Source: Candidatus Pelagibacter communis (GTDB taxonomy: Bacteria > Pseudomonadota > Alphaproteobacteria > Pelagibacterales > Pelagibacteraceae). From it: a stretch of 64,000 nucleotides of DNA. Of the stretch, positions 1 to 64,000 are shown piece by piece. The notes beneath the pieces were generated by a model. It made no database searches. It saw only the letters and a program-made list of their open reading frames with translations, and had not been told where the DNA came from. The first letter of the stretch is position 1. Each line of letters starts with the position of its first letter. The position numbers and the translations under genes were made by a program. The stretch covers positions 1 to 64,000 of the forward strand of contig NZ_CVSF01000068.1 in assembly GCF_001179925.1 (NCBI RefSeq), given 5' to 3'.

Positions 1-2019
1 AATAAAGAGGAATTTAATCAAGTATTACTGGGAGTAACTGGTTCGGGAAAAACTTTTACAATGGCAAAAGTTATTGAAGCAACCAACAGACCAGCGCTGA
101 TTTTAGCTCCAAATAAAACTCTTGCCGCGCAGCTGTATGGTGAGATGAAAACATTTTTTCCTGATAATGCAGTTGAATATTTTGTGTCTTATTATGATTA
201 TTATACACCTGAAGCCTACGTTCCTAGATCAGATACATATATTGAAAAAGAGGCATCTATTAATGAACAGATTGACAGAATGAGACACTCTGCAACAAGA
301 TCACTTTTAGAGAGAGATGATGTATTAATTGTTGCCAGTGTATCTTGTATTTATGGTTTAGGTTCAGTTGAAGCCTATAGTAAAATGACTCTAACTCTTC
401 AAAAAAATTATGATTATAACAGAGAACAAATAATCAAATCTTTAGTAGCTTTACAATATAAACGTAATGACCAAAATTTTTATAGAGGTACTTTTAGAGC
501 TCGTGGAGAATATCTAGAAATTTTTCCATCCCATTTGGAAGATAGAGCTTGGAGACTAAGTTTATTTGGAGATAAACTTGAAAAAATTGAGGAGTTTGAT
601 CCTCTGACAGGAGATCAAGTGAGAGAATTAAGTTTAATTAAAGTTTATGCAAATAGTCATTATATAACTCCAAAACCAACTGTTGAACAAGCAATCATAA
701 ATATAAAAAAAGAATTAGAAATTACACTTAAAAAACATCGAGCAGAAAATAAATTACTTGAAGCTCAAAGGTTGGAAGAACGAACTAAATTTGATCTTGA
801 AATGATTGAGGCGACTGGTTCTTGTGCTGGTATTGAAAATTATTCAAGATTTTTATCTGGTAGAAAACCAGGAGAGCCCCCACCTACTCTATTTGAATAC
901 TTTCCAGATAATACACTAATTTTTGTTGATGAATGTCATGTAACGGTTCCACAATTAAACGGAATGTATAAAGGAGATAGATCAAGAAAAAGCACTTTAG
1001 CTGAATATGGTTTTAGACTTCCTTCTTGTATGGACAATAGACCATTAAAATTTGAAGAGTGGGATTTAATGAGAACTCAAACAGTTTTTGTTTCTGCAAC
1101 ACCAGGACCTTGGGAATTAGAGCAAACAAAAGGTAAGTTTATAGATCAAGTGATAAGGCCTACAGGATTAATTGATCCACCTGTTGAGATAAGGCCAGCA
1201 AAAAATCAAGTGGACGACTTAATGCACGAGTGTAAAAAAGTAATTGAAAATAATCATAGAGTTTTGGTTACAACTCTAACAAAAAAAATGGCTGAAGATT
1301 TAACGGAGTATCTTCATGAAAATGGAGTTAAAGTAAGATACTTGCACTCAGATATTGATACTCTAGAGAGAATAGAAATTATGAGAGACTTAAGAATGGG
1401 AGTTTTTGATGTTCTTGTCGGAATTAACTTATTAAGAGAAGGTTTAGATATTCCAGAATGTGCATTAGTTGGAATTTTAGATGCTGATAAAGAAGGTTTC
1501 TTGAGATCTGAAACTTCATTAATTCAAACTATAGGAAGGGCTGCTAGAAATGTTGATGGAAAGGTAATCTTATATGCTGATAAAGAAACAAAGAGTATAA
1601 AAAAAGCAATTCAAGAAACTGAAAGAAGAAGAAAAATTCAATTAAATTATAATAAAAAACATAAAATTGATGCAAAAACAGTTAAAAAAGAGATTAACGA
1701 TATTTTAGAGAGCGTTTACGAAAAAGATTATGTAAAAATTAGTGAAGGTTCAAATGTTGGTGGTAATCTTAAGAAACACTTAAAAGCTCTTGATAAGAAA
1801 ATGAAAGAGGCTGCATCTAATTTGGAATTTGAAGAGGCGGCAAAAATAAGAGATGAAATAAGAAAATTAGAAAGTACAGAACTAGAAATCACATTAAATC
1901 CTAAAATAAGACAATATGATGTAAAAAATAAACTTTATCCAAAAGGTAGATCGACAATGGGTATGCCTGGGACTAAAGTCACAAAAAAAAAAGATAAAAA
2001 ATGGAAGCACAGAGGATAA
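1..2019 (+). CDS. uvrB: UvrABC excision nuclease subunit B (5' end missing)
   Basis: DNA-damage recognition helicase of nucleotide excision repair, which loads onto lesions with UvrA and then recruits UvrC. The frame is open from base 1, so the true start lies upstream; I expect a few tens of residues to be missing. Walker A (GVTGSGKTF) is read at bases 31-57, followed by the damage-probing hairpin region ([12 protein letters not shown]), a DECH Walker B, the helicase C motifs ([22 protein letters not shown]) and a C-terminal UVR helix pair ([14 protein letters not shown]) that contacts UvrC. It ends with a Lys-rich tail. The next gene starts inside its last 19 bases, and uvrC follows two genes later on the same strand, so repair subunits B and C are probably co-transcribed. 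Confidence 0.97.
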
Positions 2020-2756
2020 TCATTACTGGAGGAGCAACAAGAATTGGTGCTGCAATTGCTGAGAAATTGTCAGGTCCAAACAAGAAGATTGTAATTCAAT
2101 ATAACAAATCTAAGTCTAAAGCAGAAAATCTGAAAAAAAAACTTCAAGATTACGGAACAAAAATATATTTAGTAAAAGGAGATTTAAGCAAAGAAAAAGA
2201 TATTAATAAAATTATCAAATTTTCTAAATCAAATTTGAAGTATTTTGATTGTCTAATTAATAACGCATCATTATTTGAAAATGATAAATTAGAAAACTTT
2301 AATTCAAAAAGTTGGGAAAATCATATTTCGACTAATCTTAGAGCGCCTGCTCTTTTGTCAAAAGAATTTTCAAAAAATATAAAGAGTAGAAATAACAATA
2401 TTATTAATATAATTGATCAAAGAGTATTCAAGCTTACTCCATATTTTTTTTCATATACTTTAAGTAAAACAGGTTTGTATACATTAACTAAGACTTCTGC
2501 GATGAGTCTCTCACCAAAGATAAGAGTTAATGGTATAGCTCCAGGTCCAACTATCAAAAATAAAAGACAGTCTCAAAAACATTTTAAAAATCAATATTTA
2601 GCTACACCATTAAAACAAAAAGTTAATGTAGACGAGATTTGTAATGCTGTTGACTTTTTTATAAAAAACAGCTCTATTACAGGGCAAATTTTAGCAATTG
2701 ATAGTGGTCAAAGTTTAAATTGGCAAACACCTGATATAATTAGAAGCAAGGAATGA
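2001..2756 (+). CDS. Short-chain dehydrogenase, pteridine reductase / FolM-like
   Basis: A 251-residue Rossmann-fold SDR. The nucleotide motif reads TGGATRIG near residue 9, with Arg where classical SDRs have Gly; this variant is typical of pteridine reductases and E. coli FolM. The catalytic YTLSK motif is present, and the usual Ser is replaced by Asp in NIIDQR, again as in that subfamily. The next gene is dihydroneopterin aldolase (folB), overlapping by 4 bases, which supports a role in pterin or folate reduction, for example dihydromonapterin or dihydrofolate reduction with NADPH. The ATG overlaps the end of uvrB by 19 bases. A generic 3-oxoacyl-ACP reductase is less likely because of the motif variants and context. 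The exact substrate is inferred. Confidence 0.8.
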
Positions 2757-3178
2757 AAAAAAATAATCTAAAAATAGTTAAAATAGATAAATCAAAAAGT
2801 CTTTTTAATTATGAAAAAAAAATTCTTATTAATGATCTTATTTTAGATTTAAAACTTGGCTATTATGATTTTGAAAAAGAAAAACCTCAAAAAGTAAAAT
2901 TTAGTCTTGAGATTGATTATCAAGATAAAAAACCATCAAATGATAAAGATATAAAATCTATTGTTAACTATGGTACTATTGTCAAACTCATAACAAAGTT
3001 AGTTAAAAAGAAACATTATAATTTTTTGGAAACTCTAGCTGAAGCTGTTTTTGATGAATTATTTAAAGATAAAAGAATTGCAAAAATAATGCTAAAAATT
3101 GAAAAATTGGAAATTTTAAAACAATGTTCATCTGTTGGTATTCAAATTACCAAAAAGAGAAGTCATGATAAGCTCTGA
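2753..3178 (+). CDS. folB: Dihydroneopterin aldolase (FolB)
   Basis: Folate-pathway enzyme that cleaves 7,8-dihydroneopterin to 6-hydroxymethyl-dihydropterin and glycolaldehyde in the cytoplasm. The 141-residue protein carries the family pattern: a strand beginning [20 protein letters not shown] with the active-site Glu region, a conserved Val-Asn-Tyr stretch (SIVNYGTIV), FLETLAEAV, and the late strand IMLKIEKLE with the catalytic Lys. About 20 N-terminal residues precede the usual domain start. The ATG overlaps the SDR gene by 4 bases (ATGA), and the 3' end overlaps uvrC by 14 bases, so it is tightly embedded in a uvrB-SDR-folB-uvrC transcript. Confidence 0.88.
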
Positions 3179-5000
3179 AATTGGCAAAGAAGTAATAAAA
3201 AAAGAACTCACATTAATTCCTAAGTTACCTGGTGTTTATAGAATGTTAAATGAGAAAGGAGATATTCTTTATGTGGGTAAAGCAAAAAATTTACCAAATA
3301 GACTAAAAAGTTATGTAACTGAAAAAAATCACATAATCAGAACGGAAAGGATGCTGTCTCAAACAAGAAAATTGGAGATAACAACAACTTCAAATGAAAG
3401 CGAGGCTTTACTTCTTGAAGCTAATTTAATCAAAAAATATAAACCAAAATTTAATATTTTGTTGCGAGATGATAAATCTTTCCCTTTTATATTTATTGGT
3501 AACAAGGACAAATGGCCACAAATAAAAAGGCACAGAGGGAAAAAAACAAAAGAAGGTTTTTATTTTGGACCTTTTGCTTCAGCAGGCTCGGCTAATTGGA
3601 CAATAAAGATGATACAGAAAATTTTTCACTTAAGGGTTTGTGATGATACAGTCTTTAAAAACAGACAACGTCCTTGTATCTTATATCAAATCAAAAGATG
3701 TTCTGGTCCATGTGTTGGATACATTGAAGAGGATGAATATAAAAAAACTGTTCAAGATGCTATAGAATTTGTTTCTGGCAAATCAAGAAAAATTCAGAAA
3801 AATCTCTCAGACCAAATGGAAAAAGCTAGTGATGATTTAGATTTTGAAAAAGCAGTCATTTTAAGGGATAGAATAAAATCATTGAACATTATTCAATCAT
3901 CTCAAAGAATTAATGAGGCAAATTTAATTGAGGCTGATGTAATTGCTGGCTACAAAGAGTCGGGAAAAACTTGCATTCAAGTTTTTTTTTATCGCTCAAA
4001 ACAAAATTGGGGTAATCAAGCTTTTTTTCCAAAACATGATCCTGATGAAAAACTAAGTGATATATTAAACTCTTTTGTCTCTCAATTTTATGAAAATAAA
4101 AGCGTTCCTTCATCAATAATATTAGCTGAAGAGATTAAAGAAAAAATTTTGATAGAAAAAACTCTTTCTCAAAAAGAAGAAAAACAAATAAATATTTCTA
4201 TCGCAAAAAAAGGATCAAAATTAAAAGTAGTTAATCAAGCTATCAAAAACGCAAAAGATAGCTTGAATAGAAAGCTTTATGAAAGCCAAAATAATAGAGA
4301 ACTATTTGATGCAGTTGCAAGTAAATTTAATCTAGAAACAAATATTAATTTGATAGAAGTTTACGATAACAGTCATATACAAGGAACAAATAGTGTTGGA
4401 GCATTAATCGCTTATGGTGATGAAGGATTTGTTAAAAAAAGATATAGAAAATTTAACATCAAAATTCAAAAGAATGAACAAGATGACTATGGCATGATGC
4501 GAGAAGTGCTGAATCGAAGATTTAAAAGAGCTATACAAGAAAAAGATAATTACCTGACATTTCCTGATTTAGTAATGATTGATGGTGGAAAAGGCCAATA
4601 CTCTGTTGCTAGGGAAACTTTGAACGAATTAGGGCTTCATGATTTACCTATAGTAGCAATAGCTAAAGGAAAGCTGAGAAATAGTGGAAACGAAACTTTT
4701 TTTCATAATGGTAAAGAGTTCAAGTTTACTAAAAATGACCCTACTTTATTCTTTTTACAAAGAATAAGGGATGAGTCTCATCGGTTTGCAATAAGTGCAC
4801 ATAGAGCTAAAAGAAAAAAAGGTATCAGCAGATCTTTACTAGATCAAATTGAAGGTATAGGTTCTATAAGAAAAAGAGCTTTATTAAATCATTTTGGCTC
4901 AGCACGGGCTGTTGAGTCAGCTAGTCTAGATGAAATCAAATCAGTTGAAGGTGTTGAGGCAAAAGTTGCAAAAAGGATATATAATTTTTTTCATGAATAA
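3165..5000 (+). CDS. uvrC: UvrABC excision nuclease subunit C
   Basis: Dual-incision nuclease of nucleotide excision repair. The 611-residue protein shows the N-terminal GIY-YIG nuclease (PGVYRML...[10 protein letters not shown]), a central Cys cluster ([20 protein letters not shown]), a UVR helix pair ([15 protein letters not shown]) that binds UvrB, the RNase H-like second nuclease ([20 protein letters not shown]) and C-terminal helix-hairpin-helix motifs ([18 protein letters not shown]). I prefer the ATG at 3165 over an in-frame TTG at 3135 because the conserved domain begins soon after it and it gives a shorter overlap with folB. Nothing looks broken. Confidence 0.95.
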
Positions 5001-5009
5001 ATAAAAATT

Positions 5010-5594
5010 ATGCTTAAAAAAATACCCAATATACTGACAGTCGGAAGAATATTAATCGTTCCATTTTTTGTGTTGGCCTTTTACTTGCCTGGATTTTATG
5101 GGGATTTGACAGCTTTAATTTTATTTATAGTTGCATCCTTTACAGATTTTTTAGATGGAATGCTAGCAAGACTGCTTGGTGAAGAGTCAAAACTAGGCGA
5201 ATTACTTGATCCTATTGCAGATAAAATTATTGTGGCAACAGCTCTTATTCTATTGGTTATGGACGGAACTATAAGAAATTATGAGGTAATAGCTGCTATA
5301 ATTATTTTAACTCGGGAAATTTTAATATCAGGATTAAGGGAGTTTTTAGCTAAAGGAAAAATTAAACTACCTGTTTCTAATCTTGCTAAACTGAAGACTA
5401 TATTACAAATGGTATCAATTGGACTTTTGCTATCTGGAGAAACAGGAAACAAAATCATAAATTTTCAAGATTATAATGCCCAGACTATAGGTATAATATT
5501 ATTATGGTTATCTGCGGCTCTAACTTTATTTACGGGATATGAATATATGCGTAAAGGAATTGATCATGCAATCTCTGAAGATAGTAAAGATTAA
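5010..5594 (+). CDS. pgsA: CDP-diacylglycerol--glycerol-3-phosphate 3-phosphatidyltransferase
   Basis: Integral membrane enzyme making phosphatidylglycerophosphate, the precursor of phosphatidylglycerol. The 194-residue protein has the CDP-alcohol phosphotransferase signature D-x2-D-G-x2-A-R-x8-G-x3-D-x3-D, seen as DFLDGMLARLLGE then GELLDPIADK, and about four to five hydrophobic segments. It starts 10 bases after uvrC, a neighbour pair seen in many bacteria. Its TAA stop interlocks with the stop of the opposing ilvE in a shared TTAA (5591-5594). Confidence 0.95.
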   Translation: MLKKIPNILTVGRILIVPFFVLAFYLPGFYGDLTALILFIVASFTDFLDGMLARLLGEESKLGELLDPIADKIIVATALILLVMDGTIRNYEVIAAIIILTREILISGLREFLAKGKIKLPVSNLAKLKTILQMVSIGLLLSGETGNKIINFQDYNAQTIGIILLWLSAALTLFTGYEYMRKGIDHAISEDSKD

Positions 5595-6472
5595 GCTGCT
5601 TTTTTCTTTTTTACTAAATCTTGGTAACTTTTATTTAATTCAATAATTGTCTCACAGACTTTAAATTGATTTTCAGCAATACAAGAAACAGGAGTTACTT
5701 CTGCTGCAGTTCCTGTTAAAAAACATCCAACAAAATTTTTTAATTCCCCAGGTTTAATTTTTCTCTCATGAACTTTTATATTCTTGGATTTTGCGATTTC
5801 AATCACTGTTCTTCTTGTAATTCCATCTAGAAAAGAATCAGGAATAGGAGTATGTAATTCCCCATTTTTGTCTTTAAAGAAAATATTAGCTCCTGTTGCT
5901 TCTGCAACATTTCCTTCATGATCTAACATAAGTGAGTCTGTATAACCTTGTTTTTCAGCTTCATGTTTTGATAGAGTACAAATCATATAAAGACCTGATG
6001 CTTTTGTATCCCAAGGAATTGTATCAGGAGCAGGTCTACGCCAACTTGAGATATTTAATTTGATACCCTCAATTTTAAGTTTTGGATCAAAATATGATCC
6101 CCATTCCCAAGTTGCGATTGCAACATGAATTTTAGTTTGTTGGGCAGATATTGCCATCATTTCACTCCCTCTCCAAACAACTGGTCTAACGTATCCATTT
6201 TCAACTTTCTGAGTAGCTATTATCTTGTTTGATGCAGAATTAATTTCTTCCTCTGTATAAGGTATTTCAAAACCCATCCTTTTAGCTGAATAAAACAATC
6301 TTGAGGTATGTTCCTCTAATTTAAATATTGATCCATCATACACCCTTTCACCTTCAAAAACACAACTTGCATAATGTAAACCATGACTTAATACATGTAA
6401 TTTTACATCTGACCAGTCAACTAACTGGCCATTGTACCATATTTTGCCTGATCTTTTATCGTAAGGTATCAT
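5591..6472 (-). CDS. ilvE: Branched-chain amino acid aminotransferase
   Basis: Class IV PLP-dependent aminotransferase that interconverts leucine, isoleucine and valine with their 2-oxo acids in the cytoplasm. The 293 residues carry the PLP Lys in WDTKASGLYM, the class IV pattern EATGANIFF, a C-terminal DGITRRTVIEIAK, and GTAAEVTPV near the phosphate site. Length is normal for the short-form family. D-amino acid transaminase and ADC lyase share the fold, but the conserved segments fit IlvE best. It is divergent from a MarR regulator across 65 bp and convergent with pgsA. Confidence 0.92.
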   Translation of the reverse strand: MIPYDKRSGKIWYNGQLVDWSDVKLHVLSHGLHYASCVFEGERVYDGSIFKLEEHTSRLFYSAKRMGFEIPYTEEEINSASNKIIATQKVENGYVRPVVWRGSEMMAISAQQTKIHVAIATWEWGSYFDPKLKIEGIKLNISSWRRPAPDTIPWDTKASGLYMICTLSKHEAEKQGYTDSLMLDHEGNVAEATGANIFFKDKNGELHTPIPDSFLDGITRRTVIEIAKSKNIKVHERKIKPGELKNFVGCFLTGTAAEVTPVSCIAENQFKVCETIIELNKSYQDLVKKKKAA

Positions 6473-6508
6473 TATGAAAAAATTATTACTGAAAATTATC
6501 TTTGTATC

Positions 6509-6514
6509 TATAAT
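6509..6514 (+). promoter_or_regulatory. Candidate -10 box for the MarR-regulator/two-component operon
   Basis: An exact TATAAT lies 23 bases before the ATG at 6538, in the 65-bp divergent spacer shared with ilvE. No good -35 is visible at 17 bases. On the opposite strand a TTGACA (about 6515-6520) could serve ilvE. Both assignments come from consensus matching only. Confidence 0.4.
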
Positions 6515-6537
6515 ATGTCAATATAACTTACCATTTA

Positions 6538-6975
6538 ATGAAAGAGCTTCTTTATTTAAAAGATGAACAATTAAAAGATTTGATTGAAAAAATGTTTATT
6601 GGATATAGAGAGATTTTCTCAGACTCCAAAAAAATTCTTGATAAGCATTCAATCGGTTTAGCTCATAATAAGGTAATTCATCTACTTTCAATGTATGAAG
6701 GTATTTCAATTTCAGAACTACTAAAAAGATTAAAAGTCACAAAACAAAGTCTAAACAGAGTACTAAAAGATTTAATTAAACTTGAAATCATTGAATTTAA
6801 AAAAGATGAACAAGACACGAGAATTAAGCATGTTTTTTTGAATGACAAAGGTAAAAAAATTTTTAATGAAATTTTTCAGATACAAAAAAAAAGAATATAT
6901 AACGCTTTACTAAACTCTAAATCTGAGGAGGTTTTAAATTTTGATAGCGTTCTTAACAAAATTATAAATGGATGA
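6538..6975 (+). CDS. MarR-family transcriptional regulator
   Basis: A 145-residue winged-helix protein. The DNA-binding helix-turn-helix is seen as ISISELLKRLKVTKQSLNRV (about residues 60-80), followed by a charged wing (KKDEQDTRIKHVFL). No Cys redox switch is apparent. It overlaps the following response-regulator gene by 8 bases, giving a MarR-regulator-kinase set. A MarR plus OmpR-type pair resembles PetP/PetR of Rhodobacter, and ilvE is its divergent neighbour. The ligand and targets are unknown; autoregulation from the short divergent spacer is an inference. Confidence 0.85.
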   Translation: MKELLYLKDEQLKDLIEKMFIGYREIFSDSKKILDKHSIGLAHNKVIHLLSMYEGISISELLKRLKVTKQSLNRVLKDLIKLEIIEFKKDEQDTRIKHVFLNDKGKKIFNEIFQIQKKRIYNALLNSKSEEVLNFDSVLNKIING

Positions 6976-7645
6976 TTTTTTAGCACATATATTGGTAGTT
7001 GATGACGATGAAGGAATTAGATCATTGGTCAAAAAGTATTTAGATGAGCAAAAATATTTAATCACAACTGCTAACAGTGCTGAAGATGCATATGAAAAAA
7101 TTAAAATAATTAAATTTGATATAATAATATTAGATATCATGATGCCTGGTAAAAGTGGTTTAGAATTTATTCAAGAAAATAAGAAAAATTTAGATACTCC
7201 TATAATATTATTAACTGCAAAAGGTCAGGCTGATGAAAGGGTTGAAGGTTTAGAAATTGGAGCAGATGATTATTTACCAAAACCTTTTGAACCCAAAGAA
7301 TTACTTCTAAGAATAAAAAATATTTTAAATAAAACAAAAAAAAGAGATTTAAAAAGAGTAATTGAATTTGAAAATATTAAAATTGATCTAAATAAAAAAT
7401 TAATTTTTAAAAATGAGATTGAATATAAAATTAACAATACTGAAAAAATTATATTGGAAAAAATGATTAATAATCCTGGAAAAACTTTTGAAAGAATGGA
7501 AATAGGAAAGTTAATTGATTTAGATAAAGAAAGATCGATTGATGTAATTATAACTAGATTAAGAAAAAAAATAGAATTAGATCCAAAAAATCCAAAATTT
7601 CTTCAAACAATAAGGGGTGCCGGTTATGTTTTATGGATTGAATAA
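6968..7645 (+). CDS. OmpR/PhoB-family response regulator
   Basis: A 225-residue two-component regulator. The receiver domain has the acidic pocket at Asp12-14 (VVDDDEG), the phospho-acceptor Asp56 (ILDIMMPGKSG) and Lys105 (YLPKPF). The C-terminal winged-helix domain ends with the typical RSIDVIITRLRKKIE...IRGAGYVLW. It overlaps both neighbours, the MarR gene by 8 bases and the histidine kinase by 20, so the three are one transcriptional unit. SAR11 genomes are known for very few two-component systems; this looks like the one usually labelled OmpR/EnvZ. The signal is not evident from sequence. Confidence 0.93.
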   Translation: MDDFLAHILVVDDDEGIRSLVKKYLDEQKYLITTANSAEDAYEKIKIIKFDIIILDIMMPGKSGLEFIQENKKNLDTPIILLTAKGQADERVEGLEIGADDYLPKPFEPKELLLRIKNILNKTKKRDLKRVIEFENIKIDLNKKLIFKNEIEYKINNTEKIILEKMINNPGKTFERMEIGKLIDLDKERSIDVIITRLRKKIELDPKNPKFLQTIRGAGYVLWIE

Positions 7646-8945
7646 ATTTATCAAAAATTTGTTACCCAAAAGATTATTTTATAGAGCGCTATTAATAGTT
7701 GCGGTGCCCGTTATTGTTATTCAATTAGTAATAACTATAGTTTTTTTTGATAGTCTTTGGATAAAAACAAATAAAGGAATGACAAGAGCTTTGGTGAATG
7801 AAATTAAAACTTATATTGAAGTGTATAGTAATGATATTTACGACAAGGATGAAATCACTAATCTTTTTTCAATTTATCAAGATCTAAATATCGAATTTGT
7901 TCAAGATAATGATTTTGATTATACGTACGACGAAAGATGGTTTAGTCCAATAGATCGAACTTTAAGAAGAGAATTAAAATCAAGGTTTGGGTCGAATAGT
8001 TACTGGTTTAGTACTACAAATTACAGAGAGTTAATCGATTTAAGAATTAAATTCAAAGATGGTTATTTTAAATTTTTAATTCCAAAGGACAGACTCACAA
8101 GTTCTTCTGCCAGAATATTTGGTCTTTGGATAACTGTACCTGCATTAATTATGGTAATCATATCATTAATTTTTTTAAAAAATCAAACTCGACCTATAAC
8201 TGCATTAGCTAAAGCTGCTGAAAAATTTGGTAAGGGAGAAGAGATTGAAGAGTTTAAACCATCAGGCGCATCGGAAATTAGACAAGCAGGTTTTGAATTT
8301 GACAGAATGAGAAAACGAATATTGAGACACTTAAATCAAAGATCAGAGATGCTTTCTGGAATTAGTCATGATTTAAGAACACCTTTAACAAGAATGAAAT
8401 TACAAATGGCATTCATTAAAGATAAAGACATTTCTAGCAAATTGACTGATGACATTAATGAAATGGAAAAAATGTTGAATGAATATCTGCAATTTACTAG
8501 CTCATCTTACCTAGAAAAAGATAAATTATTTAATTTAAGCGAACTTATTAATCAAATCATCTTAAAATATAATAATGAGAATATAACAATTAATTCAATA
8601 GATAAGATTTATTGTAATGGAAGAAAAAACTTGATTAAAAGATGTATTAACAATTTAATTGATAATGCGTTAAAATATGGAAAAAAAGTTAATGTGGAGC
8701 TTACAAAAAAATCCACTAATATTTTTATTAAAATTGAAGATGATGGACCTGGAATACCCAAAAATGAGTACGATAACGTTTTCAAACCATTTTATAAAAT
8801 AGACAAAGGAAGAGCCGAAGCTAAATCTAGCGTTGGGCTTGGTCTTTCTATTGCCTCTGATATAATTCGTTCACACGGCGGCAACATAAAATTAGAAAAA
8901 TCAAAATTAAATGGACTAGGAGTTAAGATCTTTTTACCTGCTTAG
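7626..8945 (+). CDS. EnvZ-like sensor histidine kinase
   Basis: An inner-membrane sensor kinase, partner of the preceding response regulator. Two transmembrane helices (residues about 15-40 and 160-180) bracket a periplasmic domain of about 120 residues. Then come a HAMP linker (RPITALAKAAEKFGKGE), the H box with the phospho-acceptor His (SGISHDLRTPLTRMK), N box (LIDNALKYG), G1 (EDDGPGIP) and G2 (VGLGLSIASDI). All catalytic boxes are intact. I chose the ATG at 7626; a GTG lies three codons upstream at 7617. The 3' end overlaps the opposing ubiK gene by 23 bases. Confidence 0.93.
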   Translation: MFYGLNKFIKNLLPKRLFYRALLIVAVPVIVIQLVITIVFFDSLWIKTNKGMTRALVNEIKTYIEVYSNDIYDKDEITNLFSIYQDLNIEFVQDNDFDYTYDERWFSPIDRTLRRELKSRFGSNSYWFSTTNYRELIDLRIKFKDGYFKFLIPKDRLTSSSARIFGLWITVPALIMVIISLIFLKNQTRPITALAKAAEKFGKGEEIEEFKPSGASEIRQAGFEFDRMRKRILRHLNQRSEMLSGISHDLRTPLTRMKLQMAFIKDKDISSKLTDDINEMEKMLNEYLQFTSSSYLEKDKLFNLSELINQIILKYNNENITINSIDKIYCNGRKNLIKRCINNLIDNALKYGKKVNVELTKKSTNIFIKIEDDGPGIPKNEYDNVFKPFYKIDKGRAEAKSSVGLGLSIASDIIRSHGGNIKLEKSKLNGLGVKIFLPA

Positions 8946-9174
8946 ATTTCTTTCTTTTTTGAGGTTTAAACTTTTCAATTTTCTTTTCCAAATTTTCTAC
9001 TCTTTTAGTTAATACATCAAATTCATCCTTACTGGTAAGTTTCATTTTAAAGACTATTTCATCTCTTTTTGATTTTAAAATCGTAATTAACTCAGTAGTT
9101 AAGTCTCTAGAGGAAATTAAGCCTTGCTCAAATAACTTTGTTATTTTATCGAACACAAATTTTGAATTTTTCAT
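8923..9174 (-). CDS. ubiK: UbiK-family ubiquinone biosynthesis accessory factor (YqiC/BMFP)
   Basis: A small 83-residue coiled-coil protein. The N-terminal amphipathic helix is followed by the conserved TSKDEFDVLTKRVENLEKKI coiled coil and a very basic tail (KPQKRKKSKQVKRS). The family trimerises and helps the soluble Ubi proteins work on lipid-like ubiquinone intermediates. It lies beside lgt, a neighbourhood seen in other Alphaproteobacteria. The last 23 bases run antisense through the end of the histidine kinase gene. Assignment rests on the DEF-x-VL-x2-RVE-x-LE pattern. Confidence 0.8.
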   Translation of the reverse strand: MKNSKFVFDKITKLFEQGLISSRDLTTELITILKSKRDEIVFKMKLTSKDEFDVLTKRVENLEKKIEKFKPQKRKKSKQVKRS

Positions 9175-9224
9175 ATATTTATTTTATTACATAATATAGT
9201 TATATCTTATTATTATAATTTGTA

Positions 9225-10001
9225 ATGTTCATTAATAATTTTGACCCAGTCGCAATAGAGATTTTTTCACTTGAAATAAGATGGTATTCTTTGGCCTATA
9301 TAGTTGGCATATTGAGTGGATGGTATCTAGCAAAAAATTATTTTTCAACTAAAGAAATAAAAGAAAAATTTGATGATTATATTACTTATGTCATAATAGG
9401 TTTAATAATAGGTGGAAGATTAGGATACGTTTTATTTTATAATTTAGAATTTTATATCAATAATTTTTTAGACATATTTAAAATTTGGCATGGAGGTATG
9501 TCCTTCCATGGTGGAGTTATAGGTATAGTGATAGCGAGTATTTTATTTTCAAAAAAAAATAATGAAAATATTTTCAATTATCTAGATATTATTTCTTTAG
9601 TGTCACCAATTGGAATTTTCTTTGGACGGATTGCTAATTTTATTAATTCAGAATTGTATGGTTTTGAGACATCTTTACCATGGGGCGTACAATTTATTCA
9701 AATAGATAATTTGTATCGTCATCCCTCACAAATATATGAGGCTATTTTGGAAGGATTAATATTATTTTTAATTTTATTATTTTTTTGGAAAAAAGAAAAA
9801 TTTAAAACACCAGGAAAGTTATCATCTTTATTTTTGATATTTTATTCAACTTTTAGATTCATTGTTGAATTTTTTCGAGTCCCTGATGAACAATTAGGAT
9901 ACATACTTTTAAATTTAACAATGGGTCAACTAATAAGTTGTGTTTTTTTTATAACAGGCTTTATTCTTTACAGTTTTACAAATGAAGCTGAAAAAAAATA
10001 A
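9225..10001 (+). CDS. lgt: Prolipoprotein diacylglyceryl transferase
   Basis: Inner-membrane enzyme that transfers diacylglycerol from phosphatidylglycerol to the lipobox Cys of prolipoproteins. The 258-residue protein has about seven hydrophobic segments, the HGGMSFHGGVIG motif, the Lgt signature GRIANFINSELYG, and RHPSQIYEA. LspA, the next enzyme of the pathway, is encoded at about 61.1-61.6 kb in this same window. The gene is divergent from ubiK across 50 AT-rich bases that must hold both promoters, and it overlaps the next gene by 20 bases. Confidence 0.95.
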   Translation: MFINNFDPVAIEIFSLEIRWYSLAYIVGILSGWYLAKNYFSTKEIKEKFDDYITYVIIGLIIGGRLGYVLFYNLEFYINNFLDIFKIWHGGMSFHGGVIGIVIASILFSKKNNENIFNYLDIISLVSPIGIFFGRIANFINSELYGFETSLPWGVQFIQIDNLYRHPSQIYEAILEGLILFLILLFFWKKEKFKTPGKLSSLFLIFYSTFRFIVEFFRVPDEQLGYILLNLTMGQLISCVFFITGFILYSFTNEAEKK

Positions 10002-11025
10002 TAAAATACCTTTAGACAAATTTATCGATTTTTGTCTTTACGATAAAACTAATGGATATTATATGAAAAAAGATCCATTTGGAAAATCTGGTGATTTTAC
10101 AACATCGCCAAATATTTCAAGGCTATTCTCTGAGATGATAGCAATTTGGACCATCAGTTTTTGGAAAAGCTTAGGTTCTCCTAAAAAATTTAATCTAATT
10201 GAATTAGGAGCAGGCAATGGAGAAATGATGAAAATTATGATTGAGAGTTTTAAAAAATTTCCACCTTTTTTTAAATGTTGCAATATTATTATATATGAAA
10301 AAAGCCCACTATTGATAAAGAAACAAAAAAAAAATATTCATTTTAAAAATATTAAATGGTTAAAAAGTTTAACGGAGTTAAACAAACTCCCAAGTATATT
10401 TTTAGCTAATGAGTTTTTTGATGCGATACCAATAAAACAATTTTTTAAAGAAGGAAATAATTGGTATGAAAAATTGGTCGGAATTTCAGGAAAAAAAAAG
10501 CTAAACTTTTTAAAAAGGAAGATAAATATCAAAAATTTGGATAAAAAATTTAGATTTAAGATTTCATTAAACCAAAATTTTATAGAATTTTCTCCATTAG
10601 GAGTAAAATATTTAAAGAATATTTCAAAAATTGTAAAAAAAAATGAAGGTGGATTACTAATCATAGATTATGGTCATTTTGAAAAAAAGATGAAAGATAC
10701 TTTACAAGCTATTTACAATAAAAAATTTTCAAAAATTTTAGATAATGTTGGAAAATCTGATATAACTTACAATATTAACTTTCACTTAATTGACAAGATT
10801 ATAAAAAATTTTAATTTAGATATAAGTTATACAACTCAAGGAAAATTTTTAATTAATCTAGGGATTTATCAAAGAGCTGAAATTATAAGTAACAATAAAT
10901 CTTTTTATGAAAAGGCAGATATATTTTATAGACTTAAAAGATTAACCGATAACAAAGCGATGGGAGAACTTTTTAAAGTTATGTTAATAAAAAATAAAGA
11001 AAATAAATCTCATACAGGATTTTAA
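9982..11025 (+). CDS. MidA/NDUFAF7-family SAM-dependent methyltransferase
   Basis: A 347-residue class I methyltransferase of the family whose mitochondrial member (NDUFAF7/MidA) methylates an Arg of a complex I subunit during assembly. Visible family features are the N-terminal FIDFCLYDKTNGYYMKKDPFG, a FTTSPNISRLFSEMIA stretch, the SAM-binding loop LIELGAGNGEMM, and LANEFFDAIPIKQF. It overlaps lgt by 20 bases and precedes pgeF by 2 bases; the lgt-methyltransferase-pgeF order is common in Alphaproteobacteria. A role in complex I assembly here is inferred from the mitochondrial homologue. Confidence 0.87.
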   Translation: MKLKKNNKIPLDKFIDFCLYDKTNGYYMKKDPFGKSGDFTTSPNISRLFSEMIAIWTISFWKSLGSPKKFNLIELGAGNGEMMKIMIESFKKFPPFFKCCNIIIYEKSPLLIKKQKKNIHFKNIKWLKSLTELNKLPSIFLANEFFDAIPIKQFFKEGNNWYEKLVGISGKKKLNFLKRKINIKNLDKKFRFKISLNQNFIEFSPLGVKYLKNISKIVKKNEGGLLIIDYGHFEKKMKDTLQAIYNKKFSKILDNVGKSDITYNINFHLIDKIIKNFNLDISYTTQGKFLINLGIYQRAEIISNNKSFYEKADIFYRLKRLTDNKAMGELFKVMLIKNKENKSHTGF

Positions 11026-11027
11026 AA

Positions 11028-11789
11028 TTGTTAAAATCAAAAAAATTATCAAAATTTTCTGATCTCACACATTACTTCTTCAGTAATAAAGGAGGGGTTT
11101 CAAAAGGTATTTATAAAAGCTTAAATTGTGGAATAGGCTCAAAAGATAAAAAAATTAACGTAAAAAAAAATATTAATATTGTTAAATCAAAAATAAGAAC
11201 AAAATCTAGACAAATTTTTTTTGTAAAACAAACGCATAGTAATAAATTTGTGTTTTTAAGCTGCAATTCAATTATAAAAAATAGAAGTGTATCAGCTGAT
11301 GCAATTATTTGTGAAAAGAAAAGAATACCTATTGCTGTTTTGACTGCTGATTGTGTACCAGTTTTAATTTATGATAATTCAAGAAAAATAATTGCTGCGA
11401 TACATGCGGGATGGCGCGGAGCCTATAATGGTATAATAAATAAAGTAATAAGATATATGATTTACAAAAAATGCACTCCTAAGAATATGACTGTTGCAAT
11501 AGGTCCTTGCATATCCAATCAAAACTATGAAGTTAAAAAACCTTTTAGAGATAAATTCTTGAAAAAAGATAGAAATAATATTCAATTTTTTAAAATAAGA
11601 AAAAATAAGATTTATTTTGACTTAGCGAATTATGTAAAAAAACAAGTTAAATTAAACCTTATAAAAAATATAGATCTAATAAATGTTGATACTTTTGACA
11701 TAAAAAATAATTTTTTTAGTGCAAGAAGATCTTTAAAGCTAAATCACAATGATTATGGTAGAAATATATCTTTAATTATGGTTAATTAA
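11028..11789 (+). CDS. pgeF: PgeF/YfiH-family multicopper-like hydrolase (laccase domain)
   Basis: A 253-residue DUF152 protein. Family members act as purine nucleoside phosphorylase/adenosine deaminase and have been linked to peptidoglycan editing. The metal-site motifs are present: [30 protein letters not shown] and [12 protein letters not shown], supplying the conserved His and Cys ligands. The start is a TTG at 11028, two bases after the upstream stop; no better ATG precedes the conserved N-terminal [15 protein letters not shown]. It sits 7 bases before prs. Confidence 0.88.
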
Positions 11790-11796
11790 ATTTTTA

Positions 11797-12730
11797 ATGA
11801 AATTATTATCAGGAAATAGCAATAAACCTCTTAGCAAAAGTATAGCAAAATATTTAAAGTCTAAACTTGTTAATTCAAGTATAAGAAAATTTTCGGATGG
11901 AGAAATTTATATTGAAATTAATGAAAATATTAGAGGAAACAGCATTTTTATTATTCAGTCAGTTTCCTCTCCTGCGAACGACAATTTAATGGAATTGCTG
12001 CTTTGTATAGATGCACTTAAAAGGTCATCTGCTAAAAATATTACAGCGGTAATACCTTATTTTGGTTATGCTAGGCAAGATAGAAAGGTTGTTCCAAGAA
12101 CTTCTATCTCAGCTAAATTAGTTTCTAACTTAATAACAAAAGCTGGAGCGGATAGAATTGTTACGGTCGATTTGCATGCAGGACAGATTCAAGGATTTTT
12201 TTGACATTCCAGTTGATAACCTTTTTTCAACACCAATATTTGCGAGACATATTAAAAAGAAAATAAAAAGTAAAAATATTATTTGTGTAGCACCTGATGT
12301 TGGTGGAACTGAAAGAGCGAGAGCTTTGGGTAAGTTATTAAATGTTGGTTTAGCAATTGTAGATAAGAGAAGACCAAAGCCAGGAAAATCCCAAGTTATG
12401 AATGTCATTGGAAATGTAAAAGATAAAACATGTGTAATTGTAGATGACATAATTGATTCTGGTGGGACAATAACTAATGCTGCTAGAGCTTTAAAAGACA
12501 GAGGTGCAAAAGAAGTTTATGTTTATATAACACATGGTGTTCTAAGTGGAGAAGCGGTTAAAAAAATTAAAAATTCTGTGATAAAAAATTTAGTTATCAC
12601 CAACACAATAGATAACGTGGTAAAAGTTAAAAAAGCTAAAAACATTGAAGTTTTATCAATTTCTAGCTTAATGGGTGAAGCTATTAAAAGGATTTCAAAC
12701 TCTACTTCTGTATCTGATTTATTTAAATAA
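11797..12730 (+). CDS. prs: Ribose-phosphate pyrophosphokinase, interrupted by a one-base frameshift
   Basis: Makes PRPP from ribose 5-phosphate and ATP for purine, pyrimidine, His, Trp and NAD synthesis. The first frame (11797-12204, 135 codons) covers [21 protein letters not shown] and [13 protein letters not shown] and then meets TGA. The second frame resumes from 12203 with [13 protein letters not shown], the DVGGTERAR loop and the PRPP motif [12 protein letters not shown], ending at 12730. Joined after the second Phe codon, the two give a 310-residue product of canonical length with no missing residue. The break is one extra T in a run of seven (12196-12202). Because the gene is normally essential and otherwise perfect, I treat this as one gene with a sequencing error, a recent lesion or a recoding site, not as two genes. 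Confidence 0.9.
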
Positions 12731-12749
12731 TTACCTTGAGTTATTTTAA

Positions 12750-12772
12750 AACATGGGCTAAAAACCTGTGTT
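12750..12772 (+). promoter_or_regulatory. Hairpin immediately before rplY: leader element or prs terminator
   Basis: AACATGGG (12750-12757) can pair with CCTGTGTT (12765-12772) as an 8-bp stem with two G-U pairs around a 7-base loop. A short T run follows, and the rplY ATG starts 3 bases later. It could be a weak terminator for prs or a leader that masks the rplY start. Autogenous control of rplY is known in gammaproteobacteria; it is inferred here from position only. Confidence 0.45.
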
Positions 12773-12775
12773 TTT

Positions 12776-13519
12776 ATGATTTCATTAAATGCTACTACCA
12801 GAGACAATAAAACAAGAGGTCAGCTCAGCGCTATAAGAGATAGTGGAAATGTACCTGCGATAGTCTATGGAGGCAAAGAAAAGAATGAAAAAATTTCTAT
12901 TTCAACGAAACTACTTAAATTAACAATAGAAAAAGAAAACTTTTTATCAAACATAGTTACTTTATCTGTAGATGGCAAAAATCAAAACGTATTACCTAGA
13001 GAGGTTGTCTATGACGTTGTGACAGATGAACCAATTCATGTAGATTTTTTAAGAGTCGTTCCAGGAGTGAAAATAAGAATTGAAGTTCCTGTTGAATTTA
13101 TTAATCATGAAAAATCGCCAGGTCTTAAAAGAGGTGGTGTACTTAATATTGTAAGAAGAAAAGTTGAGCTTAAATGTCCTAGCGAAAAAATACCTGAAAA
13201 ATTAACTTTAGATCTTGATGGAATTGATATTGGTGAAAGTTTTAAAATTTCATCAGTTAAACTTGAAAATGATGTTGTTCCAACTATTCAAGGTAGAGAT
13301 TTCGTTATTGCTACCTTAGCAGCACCAACGGTTATGAAAGAACCAGAAAAACCTGCTGAAGCTGAAGAAGGAGAAGGTGCTGAAGCAGCTGAAGGTGCTG
13401 AAACAGCAGCTGCAGATGGAGAGAAGTCAGCAGCTGAGAGTGATAAAAAAGAAGGTGATAAAAAAGAAGGTGACGATAAAAAGCCTGCTGATAAAAAACC
13501 ACCTGAAACAAAAAAATAA
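12776..13519 (+). CDS. rplY: 50S ribosomal protein L25 (Ctc/TL5 form)
   Basis: 5S rRNA-binding ribosomal protein. Residues 1-90 form the L25 domain (GQLSAIRDSGNVPAIVYGG), and about 90-190 form the beta-rich TL5/Ctc C-terminal domain (VDFLRVVPGVKIRIEVPVEF). Beyond about residue 185 comes a low-complexity tail, first Glu/Ala-rich then Lys/Asp/Pro-rich, with tandem DKKEG units. Such tails occur in alphaproteobacterial L25 but vary in length. The rplY-pth-ychF order that follows is widespread. Its translation start sits directly behind a hairpin. Confidence 0.95.
   Translation: MISLNATTRDNKTRGQLSAIRDSGNVPAIVYGGKEKNEKISISTKLLKLTIEKENFLSNIVTLSVDGKNQNVLPREVVYDVVTDEPIHVDFLRVVPGVKIRIEVPVEFINHEKSPGLKRGGVLNIVRRKVELKCPSEKIPEKLTLDLDGIDIGESFKISSVKLENDVVPTIQGRDFVIATLAAPTVMKEPEKPAEAEEGEGAEAAEGAETAAADGEKSAAESDKKEGDKKEGDDKKPADKKPPETKK
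13442..13471 (+). repeat. 15-bp tandem repeat in the rplY tail
   Basis: Two identical 15-bp units (GATAAAAAAGAAGGT) stand head to tail and encode DKKEG twice. A degenerate third copy follows. This is the only direct tandem repeat I noticed in the window, and it explains how the L25 tail could change length by replication slippage. Confidence 0.85.
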
Positions 13520-13553
13520 TCAATTAAACAGAAATTTAAATTCCAATTAATTT

Positions 13554-14114
13554 ATGCTTTTATTTGTAGGTCTTGGAAATCCAACACCAGACAGTGAGAA
13601 CAATCGACATAATGTCGGTTTCAAAATTATAGATGCAATAAATAAAAAATTTAGTTTATCAAAACAAAAACCAAAGTTTAAGGGTTTACTTACAACTGGT
13701 AATATTGAAGGTGAAAAAATTTATGCTATTAAACCTTTAACATTCATGAATAACTCAGGAATCTGTATTAGAGAATTATTAGAATATTTTAAGTTTGATG
13801 CTGAGAATGTAATTGTATTTCATGATGATCTCGATGTTGAGTTTGGAAAAATAAAAGCAAAATTTGGGGGATCCAGTGCAGGACACAATGGAATTGCTTC
13901 TATTGATAAATTCATTGGAAAAGATTATTCAAGGGTGAGAATTGGAATTGGAAAACCAAAAACTCCCATTAAGGTGGAAGATTATGTTTTGCAAAATTTT
14001 GATGAAGAGGAACTTAATGGTATTGATAAAATTTCTAACAACATCACAGAGTCTATCGGTGACCTTGTAAATAAAAAATTGGATTTATTTTCAAGCACCG
14101 TAAATAATAAATAA
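13554..14114 (+). CDS. pth: Peptidyl-tRNA hydrolase
   Basis: Releases tRNA from prematurely dropped peptidyl-tRNA. The 186-residue protein begins directly with the first beta strand (LLFVGLGNP) and has the catalytic His19 in NNRHNVGF, KPLTFMNNSG, the VFHDDLDV Asp, and the GGSSAGHNGIASI signature. Length is normal. Its TAA stop shares its last base with the ychF ATG (TAATG), so pth and ychF are likely translationally coupled, as in many bacteria. Confidence 0.96.
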   Translation: MLLFVGLGNPTPDSENNRHNVGFKIIDAINKKFSLSKQKPKFKGLLTTGNIEGEKIYAIKPLTFMNNSGICIRELLEYFKFDAENVIVFHDDLDVEFGKIKAKFGGSSAGHNGIASIDKFIGKDYSRVRIGIGKPKTPIKVEDYVLQNFDEEELNGIDKISNNITESIGDLVNKKLDLFSSTVNNK

Positions 14115-15187
14115 TGAGTTTTAAGTGTGGTATAGTAGGTTTGCCTAACGTTGGCAAGTCAACACTCTTCAATGCTTTAACTAATTCAAGTAAAGCTCAA
14201 GCAGCAAATTTTCCGTTTTGTACAATTGATCCTAATGTTGGCATAGTACCTGTACCTGATGAAAGGTTAAATAATCTCGCAGAAATTTCCAAATCAAAAA
14301 AAATAATTAATACAACTATATCTTTTGTAGATATTGCTGGATTAGTAAAGGGCGCATCAAAAGGAGAAGGGTTAGGAAATAAATTTTTATCACATATAAG
14401 AGAAGTAGATGCAATCATTCATATGATTAGATGCTTTGACTCTAGTGATATTCAAAATGTAAACTCTACAGTTGATCCAGTAAGAGATCTTGAGATTATA
14501 GAAACAGAAATGCTACTGGCAGATCTTGAGTCTATTCAAAAAAGATTACAGAAAAGTAATAAAAAAAACATTGAGGAGGTGCAAGTAAAAATTCTCGAAT
14601 TTGCTTTAAATTATATAAATAGTAATAAAGATATTTCCAATCTAAAGAATGAATTTGATAAAAAACAGTTACAACAAAGTGGATTATTATCTGTAAAACC
14701 AAAAATATATGTTTGTAATGTGGATGAACAAAGTGTTCAAACTGGAAATAATTATACAAAAAAATTCTTAGATCAATACGGACAAGAATACACCCTAATA
14801 GTTTCTGCCGATATAGAAAATCAAATTAATGAACTAAATAATAATGAAAAAAAAAATTATATGGAAATGATCGGACTTAAAGAAACCGGATTGAATTTAT
14901 TAATACAAAAAGGTTACAAAATTTTAGAGTTAGAAACTTATTTTACATCAGGGCCTGAGGAAACTAGAGCGTGGACTATTCAAAAAAATTGTACTGCTCC
15001 AAAAGCAGCTGGAGAAATTCATAGTGATTTTGAAAAAGGTTTTATTAGAGCTGAAACAGTTTCCTATGATGATTTTATTGCTAATGAAGGTTGGTCGAAC
15101 TCTAAAACAAATGGTAAAATGAGACTAGAGGGTAAAGAATATATTGTTAAAGATGGAGATGTTTTAAACTTCCGTTTCAATACGTGA
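14114..15187 (+). CDS. ychF: Ribosome-binding ATPase YchF (OLA1/Obg-like)
   Basis: An Obg-family P-loop NTPase that prefers ATP and binds ribosomes. The 357-residue protein shows G1 GLPNVGKST (residues 9-17), switch region ANFPFCTIDPNVG, G3 DIAGLVKGASKGEGLG, and a C-terminal TGS domain (ETRAWTIQKNCTAPKAAGEIHSDFEKG region). The G4 position reads NVDE instead of NKxD, the usual change in this ATP-preferring family. The last 24 bases overlap the end of the opposing cytochrome c1 gene. Confidence 0.96.
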   Translation: MSFKCGIVGLPNVGKSTLFNALTNSSKAQAANFPFCTIDPNVGIVPVPDERLNNLAEISKSKKIINTTISFVDIAGLVKGASKGEGLGNKFLSHIREVDAIIHMIRCFDSSDIQNVNSTVDPVRDLEIIETEMLLADLESIQKRLQKSNKKNIEEVQVKILEFALNYINSNKDISNLKNEFDKKQLQQSGLLSVKPKIYVCNVDEQSVQTGNNYTKKFLDQYGQEYTLIVSADIENQINELNNNEKKNYMEMIGLKETGLNLLIQKGYKILELETYFTSGPEETRAWTIQKNCTAPKAAGEIHSDFEKGFIRAETVSYDDFIANEGWSNSKTNGKMRLEGKEYIVKDGDVLNFRFNT

Positions 15188-15943
15188 CCAAATTCTTTTC
15201 ATACTAAAATAAACCAATATTGTGAGAATTATTAAGTACAAGATTGCTTTAAAACCCATCTGGTGTCTTGACTCTAGATGAGGTTCTGCTGCCCACATCA
15301 AAAAAGTTGTCACATCTTTAGACATTTGTTCAACTGTTGAATTTGTACCATCAGCATATTCAACTAGTCCATTAGATAATTGATTGGCCATTTTAATTTT
15401 ATTTCCATACATATATTTATTATAATAAACTCCCTCATCCAGAACTATACCAGCGGGTGGATCTTCATAACCTTGAAGTAAAGAATATATATAATCTACT
15501 CCACCACCTCGTGCTTTTACTAAGACTGACATATCAGGAGGGTATGCCCCACCGTTTGCAGCTTGAGCAGCTTTAACATTTTCATAAGGCATAACGAATT
15601 TATCTGATAATTTTCCAGGTCTAGTAAACATTTCACCATCTGCATTTGGTCCATCTATTACCTCAAATGATGCAGCAATTGCTTTTGCTTGGGCTTCTGT
15701 GAATTCAGGTCCGCCTTTCTCAGCTAAATTTCTATAACTTAAATATTTCATTGAATGACAGGATGAACATACTTCGGTATATACTTGGTATCCTCTTTGA
15801 AGTGCACCTCGATCAAATTTGCCGAAAAGACCTTTAAAACTCCAATCCGTTTTCAAATACTCAACTTTTTCAGCTGCATTAGTATTGGTTTGAGACCCGA
15901 TAACGATTGTTAAGATTATTAATATTCTAAAAAAGTTTTTCAC
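15164..15943 (-). CDS. petC: Cytochrome c1 of the bc1 complex
   Basis: Membrane-anchored c-type cytochrome passing electrons from the Rieske centre to cytochrome c. The 259-residue precursor has a Sec signal peptide (residues 1-24, cleaving near NAAEK), the heme site CSSCH (Cys59, Cys62, His63), a probable axial Met in the YPPDMSVL region, and one C-terminal transmembrane anchor ([18 protein letters not shown]). It overlaps petB by 4 bases and completes petA-petB-petC. It does not show the cytochrome b-c1 fusion found in some relatives. Confidence 0.96.
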
Positions 15944-17205
15944 TTATGTTTTGATCTTTCTTTCATTTTCGCTGGAGCAAGACTTGGCGATCCACCTAAC
16001 ACAGGTTCAGTAATACTTAAAGGAATAGGCAGAGTTTTTTCTTTATATCCTAAGACTGGCAATATAACTAGAAAATGTAAAAAGTAATAAGCCGTAGCTA
16101 CTCTAGCTATCAACAAATATAATCCCTCTGCAGGCATTGCACCCACATAGCCCAAAATCAAAACATCGGCAACTAAGATCCAATAAAACTGTCTATATAA
16201 AGGTCTGAATACCGCTGATCTAATTTTTGAGGTATCTAGCCAAGGGAGAGCAGCTAAAATAAAAATAGCCGACAACATAGCTACCACTCCCAAAAGCTTA
16301 TCCGGAACTGATCTTAAAATTGCATAAAAAGGTAACAAGTACCACTCAGGAACAATATGTGCAGGTGTCACTAACGGATCAGCTTCAATATAATTATCTG
16401 CATGACCTAATATATTTGGAGTGTAAAATACAAAAAACGCAAAAACAATCATAAACATTAATAAAGCAAAACCATCTTTAATCACAATATAAGGATGAAA
16501 TGGTACTGTATCTTTAGATGGTTTTTTTATATCAATACCCACTGGGTTATTATTTCCTGGAACATGTAATGCCCAAATATGAAGAACGACTAAACCTAAA
16601 ATTAAAAATGGTATTAAATAATGAAGTGTAAAAAATCTTGTTAAAGTTGGATTGTCTACGGAATAACCGCCCCATAACCAAGTTACAATTCCTTCTCCAA
16701 CTAAAGGTATCGCACTAAACAAATTTGTTATCACAGTTGCTCCCCAGAAACTCATTTGTCCCCAAGGTAGTACATACCCCATAAATGCAGCTGCCATCAT
16801 TAATAGATATATTATAATACCTATTATCCAAATTACTTCTCTTGGGGCTTTGTAGGAGCCATAGAATAAAGATCTAAATATATGGATATAAACTGCTAAA
16901 AAAAACATAGATGCTCCATTAGCGTGAATGTATCTAATTAACCATCCATAATTAACATCTCTCATTATGTGCTCTACACTATCAAAAGCCATATCGGCAT
17001 GAGCAATGTAGTGCATTGCCAACACTAGGCCTGTTACAATTTGAGTTATTAAACAGAAAGTTAAAATGCCTCCAAATGTCCACCAATAATTCAGATTTTT
17101 TGGAGTAGGATAATCTGTTAAGTGATTAGCTAAAGTTAATAAAGGTAAACGATCGTTAAACCATTTTCCAACTCTAGACTTGGGTGTATATTCTTGATCA
17201 CTCAT
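15940..17205 (-). CDS. petB: Cytochrome b of the bc1 complex
   Basis: Quinol-oxidising, diheme membrane subunit. The 421 residues form eight hydrophobic helices of the full-length mitochondrial/alphaproteobacterial type, not split as b6 plus subunit IV. Landmarks are the paired heme-ligand His residues in helices two and four ([33 protein letters not shown]) and the quinol-site PEW motif ([13 protein letters not shown]). It begins 6 bases after petA and overlaps petC. Confidence 0.97.
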
Positions 17206-17211
17206 AAAAGT

Positions 17212-17721
17212 TTATCCAATCTTAATCGTATTAGAATTGACAAATTCGTATTTTGGAATTTCCATATTTGTTGGGGCTGGACCTTTTCTGATTCTTCCTG
17301 AAGTATCATAATGTGACCCATGACATGGACAAAACCAACCATTGTAATCTCCTTTCTGGTCTAATGGGACACAGCCTAAATGAGTACACACACCTAGCAT
17401 AACCAGCCATTCGGGATCTTTAGCTCGATCTTCGTCTTTTTGAGGATCTTTCAAATCTTCTAACTTTACAGATTTAGCTTCTGCTATTTCCTCTTGGGTT
17501 CTTCTTCTGATAAAAACCGGTTTTCCTCTCCATAATACAGTTATAGTTTTACCCGGGTTTACTTCACTCACATCTACTTCGGTACTAGCTAATGCTTTAA
17601 CGGATGCATCTGGATTCATTTGATCAATCATTGGCCAAATCGTTGCACCCACTCCTACCGCTCCTACAGCGTAAGTAGCTGTGAATAAGAAATCTCTTCT
17701 ATTGGTTTTTTTTTCTGACAT
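17212..17721 (-). CDS. petA: Rieske iron-sulfur subunit of the bc1 complex
   Basis: 2Fe-2S subunit that takes an electron from ubiquinol. The 169-residue protein has a twin-arginine signal (NRRDFLF) with an uncleaved anchor helix, then Rieske box 1 CTHLGC (Cys112, His114, disulfide Cys117) and box 2 CPCHGSHYD (Cys131, Cys133, His134). It is first in the petABC operon and divergent from trmL-hemF-greA across 93 AT-rich bases that must hold both promoters. Confidence 0.97.
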
Positions 17722-17780
17722 TAAATATTTTAATTAAATATACTCAATATTGATTTTTTCTACTTAAATATATGATTTCA

Positions 17781-17786
17781 TATAAT
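17781..17786 (+). promoter_or_regulatory. Candidate -10 box for trmL-hemF-greA
   Basis: An exact TATAAT lies 28 bases before the trmL ATG in the petA/trmL divergent spacer. The start point would fall at about 17793, inside the 14-bp palindrome that follows. No convincing -35 is seen. Assigned by consensus only. Confidence 0.4.
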
Positions 17787-17792
17787 ATAAAA

Positions 17793-17806
17793 TAGTAAAT
17801 TTACTA
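17793..17806. promoter_or_regulatory. Perfect 14-bp palindrome upstream of trmL
   Basis: TAGTAAATTTACTA is its own reverse complement. It lies between a TATAAT and the trmL start, where a dimeric repressor would block transcription. The binding protein is unknown. It could influence trmL-hemF-greA and, through the shared spacer, petABC. Confidence 0.45.
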
Positions 17807-17814
17807 CTGAAAGA

Positions 17815-18288
17815 ATGACACAGAATTCAACAAATCATGGGCCTAAAATTGCGTTATTTGAACCAGATATTCCACAAAATACAGCTGCAATAATTAGAAC
17901 ATGTGCCTGTCTTGGGGCAAAACTTGAAATAATTGAGCCTTGCGGATTCTTATTGTCTGATAAAAGATTTAAGAGAGTCGTCATGGATTATATGAACGAA
18001 AAAGATATTAATTTTTATAAAAATGCTGATATTTTTTTTAATTCAAAAAAAAACAATAGAATAATACTTATGACTACTAAAGCCTCAATTTCTTACACAA
18101 AATTTAAATTTGAGAAAAATGATACAATCTTATTTGGTCGTGAAACTGCTGGTGTTCCAGAAAAAGTACATAAATTATTAGATAATAAACTTAAAATACC
18201 AATGAAAAATAACAAACGTTCGCTAAATTTAGCATCATCTGTTGCAATTATTTTATCTGAATGCTTAAAACAAACAATATGGACTTAA
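17815..18288 (+). CDS. trmL: tRNA (cytidine(34)-2'-O)-methyltransferase TrmL
   Basis: SPOUT-fold enzyme that methylates the wobble ribose of tRNA-Leu. The 157-residue protein shows the N-terminal ALFEPDIPQNTAAIIRTC, CLGAKLEIIEPCGF, LFGRETAGVPE and the C-terminal knot segment RSLNLASSVAIILSE. Length is typical. It is the first gene of a plus-strand set with hemF and greA and overlaps hemF by about 10 bases. Confidence 0.93.
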   Translation: MTQNSTNHGPKIALFEPDIPQNTAAIIRTCACLGAKLEIIEPCGFLLSDKRFKRVVMDYMNEKDINFYKNADIFFNSKKNNRIILMTTKASISYTKFKFEKNDTILFGRETAGVPEKVHKLLDNKLKIPMKNNKRSLNLASSVAIILSECLKQTIWT

Positions 18289-19106
18289 ATATTAAAAAAG
18301 ATTTAGTAAGCAATTGGTTCAAGCTTCTTCAAAATGCTATTTGTAATGACATTATCAGTTTAGAAAATAGTAGAGTGAAGTTTACCACTACTGCTTGGAA
18401 AAAAAATCAAATTAAAGATGAAGGGGGAGGTGAATATAGAATACTTAAAAATGGAATAGTGTTTGATAAGGTAGGTGTAAATTTTTCAGAAGTTTATGGA
18501 AAATTTCCTAAAAAATTTCAAGATAATATATATGGTGCAAGTGAAGATCCAAGATTTTGGGCATCAGGAATATCAGTTGTTATGCATATGAAAAATCCTT
18601 TGATTCCTGCTATGCACTTTAATACACGGTTCATATCGACTACAAAGGAATGGTTTGGGGGTGGAATGGATGTAACACCATCGAAAAAAGATGATTTAGA
18701 AAAAAAATATATTCATGAAACTTTAAAGAAAATGTGTGATCAGCACGATAAAAATTACTATAGAAAATATAAAAAATGGTGTGATGAATATTTTTATTTA
18801 TCTCATAGAAAAGAAGCAAGAGGAATTGGAGGGATTTTTTTTGATTATAAAAAAAATAATTTTGAAAAAGATTTCAAGTTCATTAGAGATGTGGGTATTA
18901 CTTTTCAATATTTATTTAATAAGATAATTAGAAATAAAAGAAAAAGGAAATGGACAATTAATGATAAAGAAAAACAGTTTATTAAAAGAGGCAGATATAC
19001 GGAATTCAATTTGTTGTACGACAGAGGAACTAAATTTGGATTGCAAACTGGTGGAAATGTAGAAGGTATTTTAATGTCCCTGCCTCCTCTAGCAAAATGG
19101 ATGTAA
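18279..19106 (+). CDS. hemF: Oxygen-dependent coproporphyrinogen III oxidase
   Basis: Decarboxylates coproporphyrinogen III to protoporphyrinogen IX using O2, a late heme step. The 275-residue protein has the [22 protein letters not shown]-terminal block in part ([15 protein letters not shown]), [27 protein letters not shown], and the C-terminal [16 protein letters not shown] prefer the ATG at 18279; another in-frame ATG is at 18261. It is divergent from petABC, which consumes heme. No oxygen-independent HemN is visible in the window. Confidence 0.95.
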
Positions 19107-19107
19107 G

Positions 19108-19584
19108 ATGGAAAAAGAACCTATAACACTTAATGGATTGGAGAAACTTAAAAAGGAACTTATTTTTTTAAAAGAAAAAAAAAGACCTGAAATTGTTTCA
19201 GCTATTGCAGAAGCAAGATCGCATGGAGATTTAAAAGAAAACGCAGAATATCATGCTGCTAAAGAAGAACAATCGCATAATGAAGGAAGGATTACTGAGA
19301 TAAATGATATTATTGCAAGAGCGAATGTAATTGATGTCACTAAAATTAATAATGAAGGAAAAGTGATTTTTGGTTCAACTGTATATCTCGAAAATTTAGA
19401 TACTAGTGAAAAAATTAATTATAAGATTGTTGGAAAAGATGAAGCTGATTTAAAGGAAAAACTTATTTATTTTAAATCTCCTATTGGAAGAGGTTTAATA
19501 GGAAAAAATAAAAAAGATCTTGTTGAGATTAATACACCAGCTGGAACTAAAAATTTTGAAATTATAGATGTTAAATATATTTAA
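19108..19584 (+). CDS. greA: Transcription elongation factor GreA
   Basis: Rescues backtracked RNA polymerase by stimulating transcript cleavage. The 158-residue protein has the N-terminal coiled coil with the tip acidic motif ([18 protein letters not shown]) and the C-terminal FKBP-like domain ([14 protein letters not shown]). It starts 1 base after hemF. Its stop interlocks with the cca stop in a shared TTAA at 19581-19584. Confidence 0.97.
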
Positions 19585-20855
19585 TGATTGATTATTTTAT
19601 CAATTTGCTTTTCAGTCAATTGAAAATTATTGTTCACCCATTCTTCTTCGATAATCTTTAATTTATCTCCAAGATATTTTCCCTCGGGAATTTGATATTT
19701 TTTCATTAGAATTCTAGCACCAAATGGCATTGTTGGTAATATTTTAGACTGAAATTCATCAATAAATTTAATAAATTTGTTATTAATTTTTTTTGACCTT
19801 AGAAGTTTATAGCTTAAAATATCAATAACAGACTGTTTTCCCGTATAATAAAAAATTTTATTCAAATTATTTTCTGAAAAAGATTTGCTTGTAATTTTTT
19901 CTTTGTAAAAATTATCTATTATTTTAAGTCTTTTTTGGTCTTTTTTAGAAATATTAAATTTATAAATAAAGTAATCTGCATTATCTGATCCATCAATAAT
20001 TAAAACAGATAATAAAAATATAAAGTCAGCTTCTGCAATTTTTTTTTGAGTAAACTCATTTGGATATGAAAAAATTTTTATATTCTTGATTTGAGGAAAA
20101 ACAATTTCAAATAATTCAATTGAAAACTTGTCTCTAGAAAGTTTAGTTAAAAGATTAGATTTAATAAGTTTCTTAAGCTCATCTAATAATCTTTCTTTTG
20201 ATAAATTTGAAATTCCGACAATATTTTTTTTGATTAATTTGGCGGTTTTCAAATCATGTTCGTGATTGGAATAACTCAGATAAAATCTGAGATAACGTAG
20301 TATTCTTAAATAATCTTCTTGAATTCTTTTTTCGGGTTCACCTATAAATTTTATAATTCCTTTTTCTAAATCGTCCTTTCCATTAAATGGATCAAACAAA
20401 TTACCATCAATGTCTGAATAAATTGCATTAAAAGTAAAATCACGTCTTGAAGCATCTTTTTTCCAATCAGTTGAAAATTTAACTTCTGCATGCCTTCCAT
20501 ATGTTGCAACATCTTCTCTTAGACTTGTTATTTCAAAATGATAATCATTGATTACAGCAGTTATAGTGCCATGCTCAATTCCAGTTTTGTAATAATCAAT
20601 ATTATCTTTATTTAAAGCGTCACAAACCTGATTAGGACTTAAATTAGTTGCAAGATCAATATCGTCGACTTTTTCCTTTTTAATTATTTTTCTTATACAC
20701 CCACCAACATATCTTATTTCACTATCAGACGAAAAATTTTTGATTGAATCAAAAATTTTTTTTACAGGTGTAAGTTTAGCTAAATCTTTTACCCCTTGGG
20801 CAATATAATTTGAGTTTTGAGTTATCTTAATAAATTTATTAATAAAATTAATCAT
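19581..20855 (-). CDS. cca: CCA tRNA nucleotidyltransferase / poly(A) polymerase family
   Basis: Class II nucleotidyltransferase that repairs or adds the 3'-CCA of tRNAs. The 424-residue protein has the flexible loop and active-site block [10 protein letters not shown] followed by VDDIDLATN with the two catalytic Asp, then [12 protein letters not shown], and the [18 protein letters not shown] helix. Poly(A) polymerases share the fold, but the alphaproteobacterial form like this is usually the CCA-adding enzyme. Its ATG is only three bases after the encoded CCA of tRNA-Gln, so the mRNA 5' end may be made by tRNA 3' processing. Confidence 0.88.
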
Positions 20856-20858
20856 ATA

Positions 20859-20932
20859 TGGCTGGGGCGCTAGGATTCGAACCTAGGATGCAGGTACCAA
20901 AAACCCGTGCCTTACCGCTTGGCTACGCCCCA
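20859..20932 (-). tRNA. trnQ: tRNA-Gln (anticodon TTG)
   Basis: Read on the minus strand, 74 bases fold as a cloverleaf. The acceptor stem TGGGGCG pairs with CGCCCCA, the anticodon stem CGGGT pairs with ACCTG around loop TTTTGGT giving anticodon TTG (Gln), and the T arm is CTAGG-TTCGAAT-CCTAG. Discriminator G and CCA are encoded. It sits 32 bases after ispE and 3 bases before cca on the same strand, so it is probably part of that transcript. Confidence 0.95.
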
Positions 20933-20964
20933 ATTTAATTTTCGTATATCACAAAAAAATAAAT

Positions 20965-21807
20965 TTATATAGTTTTTGAAGTTTTACACCAGTAATTTCT
21001 AAATTTTTTTTTTACTTTTTTTCCAGCGTCTTCACACTTTTTGCCTGATTTAAAATATACAATTAACGCAGAGCCTGAACCAGTCATTCTTACAAATTCA
21101 ATATTTGATAATTTTTCTAAATATTTTTTTAAATCATTTAATTTTTGATATTTATTTAGCGTTATAGGTTCTAGATCATTCTTCATTTCTCTTAAAAAAC
21201 CGACACTAAACATTTTTTTTGAAGCAGGGCTAAATTTTGACTTAGAAAATTTTTTAACCCCTGAAAAAATTTCTCTGGTTTTACATCCAAAATTTGGTTT
21301 AATTATAAGAACGTATTTTTTTTTTTTTATTGAAAAAGTTTTTATCGTATTATTTGAGTTTAAAATTAAGTTTTTTGCATAAAGGCCAAGCACTACATCA
21401 AATCCGATTAAATTTGATATTTGAAAAATTTCCTTTTTACCAATTTTTATCAATTTTCTTTTTATTAAAAATTTTAAAATACTTGCCGCATTCATAGATC
21501 CACCACCAAGGCCAGCTTCTGATGGTATATTTTTTTTTATTATTATTTGATATTTATCTTTAAGTATTTTTTTTTTATCTATAATTTCAAATAATTTTGA
21601 GACTGTATTTTTTGATTTAATCTTTTTTGAGAACTTTCCTATGAATTTAATCTTATGTTTTCTCTCTTTAATTTTTTTTATTAAAATTTCATCATGCAAA
21701 CGTAAAAAACTAACTATACTCTCAATTTTATGTAATGAATTTGATTTGCCAATTACATTTAAAGCTAAATTGATTTTTGCATGAGATTTTAACTTAAAAT
21801 AACTCAT
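20965..21807 (-). CDS. ispE: 4-diphosphocytidyl-2-C-methyl-D-erythritol kinase
   Basis: GHMP kinase of the MEP isoprenoid pathway, phosphorylating CDP-methylerythritol. The 280-residue protein starts with KSHAKINLALNVIGK, has the ATP-binding loop PSEAGLGGGSMNAA, and a C-terminal MTGSGSALIVYF. It is very Lys-rich. Its ATG overlaps the last base of the TPR-protein gene, and tRNA-Gln follows. With ispH at about 38.3-39.2 kb it supplies isoprenoid precursors for ubiquinone and carotenoids. Confidence 0.93.
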   Translation of the reverse strand: MSYFKLKSHAKINLALNVIGKSNSLHKIESIVSFLRLHDEILIKKIKERKHKIKFIGKFSKKIKSKNTVSKLFEIIDKKKILKDKYQIIIKKNIPSEAGLGGGSMNAASILKFLIKRKLIKIGKKEIFQISNLIGFDVVLGLYAKNLILNSNNTIKTFSIKKKKYVLIIKPNFGCKTREIFSGVKKFSKSKFSPASKKMFSVGFLREMKNDLEPITLNKYQKLNDLKKYLEKLSNIEFVRMTGSGSALIVYFKSGKKCEDAGKKVKKKFRNYWCKTSKTI

Positions 21808-23492
21808 TAAGAGCTTTTAGGTCCATCAATTAATTTTATTTGAATTTTTTGAATTAGCTCTTGGTCTATATCTTCCATTTTTAAAACTGCAAACCAAAAA
21901 TATCTAGCTTGTATTTTTCTATTTAATTTCCATAAGATATCACCATAATGATCGTTAACTATTGGATCATCTGGCATTAATTCAACTGCTCTTTTTAAAA
22001 AATTTTCTGCTTTCTTAAAATCATTAATCAAATAATAAGCCCAACCTATAGAGTCAATTATATAGGGATCATCATTTTCTTGAGAATATGCATTTTCTAA
22101 CATTTCTATCGCTTCATTAATTTTGTAATCTCTTTCAAGCCAAGAATAAGCAAGATAATTTAAAACATATGCGTCGTCAGGATTAATCTTTAAAGAGTCT
22201 TGCAAATCTCTGTCTGCATTAGAGTAGTCTTTTAATCTCTCATAAGTCCCTCCTCTTCGATACAGCAAGTCTGCCTTCACTTCATCTTCATCATTTAAAG
22301 AATTTATAATTTTTGAGTAATACTTAATTGCTTGAGAATATTCTTTAGCATTTTTACTGAAATTAGCTATATCAAAAATGAATTTAATATTAGGATTATT
22401 TATCTTTTCGAATTTAGAAGTTAAATAATTTAGAGCTTCTTTTTTATTGGCAGTTTTTGAAATTATTTGAGCCTCCTTTTTTACTCTATACCAATAATAA
22501 AAATCTTGTTTTTTATTAAAATTTTTTAAAATTGATTTAGCTTCTTCATAATTTTTATTCAGATAAAAATTTTCAGCAACTAATGACAAATTAAAAATGA
22601 ATTCAGGATTCAAATAATTAGATAAACTTAAATAGTAGTTTGATTTTTCAAATTCATTTTGTGAAGAGTAAAGATTTGAAACAAGAAATAAAAACTCTGA
22701 TAAAATATCATTAGGATTTTTACATGAAAAAACTTTTTCAAACTCATCATAAGTTTTTTTTTCTATCCAGCTTTTTCCCTGTGACAACAATAATGTAGTA
22801 CTGATATAATCTAGATCATCAGTAATTTCTTTTGCCTCTTTGAATTGGTCCTTTTCAATTAAATATGTTAAATAAAAATAAATATACCTTGAATAGTCTG
22901 ATTGAGCGTTATTAATTAATCTTGAAAAATATGAGCCAGTTTTTTTATCATCCAAATAACACCTTTGAAAAGTCTCAGTTATCAAAGATAAGTTACCAAA
23001 ATCTTGGGTTTTCTCTTTGAGCTTTTTACTTTGAAATACAATAATAAATTGCTCAAGCGAATTATGAATAATAAATTTAAAACGATCTTTTTTCAAAGTT
23101 TCTGGAACATCTTTTAAAATTTTTCTAGCTTTATCAATTTTATTTTTTTTAAGATTGTCTAATGCTAACAAAATATAAGCTTCAAAAAAATTTGAATTAT
23201 TTTTTTCATTGTTTGTCTTAATAAGATTAATTGCTTGAGATAAATTACCCTCTAAGACTAATGATGTAACAAACCTTTCCAAATATGGATCATGCTTGTT
23301 CATTAATATTTTGGAAGATGAAAAAAAATCAAGAGCTTCAGAATTATTTTTATTTTCAAAAGCAACTATACCTGAAAAATATTTTGACAATGTTTTTGAA
23401 TTAAAATCCTCGAAACTATTGCTTTTAGAAAATATAGGACTCTGGTAAAGTAGAAGAAAAAATAAAATAATTATTACTTTTTGTTTAAACAT
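21807..23492 (-). CDS. Exported TPR-repeat protein
   Basis: A 561-residue protein of unknown function. It has an N-terminal signal peptide (about residues 1-22, hydrophobic core IIILFFLLLYQSPIF) and helical repeats throughout. The clearest TPR units lie at about residues 420-530, with the consensus pattern in YNNADRDLQDSLKINPDDAYVLNY-like and FKKAENFLKRAVELMPDDPI segments. No enzyme motif is visible. Such a TPR gene just upstream of ispE is seen in other Alphaproteobacteria. It starts 13 bp from the divergent uracil-DNA glycosylase. Likely a periplasmic or membrane-facing scaffold. Confidence 0.85.
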   Translation of the reverse strand: MFKQKVIIILFFLLLYQSPIFSKSNSFEDFNSKTLSKYFSGIVAFENKNNSEALDFFSSSKILMNKHDPYLERFVTSLVLEGNLSQAINLIKTNNEKNNSNFFEAYILLALDNLKKNKIDKARKILKDVPETLKKDRFKFIIHNSLEQFIIVFQSKKLKEKTQDFGNLSLITETFQRCYLDDKKTGSYFSRLINNAQSDYSRYIYFYLTYLIEKDQFKEAKEITDDLDYISTTLLLSQGKSWIEKKTYDEFEKVFSCKNPNDILSEFLFLVSNLYSSQNEFEKSNYYLSLSNYLNPEFIFNLSLVAENFYLNKNYEEAKSILKNFNKKQDFYYWYRVKKEAQIISKTANKKEALNYLTSKFEKINNPNIKFIFDIANFSKNAKEYSQAIKYYSKIINSLNDEDEVKADLLYRRGGTYERLKDYSNADRDLQDSLKINPDDAYVLNYLAYSWLERDYKINEAIEMLENAYSQENDDPYIIDSIGWAYYLINDFKKAENFLKRAVELMPDDPIVNDHYGDILWKLNRKIQARYFWFAVLKMEDIDQELIQKIQIKLIDGPKSS

Positions 23493-23505
23493 AAAAATAA
23501 AATAT

Positions 23506-24225
23506 ATGACTAAAAAGTCCTCTAATCACAGTATGTCATACAAGGATGAATTAATAAATTCAATAGAACCAAATTTCGTTTTTAATAAAAAACCATTAAA
23601 TAGATTTAAATTTGATGGTATAAAGAACGTTAATAATAATTTGGACAAGATTAATCTAATTGATGATCTAAAAAAACAAATAAATTCAATTGAAAATTGT
23701 AATTTAAAAAATAATTCTAAAAAGTTGATTTTAGGTGACGGAAATATTGATAGTCCAATTATGGTTATTGGAGAAGCCCCTGCGGAAGAGGAGGAAAAAA
23801 CAGGTAAAACATTTCAAGGAGATTCGGGTGCTCTTCTTGAAAAAATGCTATCGGCAATTAATTTAAAAAAAAATTATATCTACTCTAGTTATGCAATTAA
23901 TTTTAGACCTCCGGATGATAGAAAACCAACATCACAAGAAATAAAAAAGTATTCTATTTATTTAAAAGAACATATATCTATCATAGATCCGAAAGTAATA
24001 ATTTTATTTGGAGGCACTGCAATGGAGTCTCTAAGTGGCAGGAGTGAAAGAGTTTCAAATGAGAGAGGTATATGGAAAGAAATTATCCTTAAAAATAAAA
24101 CTTATCCATTCATAATTACATTTAGTCCATCTTACTTAATAAGATTTCCAGATAATAAAAAATATTCATGGGAAGATCTAAAGAAGATAAGGCAGAAAAT
24201 AATAGATTTAAAACTTAATATTTAA
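23506..24225 (+). CDS. Uracil-DNA glycosylase, family 4-like, without Fe-S cysteines
   Basis: Removes uracil from DNA in base-excision repair. The 239-residue protein carries the UDG family 4 blocks: VIGEAPAEEE (motif A), KTFQGDSGALLEKML, the NFRPPDDRKPT block, ILFGGTAMESL, and FSPSYLIRFP in the position of the His-containing motif. It contains a single Cys (in ENCNLKN), so the four-Cys 4Fe-4S site of classical family 4 enzymes cannot be present. The shared stop/start base with rnhB implies co-translation. A second possible start is the ATG at 23533. Confidence 0.85.
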   Translation: MTKKSSNHSMSYKDELINSIEPNFVFNKKPLNRFKFDGIKNVNNNLDKINLIDDLKKQINSIENCNLKNNSKKLILGDGNIDSPIMVIGEAPAEEEEKTGKTFQGDSGALLEKMLSAINLKKNYIYSSYAINFRPPDDRKPTSQEIKKYSIYLKEHISIIDPKVIILFGGTAMESLSGRSERVSNERGIWKEIILKNKTYPFIITFSPSYLIRFPDNKKYSWEDLKKIRQKIIDLKLNI

Positions 24226-24797
24226 TGAAAATTATTGCTGGTGTTGATGAGGTAGGACGAGGCAGCTTAATTGGACCAGTTTTTGCAGCCGCAGTAATTT
24301 TAGATAAATCGATTGACCTAAAGGTTCTTAAAGACTCTAAAAGTATAAAAAAAAAAAGAAGAGAACTCCTGTCAAATTATATAAAAAAAAACTCTATTTG
24401 GGCTATTGGTAAAGCATCTAAAGAGGAAATTGAAAAAATTAACATTTTGCAAGCTAGTTTATTAGCGATGAAAAGAGCTATTAAAAAACTTAAAAAAAAA
24501 CCATCTCATATACTTGTTGATGGGAATCGGCTTCCAAAGCTTAAAAACTACAAAATGAAGGCTGTTGTAAAAGGGGATAAAAAAATTCCCTCAATTTCTG
24601 CCGCTTCTATTTTAGCAAAAGTTTCTAGAGATAAATTCATAATTTCCTTAGCAAAAAAAAACATTGGCTATCACTGGGACAAAAATTTTGGATATGGAAC
24701 ACGACAACACTTAAAAGCTATAAAAAAGATTGGTTTAAATAAACATCATAGAAAAACCTTCTCGCCAGTGTCTAAAATTGTTAAACACAACATCTAG
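24225..24797 (+). CDS. rnhB: Ribonuclease HII
   Basis: Cleaves RNA in RNA-DNA hybrids, including single ribonucleotides. The 190-residue protein begins at the catalytic GVDEVGRGSLIGPV (DE pair), has HILVDGN with another acidic residue, and SAASILAKVSRD. Length is normal. It overlaps the uracil-DNA glycosylase by one base. The other RNase H (rnhA) is also in this window at 40.2 kb. Confidence 0.95.
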   Translation: MKIIAGVDEVGRGSLIGPVFAAAVILDKSIDLKVLKDSKSIKKKRRELLSNYIKKNSIWAIGKASKEEIEKINILQASLLAMKRAIKKLKKKPSHILVDGNRLPKLKNYKMKAVVKGDKKIPSISAASILAKVSRDKFIISLAKKNIGYHWDKNFGYGTRQHLKAIKKIGLNKHHRKTFSPVSKIVKHNI

Positions 24798-24857
24798 TTA
24801 TTAATTCTATTAGAGACACAAATTAAATAGCATTTATTCAATCTGAAGTTGACCCTG

Positions 24858-24873
24858 GAATCCATTTAGAGTC
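24858..24873. promoter_or_regulatory. Pair of GANTC sites in front of ccrM
   Basis: GAATC (24858-24862) and GAGTC (24869-24873) lie within 35 bases of the ccrM ATG in the 93-base rnhB-ccrM gap. GANTC is the sequence methylated by CcrM-type enzymes. In Caulobacter the ccrM leader also carries GANTC sites that affect its expression. Autoregulation here is inferred from position. Confidence 0.5.
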
Positions 24874-24890
24874 TAATAATTTTTTTATAA

Positions 24891-25961
24891 ATGAAATTAG
24901 ATTTAAAAAATAAAATTATCAATGGAGATAGTCTTAAGGAATTAAAAAAAATTCCACGTGAAACTTTTGATTTGATTTTTGCAGATCCTCCGTACAACCT
25001 TCAATTAAAAAGTGAATTAACTAGACCAGATCAATCTAAAGTAAATGCGGTAACTGATAAATGGGATAGATTCAAAAACTTTAGAAAATATGATGAGTTT
25101 ACTTATGAATGGTTGTCTGAATGCAAAAGAATTTTGAAAAAAGATGGAGCGATTTGGGTTATTGGAAGTTATCATAATATATTTAGAGTAGGTGCTGCTA
25201 TTCAAAACTTAGGTTTTTGGATTTTAAATGATGTGATTTGGAATAAAAAAAATCCGATGCCAAACTTTAGAGGAACTCGTTTTACTAACGCACATGAAAC
25301 TTTAATTTGGGCTTCAAAATCAGAAAAATCAAAATACACGTTCAATTATCAATCTTTAAAATGCTTGAATGATGATCTTCAAATGAGGTCTAATTGGGAA
25401 TTGCCGATTTGTAGTGGTTCAGAAAGACTTAAAAGAAATGGCAAAAAAGTGCACTCTACTCAAAAACCAGAAGCTTTACTTCACAGAATTTTATTAGCTA
25501 CTTCTAATAAAAATGATTTGATTTTAGATCCTTTTTTAGGATCAGGAACTACAGCTACAGTTGCTAAAAAATTGAGGAGAAATTATTACGGGATTGAAAA
25601 GGAAAAAAGCTATTTTAAAGCTGCTGAACAAAGATTAAAAAAAACAAAGCCGATTGAAGATGATTTTTTAGATACTCTGCCGAACGGGAGAGCTAAACCG
25701 AGAATACCCTTTGGTTCATTAGTTGAATTAGGAATTATTAAACCAGGAGCAACTATTTTCGACGATAAAAAGAAGTTTAGTGCAAAAATTATGGCTGATG
25801 GCAGTATTAAACATGCTCATACTGAAGGCTCAATTCACAAAGTAGCGGCTTCAATTTTAGGTGCAGATAGCTGTAATGGTTGGACTTACTGGCACTATAA
25901 TTCCAATGGCACAGCAGTACCTATTGATCGATTAAGACAAAGATTAGTTAATAAAATTTAA
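24891..25961 (+). CDS. ccrM: CcrM-type adenine-N6 DNA methyltransferase (GANTC)
   Basis: Cell-cycle-type orphan DNA methylase of Alphaproteobacteria. The 356-residue beta-class enzyme has the catalytic DPPYNLQL early, a central target-recognition region, then the SAM motif LDPFLGSGTTATVA. The C-terminal CcrM-specific DNA-binding domain follows (SIHKVAASILGADSCNGWTYWH region, about residues 300-335). No restriction endonuclease is next to it, consistent with an orphan methylase. Two GANTC sites lie just upstream. Its stop interlocks with the opposing FAD monooxygenase gene in TTAA at 25958-25961. Confidence 0.94.
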   Translation: MKLDLKNKIINGDSLKELKKIPRETFDLIFADPPYNLQLKSELTRPDQSKVNAVTDKWDRFKNFRKYDEFTYEWLSECKRILKKDGAIWVIGSYHNIFRVGAAIQNLGFWILNDVIWNKKNPMPNFRGTRFTNAHETLIWASKSEKSKYTFNYQSLKCLNDDLQMRSNWELPICSGSERLKRNGKKVHSTQKPEALLHRILLATSNKNDLILDPFLGSGTTATVAKKLRRNYYGIEKEKSYFKAAEQRLKKTKPIEDDFLDTLPNGRAKPRIPFGSLVELGIIKPGATIFDDKKKFSAKIMADGSIKHAHTEGSIHKVAASILGADSCNGWTYWHYNSNGTAVPIDRLRQRLVNKI

Positions 25962-27103
25962 TTCTTATAGATTTTCCCTAGATAACTCTCAAGAAACTTT
26001 TTATTTTTTACTAATCTTTTTAAAAAGATATTTCTTAAATACTTTGATGCAGGATTAGATAAATGGAAAACAAACTGATTAAATTTTGATCTATAATTAA
26101 CCATCTTCGTTTTATTAACTCTTTTCTTAAAAAAATCTCTTTCTGTATTATTTTCTATACTCTTAAACAATTCATAAGCACTTTCTATTGATTGAGATGC
26201 ACCTTGAGCAAATGAAGGTGGAAACGCAAAAAAAGCATCACCTATTAAATGAATATTGTTATTATTTGTTTTGAAAAAATCATCACTTACAAAAACAGGA
26301 AATATTTTAAGCTCCTTAATTTCACCAATAAATTCACTAATTTCTTTTGGAACTTTCTCTAAAATCTTTTTGATAAAATTATCATCACTAAATAATTTGT
26401 AATTTGTTTGCTCCTCCTTAGAAAGGTTGTATTTCATTATTGCTATGAAATTTAAGTCTTTTTCTGAAGATACTGGATAAATTACATGATGAAAGTCGGA
26501 GCCTAAAAATAAAGAAATATTTTTATAATCTACATTCGAAGAATTAGAGATCATTCCTCTTATAGCCAAGGTATTATTATATCTTGGTTGAATTTTCGTA
26601 TTTGAAATGAGGTTTTTACTTTTTGAAAAAACTCCATCTGAGATAATTAAATAATCGCATTCATAAGTTTGATTATTTGCAAAGGTAAGTCTTATTAATT
26701 GATTTTTTTGATCTATCTTTGAAATATCATGATCTGTTTTTATTTTTTCTCCTAAATCTTTTTTTAAAAAATTAATTAGTTCAGATCTTTTTAAGGTGGT
26801 ATATTTGCAGTACTCATTGTTAAAGTCTGAAATATTTAAATGACATATTTTATTTGAAATGTTATTTGAGTAAAAATTTATTTTACCTGGATGATATTTT
26901 TTATTATTTTGAAATCTATTGAACTCAATTTTATTTAGAAGCTTTACACTATTAACTGATAATTGAATTCCATAACCTTCTTCTATATTGATTGTTTTAT
27001 TTTTATCAAAAATTGTAATTTGATAATTAGGATTCTTTTTAAACAAATTCGCCATGAATAACCCAGAAATCCCAGCTCCAATAATAGCTATTTTACTCAT
27101 CAA
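25958..27103 (-). CDS. FAD-dependent aromatic monooxygenase (UbiH/salicylate hydroxylase fold)
   Basis: A 381-residue group A flavoprotein hydroxylase. It shows the dinucleotide-binding GAGISGLFMANLFKK at the N-terminus, YGIQLSVNSVKLL, a DG motif (LIISDGVFSKSKNL), and the second FAD motif LIGDAFFAFPPSFAQGASQ. The substrate is not evident. In this genome it could act in ubiquinone-ring hydroxylation or on an aromatic compound. It overlaps mutY by 4 bases. The function beyond FAD/NAD(P)H hydroxylase is unsure. Confidence 0.8.
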   Translation of the reverse strand: MMSKIAIIGAGISGLFMANLFKKNPNYQITIFDKNKTINIEEGYGIQLSVNSVKLLNKIEFNRFQNNKKYHPGKINFYSNNISNKICHLNISDFNNEYCKYTTLKRSELINFLKKDLGEKIKTDHDISKIDQKNQLIRLTFANNQTYECDYLIISDGVFSKSKNLISNTKIQPRYNNTLAIRGMISNSSNVDYKNISLFLGSDFHHVIYPVSSEKDLNFIAIMKYNLSKEEQTNYKLFSDDNFIKKILEKVPKEISEFIGEIKELKIFPVFVSDDFFKTNNNNIHLIGDAFFAFPPSFAQGASQSIESAYELFKSIENNTERDFFKKRVNKTKMVNYRSKFNQFVFHLSNPASKYLRNIFLKRLVKNKKFLESYLGKIYKN

Positions 27104-28080
27104 TTTTTTTCTAAATATTGAACAATTTTTTTTGTGAATGAAGGAAGCATATAATTATCTAATTTTTTTTTATTAATCCAAAATGGCGACTGAAATTTTC
27201 CAGTGTCTTTTAAATATTGAATTTTTATATTCATATTCATATTTGATATTTTAAAATTTAAATTTTTACTAAAATTTTTCGGTTTAGAGAGTTCTTCCAT
27301 AGGAAATATAATTAAATTTTTTAAAAAATTGAATTTTTTGTTTTTAACAAATAAATATCTTTGATTTTTTTTGTAAACTTTTAAAAGAAAGTACTTATCT
27401 TTATTTTTTTTAATATTTTTTGCTAAATCAAAATCTTTTTTTTTGTAAGATTTACAATTCATAAAGATTGGACATTTATTGCATATAGGGTTATTAGGTT
27501 TACAAATTAAAGCTCCTAATTCCATTAAAGCTTGAGCATAATCACTCGATCTTGATGAAATTCCAAAGATACTTTTTTTTTTGAGAAGATTATCTTTTTG
27601 AATTTCTTTATATTTTTTTAAATAAAGATATCTTTTTAAAATTCTTTCAATATTACCATCTAAAGGTATATAAGGCTTATTAAATGCAATTGCTAAAATT
27701 GCAGTTGCTGTATAATTTCCAATTCCTGGAAGAGAAATCAAATTTTCATAGTTATCTGGTAATTTACCTTTAAAATTTTCTATAACTACTTTAGCAGTTT
27801 TTTTTAGATTTTTTGCTCTAGAGTAATATCCAAGTCCTTCCCATAATTTTATCAATTTTTTATCAGAAGTTTTTGCAAGAGATTTGAGATTTGGAATTTT
27901 TTTTATAAATTGATTAAAATATGGAATAACTGTTACAACCTGTGTTTGCTGTAACATAAATTCACTTACTAATGTGTAATATTGTTTTTTTTCAAGAGAA
28001 ACATTTTTACGCCAAGGTAAAGATCTTTTATTTAAATCATACCATTTAAGAATTTTTTTTGTTAATAATTGTTCCTTCAT
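27100..28080 (-). CDS. mutY: A/G-specific adenine glycosylase MutY
   Basis: Removes adenine mispaired with 8-oxoguanine. The 326-residue protein has KWYDLNKRSLPWRK at the start, the helix-hairpin-helix LPGIGNYTATAILA with a catalytic Asp region, and a complete 4Fe-4S ligand set C-x6-C-x2-C-x5-C (LICKPNNPICNKCPIFMNC). The C-terminal NUDIX-like 8-oxoG recognition domain is present but reduced. I place the start at the ATG whose complement is 28078-28080, exactly abutting the divergent dciA start; upstream in-frame codons do not resemble the family. Confidence 0.94.
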   Translation of the reverse strand: MKEQLLTKKILKWYDLNKRSLPWRKNVSLEKKQYYTLVSEFMLQQTQVVTVIPYFNQFIKKIPNLKSLAKTSDKKLIKLWEGLGYYSRAKNLKKTAKVVIENFKGKLPDNYENLISLPGIGNYTATAILAIAFNKPYIPLDGNIERILKRYLYLKKYKEIQKDNLLKKKSIFGISSRSSDYAQALMELGALICKPNNPICNKCPIFMNCKSYKKKDFDLAKNIKKNKDKYFLLKVYKKNQRYLFVKNKKFNFLKNLIIFPMEELSKPKNFSKNLNFKISNMNMNIKIQYLKDTGKFQSPFWINKKKLDNYMLPSFTKKIVQYLEKN

Positions 28081-28569
28081 ATGCAATATAAAAAAGATAC
28101 TAAGCAGAGAAACGCTTCCTTTCAAGGTTTAAGATCCTTTAGAGATACTTTGCCAAAAAATATAAAAAAAATTATTAACAAAAAGGGTCATATTTATTCT
28201 GAAACATTAAATAATTGGAAATATATAGTAGGAGAAAAATTATTTAAGTTTTGTTACCCTAAATCTTTCAAAAATTCTAATCGATTTGGTTCTAGTACTT
28301 TAGTTATCATGGTTAAAAGAGGACATGAAGTTGATATGGAGTATTCAAAAAAAGAAATAATGGATAAGATGAATGGTTTTTTTGGTTATTCAGTTGTTGA
28401 GAAACTCAAATTTATTAGTTTTGATAATGATTTAAAAATTGAGTCTCACAAAATTGACACTAAAAAAAATGTGACAATAAATAAATATCAAAATCAAATT
28501 GACAGTGTTAAGAATGATAAAATTAAGAAATCGTTAATAGAACTTACAAAAGTATTTAAACAAAAATGA
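28081..28569 (+). CDS. DciA-like protein (DUF721)
   Basis: A 162-residue member of the DUF721 family. Members of this family (DciA) help load the replicative helicase DnaB in bacteria without DnaC or DnaI. Seen here are the conserved WKYIVGEKLFKFCYPKSF block and the later beta segment TLVIMVKRGHEVDMEY, followed by the YSVVEKLKFI helix. A variable Lys-rich C-terminus follows. Position between mutY and a DsbA-like gene followed by smc is a common alphaproteobacterial order. The ATG at 28081 abuts the mutY ATG directly. The helicase-loading role is inferred from family. Confidence 0.8.
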   Translation: MQYKKDTKQRNASFQGLRSFRDTLPKNIKKIINKKGHIYSETLNNWKYIVGEKLFKFCYPKSFKNSNRFGSSTLVIMVKRGHEVDMEYSKKEIMDKMNGFFGYSVVEKLKFISFDNDLKIESHKIDTKKNVTINKYQNQIDSVKNDKIKKSLIELTKVFKQK

Positions 28570-29153
28570 AAAAATTTATTTCAATATTTTTATTTATATT
28601 TTTACAAACATTAAATATTAACGCAAATGATTTTGAACAAATTAAAAGAATAACAGTTGGCCAAAAAAATGCAAAAATTACTATTCTTGCATATGAGTCG
28701 CTGACTTGTAGTCATTGTGCAGATTTTCATATTAATGTTTTCCCTGAATTAAAAAGAGACTACATAGATACAGGCATTGTAAAGATAGAGTTTAGGCATT
28801 TTCCACTGGATATAGCAGCATTTAATGCTTCCAAAATATCTCAATGTAAGAATGATGGTGACTCAAAAGTTTTAAATAGTTTATATTTAAATCAATCTAA
28901 ATGGGTTAAAGGTCAAACTATAGAAGATATTAATCAAAATTTAAAAAAATTTTTAGTTTCTGAAGCAATTGATTTGGATTTTAACAAATGTACAACTAAC
29001 AAAAATATTGAAGATTTTATTCTCAACGATCGAATCGAAGGAGTGAAAAAATATAAAGTAAATGCTACTCCTACGATAATAATAAATGACAAAAAGTTCG
29101 AAAAAACTCTCAATTATAAAAATTTAAAAAAATCTTTAGAAAAACTGATATAA
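28566..29153 (+). CDS. DsbA-family periplasmic thiol-disulfide oxidoreductase
   Basis: A 195-residue exported thioredoxin-fold protein. The N-terminal signal peptide (about residues 1-20, ISIFLFIFLQTLNINA) is followed by VGQKNAKITILAYESLTCSHC, giving the active site C-S-H-C (Cys48, Cys51), and a cis-Pro region (NATPTIIIN). It resembles the DsbA/BdbD-like thioredoxin_4 group. It overlaps the DciA-like gene by 4 bases (ATGA), and smc follows 8 bases later. It may serve oxidation of envelope or cytochrome-maturation proteins; the partner DsbB is not in the window. Confidence 0.9.
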   Translation: MKKFISIFLFIFLQTLNINANDFEQIKRITVGQKNAKITILAYESLTCSHCADFHINVFPELKRDYIDTGIVKIEFRHFPLDIAAFNASKISQCKNDGDSKVLNSLYLNQSKWVKGQTIEDINQNLKKFLVSEAIDLDFNKCTTNKNIEDFILNDRIEGVKKYKVNATPTIIINDKKFEKTLNYKNLKKSLEKLI

Positions 29154-29161
29154 GTTAACTT

Positions 29162-31558
29162 ATGGAGTTTATAAAAATCCAGCTAAATGGATTTAAATCT
29201 TTTGCCGATAAAGCCAATTTCTTGATTGAGAAAGGTTTAACAGGAATAGTTGGACCTAATGGATGTGGAAAATCTAACATTGTCGAGTCTCTAAGATGGG
29301 TAATGGGTGAAACTTCTGCGAAAAGTATGAGGGGTTCAGGTATGGAAGATGTAATATTTTCTGGAACTTCTAATAAAGCTTCAAAAAATATTGCTGAAGT
29401 TTCTATAACGGTCAATAACCAAAATAATGAGGGACCTATTCAATATCGTGAATTAAATGAAATTGAAGTTAGAAGAAAGATAGAGAAAGATAAAGGGTCA
29501 AAATTTTATATTAATAATAAAGAAGTAAGAGCAAGAGATGCTCAAATGTTTTTTGCTGATTTGTCAACAGGTGCTCACTCTCCCTCGATAATTAGTCAAG
29601 GGCGTATTGGTGCCTTAGTTACAGCAAAACCTACTGATAGACGAGCGATTTTAGAAGAAGCTGCAGGAATTTCAGGTTTGCACGTTAGAAGACATGAAGC
29701 AGAATTAAGATTAAGTGCTGCAGAAAATAATCTTAAACGAGCTGATGAATTAAGAAGACAACAAGAAAGACAATTAGCCAACCTTCAAAAACAAGCAGAA
29801 GAAGCCACAAAATATAAGAATATATCTGATGAAATAAAAAGAATTGAGGCAGGACTTTATTATTTAAAACTTTTAGAAATTGACAAAGAAATAAGAGTAG
29901 AAAATGAAATAAACACTGAGGCTCAAGGAGAAGTTAGTGGATATAATGATAAGATTTTAGAATTTGAAAAAACGATTAGACTTGAGACAGAAAAAATTAG
30001 ACCATTAAGAGAAAAAAATATTGAAAATTTATCAAAAATCCAAAGACTAAACTTAGAACTTCAAAATCTCGATGAAGAAAATACTAGGACTCAAGAGGAA
30101 ATTGAAAATATAAAAAAATCTCTACAAACGTTCGATGATGACATTTCAAGGGAAAAAGGAATTATTATCGATGCCAACTCAAATGAAAAAAGACTAAAAG
30201 AAGAAAAAAATGAGTTAATTGAAATAGATTCAAAATATTATGAAACTGAAAAACAATCCAATGAAGATTTGGATTTATCCAAAAATAAACTAAGAGATGA
30301 GATCAACAATATCAAAAACCTAATTTCTTCTTCACAAAACGATGAAGCATTAAAGGTGTTAAATGATTTTGAAAATAGTATAGAAAAGTATGCTGACAGT
30401 TACAGTAAAAACAAAAATATTAAAAAAGAGTCCGTTAAAAGAAACGAAAGAATAAATATTATAGATAAAGAAATTGAAAGTTGGAAAAATTTACTCTCAA
30501 ATTCTGAAAAAATGGTGAAAGAATTATCAGAGAGAAAAAATAAATTAAATTTACAACTAGAAAAATTAGATAATCAACCTAAAATTCAAGCTGAGAAAAA
30601 AGGAAAAATTACTGAAAATCTAAGGATATCAGATGAAGAAAAAACTGATAACGAAAAAATAATAAGTGAGACTGACAAAAAAATAGAAAGTTTAAGGAAT
30701 CAACTTAACGAGGTTCAAGAACAATCAATTCAAATAAGAGAGAGAAAAGCTAGCTCCGGAGCAACTATAGAAGGCCTTAAAAAAAGAAAAAATGATTTAA
30801 TAGACAGAATAAATTCTGAATTAAATTTGACAGAGGAAAATATTTTAGAAAATTCAAACTTAAATGGTTTGGAAGATTTACCAAATCACGTTGATCAAGA
30901 AGACCTTTTAGACAAAAAAAAACAAGCGAGAGAGAAACTTGGGTCTGTAAATTTAAAAGCTGATGAAGAAACAACTAAGTACGAAGAGGAAATCAGTAAA
31001 ATGGAAAAAGATCGAGCAGACTTGGTAACAGCTATAATTAAACTCAAAGATAGCATTAATGAGTTAAATCAAAAAGGTAGAGAACGATTGATAGAAGCTT
31101 TTGATAAGGTTAATAGAAAATTTAATGAAGTTTATACAAAACTATTTAATGGTGGAAACGCTAAGTTAGAACTGGTTGACTCAGATGATCCGCTTGAGGC
31201 TGGATTGGAAATGTTGGTAAGCCCACCAGGAAAACGGCTACAATCAATCACTTTATTATCAGGAGGTGAACAAGCTCTAACAGCACTATCATTAATTTTT
31301 GCAGTTTTTTTAACAAACCCTTCTCCTATTTGTGTTTTAGATGAAGTCGATGCACCTTTAGACGACGCGAACGTCACAAGATTTTGCAATTTACTAGATG
31401 AGCTTACCAAAATTACAGAGACAAAATTTATAATCGTGACCCATCATGCATTGACAATGTCTAAAATGGATAGACTTTATGGCGTCACAATGCCTGAAAA
31501 AGGAATTAGCCAGCTTGTAGCTGTTGATCTGCAAAAAGCTGAAAGTATGGTTGCTTAA
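29162..31558 (+). CDS. smc: Short SMC-family chromosome segregation ATPase, no hinge seen
   Basis: The N-terminal head has Walker A GPNGCGKSNIVE (about residues 31-42), the Q-loop and arginine-finger region, and the C-terminal head has the ABC signature LLSGGEQALTAL (about 698-709) and Walker B ICVLDEVDAPLDD. Between about residues 165 and 640 the protein is Lys/Glu/Asn-rich coiled coil. At 798 residues it is about 350 shorter than typical bacterial SMC, and I see no globular hinge with conserved glycines at the middle of the coil (about 330-480). Both heads are intact and there is no stop or frameshift. Context (DciA-like, DsbA-like, SMC) supports SMC over other ABC coiled-coil ATPases. Confidence 0.88.
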   Translation: MEFIKIQLNGFKSFADKANFLIEKGLTGIVGPNGCGKSNIVESLRWVMGETSAKSMRGSGMEDVIFSGTSNKASKNIAEVSITVNNQNNEGPIQYRELNEIEVRRKIEKDKGSKFYINNKEVRARDAQMFFADLSTGAHSPSIISQGRIGALVTAKPTDRRAILEEAAGISGLHVRRHEAELRLSAAENNLKRADELRRQQERQLANLQKQAEEATKYKNISDEIKRIEAGLYYLKLLEIDKEIRVENEINTEAQGEVSGYNDKILEFEKTIRLETEKIRPLREKNIENLSKIQRLNLELQNLDEENTRTQEEIENIKKSLQTFDDDISREKGIIIDANSNEKRLKEEKNELIEIDSKYYETEKQSNEDLDLSKNKLRDEINNIKNLISSSQNDEALKVLNDFENSIEKYADSYSKNKNIKKESVKRNERINIIDKEIESWKNLLSNSEKMVKELSERKNKLNLQLEKLDNQPKIQAEKKGKITENLRISDEEKTDNEKIISETDKKIESLRNQLNEVQEQSIQIRERKASSGATIEGLKKRKNDLIDRINSELNLTEENILENSNLNGLEDLPNHVDQEDLLDKKKQAREKLGSVNLKADEETTKYEEEISKMEKDRADLVTAIIKLKDSINELNQKGRERLIEAFDKVNRKFNEVYTKLFNGGNAKLELVDSDDPLEAGLEMLVSPPGKRLQSITLLSGGEQALTALSLIFAVFLTNPSPICVLDEVDAPLDDANVTRFCNLLDELTKITETKFIIVTHHALTMSKMDRLYGVTMPEKGISQLVAVDLQKAESMVA

Positions 31559-31564
31559 ACTAAA

Positions 31565-31840
31565 ATGTCTAAAGACCAATTCAAAACTCGCTTGCAGATT
31601 GCAAAAAACAAGCTTTTAAGGAAAAACTTAGAGGGTAAAAACCAAAATACTTCAAATATCGGTTCTGCTTTTAAGCTTAGCACAGAATTAGTTGCTGCTG
31701 TAGTTGTGGGGACAATTATTGGGTTTATTTTAGACAAGACCTTTGGTACTAAACCATGGTTAATTATTATATTTTTTTTTGTTGGTGTAATCGCGGGAAT
31801 AATTAATGTGATTAGATCTGCAAAAAATATGCAAAAGTAA
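31565..31840 (+). CDS. atpI: ATP synthase protein I (AtpI/AtpZ family)
   Basis: A 91-residue membrane protein with a charged N-terminus and two hydrophobic helices: ELVAAVVVGTIIGFILDKTF, then a short loop with GTKPW, then LIIIFFFVGVIAGIINVI. The family assists c-ring assembly or Mg2+ handling. It starts 6 bases after smc and lies 6 bases before atpB, at the head of the F0 operon as usual. Confidence 0.88.
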   Translation: MSKDQFKTRLQIAKNKLLRKNLEGKNQNTSNIGSAFKLSTELVAAVVVGTIIGFILDKTFGTKPWLIIIFFFVGVIAGIINVIRSAKNMQK

Positions 31841-31846
31841 ATTTTT

Positions 31847-32581
31847 ATGGCAGCAAATCCAATGACACAATTCGAAGTTTATCGAATTGGTCCTGAAATT
31901 AAAGTAGGTGCATTTGATATTTCATTTACGAATGCAAGTCTATTTATGGTAGTAAGTTCACTGGCTATCTTAATAATCTTTAACTTAGGTTCAAAAAAAA
32001 ATTCTCTTTTACCCAATAAACTGCAATTATTGGCTGAGTTAAGTTATACCTTCATTTCAAAAATGATCGGGGATACTGCGGGGACAAAAGCAAGACCTTA
32101 TTTTGCTTTTATATTTTCATTATTTATGTTCGTTTTATTTTGTAATATGTTTGGCATGATACCTTACACTTTTACAGTAACTAGTCATATAATTGTGACT
32201 TTTATGTTAGCGGTATTTATTTTTGTGGGAGTTACAATAATTGGGTTTGTAAAGCATGGGTTTGGATATCTAAAACTATTTGTGCCAAGTGGTGTACCAG
32301 CAGTTTTGCTTCCATTAATCGTAATTATTGAAATTATTTCTTATTTAAGTAGACCAGTAAGTCTATCCGTAAGATTATTTGCTAATATGATGGCTGGTCA
32401 CACTATGATGAAAGTTTTTGGAGGCTTTGTTATTAGTCTTGGAGTAGTTGGTGGATGGCTTCCACTAAGTTTTTCGGTTGCTTTAACTGGTTTGGAGATC
32501 TTAGTTGCTTTTCTTCAAGCATATGTTTTTGCAATCTTAACCTGCATCTATTTAAATGATGCATTAAATTTACACCATTAA
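31847..32581 (+). CDS. atpB: F0F1 ATP synthase subunit a
   Basis: Stator half-channel subunit. The 244-residue protein has five to six transmembrane helices and the essential Arg in the conserved helix SLSVRLFANMMAGH (Arg of VRLFAN). Family segments FVLFCNMFGMIPYTFT and the C-terminal VAFLQAYVFAILTCIYLNDA are present. It is part of the atpI-B-E-b'-b operon; F1 genes are not in this window. Confidence 0.97.
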   Translation: MAANPMTQFEVYRIGPEIKVGAFDISFTNASLFMVVSSLAILIIFNLGSKKNSLLPNKLQLLAELSYTFISKMIGDTAGTKARPYFAFIFSLFMFVLFCNMFGMIPYTFTVTSHIIVTFMLAVFIFVGVTIIGFVKHGFGYLKLFVPSGVPAVLLPLIVIIEIISYLSRPVSLSVRLFANMMAGHTMMKVFGGFVISLGVVGGWLPLSFSVALTGLEILVAFLQAYVFAILTCIYLNDALNLHH

Positions 32582-32587
32582 TTAATA

Positions 32588-32594
32588 AAGGAGG
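32588..32594 (+). promoter_or_regulatory. Strong Shine-Dalgarno sequence of atpE
   Basis: AAGGAGG lies 5 bases before the atpE ATG and is fully complementary to a standard 16S anti-SD. Most genes in the window lack anything similar. It fits the need to make many c subunits per complex. Confidence 0.85.
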
Positions 32595-32599
32595 ACATA

Positions 32600-32827
32600 A
32601 TGGAATTAGAAGCAGCAAAAATGATTGGAGCAGGCTTAGCAGCAATAGCTCTAGCAGGTGCCGGAGTAGGTATCGGAATAATTTTTGGTAATTATTTATC
32701 AGGTGCGATGAGAAATCCATCTGCAGCACAAAAACAGTTTCCGAATTTACTTTTAGGGTTCGCTTTAGCAGAAGCTACCGGTTTATTTGGGTTGGTAGTG
32801 GCGCTAATCATTCTTTTTGCGTTTTAA
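32600..32827 (+). CDS. atpE: F0F1 ATP synthase subunit c
   Basis: The proteolipid rotor subunit. The 75-residue protein has two helices joined by the polar loop RNPSAA; helix 1 holds the glycine-rich GAGVGIGIIFG and helix 2 the ion-binding Glu58 (ALAEATGLFG). The residue after Glu is Ala and there is no helix-1 Gln, so the Na+ signature is absent and H+ coupling is expected. It is preceded by a very strong ribosome binding site. Confidence 0.97.
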   Translation: MELEAAKMIGAGLAAIALAGAGVGIGIIFGNYLSGAMRNPSAAQKQFPNLLLGFALAEATGLFGLVVALIILFAF

Positions 32828-32832
32828 ATTGA

Positions 32833-33423
32833 ATGATTAAAAAAAAATTTTTTCAGATAGTATTTTTTAACTTTCTGTTTATAGAGAAAGTTTTTGCTGG
32901 AGAGAGCGGAGGTATGCCTCAATTAAATCCTGAGTTTTGGGCTTCTCAGATATTTTGGTTAACAATAACTTTTGGAATTTTATATGTAGTTTTATCAAAA
33001 CTTATTCTTCCAAAGATTAGTGCAAATCTTGAGTCTAGAAAATCACAAATTTCAGATAATATTGAGGCTGCAGATAGACAAAGAAATGAAAGTGAAGAAA
33101 AACTTAAAGAGTATGAGGATATTATTTTGAAAAGTAAAGCTGAAGCAAAAAATATTTTTAATGAAGCAAGGGAAAAAGCATTAAAGGATATTAATTCAAA
33201 AAATGAAATTTTAGATAAACAAATAAATGAAGAAATTAAAAAAGCTGAGGATGAAATTAATGAACTTAAAAAAGGAGCCCCTGTAAAAATTAACAAAATT
33301 GCGATTGAGATGTCATCAGAAATTATCAAAAAATTAATCGGGGCTGATGTAAATAATAGTAGCATTTCTGCAATAGTTGATGACTTATTCAAAAAAGATG
33401 GAGAGAAATATTATGGCAATTGA
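32833..33423 (+). CDS. F0F1 ATP synthase subunit b' (AtpF2/AtpG-type)
   Basis: Peripheral-stalk subunit, one of two different b-type chains as usual in Alphaproteobacteria. The 196-residue protein has an N-terminal segment resembling a signal peptide (FFNFLFIEKVFAGESG), then PEFWASQIFWLTITFGILY as membrane anchor, then a long charged coiled coil (SRKSQISDNIEAADRQRNESE onward). It overlaps the following b gene by 11 bases. Which chain is b and which b' is judged from order and the signal-like N-terminus. Confidence 0.93.
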   Translation: MIKKKFFQIVFFNFLFIEKVFAGESGGMPQLNPEFWASQIFWLTITFGILYVVLSKLILPKISANLESRKSQISDNIEAADRQRNESEEKLKEYEDIILKSKAEAKNIFNEAREKALKDINSKNEILDKQINEEIKKAEDEINELKKGAPVKINKIAIEMSSEIIKKLIGADVNNSSISAIVDDLFKKDGEKYYGN

Positions 33424-33910
33424 TGCAACGTTTTGGGTAGCCGTTTCATTTATTATTTTTTTCGGTGGCTTAATCTATTTAAGAGTACCACAAAAAATAA
33501 ATGATGTTCTAAATAAAATTATACTTGATATAAAAAATGAAATTGATGAAAGTGAAAAGCTTAGAACTGAAGCAAAAACTTTATTGTATAATGCTCAAAA
33601 AAAACTTGATACAGCAAAAAAAGTCAAAAATGAAATTCTTGATCAGGCAAAAATAGATAGTGATAAATTAATTATTGAGCTAAATGATAAGTTTCATAAA
33701 TCATCAGATTTAAAAAAAAATTTAACAGAAAATAAAATTAATCAAATGAAAGATAATGCGATTAAAGAAATAAAGGATGCTTCGATAAAGATTGCCGCAG
33801 AGTCTGTAAAAAAGGTCATCACTACTTCTATCGATAAATCTAAACTTGATGCCTTGTTTCAAAAAAATTTAGATGAAACTAAAGAAGAGTTAAAAAAAAT
33901 TAATTCATAA
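33413..33910 (+). CDS. atpF: F0F1 ATP synthase subunit b
   Basis: Peripheral-stalk subunit pairing with b'. The 165-residue protein starts MAIDATFWVAVSFIIFF (membrane anchor), followed by YLRVPQKINDVLNKI and a long coiled coil. I chose the ATG at 33413 because the membrane anchor begins there; an ATG at 33377 would add 12 polar residues and a longer overlap. It is the last gene of the F0 operon; the retinal genes begin 40 bases later. Confidence 0.94.
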   Translation: MAIDATFWVAVSFIIFFGGLIYLRVPQKINDVLNKIILDIKNEIDESEKLRTEAKTLLYNAQKKLDTAKKVKNEILDQAKIDSDKLIIELNDKFHKSSDLKKNLTENKINQMKDNAIKEIKDASIKIAAESVKKVITTSIDKSKLDALFQKNLDETKEELKKINS

Positions 33911-33915
33911 TATTC

Positions 33916-33931
33916 TTACAATTTTTTGTAA
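33916..33931. promoter_or_regulatory. Inverted repeat between atpF and crtI
   Basis: TTACAA (33916-33921), four T, then TTGTAA (33926-33931) form a perfect 6-bp inverted repeat in the only gap (40 bp) between the F0 and retinal genes. A TATAAA -10-like hexamer follows at 33937-33942, 9 bases before crtI. Either an operator or a weak hairpin; no U run follows, so a standard terminator is unlikely. Confidence 0.4.
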
Positions 33932-33950
33932 AAAACTATAAATTATCTCT

Positions 33951-35411
33951 ATGAATTCTATTGTGATAGGATCTGGTTTTGGAGGTATAGCTGCAGCACT
34001 TCGTCTTAAAGCTAAAGGTCATAAAGTAACACTAATTGAAAAACATCAGGATCTTGGTGGCAGAGCAAGAGTTTTCAAAAAAAATGGATTTATCTTTGAT
34101 GGAGGACCTACAGTAATTACTGCACCATATTTGATTAACGAATTATTTGAATTATTTAAAAAGAGTCCTGAAGATTATATTCAATTATCTCCACTTAAAA
34201 TTTGGTATCAGTTTGTTTTCGAGGATAAATCCAGATTTAATTATTCTGGAGATGAATTTGAAATGAAAAAGCAAATAGAAAAAATAAATAAAGACGATGT
34301 TAAAGGTTATGAAAAACTTTTAAATTTTACTAAAAAAATTTTTGACAAAGGATTTATTGAACTTGCTGATGTGCCGTTTAATAAACCTTTGGTAATGGTC
34401 CAGCAGTTACCTGCATTGCTAAAACTAAAAAGTTATAAATCTGTTTATTCTTTAGTTTCGTCTTTTGTAAAAAATGAAAAATTAAGAAGAATGTTAAGTA
34501 TGCATCCTTTGCTTGTTGGAGGAAATCCTTTCACAACAACTTCTATTTACGGATTAATCCTATACTTAGAAAAAAAATGGGGAATACATTATTCTATGGG
34601 TGGAACGGGAAATATAATTAAAGCTTTTGAAAAATTGATGAATGAAGTTGGAATTGAGATAATTAAAGGACGTGAAGTGACTAAAATAATTTCAATAGAA
34701 AATAAAATTACAGGCGTCCAATTAGACAATCAAACTAAAATAAATACCAATAATATTATTTGTAATGCTGATCCACCTGCTGTTTATGAAAAAATGTTAA
34801 ATGGAAAATCAAAAAGCTCATTTTTATTTAAATGGAAAAAAAATAGAATGGAATATTCAATGGGATTATTTGTTTATTATTTTGGAACTAAAAAGACCTA
34901 CAGTGATATAGAACATCATACAATAAAATTTGGTAATAAATATAAAGAACATCTTGATGATATATTTAATAATAAAAAATTAAATAATGATATAAGTTAT
35001 TATCTTCATAGACCATCTGCAACTGATCAAACTATGGCACCAAAAGGTCAAGACTGTTTTTATGTTTTAGTTCCCGTACCAAATAATCAATCAAAAATTA
35101 ATTGGTCAATTGAAGGAGAGAAAATGAAGAATTTAGTAATTGATAAAATGCAAAATGATTTAATGCCTAATCTAAGAGAAAATATAGTTGAAGATTTTTA
35201 TTTAACTCCAGATTATTTTGAAAAAGATTTAAATACTAAGTATGGATCAGGTTTTTCAATCCAACCAAAATTTTCACAATCAGCTTATTTTAGATTTCAT
35301 AACAAATCAGAAATATATGATGGACTTTATTTTGTAGGTGCAGGTACTCACCCTGGAGCCGGCGTTCCAGGTGTGCTTTCATCAGCAAAAGTATTAGATA
35401 AAATTTTATAA
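33951..35411 (+). CDS. crtI: Phytoene desaturase
   Basis: FAD-dependent desaturase turning phytoene into lycopene. The 486-residue protein starts at the dinucleotide fold SIVIGSGFGGIAAALRL and shows DLGGRARVFKKNGFIFDGGP, the internal MHPLLVGGNPFTTTSIY and the C-terminal carotenoid-desaturase signature YFVGAGTHPGAGVPGVL. First of crtI-crtB-crtY-blh; its stop shares a base with the crtB ATG. In SAR11 this route ends in retinal for proteorhodopsin. Confidence 0.96.
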   Translation: MNSIVIGSGFGGIAAALRLKAKGHKVTLIEKHQDLGGRARVFKKNGFIFDGGPTVITAPYLINELFELFKKSPEDYIQLSPLKIWYQFVFEDKSRFNYSGDEFEMKKQIEKINKDDVKGYEKLLNFTKKIFDKGFIELADVPFNKPLVMVQQLPALLKLKSYKSVYSLVSSFVKNEKLRRMLSMHPLLVGGNPFTTTSIYGLILYLEKKWGIHYSMGGTGNIIKAFEKLMNEVGIEIIKGREVTKIISIENKITGVQLDNQTKINTNNIICNADPPAVYEKMLNGKSKSSFLFKWKKNRMEYSMGLFVYYFGTKKTYSDIEHHTIKFGNKYKEHLDDIFNNKKLNNDISYYLHRPSATDQTMAPKGQDCFYVLVPVPNNQSKINWSIEGEKMKNLVIDKMQNDLMPNLRENIVEDFYLTPDYFEKDLNTKYGSGFSIQPKFSQSAYFRFHNKSEIYDGLYFVGAGTHPGAGVPGVLSSAKVLDKIL

Positions 35412-36262
35412 TGTCTAATAAAAGTTTTTTATCTGTTTACGCTAAATCTTTTAATTGGGCAGGTTTCTTTTTACCTAAAGAAACTTACAAAAAATGTTCA
35501 GCTTTATATGACTTTTGCAGAGTTGTAGATAACATTGCTGATGATGACGAATATATAGAAATAAAATTGAAAAAATTTAAAGAACTTGAAAATGATTTTA
35601 ATCAAAAAAAATTTGATAATGTCATTATAAAGAATATATGGAGTCTTATTGATGAATTTAATATTTCTCTTAATATTATAAATGATTTATTTGATGGAAT
35701 TAAATCTGACATCAGAGAAAATGTAAAATTAAATTCAAAAAAAGATCTACTGGTATATTCATACAGAGTTGCCGGCACTGTCGGTTTAATGATGGCAAAA
35801 ATTTTGAAAGTACGTAAAAAAAGTTCTCTTCTTTCAGCTATTGACCTTGGTATAGCAATGCAGCTGACAAATATATCAAGAGATGTAGTTGAAGATTATA
35901 ACAATAATAGATCGTATATTGAAAAAAATTTTGATGAAGTTGTATCAACTATCAAATTAGCTGATGATTTTTATAAAAACTCCTTTTATTCAATTAAAGA
36001 AATTCCTTTAAATTTGAGATTCAGCATTTTAGTTGCAAGAAGAGTTTATAGAAAAATAGGATATAAAATAATTAGTAAAAAAAACTTCGAAAATTATGAA
36101 AAATCTGGGAAAATATATGTATCAACTCTAGAAAAAACTATAGAAACTTTTCTTTCATTATTTGATTTAATTAAATTATCTTTGATTAACAAAAATGATG
36201 AAAAAATAGAACATAATCATTCTTTAATTAACGAGGAAATAAATTTAGATGAAAGAATTTGA
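35411..36262 (+). CDS. crtB: Phytoene synthase
   Basis: Condenses two geranylgeranyl diphosphates to phytoene. The 283-residue protein has SFNWAGFFLPKETYKKCSAL at the N-terminus, the first Asp-rich motif RVVDNIADDD, YSYRVAGTVGLMMAKI, and the second motif MQLTNISRDVVEDYNN. A C-terminal charged tail is variable. It overlaps crtI by one base and crtY by 14. GGPP synthase (crtE) is not in the window and must be supplied elsewhere. Confidence 0.95.
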   Translation: MSNKSFLSVYAKSFNWAGFFLPKETYKKCSALYDFCRVVDNIADDDEYIEIKLKKFKELENDFNQKKFDNVIIKNIWSLIDEFNISLNIINDLFDGIKSDIRENVKLNSKKDLLVYSYRVAGTVGLMMAKILKVRKKSSLLSAIDLGIAMQLTNISRDVVEDYNNNRSYIEKNFDEVVSTIKLADDFYKNSFYSIKEIPLNLRFSILVARRVYRKIGYKIISKKNFENYEKSGKIYVSTLEKTIETFLSLFDLIKLSLINKNDEKIEHNHSLINEEINLDERI

Positions 36263-37316
36263 TTATATTATCATAGGCGGTGGATGTGCAGGGCTTTCCT
36301 TAGCATATGAATTGGAGGTTCATAATAAATTAAATAATAAAACTTTAGCAATTATTGAACCAAGGCTAGAATATAAGAAAGACAAAACATGGTCTTTTTG
36401 GAAAGTAACTTCTCATAATTTTGATGATTGTGTTAAGAAAAGTTGGAAAAATTTTTCAATTAATATTCCGGGAAAGATTAATCATTTAGAATGTAATAAT
36501 TATCCCTATCAAAGTATCGATAGCGGTTTATTTTATGAAAAAATAAATATTAGATTAAAAAAAAATAAAAATATATTTTTTTTTAAAAACTTAGACGACA
36601 TTGATAAAAAAAATTCTTTTATCTTTAATAGTGTTCCGGAAATAAAAAAAAATCATCTCAATCTTTGGCAACATTTTTGTGGGATAGAAATTGAAACAGA
36701 AAAAAATTACTTTGATGATAGTATTTTTAATTTAATGGATTTTGATTGTGAGCAAAGAGAAAGTGTTCATTTTTTTTATACTCTTCCTTATTCAAAAAAT
36801 AAAGCTTTAGTAGAAACTACTTGGTTATCAAGAATGAACGATAATTCTCAAAAAGACTATGATAATCAATTAAAAAATTATTTAGAAAATCATTTAAATT
36901 TAAAAGATTATAAAATTTCTTATAAGGAAGAAGGTGCTATTCCTTTATTTTACCCAGCTAATAAGGAAATAAAGAGTCAAATTAATATTGGTACAGCTGG
37001 AGGAATGACTCGGTTAAGTACGGGATATACTTTTTTAAACATTCAAGAACACAGCAAATATATCAGAAAAAATATTGAAAACATTTCTAATGTTAAAAAA
37101 TATGAAATTCATAAAAAATATCAATTTTTAGACGAGATATTTTTGAGAGTTCTTGATAAGCATCCAGAAAAAATGTCTAATATATTTTTCGATATGTTTA
37201 GGGCTTCACCTAAGACTGTTATAAAATTTTTATCTAATAAAAGTAATTTTTTTGAAGATTTATCTATAATATTTAAAATGCCAAAATTAATGTTTATAAA
37301 AGCATTATTTTACTAA
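36249..37316 (+). CDS. crtY: Lycopene beta-cyclase
   Basis: Cyclises lycopene to beta-carotene. The 355-residue flavoprotein begins with DYIIIGGGCAGLSLAYEL, then KTWSFWKV, the conserved middle GAIPLFYPA, and NIGTAGGMTRLSTGYTFLNIQ, all of the CrtY/CrtL family. The start overlaps crtB by 14 bases. It is very AT- and Lys/Asn-rich. blh follows after 12 bases. Confidence 0.94.
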   Translation: MKEFDYIIIGGGCAGLSLAYELEVHNKLNNKTLAIIEPRLEYKKDKTWSFWKVTSHNFDDCVKKSWKNFSINIPGKINHLECNNYPYQSIDSGLFYEKINIRLKKNKNIFFFKNLDDIDKKNSFIFNSVPEIKKNHLNLWQHFCGIEIETEKNYFDDSIFNLMDFDCEQRESVHFFYTLPYSKNKALVETTWLSRMNDNSQKDYDNQLKNYLENHLNLKDYKISYKEEGAIPLFYPANKEIKSQINIGTAGGMTRLSTGYTFLNIQEHSKYIRKNIENISNVKKYEIHKKYQFLDEIFLRVLDKHPEKMSNIFFDMFRASPKTVIKFLSNKSNFFEDLSIIFKMPKLMFIKALFY

Positions 37317-37328
37317 ATAAAAACATAA

Positions 37329-38264
37329 ATGAATAATCAAATTAAAAGAATTAATACAAATCACTCTTTCATTTTTTTTTTATTTTGTAATATTTTTTCT
37401 TTAATAACTTTTAATGGTAATTATTTTTTCTTTTCTCCACTAATTTGTCTATTCTTAATTTTAAGTATTGGTGTATCTCATGGTTCTCTAGATAATTTTA
37501 AAGGAAAAAAACTTTTTCAAGTTCTTGGAATCAAAAATTTTTATATGTTTTATTTTTCTTATATTGCTATATCTTTAACTATAATAGTTTTGTGGATTTT
37601 AATTCCTACAATTTCTTTGGTAATCTTTTTAATCATAGCTTCATATCATTTTGGAAAGGAAGATACTCAATTTTTGATTAATGAAAATTCATACTTTAAT
37701 CAATTCTTATTTTTTCTAAAAGGATGCTTGGTAATTTTAGCTCCTTTATATTTCCACTTTGATGAAACGATTTTCTTATTTAAATTATTGCTTATCGAAA
37801 ATGAGATTTTCTATGAATTTTTAAATTTAGTTGAAAAAAATAAAATTGTACTTTTTGGGATTATTTTAAGCACTTTATCCAGTATTTTATTATTTATTAA
37901 AAACTTTGAATTTAAAAAAATGACAATCTTTCTAGACTATTTTTCAATCTTAATAGTAAATTACTATTTCTCACCTTTAGCTGCATTTACAATTTATTTT
38001 TGTTTTTTACACTCTATAAGACATAGTATTTCTTTAATTTCAGAACTTGATCAGAATAACTTAAAAAATGGATTAAAATTATTCATTAAAAAAGCTCTAC
38101 CATTAACAATACTAACCGCTACCTTTTGTTTAATCGGCCTTTATATACTTAATAATTCATACAATTTTGATAACTCCGTTGTCAAAGTAATATTTATAGG
38201 TTTGGCGTCTTTAACCTTTCCACATATATTGCTCGAATATTTAATTGAAAAAAATGAAAAATAA
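37329..38264 (+). CDS. blh: Beta-carotene 15,15'-dioxygenase, Brp/Blh family
   Basis: Membrane enzyme cleaving beta-carotene into two retinal molecules, the proteorhodopsin chromophore. The 311-residue protein has about eight hydrophobic helices and the family His residues in IGVSHGSLDNFKG, IASYHFGKEDTQF and FCFLHSIRHS, consistent with iron ligands. It closes the crtI-crtB-crtY-blh set, and its last 11 bases overlap the ispH start. A rhodopsin gene is not in this window. Confidence 0.93.
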   Translation: MNNQIKRINTNHSFIFFLFCNIFSLITFNGNYFFFSPLICLFLILSIGVSHGSLDNFKGKKLFQVLGIKNFYMFYFSYIAISLTIIVLWILIPTISLVIFLIIASYHFGKEDTQFLINENSYFNQFLFFLKGCLVILAPLYFHFDETIFLFKLLLIENEIFYEFLNLVEKNKIVLFGIILSTLSSILLFIKNFEFKKMTIFLDYFSILIVNYYFSPLAAFTIYFCFLHSIRHSISLISELDQNNLKNGLKLFIKKALPLTILTATFCLIGLYILNNSYNFDNSVVKVIFIGLASLTFPHILLEYLIEKNEK

Positions 38265-39198
38265 AGAGTTAAAAATATTATTATCTGCTCCTAGAGGCTT
38301 TTGTGCTGGTGTTGAAAGAGCAATAGAAATTGTTGAAAAATCAATTGAGAAATATGGTGCTCCAGTTTATGTTCGCCATGAAATTGTTCATAATAAATTT
38401 GTAGTTGATGATTTGAGAAACAAAGGAGCAATCTTTGTTGAAGAATTAGAGGAAATAAAAGATAAATCAAGACCAGTAATTTTTTCAGCGCATGGAGTTC
38501 CTAAAAAAATACCTGAAGATGCTAAAAATTATAAAATGACTTATGTTGATGCAACATGCCCGTTAGTATCCAAAGTACACAGAGAAGCTGAAAACCTTTA
38601 CAAAGCTGGGTATCATTTAATTTTAATAGGCCATCAAAATCATCCTGAGGTAATTGGAACAATGGGTCAATTGCCAAAAGGTTCGATTGATCTAATTCAA
38701 AACGAAGATGAAGCCAAACAATACAATTTTGAAAAAGATAAAAAGATTGCTTTCGTGACTCAAACTACTTTGTCTGTAGATGATACAAAAGATATTATTC
38801 AAGTCTTAAAAAAAAGACATCCAGAAATAAGAGGGCCTTCTAAAAAGGATATATGCTATGCAACAACTAATAGACAAATGGCCGTTAAAAATATTGCAAA
38901 AAAATGTGATTTATTTTTTGTTATTGGTAGTAGAAATTCATCTAATTCTGTTAGATTAGTTGAAGTTGCAAAAAAATCAGGTTGTGAAAATTCATTACTA
39001 ATTCATTCTCAAAGTGAAATTCCTTATGACTTGATCGAAAAGTCAAATATTATCGGTATATCATCTGGGGCTTCAGCACCTGAGATTTTAGTTGATAATT
39101 TCATCAACGAATTAAAACATAGATTTATAGTGTCTATAGATGAAGTAGAAATAATTAAAGAAAATGTAGTGTTCAAAGTTCCAAAAAAACTAAATTAA
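38254..39198 (+). CDS. ispH: 4-hydroxy-3-methylbut-2-enyl diphosphate reductase (IspH/LytB)
   Basis: Last enzyme of the MEP pathway, making IPP and DMAPP with a 4Fe-4S cluster. The 314-residue protein has the three cluster Cys regions RGFCAGVERAIE (Cys17), DATCPLVSKVHRE and KDICYATTNRQ, plus VRHEIVHNK and IGHQNHPEV with the substrate His residues. I chose the ATG at 38254; a TTG lies three codons upstream. Overlap with blh suggests that retinal and precursor synthesis are read together. Confidence 0.96.
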   Translation: MKNKELKILLSAPRGFCAGVERAIEIVEKSIEKYGAPVYVRHEIVHNKFVVDDLRNKGAIFVEELEEIKDKSRPVIFSAHGVPKKIPEDAKNYKMTYVDATCPLVSKVHREAENLYKAGYHLILIGHQNHPEVIGTMGQLPKGSIDLIQNEDEAKQYNFEKDKKIAFVTQTTLSVDDTKDIIQVLKKRHPEIRGPSKKDICYATTNRQMAVKNIAKKCDLFFVIGSRNSSNSVRLVEVAKKSGCENSLLIHSQSEIPYDLIEKSNIIGISSGASAPEILVDNFINELKHRFIVSIDEVEIIKENVVFKVPKKLN

Positions 39199-40164
39199 AT
39201 GGCTGTTTATACAAAGATAAATAAGAAGGATATCACGTATATTAGTAAAAAATTTAAAAATCAAAAATTTTTAAGTTTTAAAGGCATAAAACAAGGAATT
39301 GAAAATACTAATTATTTATTAAAATCTAATACTGATAAATTTATATTAACTATTTTCGAAAAAAGAGTTCTAAAAAAGGAAATACCCTTTTTTATGAAAT
39401 TAATGGATCAATTAAACGATCTAAAGATTAGATGCCCCAAACCACTTAAAAATCATGACGGTAAATATCTATTTAAATTGAAGAATAAGGTTGCTTGTGT
39501 AGTTTCATTTCTTGATGGGAAAGATAAAAAAAACCTTAACTTAAAAAATTGTTATGATATTGGAAAAACGATTGCTCAAATGCATTCTTCTTCAAAAAAG
39601 ATTAAATTATTTAGAAAAAACTCTATGAATATAAATAATTTAAGTCCATTACTAAAAAGTATAAAGTTTAAATCAAAAAAATTTATAAATTTGGAAAAAT
39701 TTCTCAAAAACAATTTTAGAGAAATTAAAAAGGGATGGCCAAAAAAGTTACCAAATGGAATAATACATGGTGATCTTTTTATAGATAATATATTTTTTAA
39801 AAAAAATAAGATCTCAGGAATCATAGATTTTTATTTTGCTGCAAACGATTATTTTATGTATGAAATAGCAATATGTATTAACGCACTGTGTTTTGATAAA
39901 AGAAATTCACATTTTAAATTAAATAAAAAAAAGGTAAAAAATTTAATTAGAGGATATGAAAGTGTTAAAAAAATCTCAGAAATTGAAAAAAGATCATTAA
40001 ATATTTTATGTCGAGCTGCTGCAATGAGATATCTGCTCACTAGACTTTACGATTACACAAATACTCCAAAAACCGCTTTGATAAAGATTAAAGATCCAAG
40101 AGAATATTATCAAAAACTAACAATTCATAATAATTTAAAAAAATATAAAGACTATTTAATTTAA
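39199..40164 (+). CDS. thrB: Homoserine kinase (ThrB2, aminoglycoside-phosphotransferase fold)
   Basis: Phosphorylates homoserine for threonine synthesis. The 321-residue protein is of the APH-like type common in Alphaproteobacteria, not the GHMP type. Motifs include GIKQGIENTNYLL, the catalytic IHGDLFIDNIFF and ISGIIDFYFAANDYFMYEIA (DFG-like Asp). Its start directly abuts the ispH stop, and its stop shares a base with rnhA. Threonine synthase is encoded nearby on the other strand (about 41.1-42.5 kb). Confidence 0.92.
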   Translation: MAVYTKINKKDITYISKKFKNQKFLSFKGIKQGIENTNYLLKSNTDKFILTIFEKRVLKKEIPFFMKLMDQLNDLKIRCPKPLKNHDGKYLFKLKNKVACVVSFLDGKDKKNLNLKNCYDIGKTIAQMHSSSKKIKLFRKNSMNINNLSPLLKSIKFKSKKFINLEKFLKNNFREIKKGWPKKLPNGIIHGDLFIDNIFFKKNKISGIIDFYFAANDYFMYEIAICINALCFDKRNSHFKLNKKKVKNLIRGYESVKKISEIEKRSLNILCRAAAMRYLLTRLYDYTNTPKTALIKIKDPREYYQKLTIHNNLKKYKDYLI

Positions 40165-40586
40165 TGATTAAAATTTATACTGACGGTTCATGTATTGGAA
40201 ATCCGGGTAAAGGTGGTTGGGCAGCAATTATATTAAATGATGGAAAAAAAACTGAAATAAAAGGAAGTGAAAAAGATACAACAAATAATCAAATGGAATT
40301 ATTAGCGCCTATTAAAGCTCTTAAAGAAATTCCAAAAGGTAGCAAAGTTAAAATTTTTACAGACTCTAAATATGTAAAGTCCGGAATAACAGAATGGATA
40401 CATAATTGGAAAAAAAATGGTTGGAAAACTGCAAACAAAAAAGAAGTAAGCAATAAAGCACTTTGGGCAGAACTAGATCTACTAAATAATGAGTTTGAAA
40501 TAAGTTGGAACTGGGTAAAAGCCCATTCAACTGATGAATTAAATAATGAAGTAGATTTACTCGCTAAAGATGCTGCCAATTTATAG
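40164..40586 (+). CDS. rnhA: Ribonuclease HI
   Basis: Degrades RNA of RNA-DNA hybrids. The 140-residue protein has all four catalytic acidic residues: IYTDGSCIGNPG (Asp7), TTNNQMELLAPI (Glu), IFTDSKYVKSG (Asp) and NEVDLLAKDAA (Asp), plus the basic handle WIHNWKKNGWKTANKK. Last of the crtI-to-rnhA run; a GC-rich hairpin follows it. Confidence 0.97.
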   Translation: MIKIYTDGSCIGNPGKGGWAAIILNDGKKTEIKGSEKDTTNNQMELLAPIKALKEIPKGSKVKIFTDSKYVKSGITEWIHNWKKNGWKTANKKEVSNKALWAELDLLNNEFEISWNWVKAHSTDELNNEVDLLAKDAANL

Positions 40587-40587
40587 T

Positions 40588-40615
40588 TGGGGCACCTGGC
40601 AACAGAACTGCCCTA
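40588..40615. other. GC-rich hairpin between convergent rnhA and peroxiredoxin genes
   Basis: TGGGGCA (40588-40594) pairs with TGCCCTA (40609-40615) as a 7-bp stem with one G-U pair and a 14-base loop. The 30-base gap is far richer in G and C than its surroundings. No U run follows on either strand. It may end both transcripts, be a small RNA part or a protein site; the function is unknown. Confidence 0.5.
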
Positions 40616-40616
40616 C

Positions 40617-41105
40617 CTAGATTAGATTATTTAATAAGTTCTCTGCTGAAGTTAAACCACATTCTTTAGTTTCTTTTTCAACATGAATATTAATAATTGT
40701 GAAATTTTCAATCACCATTAAATAACGATTTGATCTAATCCCCATTCCTTTTGCATTACGATCAACTTCTGCTCCGATTGCTTTAGTAAATAACAAATAT
40801 GGATCAGATAACATTTTAATTTTATCTCCAGTATTATTAATCTCTCCCCAGCCATTCATCACATAAGGATCATTTACTGATAAACAAAATATATTTTCTA
40901 TTCCTTTTGCTTTGATTTTATCTGCATTTGCTACAAAACCTGGTAAATGAAGTTTGGAGCAAGTTGATGTAAATGCCCCAGGTAAACCAAACAAAACAAT
41001 TTTACTATTTCCTATAATTTCTCTTAATGTATTTTTTTGTGGTTCTCCATCAATGAGTTGGAAAATCTCTGTATTTGGTATTTGATCTTTTATTTTAAGT
41101 TTCAT
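40617..41105 (-). CDS. Peroxiredoxin, Prx5/AhpE-like glutaredoxin-type
   Basis: Reduces hydrogen peroxide and organic peroxides. The 162-residue protein has VLFGLPGAFTSTCSKLHLPG with the peroxidatic Cys49, and NDPYVMNGWG, RSNRYLMVIE, all of the Prx5 family. Further Cys residues (IFCLSV; KECGLT near the C-terminus) could resolve the disulfide. It overlaps thrC by 4 bases at the distal end of the cytochrome-oxidase run. Confidence 0.92.
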   Translation of the reverse strand: MKLKIKDQIPNTEIFQLIDGEPQKNTLREIIGNSKIVLFGLPGAFTSTCSKLHLPGFVANADKIKAKGIENIFCLSVNDPYVMNGWGEINNTGDKIKMLSDPYLLFTKAIGAEVDRNAKGMGIRSNRYLMVIENFTIINIHVEKETKECGLTSAENLLNNLI

Positions 41106-42475
41106 ATCGAATTCATTACATATTTTTTAACTTTTTCAATATCATTTGACAGAAGTTCAAATTTTTCTTTTCTATCATTAACATATTTAAGACTTTCTGG
41201 TAAATTTTCAGTTTTTGAAATTGCATCTTCTATTGCTTTTGGAAATTTACATGGATGTGCAGTTGACAATACAACACAATTTTTTTCCAATCCTAATTTT
41301 CGCACAGCACCAATACCCACTGCAGTATGAGGATCAACTACTATTTGATGTTCTTCATTAATTGTTTTTATCATTTCAACAGTTTCCTTTTCATCAAGCA
41401 TTTCAGATATAAAATTTTTTTTAATTTTATCTAAGTCATTTTTATCAATTTTATAAGTATTATTCTTTATTTCAGACATTACATGTTTTGTAACTTCTGA
41501 GTTACAATCTTTTACGTCGTATAAAAGCCTCTCGAAATTACTTGCTATTTGTATATCCATACTTGGAGTATTTGTTTCCTCAACTTTCTTTTGACTATAA
41601 TCGCCACCAGATATAGCTCTGTGCAGTATGTCATTTTTATTTGTAGCTACGATTAGTTTATCAATTGGAAGACCTAGTTTTTTTGCTAAGTAGCCAGCGT
41701 AAATATCACCAAAGTTTCCTGTTGGAACAGAAAAGGATAAAGGTTGACCGTTTCCAACTTTAAAGTAAGCGTAAAAATAATACACCGATTGAGCAACTAT
41801 TCTTGCCCAATTAATTGAATTTACACCTGACATATTTATTGCTTTGGAAAATTTTTCGTCATTAAACATTGCTTTTACTAAATTTTGGCAATCATCAAAA
41901 TTACCCTCCACCGCAATATTAAACACATTACTCTCCTCATGTATTGTCATTAGTCTTCTTTGCACTGGTGAAATTTTATTGTTGGGGTGTAAGACAAAAA
42001 CATTTAAATTATTTTTTCCCTTTAAAGCGTCTATGGCAGCTGCACCAGTATCGCCTGAAGTTGCAACAATTATATTAATTTTTTTTTGATCATGGCCTAA
42101 ATGATATTGGTAAAAATTACCTATTAGTTGCATTGCGATATCCTTAAAAGCAAGTGTGGGTCCATGAAATAGTTCTAATATTTTTAAATCTCCTATGTCT
42201 GAAATTTTCACAACATCCTTAGATCTGAAGTTTGAATATGATTTTGAAATAATAGAGATTAAGTCATCCTTAGACATGAAATCTCCTATGAATGGATAAA
42301 TTATTTCAGCCGCTAGATCATTATAACTAAAGTTTTTTAGATTATCTAATTCCTCTTCTTTAAATGGTTTAATTGATTTAGGTACAAATAGTCCCCCATC
42401 ATCTGCCAAACCTTTGAGGAAAACATCTTTAAATGTAAAGTTTTTCTGATTGTTTCTTGTGCTAATATAATTCAT
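41102..42475 (-). CDS. thrC: Threonine synthase
   Basis: PLP enzyme converting O-phosphohomoserine to threonine. The 457-residue protein has the N-terminal YISTRNN and FTFKDVFLKGLADDGGLFVP, the PLP Lys in FHGPTLAFKDIAMQL, ATSGDTGAAAIDALKG, and VPTGNFGDIYAGYLAKK. Length is normal for the long-type family. It abuts surf1 and overlaps the peroxiredoxin gene by 4 bases. Upstream ThrB is on the opposite strand about 1 kb away. Confidence 0.96.
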   Translation of the reverse strand: MNYISTRNNQKNFTFKDVFLKGLADDGGLFVPKSIKPFKEEELDNLKNFSYNDLAAEIIYPFIGDFMSKDDLISIISKSYSNFRSKDVVKISDIGDLKILELFHGPTLAFKDIAMQLIGNFYQYHLGHDQKKINIIVATSGDTGAAAIDALKGKNNLNVFVLHPNNKISPVQRRLMTIHEESNVFNIAVEGNFDDCQNLVKAMFNDEKFSKAINMSGVNSINWARIVAQSVYYFYAYFKVGNGQPLSFSVPTGNFGDIYAGYLAKKLGLPIDKLIVATNKNDILHRAISGGDYSQKKVEETNTPSMDIQIASNFERLLYDVKDCNSEVTKHVMSEIKNNTYKIDKNDLDKIKKNFISEMLDEKETVEMIKTINEEHQIVVDPHTAVGIGAVRKLGLEKNCVVLSTAHPCKFPKAIEDAISKTENLPESLKYVNDRKEKFELLSNDIEKVKKYVMNSI

Positions 42476-43129
42476 TTAATAATTTTTTTTTCTAAAATAT
42501 AGATATAGCAAAAGAATTGAAATCGCTAATGAAAACCATGTCATTGCATATTTTTTATGATTGTTAGAAATATTAGCTGTAATTTTTTTTGGTCTAGGAA
42601 ACTGATAATTTCCGTCTAAATATATTATATACTTAGAAAATTTTTTACCAGTAAATTTTGAAATATCTTCTCTATTCAAACTAAACCAGTAATTTTCTTT
42701 AATATCATTATCCGGTTTAAATATATTTTTTCTTCCCTGAGTTATAAGAATTCCTACTACATTATTTTGATCAAATATATTTATCTCTGGTGTATCTTTT
42801 TTTTCAAATGGTATCCATCCTCTATTAAGTAAATAATTTTCACCATCAATTAAAATCGGATTTAAAACTTCAAACCCTGGTGTTCCAGAGTCATTCAAAT
42901 TATATAAATAAATTTGTTTCTCGAAATCAACATTACCTGATGTTTTGATTTTAAGATAATTTTTTTTATTTGATTGTGTAAGTTCGACAGGAGGATTCTT
43001 TAATGAATTTTCAATTTCTAAAATGAGATTATTTTTCCAATTCAAACGAATTATCTGCCAAGTGCCTAAAGCAATAAAAACAAGTATAAAAAATATTATA
43101 AAAACTGAAAATAAAAATTTATGTTTCAA
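42476..43129 (-). CDS. SURF1-family cytochrome oxidase assembly protein
   Basis: Inner-membrane factor helping heme a insertion into oxidase subunit I. The 217-residue protein has an N-terminal transmembrane helix followed by IALGTWQIIRLNWK (SURF1 W-Q-x2-R-x2-WK motif), PGFEVLNPI, LLNRGWIPF and a C-terminal transmembrane helix (YAMTWFSLAISILLLYLYF). It directly follows ctaE in the cox cluster. Confidence 0.93.
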   Translation of the reverse strand: MKHKFLFSVFIIFFILVFIALGTWQIIRLNWKNNLILEIENSLKNPPVELTQSNKKNYLKIKTSGNVDFEKQIYLYNLNDSGTPGFEVLNPILIDGENYLLNRGWIPFEKKDTPEINIFDQNNVVGILITQGRKNIFKPDNDIKENYWFSLNREDISKFTGKKFSKYIIYLDGNYQFPRPKKITANISNNHKKYAMTWFSLAISILLLYLYFRKKNY

Positions 43130-43138
43130 GATTCAAAA

Positions 43139-43927
43139 TTAGCTTCCCCAAATATATATAGCAGCAAACAAGAATAGCCAAACTACGTCAACAAAGTGCC
43201 AGTACCATGCTGCCGCCTCAAAACCAAAGTGATGGTCTTTGTTAAAATGACCTAACTTTCCTCTCCACAAACATACAGCCAAGAAAATTGTGCCCACGAT
43301 CACATGGAAGCCATGAAATCCTGTAGCCATATAAAATACTGAACCGTATATATGATCTGAAAATGCAAATGTTGCATGATGATATTCGTAAGCTTGTAAT
43401 GCTGTAAAACAGACTCCCAAAATTACAGTTAAAACTAAGCCTTGTATAAAACTTTTTCTATCGTCTTCTAAAAGAGCATGATGGGACCATGTAACAGTTG
43501 TTCCAGATAAAAGTAATATCAAAGTATTAATTAATGGAATATCCCATGGATCAAAAGTTTCAATATCTTTTGGCGGCCACACGTTACCTACAAATTCATT
43601 TGGAAAAAGACTTACATCAAAATAGGCCCAAAACCATGCCACAAAAAACATAACCTCGGAAGCTATAAACAAAGTCATACCGTAACGATGGTGTATTTGT
43701 ACGACTGGTGTATGATGTCCTTGATGTTCTGCCTCTATCACAACATCTCTAAACCACATGTACGCTCCATAAATTAATAAAGCAAAACCTAAATACATGC
43801 CCCATGAGACACCTGAGTGAAGGTAATAAACAGAGCCTAGAGCTAATACTAAACATGAAAATGATACATATATAGGCCAAGGACTTGGGTCTACTAAGTG
43901 ATAATCGTGTTTTTTTTCACCGGACAT
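43139..43927 (-). CDS. ctaE: Cytochrome c oxidase subunit III
   Basis: Structural subunit with seven transmembrane helices in 262 residues. Family segments are HDYHLVDPSPWPI at the start, SEVMFFVAWFWAYF, WDIPLINTLILLLSGTTVTW, GFHGFHVIVGTIFL and the C-terminal FEAAAWYWHFVDVVWLFLF. It is part of the ctaC-D-B-(small)-G-E-surf1 cluster, typical of an alphaproteobacterial/mitochondrial aa3 oxidase. Confidence 0.97.
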   Translation of the reverse strand: MSGEKKHDYHLVDPSPWPIYVSFSCLVLALGSVYYLHSGVSWGMYLGFALLIYGAYMWFRDVVIEAEHQGHHTPVVQIHHRYGMTLFIASEVMFFVAWFWAYFDVSLFPNEFVGNVWPPKDIETFDPWDIPLINTLILLLSGTTVTWSHHALLEDDRKSFIQGLVLTVILGVCFTALQAYEYHHATFAFSDHIYGSVFYMATGFHGFHVIVGTIFLAVCLWRGKLGHFNKDHHFGFEAAAWYWHFVDVVWLFLFAAIYIWGS

Positions 43928-43935
43928 TTTTTGAA

Positions 43936-44469
43936 TTATGATTGTTTATAGTAATCTGTCGAGAAAAAAGTATACGACATAGTTACATCCTCTAAATTTT
44001 TTGTTGTAGGATCATTAACCATTTCGGGATCTAAATAAAAAGTCATAATATAAGTTGCTTTTTCTCCAGCTTTTAATTCCTGTTTTTCAAAGCAAAAACA
44101 TCCCAATTTACTATAATATTTTCCAAAACTTGATGGTGAAACATTAAAACTTGCAACACCTGCTGTGGACACATTACTATAATTTTCCACTTCAAATTCA
44201 ATCTTGTTTACTTGCCCTACTTTAACATCAATAACGTTTGTTTTCGCCTTAAAATCCCATGGTAAATTATTTACATTGGTATCAAATCTAACACTAACTA
44301 CTTTATTCAAAACTATTTTAGGAGCTTTATTTGAAATTTGAGTAGTTCCACCAAAACCAGTTACTCTACAAAATAAATCATACAGAGGAACCGCTGCATA
44401 AGATAATCCGAGCATGATACAAAAAATTCCTGCTAATATTAATGGAGTTAAGTTTTTTTTCTGAATCAT
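43936..44469 (-). CDS. ctaG: Cytochrome c oxidase assembly protein CtaG (Cox11)
   Basis: Copper chaperone that delivers Cu to the CuB centre of subunit I. The 177-residue protein has one N-terminal helix (LAGIFCIMLGLSYAAVPLYDLFCRVTGFGG region) and a periplasmic beta domain with the copper motif CFCFEKQ and YIMTFYLDPEM. It overlaps the preceding small gene by an ATGA. Confidence 0.95.
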   Translation of the reverse strand: MIQKKNLTPLILAGIFCIMLGLSYAAVPLYDLFCRVTGFGGTTQISNKAPKIVLNKVVSVRFDTNVNNLPWDFKAKTNVIDVKVGQVNKIEFEVENYSNVSTAGVASFNVSPSSFGKYYSKLGCFCFEKQELKAGEKATYIMTFYLDPEMVNDPTTKNLEDVTMSYTFFSTDYYKQS

Positions 44470-44591
44470 ATATTTCTATCAAATACACCTGTATTATATA
44501 AAGTAAAGAAGAAAAGAAAAATCATAAAAGCGATTATTGCTAAAGCCGTAAATATATTTTTTTTTTTTGTCTTTTTATCTGGTGTTATCAT
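44466..44591 (-). CDS. 41-residue single-helix protein between ctaB and ctaG (CoxF-like)
   Basis: Too short for most gene finders, but its signals are sound. The ATG overlaps the ctaB stop as ATGA (44588-44591), and its TGA overlaps the ctaG ATG as ATGA (44466-44469). It reads MITPDKKTKKKNIFTALAII, then FMIFLFFFTLYNTGVF and DRNI: a Lys-rich cytoplasmic end and one transmembrane helix. Many Alphaproteobacteria have a small membrane protein (CoxF) at this exact place, probably for oxidase assembly. A run of 12 A in the coding strand makes the frame sensitive to sequencing slips, but the frame as given is intact. Confidence 0.82.
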   Translation of the reverse strand: MITPDKKTKKKNIFTALAIIAFMIFLFFFTLYNTGVFDRNI

Positions 44592-45499
44592 AAAATCTTA
44601 TCAATCAAAAAAAACACAAATATCAAAAACAAATATAGTATTGAATATCCAAATATCGATTTGGCTTTTTTTGAATCAAATTTATTTTTTTTATAATTAT
44701 AAAGTTCATAACATAAATAATTGTAATATAGGGTTAAAATTAAAGCTGGTAGCAAAAAAGCAAATCCAACAAAGTTTATAAAGTACGGAAAAATAATAAC
44801 GGGCACCATCAATAAAGAATATATGAAAATATTTAATTTAGTACTTTGCACACCATTTGTTAATGGGAGCATTGGAATATTGGCTTTTTTATAATCGTTT
44901 GATTTATAAAGACTTAAAGCCCAAAAATGTGAGGGTGTCCAAAAAAATATTATTAGAAAAAATGATATTGGTTCGATAGATAAAGATCCTGTGGCAATTG
45001 TCCAGCCTATTACTGGTGGAAATGCTCCTGCAGCACCACCTATTACAATATTTTGTGGTGTTCTTCTTTTCAACCAAATTGTATAAACAAATACATAAAA
45101 TAAAATTGTCAAAAGTAGAATAGCTGCTGAAATTCTATTAGTGAAGTAATCCAAAGCAACAACTGAAATTATTGACAATGTTACACCAAAAATAAGAGCT
45201 TGATTCCTGTTAATTTTTCCAGTCGGTATCGGCCTTAAACAAGTTCTTGTCATTAAAGCATCAAGATCGGACTCATACCACATGTTTAATGCTCCTGCTG
45301 CTCCAGCACCTATCGAAACTAATAAAATTCCTATAATAGCTTCTTTTGTAGATATTAAATCTGGCGCAGTTAATAATCCCACAGCACAAGTAAAAATTAC
45401 TAAAGACATAACTCTAGGCTTCATTAACTTGAACAACTCTGAAAAATTAAACAAGTCTTCTTGACTTAAAGATTTATTTTTTAGTCTTAAATTATTCAT
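44588..45499 (-). CDS. ctaB: Protoheme IX farnesyltransferase (heme O synthase)
   Basis: UbiA-superfamily membrane enzyme adding a farnesyl group to heme b on the way to heme a. The 303-residue protein has the first Asp-rich motif NMWYESDLDALMTRT and the second region LYKSNDYKKANIPMLP, plus KPRVMSLVIFTCAVGLLTAP. About nine transmembrane helices. It follows ctaD by 20 bases. The farnesyl donor links it to isoprenoid supply. Confidence 0.96.
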   Translation of the reverse strand: MNNLRLKNKSLSQEDLFNFSELFKLMKPRVMSLVIFTCAVGLLTAPDLISTKEAIIGILLVSIGAGAAGALNMWYESDLDALMTRTCLRPIPTGKINRNQALIFGVTLSIISVVALDYFTNRISAAILLLTILFYVFVYTIWLKRRTPQNIVIGGAAGAFPPVIGWTIATGSLSIEPISFFLIIFFWTPSHFWALSLYKSNDYKKANIPMLPLTNGVQSTKLNIFIYSLLMVPVIIFPYFINFVGFAFLLPALILTLYYNYLCYELYNYKKNKFDSKKAKSIFGYSILYLFLIFVFFLIDKIL

Positions 45500-45519
45500 C
45501 AGTTTTTAACTATAAAAAG

Positions 45520-47157
<1,638 letters not shown>

Positions 47158-47970
47158 TTATCTACTCGCTATTTTAATTTTATCATTCATAATTTCTTCT
47201 TTGGCAAATTTTATTTTAGCTTCTAATAACCACTGTTCATATTCTTCTTCACTTACAACTTTTACAGCAATTGGCATAAATGCATGTTTAATTCCACAAA
47301 GTTCAGAACATTGACCATAATATGTACCTTCTTTATCTGCTTTAAACCAAGTTTCATTTATTCTTCCCGGAACTGCGTCTCGTTTAACTCCAAATGATGG
47401 TAAAGCCCATGCATGCAAAACATCGTTTGCTGTAATTAATACTTTTACTACTTTACCAACTGGAACAACTACTTCATTATCAACAGCTAATAATCTCGGT
47501 TGATCTGCTTTTAAATCTTTTTCCTCAATCATGTACGACTCAAAAATAACATTTTCATCTGGATACTCATACCCCCAATACCATTGGTATCCTATAGCTT
47601 TGATAGTTAAATCAGCTTTAGGAATTTGGTCTTGTTTATATAAAATTTTAAATGAAGGAACAGCGATCACAATTAATATAAAACATGGAATCAGTGTCCA
47701 CAAAACTTCTACGGCAACATTATGAGTTCTTTTTGATGGATTTGGATTTCTAGACTCTCTAAATCTAATACAGGCGTATGCCATCAAAAATAAAACGAAA
47801 ACACTTATCGCAACAATTATAGGTAATAATAATTTATCATGGAAGTTTACAATATCTCTCATAGTTTCTGATGCAGCTTCTTGAAATCCTAATTGCCAAT
47901 CTCTTGGCTGATTAGCAAAAGCATTTTTTGATATAAAAATTCCAGAAAATATGTATAAAATTTTTTTCAT
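47158..47970 (-). CDS. ctaC: Cytochrome c oxidase subunit II
   Basis: Carries the CuA electron-entry site. The 270-residue precursor has a signal peptide, two transmembrane helices, the Trp-rich GYQWYWGYEYPDE segment, and CuA ligands in VLHAWALPSFG and YGQCSELCGIKHAFMPI. No fused cytochrome c domain is present. It is first of the oxidase cluster; a 59-base gap upstream with a TCGCGA core probably holds the promoter. Confidence 0.97.
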   Translation of the reverse strand: MKKILYIFSGIFISKNAFANQPRDWQLGFQEAASETMRDIVNFHDKLLLPIIVAISVFVLFLMAYACIRFRESRNPNPSKRTHNVAVEVLWTLIPCFILIVIAVPSFKILYKQDQIPKADLTIKAIGYQWYWGYEYPDENVIFESYMIEEKDLKADQPRLLAVDNEVVVPVGKVVKVLITANDVLHAWALPSFGVKRDAVPGRINETWFKADKEGTYYGQCSELCGIKHAFMPIAVKVVSEEEYEQWLLEAKIKFAKEEIMNDKIKIASR

Positions 47971-48012
47971 TTTATTAGCTATATAAAGCTCTTTTGTAAA
48001 AATTACACTTTA

Positions 48013-48025
48013 GTTTTCGCGACAA
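48013..48025. promoter_or_regulatory. GTCGC/TCGCGA box upstream of the cytochrome oxidase operon
   Basis: The gap between rsmE and ctaC contains GTTTTCGCGACAA (48013-48025), with a TCGCGA palindromic core at 48017-48022, about 50 bases before the ctaC start. On the ctaC strand it reads TTGTCGCGAAAAC. A GTCGC half-site resembles RegA/PrrA boxes that control respiratory genes in other Alphaproteobacteria. This is a candidate only. Confidence 0.35.
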
Positions 48026-48029
48026 TTTA

Positions 48030-48731
48030 TCAATTAATAACATAGTTTACGATCGAAATCGCAGATATGACGGCTGTTTCTGATCTTAAAATATTTTCAT
48101 TAATTTTGACTGATTGAACGCCTTTAAAAGATAGAATCTTGTCTCTTTCAGCTTCTGAAAAATCACCTTCTGGCCCTATGATTATACAAACTGGCTTGTC
48201 TGTGAGTTTTGATTTATCGACTTTGATATTATCTGAGTTTAAATCTGTGAATATTAAGTCCATCATGTCTTTTTTTAAAAAACTATCTAAGGTTTGGGGA
48301 CTTTCAATTAAAGGTACATTCATCCGATACGATTGTTCGCTTGCTTCAATAACTATTTTTTCTAAACGCTCTTTATTAATTTTTCTTACAACTGTTCTAT
48401 CAAAAATAATTGGTAAAAATTTAGTTATCCCAAGCTCTGTTGCTTTTTGTATCATAAAATTCTGATAGTTTGATTTGATTGGAGAAAATGCTAGCCATAA
48501 TTCTTTGGCATTTTCTTTTTGTCTTAATTGTTTTGTGGTTTTAAACTCAACGATACTTTTTGATATTCCTAAAATTTTTGCTTCCCATTCTCCTTCCTTA
48601 TTGAATAAAGAAAAAACTTCATTTTCCTTAACTCTCATTACTTTTATTAAATAATGTGATTGAGATTTATCCAACTTATCAGTCAAGTCGGCTGATAATA
48701 TATTTGAAAAAAATAATCTTATATTACTCAT
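48030..48731 (-). CDS. rsmE: 16S rRNA (uracil(1498)-N3)-methyltransferase
   Basis: SPOUT methyltransferase acting on the small ribosomal subunit. The 233-residue protein shows an N-terminal PUA-like domain (HYLIKVMRVKENEVFSLFN), KATELGITKFLPIIFDRTV, ASEQSYRMNVPLIE, and the knot IIGPEGDFSEAERDK...LRSETAVISAI. Length is normal. It is divergent from the haloacid dehalogenase across only 17 bases. Confidence 0.94.
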   Translation of the reverse strand: MSNIRLFFSNILSADLTDKLDKSQSHYLIKVMRVKENEVFSLFNKEGEWEAKILGISKSIVEFKTTKQLRQKENAKELWLAFSPIKSNYQNFMIQKATELGITKFLPIIFDRTVVRKINKERLEKIVIEASEQSYRMNVPLIESPQTLDSFLKKDMMDLIFTDLNSDNIKVDKSKLTDKPVCIIIGPEGDFSEAERDKILSFKGVQSVKINENILRSETAVISAISIVNYVIN

Positions 48732-48748
48732 TTATGTTAAGTTAATTT

Positions 48749-49411
48749 ATGAAAAATATTAAAGCAATAATTTTTGATGCTTATGGCACATTGTTTGACG
48801 TCAATTCTGCTGCTGAAAAATGTAAAGATAAAATTGGAGATAAATGGGAGCCTTTTGCAAACTTTTGGAGAACCACTCAGCTAGAATATACTTGGCTTAG
48901 AAGTTTAATGAAAAGACATAAAGATTTTTGGCAAATAACTGAGGACAGCTTAGATAAATCTATGATAGCTTTTAATATAAATCCTAAAATGAAAAATGAA
49001 TTATTGAATTTATATAAAGTCCTCTCACCCTTTCAAGAAGTTCCAGAGACTTTAAAAAAATTAAAAGAAAAGAATTTTAAATTAGCTATACTTTCAAATG
49101 GAACACCTTCTCTCTTAAATCAATTGGTCAAGAGTAATAACTTAGATAATTTATTTGATGACTTATTTTCAATCGAAGAAGTTAAAATTTATAAACCAGA
49201 CTCAAAAGTCTATGACCTTCCTATAAAAAAATATGAAATTAAAAAAAATGAAGTTGCTTTCTTAAGTGCAAACACATGGGATGTGTCTGGTGCAGGAAAT
49301 TATGGATATAACGCTGTATGGGTAAATCGAAATAATAATATATTTGACTATCTTGATTATAAACCTAATAATCAAATTAAGAGTTTAAATGAACTTACAA
49401 GTTTAATTTAA
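48749..49411 (+). CDS. (S)-2-haloacid dehalogenase (HAD type II)
   Basis: A 220-residue HAD-superfamily hydrolase. The nucleophile Asp10 is in IIFDAYGTLFDVN, followed by a cap-domain Arg/Tyr stretch (RTTQLEYTWLRSLM), LSNGTPSLL, the Lys in KIYKPDSKVYDL and the SANTWDVSGAG acidic motif. The full set matches L-2-haloacid dehalogenases instead of generic phosphatases. Halogenated acids occur in seawater, but the real substrate is not proven by sequence. Confidence 0.87.
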   Translation: MKNIKAIIFDAYGTLFDVNSAAEKCKDKIGDKWEPFANFWRTTQLEYTWLRSLMKRHKDFWQITEDSLDKSMIAFNINPKMKNELLNLYKVLSPFQEVPETLKKLKEKNFKLAILSNGTPSLLNQLVKSNNLDNLFDDLFSIEEVKIYKPDSKVYDLPIKKYEIKKNEVAFLSANTWDVSGAGNYGYNAVWVNRNNNIFDYLDYKPNNQIKSLNELTSLI

Positions 49412-49421
49412 ATAATGAAAA

Positions 49422-49428
49422 AAGGGGA
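49422..49428 (+). promoter_or_regulatory. Strong purine-rich ribosome binding site of the CDGSH gene
   Basis: AAGGGGA ends 2 bases before the ATG at 49431. It is one of only two prominent SD-like stretches I noticed in the window, the other being at atpE. Confidence 0.55.
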
Positions 49429-49430
49429 AC

Positions 49431-49670
49431 ATGTCTAAAGGACAAAGAGCAGGAGAAAGTGCAATTCCAGTAGATGTTGAAGAAGGAAAATCTTATTATT
49501 GGTGCAGTTGTGGTAAAAGTTCTAAACAACCTTTTTGTGATAGCTCACATAAAGGTTCTGAATTTAATCCTGTTGTATACAAAGCTGAAGCAACAAAAAA
49601 AATGTTTTTTTGCGCTTGTAAACAAACTAACAATCAACCCTTTTGTGACGGTTCACATAACAAAAAGTAA
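49431..49670 (+). CDS. Double CDGSH-type iron-sulfur protein
   Basis: A 79-residue protein with two CDGSH-like 2Fe-2S motifs in tandem: YWCSCGKSSKQPFCDSSH (first) and FFCACKQTNNQPFCDGSH (second). Each supplies three Cys and one His, as in the mitoNEET/Miner2 fold. No membrane anchor is present, so it is likely cytoplasmic and may act in iron-sulfur or redox chemistry. It is preceded by a strong ribosome binding site and followed by pirin and quinone oxidoreductase genes. Confidence 0.93.
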   Translation: MSKGQRAGESAIPVDVEEGKSYYWCSCGKSSKQPFCDSSHKGSEFNPVVYKAEATKKMFFCACKQTNNQPFCDGSHNKK

Positions 49671-49708
49671 TATTGAAAATTTAGATTTAACAATTAATCT
49701 AAAAGCAT

Positions 49709-50542
49709 ATGACAATTGAAGTAGATAAAATTATCGATCCAATTCCAGCATCTGATGGTGCAGGTGTAAAGTTAAAAAGAAGCATTGGTGTAGAACCAAA
49801 TTATTTTGATCCTTTTTTAATGTTAGATGAGTTTGGTTCTGAAAACAGTGAAGATTATATTGCTGGCTTCCCCCCACATCCACATAGAGGAATTGAAACT
49901 GTAACTTATATGCTAGCTGGTGATTTTGAACATAAAGACAGCACAGGTGGTGAAGGTCGAATGACTGCTGGTGATGTTCAATGGATGAAAACTGGGAGTG
50001 GAATAATTCACTCTGAAATGCCAGCAATGAAAGAAGGTAAACTTCATGGATTTCAATTGTGGATTAACATGCCAGCTAAATTAAAAATGAGTAAACCAGA
50101 ATACATTTATATTGATGCAAATAAAATGAGTGTTCATAAAGATAATGATAAGCAAGTTAAAGTTATAGCTGGTAAATTTGAAAAAGCTGAGGGTCCAGTT
50201 AAGAAACATAATGTTGAACCTACATACTTTGATGTAGAGTTAAAAAAAGACAAAGAATTTAATTATAGCCTGCCATCTACTCACAATACATTTATCTATT
50301 TAATTAATGGTGAAATAAAAATTGGTGAAAAAAAACATGATAAAGTCAAAGATAGTACTTTAATTTTACTATCAAAGGGTGAAGATTTAAAAGTTACAGC
50401 TCAAATAGACGCAAAATTTTTGGTTATATCAGGAAAACCTATCAACGAAGAAATAGCTAGAGGTGGACCTTTTGTGATGAATACTAAGGCAGAAATCTTG
50501 CAAGCTGTTCAGGATTATCATAATGGTACATTTGTAAAATGA
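49709..50542 (+). CDS. Pirin-family protein
   Basis: A 277-residue bicupin. The N-terminal cupin has the metal ligands in FPPHPHRGIETVTYML, FEHKDSTGGEGRM and SGIIHSEMP (His, His, His, Glu). The second cupin is degenerate. Some pirins have quercetin dioxygenase activity or regulate enzymes. The end overlaps the quinone oxidoreductase by 4 bases, suggesting a shared redox role. The biochemical function is not clear. Confidence 0.9.
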   Translation: MTIEVDKIIDPIPASDGAGVKLKRSIGVEPNYFDPFLMLDEFGSENSEDYIAGFPPHPHRGIETVTYMLAGDFEHKDSTGGEGRMTAGDVQWMKTGSGIIHSEMPAMKEGKLHGFQLWINMPAKLKMSKPEYIYIDANKMSVHKDNDKQVKVIAGKFEKAEGPVKKHNVEPTYFDVELKKDKEFNYSLPSTHNTFIYLINGEIKIGEKKHDKVKDSTLILLSKGEDLKVTAQIDAKFLVISGKPINEEIARGGPFVMNTKAEILQAVQDYHNGTFVK

Positions 50543-51510
50543 AAGCAGTAACAATTTCAAAAAATGGTGGCCCAGAAGTTTTAGAGTTAAAAGATATTAA
50601 ATTAGGTGAACCTAAATCTGGTGAAGTTCTAATTAAAAATGAGGCTATTGGTTTGAATTACATTGATACCTACCATAGATCGGGCCTTTACCCTGTTGAA
50701 TTACCATCAAATATTGGAATTGAAGGCGCAGGTATAATTGAAAAAATTGGTCCAGATGTAAAAGACTTTAATGTTGGAGATAGAGTTGCTTACGCATCAA
50801 TGCCTATTGGTTCTTACGCAACTCATAGAATTTTTCCTACCAAGAAATTGGTAAAAGTTCCGAATGAAATAGAATTAGAAAATGTTGTTACTTTAATGAC
50901 TAAAGGTTTTACAGTTTTCTATCTTTTACATAAAACATATCCAGTAAAATCTGGTGAAACTATATTATTTCACGCTGCAGCTGGAGGGGTTGGACAAATA
51001 TTTTGTCAATGGGCAAAAAGCTTGGGTTGCACCGTAATTGGGACTGTAGGCTCAGATGAAAAAGTAGATATTGCAAAAGCAAATGGTTGCACTCATGTAA
51101 TAAATTACTCAAAAGAAAATTTTGCCAAGAGGGTAAAAGAAATAACTAATGCAGAGGGTGTCCCAGTTGTTTATGATGGAGTTGGTAAAAAAACTTTTGA
51201 TGGTTCAATTGAGTGTTTAAAAATTAGAGGAATGATGGTTTCATTTGGGAATGCTTCTGGTCCTTTAGATCCATGTAATGTCACTAAATCTTTAGCACCT
51301 AAAGGATTGTATTTAACTAGACCTAGTATTGCACATTATACATCTACAAAAGAAGAACTTGATGAAGCAGCGAAAAAGGTTTTTGAAATGTATATATCTA
51401 AAAAATTTACTCTCAATATTTTTAAGAAGTATTCTTTAAATGAAATAGTTAAAGCTCATCAAGATTTAGAAAATAGAAGAATTTTGGGTCCAGCCATTAT
51501 TATTCCTTAA
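50539..51510 (+). CDS. NADPH:quinone oxidoreductase (zeta-crystallin type)
   Basis: A 323-residue medium-chain dehydrogenase/reductase without catalytic zinc Cys set. It shows EAIGLNYIDTYHRSGLYP, GIEGAGIIEKIGPDV, the NADP motif HAAAGGVGQIFCQWAKSLG and FGNASGPLDP. This matches quinone oxidoreductase (QorA-like). It could reduce quinones or enones. The stop interlocks with the DUF2721 stop in TTAA at 51507-51510. Confidence 0.92.
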   Translation: MKAVTISKNGGPEVLELKDIKLGEPKSGEVLIKNEAIGLNYIDTYHRSGLYPVELPSNIGIEGAGIIEKIGPDVKDFNVGDRVAYASMPIGSYATHRIFPTKKLVKVPNEIELENVVTLMTKGFTVFYLLHKTYPVKSGETILFHAAAGGVGQIFCQWAKSLGCTVIGTVGSDEKVDIAKANGCTHVINYSKENFAKRVKEITNAEGVPVVYDGVGKKTFDGSIECLKIRGMMVSFGNASGPLDPCNVTKSLAPKGLYLTRPSIAHYTSTKEELDEAAKKVFEMYISKKFTLNIFKKYSLNEIVKAHQDLENRRILGPAIIIP

Positions 51511-51932
51511 TCTAATTTAACATCCATATCTGACATATGAAGTCGTAAAGCATTAGTAGAGACATGAATCTCTCTAATAAAAAAAATTATTGAAATCATC
51601 ATCGATAAACAACATGATCCAAAAATTACTCTAGCTATAAATATCTCATCTAAATATAAACCTAACACTGTGAGCATATTAAATAAAAAACCAAACGCTC
51701 CAAACATAATAGACCATCTTAATAACGTTATTCTTCCACTTAAGTTTATAAACTGTTTTTTCCATTCTGGGGGGACATGTTTTTCATAAACATGTTCATC
51801 ATGTAGTTCTCTAATTAAAGCACTTAAAGAATGAAATCTATTACTATACACTCCCATTATTAGAGGAATTGCTGGAAACATTAGTGCGGTTACTGTGTAA
51901 TCTATATTCATACGAATCAGTTTGATTATCAA
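51507..51932 (-). CDS. DUF2721 membrane protein
   Basis: A 141-residue membrane protein of unknown function. The N-terminal helix ALMFPAIPLIMGVYSNRFHSLSALIRELHDE matches in part the DUF2721 signature (NRF-x5-LIRELHDE pattern), and two further hydrophobic helices follow. No catalytic motif is visible. It is divergent from ubiA across 30 bases. The role is unknown. Confidence 0.75.
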   Translation of the reverse strand: MIIKLIRMNIDYTVTALMFPAIPLIMGVYSNRFHSLSALIRELHDEHVYEKHVPPEWKKQFINLSGRITLLRWSIMFGAFGFLFNMLTVLGLYLDEIFIARVIFGSCCLSMMISIIFFIREIHVSTNALRLHMSDMDVKLD

Positions 51933-51962
51933 TCTTGGCTTTGTTATTTACAAGTAAAATTT

Positions 51963-52826
51963 ATGCAGCAAATAAACTTATTTATAGAGCTAACAAGACT
52001 AAAAAAACCTATTGGCTATATGCTGCTTTTTTGGCCTTGTGCTTGGGGATTAACCATAGTTTTTGATTTTTCAAAAGATCTTAATACTTATTTCTTTTAT
52101 CTTTTACTTTTTTTTCTTGGATCAGTACTTATGAGATCCGCAGGATGTATTGTAAATGATATATTGGATAGGAATTTTGATAAAAAAGTTTTCAGAACTA
52201 AAGATAGACCAATAGCTTCAGGAAAAGTATCTGTTACAGAAGGATTTATTTGCGCTGCAATACTTTGTTTATTAGCTTTTTTAGTTCTTATAAATTTTAA
52301 TTACTTTACAATAGTAATTGCATTAGCCTCTATGCCGCTTGCATTTACCTATCCATTAATGAAAAGATACACTTATTGGCCTCAACTCTTTTTAGGCGTA
52401 ACATTTAATTACGGTTTAATTCTCGGTTGGACATCAATAAATCCAACAATAAATATAGTGCCACTGGTTTTTTACATTGGAGCCATATTTTGGACACTGG
52501 GTTATGACACGATTTATGGATATCAAGATATTAAAGATGACGAAATAATAGGTTTAAAATCAACATCAATAAAATTTAAAAAAAGCCCAAAAAAATTTTT
52601 AATTCTATGCTACTTAGTTTTTTTACTAAATCTTTTAATCACGGGTTTTATTATGGAATTAAATAGTTTTTTTTATTCAATATACATATTAATCGCACTA
52701 CAAATGTTTTATTTTCAGCTTAGAAAACTTGATATAAAAGACAGTTTAAAATGTTTTAAAATCTTTAAATCAAATAATTTTTTAGGTTTATTGGTTTTTG
52801 TAAGTTTAATAGGTGGTAAAATATAA
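51963..52826 (+). CDS. ubiA: 4-hydroxybenzoate polyprenyltransferase
   Basis: Membrane enzyme joining the polyprenyl tail to 4-hydroxybenzoate in ubiquinone synthesis. The 287-residue protein has the RLKKPIGYMLLFWPCAWG entry, first Asp-rich motif NDILDRNFDKKVFRTKDRP and second motif YGYQDIKDDEIIGLKSTS, with about eight membrane helices. The msbA start follows directly. It relies on the same isoprenoid pool as ispE/ispH. Confidence 0.95.
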   Translation: MQQINLFIELTRLKKPIGYMLLFWPCAWGLTIVFDFSKDLNTYFFYLLLFFLGSVLMRSAGCIVNDILDRNFDKKVFRTKDRPIASGKVSVTEGFICAAILCLLAFLVLINFNYFTIVIALASMPLAFTYPLMKRYTYWPQLFLGVTFNYGLILGWTSINPTINIVPLVFYIGAIFWTLGYDTIYGYQDIKDDEIIGLKSTSIKFKKSPKKFLILCYLVFLLNLLITGFIMELNSFFYSIYILIALQMFYFQLRKLDIKDSLKCFKIFKSNNFLGLLVFVSLIGGKI

Positions 52827-54566
52827 ATGACTGACTTCCAAATATTAAAAAGACTCTATGAAGATTATACGAAGAAATATGTAAAGAAAATATTAATTTC
52901 AGTTATTTTTACAATTACATTAGCAGGTAGCACTTCATCAATTGCTTATTTATTAGATCCAGCCATAAAACAATTATTTATTGAACAGAAGAAAAATTTA
53001 ATTTTAATTATACCCGCACTAATTATTTTGGCTTTTGCGGTAAAAGGCGCCTCTTTGTACATCGCAAAGGTAATAATGATTGGAGTATCGGTTGATGTGA
53101 CACGAGACATACAAAGAGATATTTTTTCATCAGTGTTAAATGCAGATACTAAATTAATTGAAAATAAACATTCTGGAAAATTTATAAGTAACTTATCTAA
53201 TGATGTTGGGATGATTACTGCTCTTGTAAGCACAGGAATTTTAAACCTTTTTAAAGACACTTTAACTTTAATTGGTTTGTTATGTGTAATGTTTTATCAG
53301 AATTGGATTTTGTCATTATTTGCAATAATAATGATACCTGTAGCCTCAGTAGCTGCAAAATCTCTTGGAAAAAGAATAGGAAAAGTTTCAACTTTACAAA
53401 TGAAACGAGCTGGTATTCTTAATTCATATCTAATGGAAATTTTAAAAAATCATAAGCTTGCAAAAGTTTTTCAAAATGAAAAGTATGAGATCGAAAGAGC
53501 AGATAAATTGCTTGAAAATGTTAAAGAAGACTCAAAAAAGATAAATATAATTTATGTAAGAGCTTCCCCAATAATGGAGGTTCTAACTGGTATTATGATA
53601 GCAGTTTTAATCTATTTATCAGCAATATTGATTTCAAAAAACGAACTTGAAGTAAGTAATTTTTTTTCATTTTTAGCTGCAATGATGCTAGCTTATCAAC
53701 CTGTTAGATCCTTAGCTACCTTGAACATTTCTTTTCAACAAGGTATTGCTGGTGCAAAAAGTGTTCTTCCAATAATTGATTATATTCCAGAAGTTAGAGA
53801 TAAAAAAGACTCAAAAAAGTTAATTATTGATAAAGCTCAAATTGATTTTCAAAAAGTAAATTTCAATTATACTTCTAACGATTCGACAGTTTTGAATTCA
53901 ATCAATCTTAATATTCCTGGTCAAAAAATGACAGCTTTGGTTGGTCATAGTGGTGCAGGAAAATCCACAATTTTAAATCTTATTCCAAGATTTTATGATG
54001 CAAACTCTGGAGATATTAAAATTGATAACCAATCAATTTATAACTCTTCGATTTATTCTTTAAGGCAAAATATATCTTTAGTAGGTCAAGATACTACTTT
54101 ATTTGATGATACAATTTTTAATAATATAGCTTACGCCAATAGAAATGCTTCAATGCATGAAATCGAAGAGGCAGCAAAATACTCATTCGCTAGTGAATTT
54201 ATAGAAAAATTACCAAATAAATACGATACTATAATTGGAGAAAATGGTACCAGACTTTCAGGTGGTGAAAAACAAAGATTATCAATAGCTAGGGCAATAC
54301 TAAAAAAGAGTCCTATTATATTGCTTGACGAAGCAACTTCATCTCTTGATGCAGAAACAGAGAGTAAAATTCAAAAAGCAATTAACTTTTTAACTAAAGG
54401 AAGAACCACTATCGTTATTGCTCATAGGCTTTCGACAATATTAAATTCTGATGTAATATATGTAATAGATAAAGGTAAAGTTATAGACCATGGAAAACAT
54501 GATGATTTAGTTAAAAATTCTGAAACCTATAAAAATTTTTATGAAAAACAGATAAAAAGATCTTAA
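52827..54566 (+). CDS. msbA: Lipid A export ABC transporter, MsbA-like
   Basis: A 579-residue half-transporter with an N-terminal six-helix domain and a C-terminal ATPase: Walker A GHSGAGKST, Q-loop VGQDTTLFDDTI, signature LSGGEKQRLSIARA, Walker B IILLDEATSSLD and H-loop AHRLST. Location with waaA, lpxK and an acyltransferase supports lipid A-core flipping rather than drug export. The stop shares a base with waaA. Confidence 0.92.
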   Translation: MTDFQILKRLYEDYTKKYVKKILISVIFTITLAGSTSSIAYLLDPAIKQLFIEQKKNLILIIPALIILAFAVKGASLYIAKVIMIGVSVDVTRDIQRDIFSSVLNADTKLIENKHSGKFISNLSNDVGMITALVSTGILNLFKDTLTLIGLLCVMFYQNWILSLFAIIMIPVASVAAKSLGKRIGKVSTLQMKRAGILNSYLMEILKNHKLAKVFQNEKYEIERADKLLENVKEDSKKINIIYVRASPIMEVLTGIMIAVLIYLSAILISKNELEVSNFFSFLAAMMLAYQPVRSLATLNISFQQGIAGAKSVLPIIDYIPEVRDKKDSKKLIIDKAQIDFQKVNFNYTSNDSTVLNSINLNIPGQKMTALVGHSGAGKSTILNLIPRFYDANSGDIKIDNQSIYNSSIYSLRQNISLVGQDTTLFDDTIFNNIAYANRNASMHEIEEAAKYSFASEFIEKLPNKYDTIIGENGTRLSGGEKQRLSIARAILKKSPIILLDEATSSLDAETESKIQKAINFLTKGRTTIVIAHRLSTILNSDVIYVIDKGKVIDHGKHDDLVKNSETYKNFYEKQIKRS

Positions 54567-55816
54567 TGGTTTTAATTTACAGAATTTTTATTAATTTAAT
54601 TTTAATCTTATCACCTATAATTATTCTATTAAGATTATTAAAAAAAAAGGAAGATTTACAAAGATTTAAAGAAAAACTTGGCTTCTTTCAAAAAAATAAT
54701 ACAAAAAAAAAACTAATATGGTTTCATGGTGCTAGTGTTGGAGAAATTCAAAGTATAATACCTTTACTAGAAAAATATGAAAAATCAAAAAAAATTGATA
54801 GAATATTAATTACATCAAACACTTTAAGCTCATCTAAGATAATTTCAAAAATTAAATTAAAAAAAATAACTCATCAATTTTTTCCAATAGATAGTAATAT
54901 AATTGTTAAAAAATTTATAAAACATTGGAAACCTTCCATGGCTTTTTTTATTGACTCAGAGATTTGGCCAAACATGTTAATAAACTTAAATAAAGAGAAA
55001 ATCCCAACAGTTTTACTTAATGCAAGAATTACTCAAAAATCTTTCAAAAGATGGATTAAATTAAAAAATTTTTCAAAATTTATTTTTACTAAGTTTGAAC
55101 TCTGTTTATCTGCAAATAAAGAGACAGTTAGATTTTTAAAAAGACTAGGTACAAATAATGTAAAATATTTTGGTAACTTAAAGTATTCTCAGTCTGAGAA
55201 TGAAAAAATTGAAATCGATAATCAGACTATTAAATTTATATCTAAAAGAACAGCTTGGTGCGCCTCAAGTACGCATAATTCTGAAGAAGAATTTGTTGGA
55301 ATAATTCATAATAAATTAAAAAAAAAATATAAAAATCTTTTAACAGTGATTATTCCTAGACACATAGAAAGAGAAGATCAAATAAAAGAACAGTTATCGA
55401 ATTTAGGTTTAAAAGTTCACACTCATGAACCAAAGTCTAAAATTAATAAAAACACAGATATTTATTTGGTTAATTCTTTTGGTAAAACCAAATCTTTTTA
55501 TTCAATATTAAACAACATTTTCTTAGGTGGATCTTTGATAAATCATGGTGGACAGAATCCTTTAGAGGCCGTTAGATATAATTGCAATATTCTACATGGT
55601 CCAAATATTTCTAATTTTAAGGAAATTTACAAATTTTTAGGTAATCAAAAGGTATCAACACAAATTTCAAACATGAATCAAATTACCCATATTCTTGATA
55701 AGCTTTTGGCATCAAAAAAAACAAAAAAAAATATAAAAGACAAAATAAATTCTATTGGTCAAAAAATTTTAAAAAAAAATTTTCAAGAAATAAATTTAAT
55801 TTTAAATAGATTATGA
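54566..55816 (+). CDS. waaA: 3-deoxy-D-manno-octulosonic acid (Kdo) transferase
   Basis: Inner-membrane-associated GT30 glycosyltransferase that adds Kdo to lipid IVA. The 416-residue protein has an N-terminal helix, WFHGASVGEIQSI, FFIDSEIWPNML, LNARITQKSFKRW, and the C-terminal GGSLINHGGQNPLEA motif of the Kdo donor site. It overlaps msbA by one base and lpxK by four. The protein is exceptionally Lys-rich. Confidence 0.95.
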   Translation: MVLIYRIFINLILILSPIIILLRLLKKKEDLQRFKEKLGFFQKNNTKKKLIWFHGASVGEIQSIIPLLEKYEKSKKIDRILITSNTLSSSKIISKIKLKKITHQFFPIDSNIIVKKFIKHWKPSMAFFIDSEIWPNMLINLNKEKIPTVLLNARITQKSFKRWIKLKNFSKFIFTKFELCLSANKETVRFLKRLGTNNVKYFGNLKYSQSENEKIEIDNQTIKFISKRTAWCASSTHNSEEEFVGIIHNKLKKKYKNLLTVIIPRHIEREDQIKEQLSNLGLKVHTHEPKSKINKNTDIYLVNSFGKTKSFYSILNNIFLGGSLINHGGQNPLEAVRYNCNILHGPNISNFKEIYKFLGNQKVSTQISNMNQITHILDKLLASKKTKKNIKDKINSIGQKILKKNFQEINLILNRL

Positions 55817-56745
55817 ATTTAAAAAAACCTTCTTTTTGGGAACAGTCAAAACCAAATTTAGTTTCTTACATATTACTTCCTTTTTCACTGCCAATTTTGT
55901 TAAGAAATTTCTTATTCCAATTTATTAAAAAAGAAAAATCATCTAAAATTAAAACTATATGTATTGGTAATATTTATATAGGGGGTACTGGAAAAACACC
56001 TTTAACTATTAAAATTTATGAAATTTTAAAAAATCTAAATTATAGAGTTGCAACAGTAAAAAAAGATTACTCTGATCAGCTAGATGAACAATTATTGTTA
56101 AAACAAAAAACGAATGTAATAATTACAAAATTAAGAAAAGACTCTATTCAACAAGGCATAAATAAAAATTTTGATTATCTGATATTTGACGATGGTTTAC
56201 AGGAAATGAAGATTGATTTTGATATTAAATTTGTATGTTTTAAGTCAAAAAGTTGGATTGGAAATGGTCAACTAATTCCTGCTGGACCAATGAGAGAAAA
56301 GATCTCAAGTTTAAAAAGATTTGATGCTGTATTTTTAAATGGTTATTCAAATAATTTTGAAAAAATTGAAAATCAAATCAAAAAAATTAATTCTAATATA
56401 AATATTTTTAAGACTTATTATAAAATTTTAAACATTCAAGAATATGATTCTAATTCAAAATATTTGATATTTTCAGGAATAGGTAATCCATCTGATTTTA
56501 AAGATATTTTGATAGAGAATAAATTTAATGTTAAAGAAGAAATCATCTTTCCAGATCATTATAGATATAAGTCTAATGATTTTGAAAAGATTATAGATAA
56601 AGCGAAAAATGAAAACTTACAAATTTTAACAACTGAAAAAGATTATATGAAAATCCCAGAAAAATTCAAAAAAGAAATTAAGTTTTTATCAATTGATTTA
56701 ATTATTCAAAATGAAAATCAATTAATTGAATTATTAAAAAGTTAA
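55813..56745 (+). CDS. lpxK: Tetraacyldisaccharide 4'-kinase
   Basis: Phosphorylates lipid A disaccharide at the 4' position. The 310-residue protein has an N-terminal membrane-associated part, the P-loop GNIYIGGTGKTPLTIK, the LIFDDGLQEMKIDFD block and PAGPMREKISSL, all LpxK family features. It is part of msbA-waaA-lpxK-acyltransferase; its ATG overlaps the waaA stop (ATGA). Confidence 0.95.
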   Translation: MNLKKPSFWEQSKPNLVSYILLPFSLPILLRNFLFQFIKKEKSSKIKTICIGNIYIGGTGKTPLTIKIYEILKNLNYRVATVKKDYSDQLDEQLLLKQKTNVIITKLRKDSIQQGINKNFDYLIFDDGLQEMKIDFDIKFVCFKSKSWIGNGQLIPAGPMREKISSLKRFDAVFLNGYSNNFEKIENQIKKINSNINIFKTYYKILNIQEYDSNSKYLIFSGIGNPSDFKDILIENKFNVKEEIIFPDHYRYKSNDFEKIIDKAKNENLQILTTEKDYMKIPEKFKKEIKFLSIDLIIQNENQLIELLKS

Positions 56746-56746
56746 T

Positions 56747-57607
56747 ATGAGACCAATAAAATATCTCTTTCAATTTTTTTTTATTAGTTTACTTTTGATT
56801 ATATTTAAGATCATAGGTTTAAAATTATCTAGAATCTTAGCTAGTAAATTATTTTCAATAGTTGGTCCTTTTTTTAGATCAGAAAAAATAATCGAAAAAA
56901 ATATTTCTTTTGCATTTCCAAATCACGATAATCAGTCCAAAAAAGAAATTGCTAATAAGATGTGGAAAAGTTACGGAAAAATTTTGGCAGAATATATGTT
57001 TATTAAAAAATTTAGAGAAATAGAGTCAGAAAAATTTTTGAATATAAAAGGTCAAGAAATATTAAGTGAAATTAAAAATTCTAATGAGCCTGTAATATTT
57101 GTATCTGGTCATTTTGATAATTTTGAGTTAATGGCAATGCATATTGAAAAATCAGGAATTGATGTAGCAGCCATTTATAGACCACTAAATAATAATTTTT
57201 TAAATCCATTAATGGAAAATATAAGAAAAAAATATATTTGTCGTAAACAAATTAAGAAAGGTGTTTCAGGTACTAAAGAAATTTTAAAACATTTTAAGTC
57301 TGGGACTTCAATAGCTTTGATGATAGATCAAAGAGTTTCTCAAGGTATTAAATCTTTATTTTTCAATAAGAATGCTTTCACGACAACTATTCCAGCTCAA
57401 TTTGTTAAAAAATTTAATTGTAAAATTGTCCCGATTTATATCGAACGAAAAAATGACGAAAAATTTTTGTTAGAAATTATGGAACCTATAACTTTTAAAG
57501 ATGATCAAAATATCGAAAATATAACTTTGAAGTTAAATCAATTACTAGAACAAATGATACTAAGAAATCCTCATCAGTGGATATGGTCCCATAACAGATG
57601 GAAATAA
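56747..57607 (+). CDS. Lipid A late acyltransferase (LpxL/HtrB-like)
   Basis: A 286-residue lysophospholipid-type acyltransferase adding a secondary acyl chain to Kdo-lipid A. It has an N-terminal transmembrane helix, the catalytic HX4E box in VSGHFDNFELM, the AIYRPLNNNFLN segment and ALMIDQRVSQG. Whether it is LpxL or LpxM by specificity cannot be told from sequence. It ends one base from the opposing DUF2093 gene. Confidence 0.9.
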   Translation: MRPIKYLFQFFFISLLLIIFKIIGLKLSRILASKLFSIVGPFFRSEKIIEKNISFAFPNHDNQSKKEIANKMWKSYGKILAEYMFIKKFREIESEKFLNIKGQEILSEIKNSNEPVIFVSGHFDNFELMAMHIEKSGIDVAAIYRPLNNNFLNPLMENIRKKYICRKQIKKGVSGTKEILKHFKSGTSIALMIDQRVSQGIKSLFFNKNAFTTTIPAQFVKKFNCKIVPIYIERKNDEKFLLEIMEPITFKDDQNIENITLKLNQLLEQMILRNPHQWIWSHNRWK

Positions 57608-57608
57608 T

Positions 57609-57797
57609 TTAACTATTTTCTCTTTTAATAGTTGCCTCTTTGTAAGAATAATATGCCTCTTGTAATTCAACATTCCAGTAAGTTAATTTCTCAAGGGGAA
57701 TTTTCTTTCCTGAGATTGCACATATAACATAATCCCCCTTCTGAATAACTTGAAAATTATTTGGTAAATATTTTATTTTTGCTAATTTTTTAAACAT
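57609..57797 (-). CDS. DUF2093 small protein
   Basis: A 62-residue protein typical of Alphaproteobacteria: KIKYLPNNFQVIQKGDYVIC, then SGKKIPLEKLTYWNVELQE and EAYYSYKEA. The start is the ATG whose complement is at 57795-57797; a much longer in-frame extension upstream runs antisense through purD and is not plausible. It is divergent from purD by 20 bases. The function is unknown. Confidence 0.8.
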   Translation of the reverse strand: MFKKLAKIKYLPNNFQVIQKGDYVICAISGKKIPLEKLTYWNVELQEAYYSYKEATIKRENS

Positions 57798-57817
57798 TTT
57801 TGGTTTATATACATTAT

Positions 57818-59080
57818 ATGAAAGTTGGTGTAATAGGAAGTGGTGGACGAGAACATGCTTTATGTTTTTCATTAAAAAGTTCAGATAAAATAAAACAAAT
57901 TTATTGCTTTCCAGGTAACGCAGGTACAAGTTTAATAGCAAAGAATATAGATATAAATATTAACGATTTTGAAAAAATTAAAGATTTCATAATAAAAAAC
58001 AACATTAATTTTGTTATTGTTGGTCCAGAAAAACCTCTTGTAGATGGAATAGTTGATTATTTAGAAAAATTTAATATCAAAGTTTTTGGACCGAATAAAA
58101 TAGCCTCACAACTTGAAGGATCAAAAATATTTACAAAAAAAATTTGCGAAAAATATAAAATACCAACTGCAAAATTTGGAATTTTTTCTGATACAAATAC
58201 AGCATTGTCTTTTTTAAAAAATTGTAATTTCCCAATAGTCATTAAAGCTGATGGTTTAGCTGCTGGTAAAGGTGTTTATATTTCTGAAAATTATAACGAA
58301 GCATCTAAAGCAGTAGATGAAATATTTAATGGAAAATTTGGTAATGCTGAAAATTTACTTATTGAGGAATTTTTAAACGGAGAAGAAATGAGTTTTTTTA
58401 TTATCTCAGACGGTAAAAGTTATAAAATGTTTGGAACTGCTCAAGATCATAAAAGAGTTTTTGAGGGAGACAAAGGTAAAAATACTGGTGGGATGGGAGC
58501 ATACTCACCCTCTAGACTAGAAACAAATGACCTTAATTTTAAAATAATTAACAGAATTATTGAACCAACACTTAAGGGCTTACAGGAATTAAATTGTCAA
58601 TATAGAGGTTTTCTATACGCAGGACTTATGATCGTAAATGGAGATCCTTTTTTAATTGAATATAATGTTAGGATGGGTGACCCAGAATGTCAGACATTGC
58701 TACCAAAATTAAAAACTGATTTTTCAATAGTTATAGACAAATGTATTCAAAGAAAACTTCATGAGTTAGATATTGAGTGGCACAATGATAAATCAATTTG
58801 TATTGTATTATGTTCTCAAGGTTATCCTGATACTTATACAAACCATGTTGAAATTGATCTAAAAAAATTAAATTTAAATAAAAATCAATTTATTTTTCAC
58901 GCTGGAACTAAAATTGTAAAAAATAAAATTTTATCTAATGGTGGTAGAGTTTTGAATATAGTTACGAGATCTAATGATTTTAAATCAGCTAGACAAAATT
59001 CTTTAAAAATCCTCGAAGAAATCAATTGGAAAAATGGATTTTATAGAAAAGATATAGGTTATAAGGTTATTCAAGAATGA
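57818..59080 (+). CDS. purD: Phosphoribosylamine--glycine ligase
   Basis: ATP-grasp enzyme of purine synthesis (GAR synthetase). The 420-residue protein begins KVGVIGSGGREHALCF, has IVIKADGLAAGKGVYI, IEEFLNGEEMSFFIISDG, NTGGMGAYSP and EYNVRMGDPECQ. I take the ATG at 57818; an upstream TTG would add six poorly conserved residues. It overlaps rsmD by 4 bases. PRPP for the preceding step depends on prs, the frameshifted gene in this window. Confidence 0.97.
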   Translation: MKVGVIGSGGREHALCFSLKSSDKIKQIYCFPGNAGTSLIAKNIDININDFEKIKDFIIKNNINFVIVGPEKPLVDGIVDYLEKFNIKVFGPNKIASQLEGSKIFTKKICEKYKIPTAKFGIFSDTNTALSFLKNCNFPIVIKADGLAAGKGVYISENYNEASKAVDEIFNGKFGNAENLLIEEFLNGEEMSFFIISDGKSYKMFGTAQDHKRVFEGDKGKNTGGMGAYSPSRLETNDLNFKIINRIIEPTLKGLQELNCQYRGFLYAGLMIVNGDPFLIEYNVRMGDPECQTLLPKLKTDFSIVIDKCIQRKLHELDIEWHNDKSICIVLCSQGYPDTYTNHVEIDLKKLNLNKNQFIFHAGTKIVKNKILSNGGRVLNIVTRSNDFKSARQNSLKILEEINWKNGFYRKDIGYKVIQE

Positions 59081-59643
59081 GGATTATATCTGGATCTTTT
59101 AAAGGAAAAAAAATTTTAGAACCAAAAGATAGTAAAACAAGACCTCTTAAAGATCTTACAAAGGAATCTATCTTTAATATAATTAAACACTCAAACAAAT
59201 TTGAGATAGATTTTTCAAAATCATATATTTTAGATTTATTTTCTGGAGTAGGATCTTTTGGCATTGAATGTTTATCAAGAGGAGTAAATAAAGTTATTTT
59301 TGTTGAAAATTATGAGGGTGTTTTACCTATATTAAAAAAAAATTTACATAATTTAAAGCTAGTCCAAAATTATGAAATAATTAAAAAAGATATTTTCAAT
59401 GAAAATCTATTTTTAAAGTTTAATATTAAATTTGATATTATTTTTTTAGATCCACCTTATAAATATAAAAACTTATCAAATATACTTGACCAAATTCATA
59501 AACAAGAAATTTTAAAAAAAAATGGCATAATTATTTTACATAGACATAAAAATGAAAAAGATAATTTTAATTTAAATTTTAAATTAATAGAAAAAAAAAT
59601 TTATGGGATTTCTAAAATAATATTTTTATCTAACTTAAATTAA
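59077..59643 (+). CDS. rsmD: 16S rRNA (guanine(966)-N2)-methyltransferase
   Basis: SAM-dependent rRNA methylase. The 188-residue protein starts with MRIISGSFKGKKI, has KTRPLKDLTKESIFNII, the SAM motif VLDLFSG-like ILDLFSGVGSFGIECLSRG, and the catalytic FLDPPYKYKN. Length is normal. It overlaps purD (ATGA) and overlaps the opposing pgi gene by 9 bases at the stops. Confidence 0.95.
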   Translation: MRIISGSFKGKKILEPKDSKTRPLKDLTKESIFNIIKHSNKFEIDFSKSYILDLFSGVGSFGIECLSRGVNKVIFVENYEGVLPILKKNLHNLKLVQNYEIIKKDIFNENLFLKFNIKFDIIFLDPPYKYKNLSNILDQIHKQEILKKNGIIILHRHKNEKDNFNLNFKLIEKKIYGISKIIFLSNLN

Positions 59644-60798
59644 AATTTTTTTTGTTTCTTTTTTTATTAATTCAACAGCTGGTTGATCATAAGGATTTAT
59701 GTTCATTAATTTTCCTAAGAGTATCGTTTCAAGGATAAAATAAGTAAATAACTCACCGAGTGTCTCCTCTTTTCTGTTTTGAACAATAAAACTTCTAAAA
59801 GGAATTTTTTTTTGTTTAAAAACTTTTTCGGTAGCAAGAAATTGAGAGAAAGAAATTTGGTTAAGACTTTTATTTTTTAAAAAATTATGAGTATCCAAAA
59901 TTTTAGTATTATTTATTTTTTTTGAATTTTTTTCTTTAACGAAAAAAAGTGTAAAAAAATGGTTTTGTTTTCCATCTAAATAATATTGCATTAAGCTATG
60001 GTTATCTTGAGGCATCATTGAAACTAAAGGGAGTATACCTTTATTCTTTTTTCCAAGACTTTCAGCTACTAACTGTTGATACCAATAAAATAACTCATTT
60101 GACTTAAAATCATAATTTAGAATTACAGAATTAGTTTTTTTTGAATTAATTAGCTTATATATACTCATAACATTTTTTATTAGTGTTTGAATAAAATACT
60201 TATTATTTACGAGATGATTTAATCTTCTGAACTTTTTTGGTTGAAATCCCATTAATTGTGCTGGTAGCATTCCTACTTCAGATAAAACAGAATACCTTCC
60301 CCCAATAAAATTATTATGGTGAACTACTTCACATTTTAATTTTTTAGCTAACTCAGTTAAGTAACTTTTTTTGTTTTCTGTTAAAAATATATTAATATCT
60401 TTTTCTTTTATCAAAATATTTGAATTTGAAATTGTTTCTAAAGTATTTCCTGATTTAGAAATTATAAGAGTTATTTTTTTTTTGTTACTATTCTTTAGGT
60501 TAGAATTTGAATAATTATCGTAAAAATCAATATTTTTATTTTTAGGATTTAAAAATTTATATATAGCTTTAGCGCCAAGAATGGACCCTCCCATTCCAAT
60601 CAGTGCAATATGATTAATTTTTTTAAACTTATTAATTTTTTTACTTAAAAAAGAATCTTTATATTTGTTTGTTAAGGAAAATTTAATTTCATTATTTTCG
60701 TTTATAAAATTTTTATAAATTTTAAAAATCTTTTTATGTAAAAGAGAATTTTTCTTTAGGATAAAATTTTTAATTTTTATGTCTTTTCCTAACATCAA
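59635..60798 (-). CDS. pgi: Glucose-6-phosphate isomerase (compact)
   Basis: Interconverts glucose 6-phosphate and fructose 6-phosphate. The 387-residue protein has the SIS-domain motifs IGMGGSILGAKAIYKFL, ISKSGNTLETISNS, GGRYSVLSEVGMLPAQLMG, MPQDNHSLMQYYLDG and the C-terminal YDQPAVELIKKETK with the catalytic Lys. It is clearly shorter than the 450-550 residues usual for PGI, mostly at the N-terminus, but the catalytic blocks are all there. SIS-fold sugar isomerases are an alternative; the two-domain order favours PGI. Confidence 0.88.
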   Translation of the reverse strand: MMLGKDIKIKNFILKKNSLLHKKIFKIYKNFINENNEIKFSLTNKYKDSFLSKKINKFKKINHIALIGMGGSILGAKAIYKFLNPKNKNIDFYDNYSNSNLKNSNKKKITLIISKSGNTLETISNSNILIKEKDINIFLTENKKSYLTELAKKLKCEVVHHNNFIGGRYSVLSEVGMLPAQLMGFQPKKFRRLNHLVNNKYFIQTLIKNVMSIYKLINSKKTNSVILNYDFKSNELFYWYQQLVAESLGKKNKGILPLVSMMPQDNHSLMQYYLDGKQNHFFTLFFVKEKNSKKINNTKILDTHNFLKNKSLNQISFSQFLATEKVFKQKKIPFRSFIVQNRKEETLGELFTYFILETILLGKLMNINPYDQPAVELIKKETKKILI

Positions 60799-60799
60799 A

Positions 60800-61111
60800 T
60801 TATTTTATTTGTTTTAAAATAGATTCTTCTAGAGATGCTGGTATATTATTCTTTTCAGTATTTTTAGATGAATTTTCATTATTACTTCCAATTATAAGTT
60901 TAATGTCATCATCTTTAGTTTCATTTTCATCTTTTATTTTATCATCTGGTAAAGGTAACTTATTATAGTCAGGAGGTAAAACTAATGGGCTTTTTTTTTC
61001 AACCAAGAATTCATCGGCACTTGATTTTTTTTTCAAAGTAAAAGCATCTTTCGCTGACTGACAACCAGACAAAAATAACATTAAAATTATAAAAGCAAAA
61101 ATTTTACTCAT
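60800..61111 (-). CDS. DUF3035-type lipoprotein (BamF-like)
   Basis: A 103-residue predicted lipoprotein. The signal peptide ends in the lipobox LFLSGCQS, and then SADEFLVEKKSPLVLPPDYN matches the DUF3035 pattern (PDEF...PLVLPPD). In Caulobacter a protein of this kind (BamF) is a BAM-complex lipoprotein. The rest is acidic and low complexity. It overlaps lspA by 8 bases, the very enzyme that would cut its signal. The BAM role is inferred. Confidence 0.75.
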   Translation of the reverse strand: MSKIFAFIILMLFLSGCQSAKDAFTLKKKSSADEFLVEKKSPLVLPPDYNKLPLPDDKIKDENETKDDDIKLIIGSNNENSSKNTEKNNIPASLEESILKQIK

Positions 61112-61577
61112 ATCTTTTCTTAAAAAACTCCAAACTTATTAGAATAATTACTCCTAATGAAATGAATATATCAGCAACATTAAATATAAACCAATGAAAA
61201 TTATCAAAATATATATCTATAAAATCAGGGACAGCTGAATAATAAATTCTATCAAATATATTTCCCAAAGATCCACCTATTATCATTATAAAGCTGAATT
61301 TTTCTAAACCTTTAGATTTAATCATTAACCAAAAGATAATTAATATTATTATAAATATGAAAATTGTTAATAAATTATAATAAATTTTTTGATCAAATGA
61401 AAATAAACCAAAAGCTATTCCTTCATTCCAAATTAAATTAAAATTTAAAAAGGATGTTACGTTTATATTCATTTCTCCTTGTGCCTCAGCAAATCTAATG
61501 ACAAGCAACTTGCTTATTCTATCAATACAAAAAATAATTATTATAAAAAAAAAATTTAAAAAATATTTTTTTGACAT
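61104..61577 (-). CDS. lspA: Lipoprotein signal peptidase
   Basis: Aspartyl membrane protease that cuts diacylated prolipoproteins. The 157-residue protein has four hydrophobic helices and catalytic Asp residues in GGSLGNIFDRIYY and FNVADIFISLG, plus NEGIAFGLF. I chose the ATG with complement at 61575-61577, one base after the ileS stop; an ATG at 61601 would overlap ileS by 23 bases. The ileS-lspA order is widely conserved. Confidence 0.94.
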   Translation of the reverse strand: MSKKYFLNFFFIIIIFCIDRISKLLVIRFAEAQGEMNINVTSFLNFNLIWNEGIAFGLFSFDQKIYYNLLTIFIFIIILIIFWLMIKSKGLEKFSFIMIIGGSLGNIFDRIYYSAVPDFIDIYFDNFHWFIFNVADIFISLGVIILISLEFFKKRYE

Positions 61578-61578
61578 A

Positions 61579-64000
61579 TCATTTATTATTATGTCTTTCA
61601 CACGGTGACGTGCTTATTTTCCAGCAAACTGGACATTTTTGTCCCTTAGCCTTGGTCGTTTGGACTGTGATTTCTTGTTTATCGCTTTTTTCAATTTTAA
61701 CTAAAGAAGTAATACACAATTCCGATAAATCTATTCCTTCAATAATTTTTTGATTATTTTCATTTAATTTAACCAATAACTCAGCTTCTAAGCTAGAACC
61801 GATTTCTTTATTTGCTCTTTTTTCCTCAATACTTAAGTTACAAGCATCTCTAATCTTAAGCAATTTTAACCATTTTGAATTAAGCTCAGCGTTTTCGAAT
61901 TTTTTTGGAAAATCTAAAAAATTTTCTAAATGAATACTCTTTTTATCTTTTTTAATTAACCTATAAATTTCTTCAGTTGTAAATGACAAAATTGGTGCAA
62001 ACCATCTAAGTAGTGAGTTTAAAATAATGTTAAGTAAAACTAGAGTGTTTTTTCTTTTTTCAGAATTAATTGGATCACAGTATAAAGTATCTTTTCTTAT
62101 ATCAAAATAAAAGGCAGATAAATCAACTGTGCAAAAATTTAAAAGTTCTTTATAGAGATTATGGAAATCGTAATTTTTGAAATATTTATAAAAATTTACA
62201 TCTAAACTATAGATTTTGTGAAGCATATATTTCTCCAATTCAGGCATATTATTCAAATCGAGGTTCTTAAGATTTATATCTTCGAAATGATCATTTAAAT
62301 TGCCTAATAAGTATCTAAAAGTATTTCTTATTTTTCTATAAGACTCAGAATGTTGATCTAATATTGAATAATCAATTCTTAAATCTTCAGCATAGTTAGA
62401 TGAAGCTACCCATATCCTTAAAATGTCTGCACCATATTTTTTTAGTATATCCTCTGGAGCAATTACATTTCCCAATGATTTAGACATCTTAAGACCTTTT
62501 CCATCAACCACAAATCCATGGGACAGGATTGATTCAAACGGAGCTTTACCCCTAGTTCCGCACGACTCAAGTAAAGATGAATGAAACCAACCTCTATGTT
62601 GATCTGAACCTTCCAAATACATAGAAGCAGGCCATTTCAAATCTTTCCTTTTTTCTAAAACAAAAGAGTGCGTAGAGCCACTATCGAACCATACTTCAAC
62701 AATATCACTTAATTTTTCAAAATTTTCTGCTTTATACTTTTTTCCTAAAAATTTTTGAGGGTCATCTGAAAACCAACAATCAGAACCTTCTTTCTCATAA
62801 ATATTTGCAATATTTTCATAAACCTCATCATCAACCAAAATTTCTTTTGTATCTTTATTAATAAATATTGGAAGAGGTACTCCCCATACTCTCTGTCTAG
62901 AAACACACCAATCTGGTCTTGTTTCAATCATTGATTTTAATCTTTCTTTACCCTTGACAGGATAAAAATTAGTATCATCAATAGCTTTCAGAGCTTTATC
63001 TCTTAATTTATGACTATCCATAGAAATAAACCATTGAGGCGTTGCCCTATGAACTAATGGAGCCTTAGATCTCCAAGAGTGAGGGTATGAATGAATCAAT
63101 TCACCATTAGATAATAATTTATTTTGATCTTTCAGTTTTTTAATAACAACTGAGTTTGATTTAAAAATATGTTGACCTTCAAAAAGTGGAACATTTTTTG
63201 TATACTTTCCGTCTCCATCAACTGTTTCAACCGCTTTAATACCATTATTCAAACATAGATTAAAATCATCAGGACCATGACTTGGGGCGCAGTGAACAAT
63301 TCCAGTTCCTTGTTCTGTTGTTACAAATCTTGCTTCCAGCATTGGAATATCATATTTATATCCAAGATCATAAAACGGGTGTAGACATATAGTTCCTTGA
63401 AAATCTTTTCCTTTAAATTTTTTAATAATTTTAAAACTACTTATTCCACATTCTTTTAAAACATTCTCTTTTAAAGCTTCAGCAATAACAATTTTTTCAT
63501 TCTTAATATTTTCAGAATCAACTTGAATTAATAAGTAATCTAAACTTTCATTATAAGCTAAAGCTTTATTTGCTGGGATAGTCCAGGGGGTAGTGGTCCA
63601 AATAACTATTTCACTTCCATTTAATTCTTTTATATTTGACGATTTGACAGAAAATAATGCATAAATAGTATCTGATTTATGATCTAAATATTCTACTTCA
63701 GCGTCAGCAAGAGCAGTTTTTTCTACTGTAGACCACAAGACTGGTTTAAATCCTCTATATAAACTCCCCTCTTTTAAAAACTTTCCAAGCTCTCTAACTA
63801 TTTGGGCTTCGGCATCAAAACTCATTGTAGAGTAATAATTTTCCCAGTCTCCTACTACACCTAATCTTTTAAATTGACTTTTATGAACATCAATCCATTT
63901 TTCAGCGAATGCTCTACATTCTTTTCTAAACTCAACTATAGGGACTTCGTTTTTATTTTTTTTATTTTTTTTATATTGTTCCTCAATTTTCCATTCAATT
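61579..64000 (-). CDS. ileS: Isoleucyl-tRNA synthetase (5' end missing)
   Basis: Class I aminoacyl-tRNA synthetase for isoleucine. The frame is still open at base 64000, so the N-terminus with the HIGH motif is outside the window. Present are the editing domain (WTTTPWTIPANKALAY), the GTGIVHCAPSHGPDDF block, the KMSKS loop (GLKMSKSLGNVI), the anticodon-binding helices and a C-terminal zinc site (CPVCWKISTSPCERH). No internal break is seen; at least 806 codons lie in the window. Confidence 0.96.
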   Translation of the reverse strand, partial: IEWKIEEQYKKNKKNKNEVPIVEFRKECRAFAEKWIDVHKSQFKRLGVVGDWENYYSTMSFDAEAQIVRELGKFLKEGSLYRGFKPVLWSTVEKTALADAEVEYLDHKSDTIYALFSVKSSNIKELNGSEIVIWTTTPWTIPANKALAYNESLDYLLIQVDSENIKNEKIVIAEALKENVLKECGISSFKIIKKFKGKDFQGTICLHPFYDLGYKYDIPMLEARFVTTEQGTGIVHCAPSHGPDDFNLCLNNGIKAVETVDGDGKYTKNVPLFEGQHIFKSNSVVIKKLKDQNKLLSNGELIHSYPHSWRSKAPLVHRATPQWFISMDSHKLRDKALKAIDDTNFYPVKGKERLKSMIETRPDWCVSRQRVWGVPLPIFINKDTKEILVDDEVYENIANIYEKEGSDCWFSDDPQKFLGKKYKAENFEKLSDIVEVWFDSGSTHSFVLEKRKDLKWPASMYLEGSDQHRGWFHSSLLESCGTRGKAPFESILSHGFVVDGKGLKMSKSLGNVIAPEDILKKYGADILRIWVASSNYAEDLRIDYSILDQHSESYRKIRNTFRYLLGNLNDHFEDINLKNLDLNNMPELEKYMLHKIYSLDVNFYKYFKNYDFHNLYKELLNFCTVDLSAFYFDIRKDTLYCDPINSEKRKNTLVLLNIILNSLLRWFAPILSFTTEEIYRLIKKDKKSIHLENFLDFPKKFENAELNSKWLKLLKIRDACNLSIEEKRANKEIGSSLEAELLVKLNENNQKIIEGIDLSELCITSLVKIEKSDKQEITVQTTKAKGQKCPVCWKISTSPCERHNNK

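Follow-up and report, generated by a model that had tools for sequence, protein, structure and literature searches.

The window analysed here is a 64,000-nucleotide stretch of the genome of Candidatus Pelagibacter communis, and its minus strand carries a compact row of genes that reads, in order, a TPR-protein gene, ispE, 32 bases, tRNA-Gln(UUG), the trinucleotide TAT and cca, after which a greA-type gene converges on cca from the opposite strand. The TPR-protein gene (21807-23492) lies upstream of ispE (20965..21807), whose best profile matches are ispE models with scores below their cut-offs. The gap between ispE and the tRNA (20933..20964) contains an extended -10-like element, TGTGATATA (20945..20953, consensus TRTGNTATA), a putative promoter of the tRNA-Gln/cca unit. 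The tRNA-Gln gene itself (20859..20932; anticodon UUG, TTG in DNA) was recognized by ARAGORN and scores 61.2 bits against RF00005; its 3' CCA is encoded in the DNA (20859..20861), as it is in 76 of 76 relatives from the same genus. The junction thus reads ...CGCCCCAG-CCA-TAT-ATG, with the spacer at 20858-20856 (20856..20858) and the ATG of cca at 20855. The cca gene (19581..20855) encodes a CCA-adding-type tRNA nucleotidyltransferase of 424 amino acids and overlaps at its 3' end by 4 bases with the gene for the greA-type elongation factor (19108..19584, plus strand). An earlier note on this DNA had placed tRNA-Gln three bases ahead of cca and 32 bases after ispE on the same strand, and both distances are exact by ARAGORN and the sequence: CCA ends at 20859 and ispE at 20965.

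The 424-residue product carries the PolyA_pol head domain PF01743 (100.5 bits against a Pfam cut-off of 23, E 1.2e-28) together with the RNA-binding domain PF12627. Among the NCBIfam models, PRK13299 (CCA tRNA nucleotidyltransferase) fits it best; the score of 185 bits does not reach the 290 required by this model, and the poly(A) polymerase model pcnB scores far lower, at 90 bits. The protein is the sole PF01743 match in the window's genome, which is 86% complete, and among the matches listed in an order-wide search there was one per genome. On these profile scores, CCA addition is the likeliest role of the product, and a class II CCA-adding enzyme its likeliest assignment. The ATG at 20855 looks like the real start of cca, given that an in-frame ATG stands 3-5 nt past tRNA-Gln in 76 of 76 same-genus relatives, that codons 2-14 change in the manner of coding sequence (135 changes fall on third positions vs 80 on first and 64 on second ones, totals taken from a per-column change table with indels left in), and that the frame, read upstream of the ATG, runs into a stop within tRNA-Gln. 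A wrongly chosen start codon is unlikely in view of the invariably present in-frame ATG and of coding-type substitution from codon 2 onward.

Conservation of the pair was examined across the order, in which a PF01743 search of 297 genomes gave a match in 267. The sequence upstream of cca was read in 77 of 180 genomes of the window's genus (g1; the 180 is obtained by subtraction, and the window is included), in 30 of 42 genomes from the rest of its family, the SAR11 family (f1, with seven genera, g1-g7), and in 35 of 45 genomes of the sister family (f2); the g1 loci were taken from the best-scoring matches listed, with some on short contigs left out. Within the SAR11 family, cca begins no more than 17 nt downstream of tRNA-Gln in 105 of 107 loci, and 3-7 nt downstream in 103 of 107. 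This direct succession was found in every locus read in g1 (77/77), g2 (2/2), g4 (4/4), g5 (15/15), g6 (6/6) and g7 (1/1), and in neither of the two g3 loci, where tRNA-Gln lies some 500 nt ahead of cca. In one of these g3 loci (L074) the intervening open reading frame encodes a GNAT acetyltransferase, and the other (L077) has similar sequence after its tRNA; given this GNAT gene, direct contact between tRNA-Gln and cca is not essential. A second scan, of the best 80 Pelagibacteraceae loci in named genomes, overlaps the 107-locus set, so that the two counts must not be summed; it recovered the adjacency in 77 of the 80, 'Ca. Pelagibacter ubique' HTCC9565 among them, with one spacing scored at 2 bases, and in the remaining three the match starts only 2-37 bases from the end of its contig.

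Outside the SAR11 family the picture is different. No tRNA precedes cca in the 34 readable loci of the sister family (g8, 29/29; g9 and g10, 5/5), the upstream sequence of a sixth locus outside g8 (g11) being unreadable where it stops at a contig end; in the one sister-family locus that was annotated (L006), cca lies downstream of DUF1285 and NUDIX genes. Elsewhere in the alphaproteobacteria, 42 cca loci were read (29 of them the top-scoring ones outside the order, with 13 added; 109 such genomes gave a match), and a same-strand tRNA stands upstream in one, a tRNA-Arg at 20 nt. This locus (L382:632-729), from another alphaproteobacterial family, has tRNA-Arg(ACG) on the strand of cca and an opposite-strand tRNA-Gln further upstream, and it is an independent tRNA-cca neighbourhood. 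Conservation across Pelagibacterales, which the earlier note had proposed to check, therefore holds throughout one family (105/107) and fails in its sister (0/34 readable loci). The arrangement is not limited to this genome, and its conservation across the family rules out a chance placement in a single genome; the sister-family loci without a tRNA and the 1/42 found elsewhere likewise rule out that the pair is ancestral to alphaproteobacteria broadly. Its presence family-wide in SAR11, its absence from the sister family and its rarity in other alphaproteobacteria indicate that it most likely arose in the SAR11 family. Among the literature matches listed, no title or abstract start names a tRNA-Gln/cca arrangement.

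A gap of three bases is in itself unsurprising in SAR11, since the median intergenic length in 'Ca. P. ubique' is given as 3 nt (PMC2704228) and since, with genes called by a simple ORF rule, the 53 same-strand gaps of the window have a median of 1 nt; the tightness is ordinary genome streamlining. By the same ORF rule, a same-strand gene lies within 10 nt of 7 of the 32 tRNAs in one g1 genome (G005) and of 9 of the 32 in a genome outside g1 (G001). The contacts in G005 are Glu-GIY-YIG (2 nt), Pro-NDUS4 (3), Gln-cca (3), His-hisS (4), Leu-NAD kinase (6), Leu-AMP-binding enzyme (6) and Leu-trigger factor (9). Six pairs with spacings of up to 20 nt are common to both genomes, namely Gln-cca, His-hisS, Leu-trigger factor, Trp-secE (secE of G001 being assigned by sequence similarity only), Pro-NDUS4 and Leu-AMP-binding enzyme, and the remaining pairs within 20 nt differ between the two. 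Most of the tight neighbours have no connection with tRNA (NDUS4, NAD kinase, AMP-binding enzyme, GIY-YIG, EamA, pterin dehydratase), and two, cca and hisS, encode tRNA enzymes. If 3-5% of genes are taken to serve tRNA metabolism, the chance of finding at least one such gene among 9-12 neighbours within 20 nt is about 0.24-0.46, and the chance of at least two is 0.03-0.12, so that the joint occurrence of cca and hisS beyond chance is suggestive and no more.

A like arrangement is found at hisS. At the loci read (L043, L160, L327-L355), tRNA-His stands 4-5 nt before hisS in 24 of 24 SAR11-family genomes examined (21 by ARAGORN, 3 by eye), and this contact was found in none of five sister-family genomes with a hisS match over cut-off. 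It is kept despite strong divergence of the tRNA-His sequence between genomes. In three of nine g1 genomes examined (G003, G005 and G020; loci L348, L350 and L353), the D-loop AAATAG of tRNA-His lacks GG and its T-loop AGCGTAA lacks TTC, as though this tRNA had lost its tertiary elbow. The acceptor stem covaries among these three genomes, and the G005 copy, which is the sole tRNA-His among the 32 tRNAs of that genome, scores 48 bits against Rfam; many shuffled sequences are predicted to fold just as stably as the divergent tRNA-His (z -0.7 to -1.5).

The spacer between tRNA-Gln and cca measures 3 nt in 71, 4 nt in 5 and 5 nt in 1 of the 77 g1 loci; elsewhere in the family it is 6 nt in g2 (2/2), 6, 6, 12 and 17 nt in g4, 5-7 nt in g5 (15/15), 4-7 nt in g6 (6/6) and 4 nt in g7 (1/1). 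Across the 71 three-base spacers, the tree requires 13 or more changes at each of the first two bases and none at the base adjoining the ATG, which is T in 77 of 77 g1 sequences, and T or A in the other genera. This invariant T belongs to the cca junction in g1, because the base before the ATG is mixed across the window's 67 genes (A 33, T 26, G 6, C 2) and is A in 23 of 24 hisS spacers. A U at position -1 can pair with A37 of the initiator tRNA, and such a pairing, or alternatively a cleavage signal, may be guessed to underlie the T. As to ribosome binding, there is no detectable Shine-Dalgarno signal: Shine-Dalgarno cores occur in 2 of the window's 67 genes vs 2.3 expected from shuffling (counted by a simple ORF rule, with uncertain gene starts), and starts without them look normal in the window. 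In the standard cloverleaf, seven bases (discriminator, CCA and spacer) lie between acceptor stem and cca AUG, and the predicted lowest-energy fold, which is not a cloverleaf, leaves six; the first cca codons are AU-rich and form a weak predicted hairpin at most. The view, already voiced in the earlier note, that a cca message cut from the tRNA would have almost no leader is borne out by a spacer that leaves almost no possible leader and that is held at 3-5 nt throughout g1.

The candidate promoter stands on the other side of the tRNA. The motif TRTGNTATA occurs within 45 nt upstream of tRNA-Gln in 71 of 77 g1 loci, 15/15 in g5, 6/6 in g6 and 1/1 in g7; it was not found upstream in the g2, g3 and g4 loci (0/8) or in the other 6 of the 77 g1 loci. 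When the g1 sequences are base-shuffled, on average 0.96 of the 77 contain it, and never more than 4. The element sits 11-16 nt before tRNA-Gln, save in two g5 loci scored at 23 nt, where copies of the element overlap and the leftmost match was scored. In the 77 g1 sequences, its columns show 0-4 parsimony changes each, apart from the R and N positions with 10 each, vs up to 15 per column in the bases between element and tRNA; conservation is not confined to the element, since four T-rich columns ahead of it have changed only 1-3 times. The consensus of the extended -10 promoter is TRTGnTATAAT. The conserved motif has this form, and probably represents a putative promoter before tRNA-Gln in four of the seven genera. 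A generic promoter/terminator scanner working from the sigma-70 consensus gave nothing above chance and did not list the element, and no terminator-like site was found in 20800-21100. TGNTATA is no general feature of tRNA genes, since it lies upstream of only 3 of 29 tRNAs in G005 (tRNA-Gln included) and 1 of 30 in G001.

From the 5' end of the tRNA onward, two sorts of -10-like hexamer occur: TCGAAT, which is the constant T-loop (4 of 6 positions), and others at or past the cca ATG, among them TATGAT (5 of 6), which overlaps spacer and start codon and would set the transcription start downstream of the ATG. A separate cca transcript starting inside the tRNA, the outcome that the earlier note held would count against it, finds no well-placed promoter there by sequence. 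With its three-base spacer cca appears to have hardly any space for its own promoter or leader, and this, together with the conserved element before tRNA-Gln, makes it most likely that tRNA-Gln and cca form one transcription unit, in which expression of cca very probably depends on the tRNA-Gln transcript. In g2, g3, g4 and the six g1 loci without the element, the unit must use read-through from ispE or another promoter.

What would release cca from such a transcript can be approached through the processing enzymes, for which profile searches covered six genomes (G000 and G005 in g1; G001, G009, G158 and G002 outside it). An RNase E/G domain scores over cut-off in all six. Canonical RNase Z (TIGR02651) does so in none of the six, with weaker matches in four, and the same search matched 14 of 14 controls, 9 of them over cut-off; the six genomes may carry a diverged RNase Z. 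RNase D gave partial matches in all six genomes, none over a cut-off that 2 of the 14 controls passed. RNase PH is over cut-off in the four genomes outside g1 and in neither g1 genome (G000 being 86% complete), where the only match is weak and lies within a frame of roughly 700 residues; trimming of tRNA 3' ends in g1 may therefore rely on enzymes other than RNase PH and canonical RNase Z. Direct cutting at the CCA end has precedents elsewhere: in some cases RNase E generates the mature CCA end directly, and the RNase Z of Thermotoga cleaves right after CCA (both described in PMC7479834), and in Propionibacterium acnes (PMC3848588) and Streptomyces coelicolor (PMC4681348) an endonuclease is described as cutting 3' a few bases past, or within, the encoded CCA.

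CCA is encoded in all 32 tRNAs of G005 and all 32 of G001 (64/64; that of G005 tRNA-His was established by a separate reading of the sequence), so that, read from the tRNA genes, the CCA enzyme of these two genomes acts in tRNA repair and not in maturation. That it should be needed to mature tRNA-Gln is ruled out by the CCA encoded in the window, in 76 of 76 relatives and in G005 and G001. The window genome's tRNA-Ser(GGA) (L045:1501-1589) ends in CCG rather than CCA, its G005 copy ending in CCA, and this end may need the CCA enzyme or may reflect a sequencing error.

Taken together, the most convincing reading, and one we consider reasonably probable, is that tRNA-Gln and cca make up a two-gene unit with its own extended -10 promoter, that the cca message is freed by tRNA processing, and that the tightness of the junction stems from streamlining. 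The unit would be transcribed from the promoter in the gap between ispE and the tRNA, possibly supplemented by read-through from ispE, with a transcript start expected about 4-8 bases before tRNA-Gln, near 20936-20939. RNase P would free the 5' end of tRNA-Gln, and a cut in the AU-rich spacer right after the encoded CCA, most likely by an RNase E-type enzyme and followed by trimming, would liberate the tRNA, and the remaining cca mRNA would begin with a leader of 0-3 bases (up to 7 in most other genera). The 5' end of the cca mRNA would thus probably be set by tRNA 3' processing, and the message, nearly leaderless, would be translated without a Shine-Dalgarno sequence. Streamlining would account for the tightness, and a regulatory loop would be unnecessary. 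Speaking against this reading are the lack of the element in three genera and six g1 loci, its absence from the scanner's list, the kept T-rich columns ahead of it, the GNAT gene in g3 and the chance that RNase E destroys the cca message.

Much of this overlaps with a plainer account, whose chances we regard as evenly balanced, in which deletion pressure simply pushed cca against a tRNA already upstream of it, processing and the kind of tRNA being irrelevant and transcription of cca coming both from genes upstream and from the tRNA promoter; co-transcription is compatible with it. The short median gap in 'Ca. P. ubique' (PMC2704228), the abundance of tRNAs within 10 nt of a same-strand gene (7/32 and 9/32), genes unrelated to tRNA included, and the appreciable chance (0.24-0.46, on the assumed 3-5%) of at least one tRNA-metabolism gene among 9-12 neighbours all speak for packing, as does the tRNA-Arg 20 nt before cca in 1 of 42 other alphaproteobacterial loci, which indicates that such neighbourhoods arise occasionally. 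Packing alone, however, leaves unexplained both the invariant spacer base (0 changes vs 13 and 13 in the 71 three-base spacers) and the persistence of the pair in the face of several other tRNA-gene contacts that G005 and G001 do not share. For a cca promoter within the tRNA gene, TATGAT is the one candidate, and the downstream start that this hexamer would dictate, the T-loop identity of the only other match and the position of the conserved element before the tRNA make it most improbable.

More ambitious are the accounts that tie the amount of enzyme to tRNA processing. A folded tRNA beside the AUG might block ribosomes until it is excised, so that processing or tRNA load would set the amount of the repair enzyme. 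The mere seven bases (six in the predicted non-cloverleaf fold) between acceptor stem and AUG, a spacer of 3-7 nt in 103 of 107 loci and the like position of hisS, a second tRNA-enzyme gene, 4-5 nt behind tRNA-His in 24 of 24 family genomes examined speak for this idea; the CCA encoded in 64 of 64 tRNAs, which leaves the enzyme unneeded for tRNA-Gln maturation, the two g3 genomes without contact and the uncompelling chance of 0.03-0.12 for at least two tRNA-metabolism neighbours weigh against it, and we consider it unlikely. Alternatively, cuts by RNase E may also fall inside the AU-rich beginning of cca and destroy the message instead of making it, each matured tRNA then costing one cca message and ribosomes on cca in turn delaying tRNA maturation. 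The presence of RNase E/G over cut-off in 6/6 genomes against 0/6 for canonical RNase Z, and AU-rich first codons with only a weak predicted hairpin, are consistent with such competition, which we nonetheless hold to be rather improbable. It is enticing to speculate further that in SAR11 tRNA excision is obligatory for expressing tRNA-handling enzymes, tRNA-Gln freeing cca and tRNA-His freeing hisS as nearly leaderless messages, in a bacterial tRNA punctuation whose processing state sets the amounts of repair and charging enzymes and in which the g1 T before the ATG is part of a cleavage or initiation signal; we look on this extension as doubtful. The earlier note's interpretation, that processing of the tRNA and expression of a tRNA-maturation enzyme may be linked, survives in its factual part, namely the family-wide adjacency, the near-leaderless cca and the promoter-like element that precedes the tRNA in four of the seven genera, and loses ground in its functional part to the commonness of tight tRNA packing, the CCA encoded in 64/64 tRNAs and the gene lying between the two in g3. 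Regulation of cca by tRNA processing is possible on this sequence evidence, and tight packing is normal for these small genomes.

SAR11 bacteria rank with the most abundant groups of bacteria in the ocean, and to our knowledge little is settled on how their messages begin and are translated. The tRNA-Gln/cca unit predicts an mRNA start that is made by the cutting of a tRNA and not by a promoter, and several further SAR11 contacts between tRNAs and genes offer tests of the same prediction. The cca and hisS cases, moreover, bear on the question of whether tRNA processing feeds back onto tRNA enzymes or whether packing alone is at work.

Operons that mix tRNA and protein genes are known from bacteria, the thrU-tyrU-glyT-thrT-tufB operon of E. 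coli being one. Another is secG-leuU (cited in PMC3985628). Like these, the SAR11 unit combines a tRNA gene with a protein gene of the same strand, no terminator having been seen in between, and processing would separate its parts. Of the features by which mixed tRNA-mRNA transcription units are judged, a conserved same-strand adjacency of tRNA and protein gene is present in 105 of 107 family loci, and the upstream promoter has its candidate in the element of g1, g5, g6 and g7, absent from g2, g3 and g4, with no terminator-like site. Unlike those operons, the SAR11 unit places the tRNA first, and in most loci cca follows 3-7 bases past the CCA with no room for a leader or a Shine-Dalgarno sequence. 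Short leaders as such have parallels, mRNA leaders under 10 nt being described as common in P. acnes (PMC3848588) and S. coelicolor (PMC4681348), and cleavage by the MazF toxin RNase, which yields leaderless mRNAs in E. coli (cited in PMC3848588), offers a precedent for leaderless messages made by cutting. In the parts of the P. acnes and S. coelicolor papers available to us, the leaderless mRNAs begin at transcription start sites, and none is described there as a product of tRNA excision.

A further likeness is to the tRNA punctuation of animal mitochondria, in which excision of tRNAs separates genes and exposes the next start codon; excision of the SAR11 tRNA would likewise expose the start of cca on a leaderless or nearly leaderless mRNA. 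As in mitochondria, the gene begins only a few bases past its tRNA in the SAR11 family (3-7 nt in 103 of 107 loci). Two defining features of tRNA punctuation are lacking, as tRNAs do not stand between most genes (7/32 in G005 and 9/32 in G001 abut genes) and canonical RNase Z, the 3' cutter of that system, is not found over its cut-off (TIGR02651, 0/6 genomes). The SAR11 unit differs further in its conventional promoter-like element. By its gene arrangement and by analogy, the tRNA-Gln/cca pair would belong with the known mixed tRNA-mRNA transcription units, and at its junction may work in the manner of mitochondrial tRNA punctuation.
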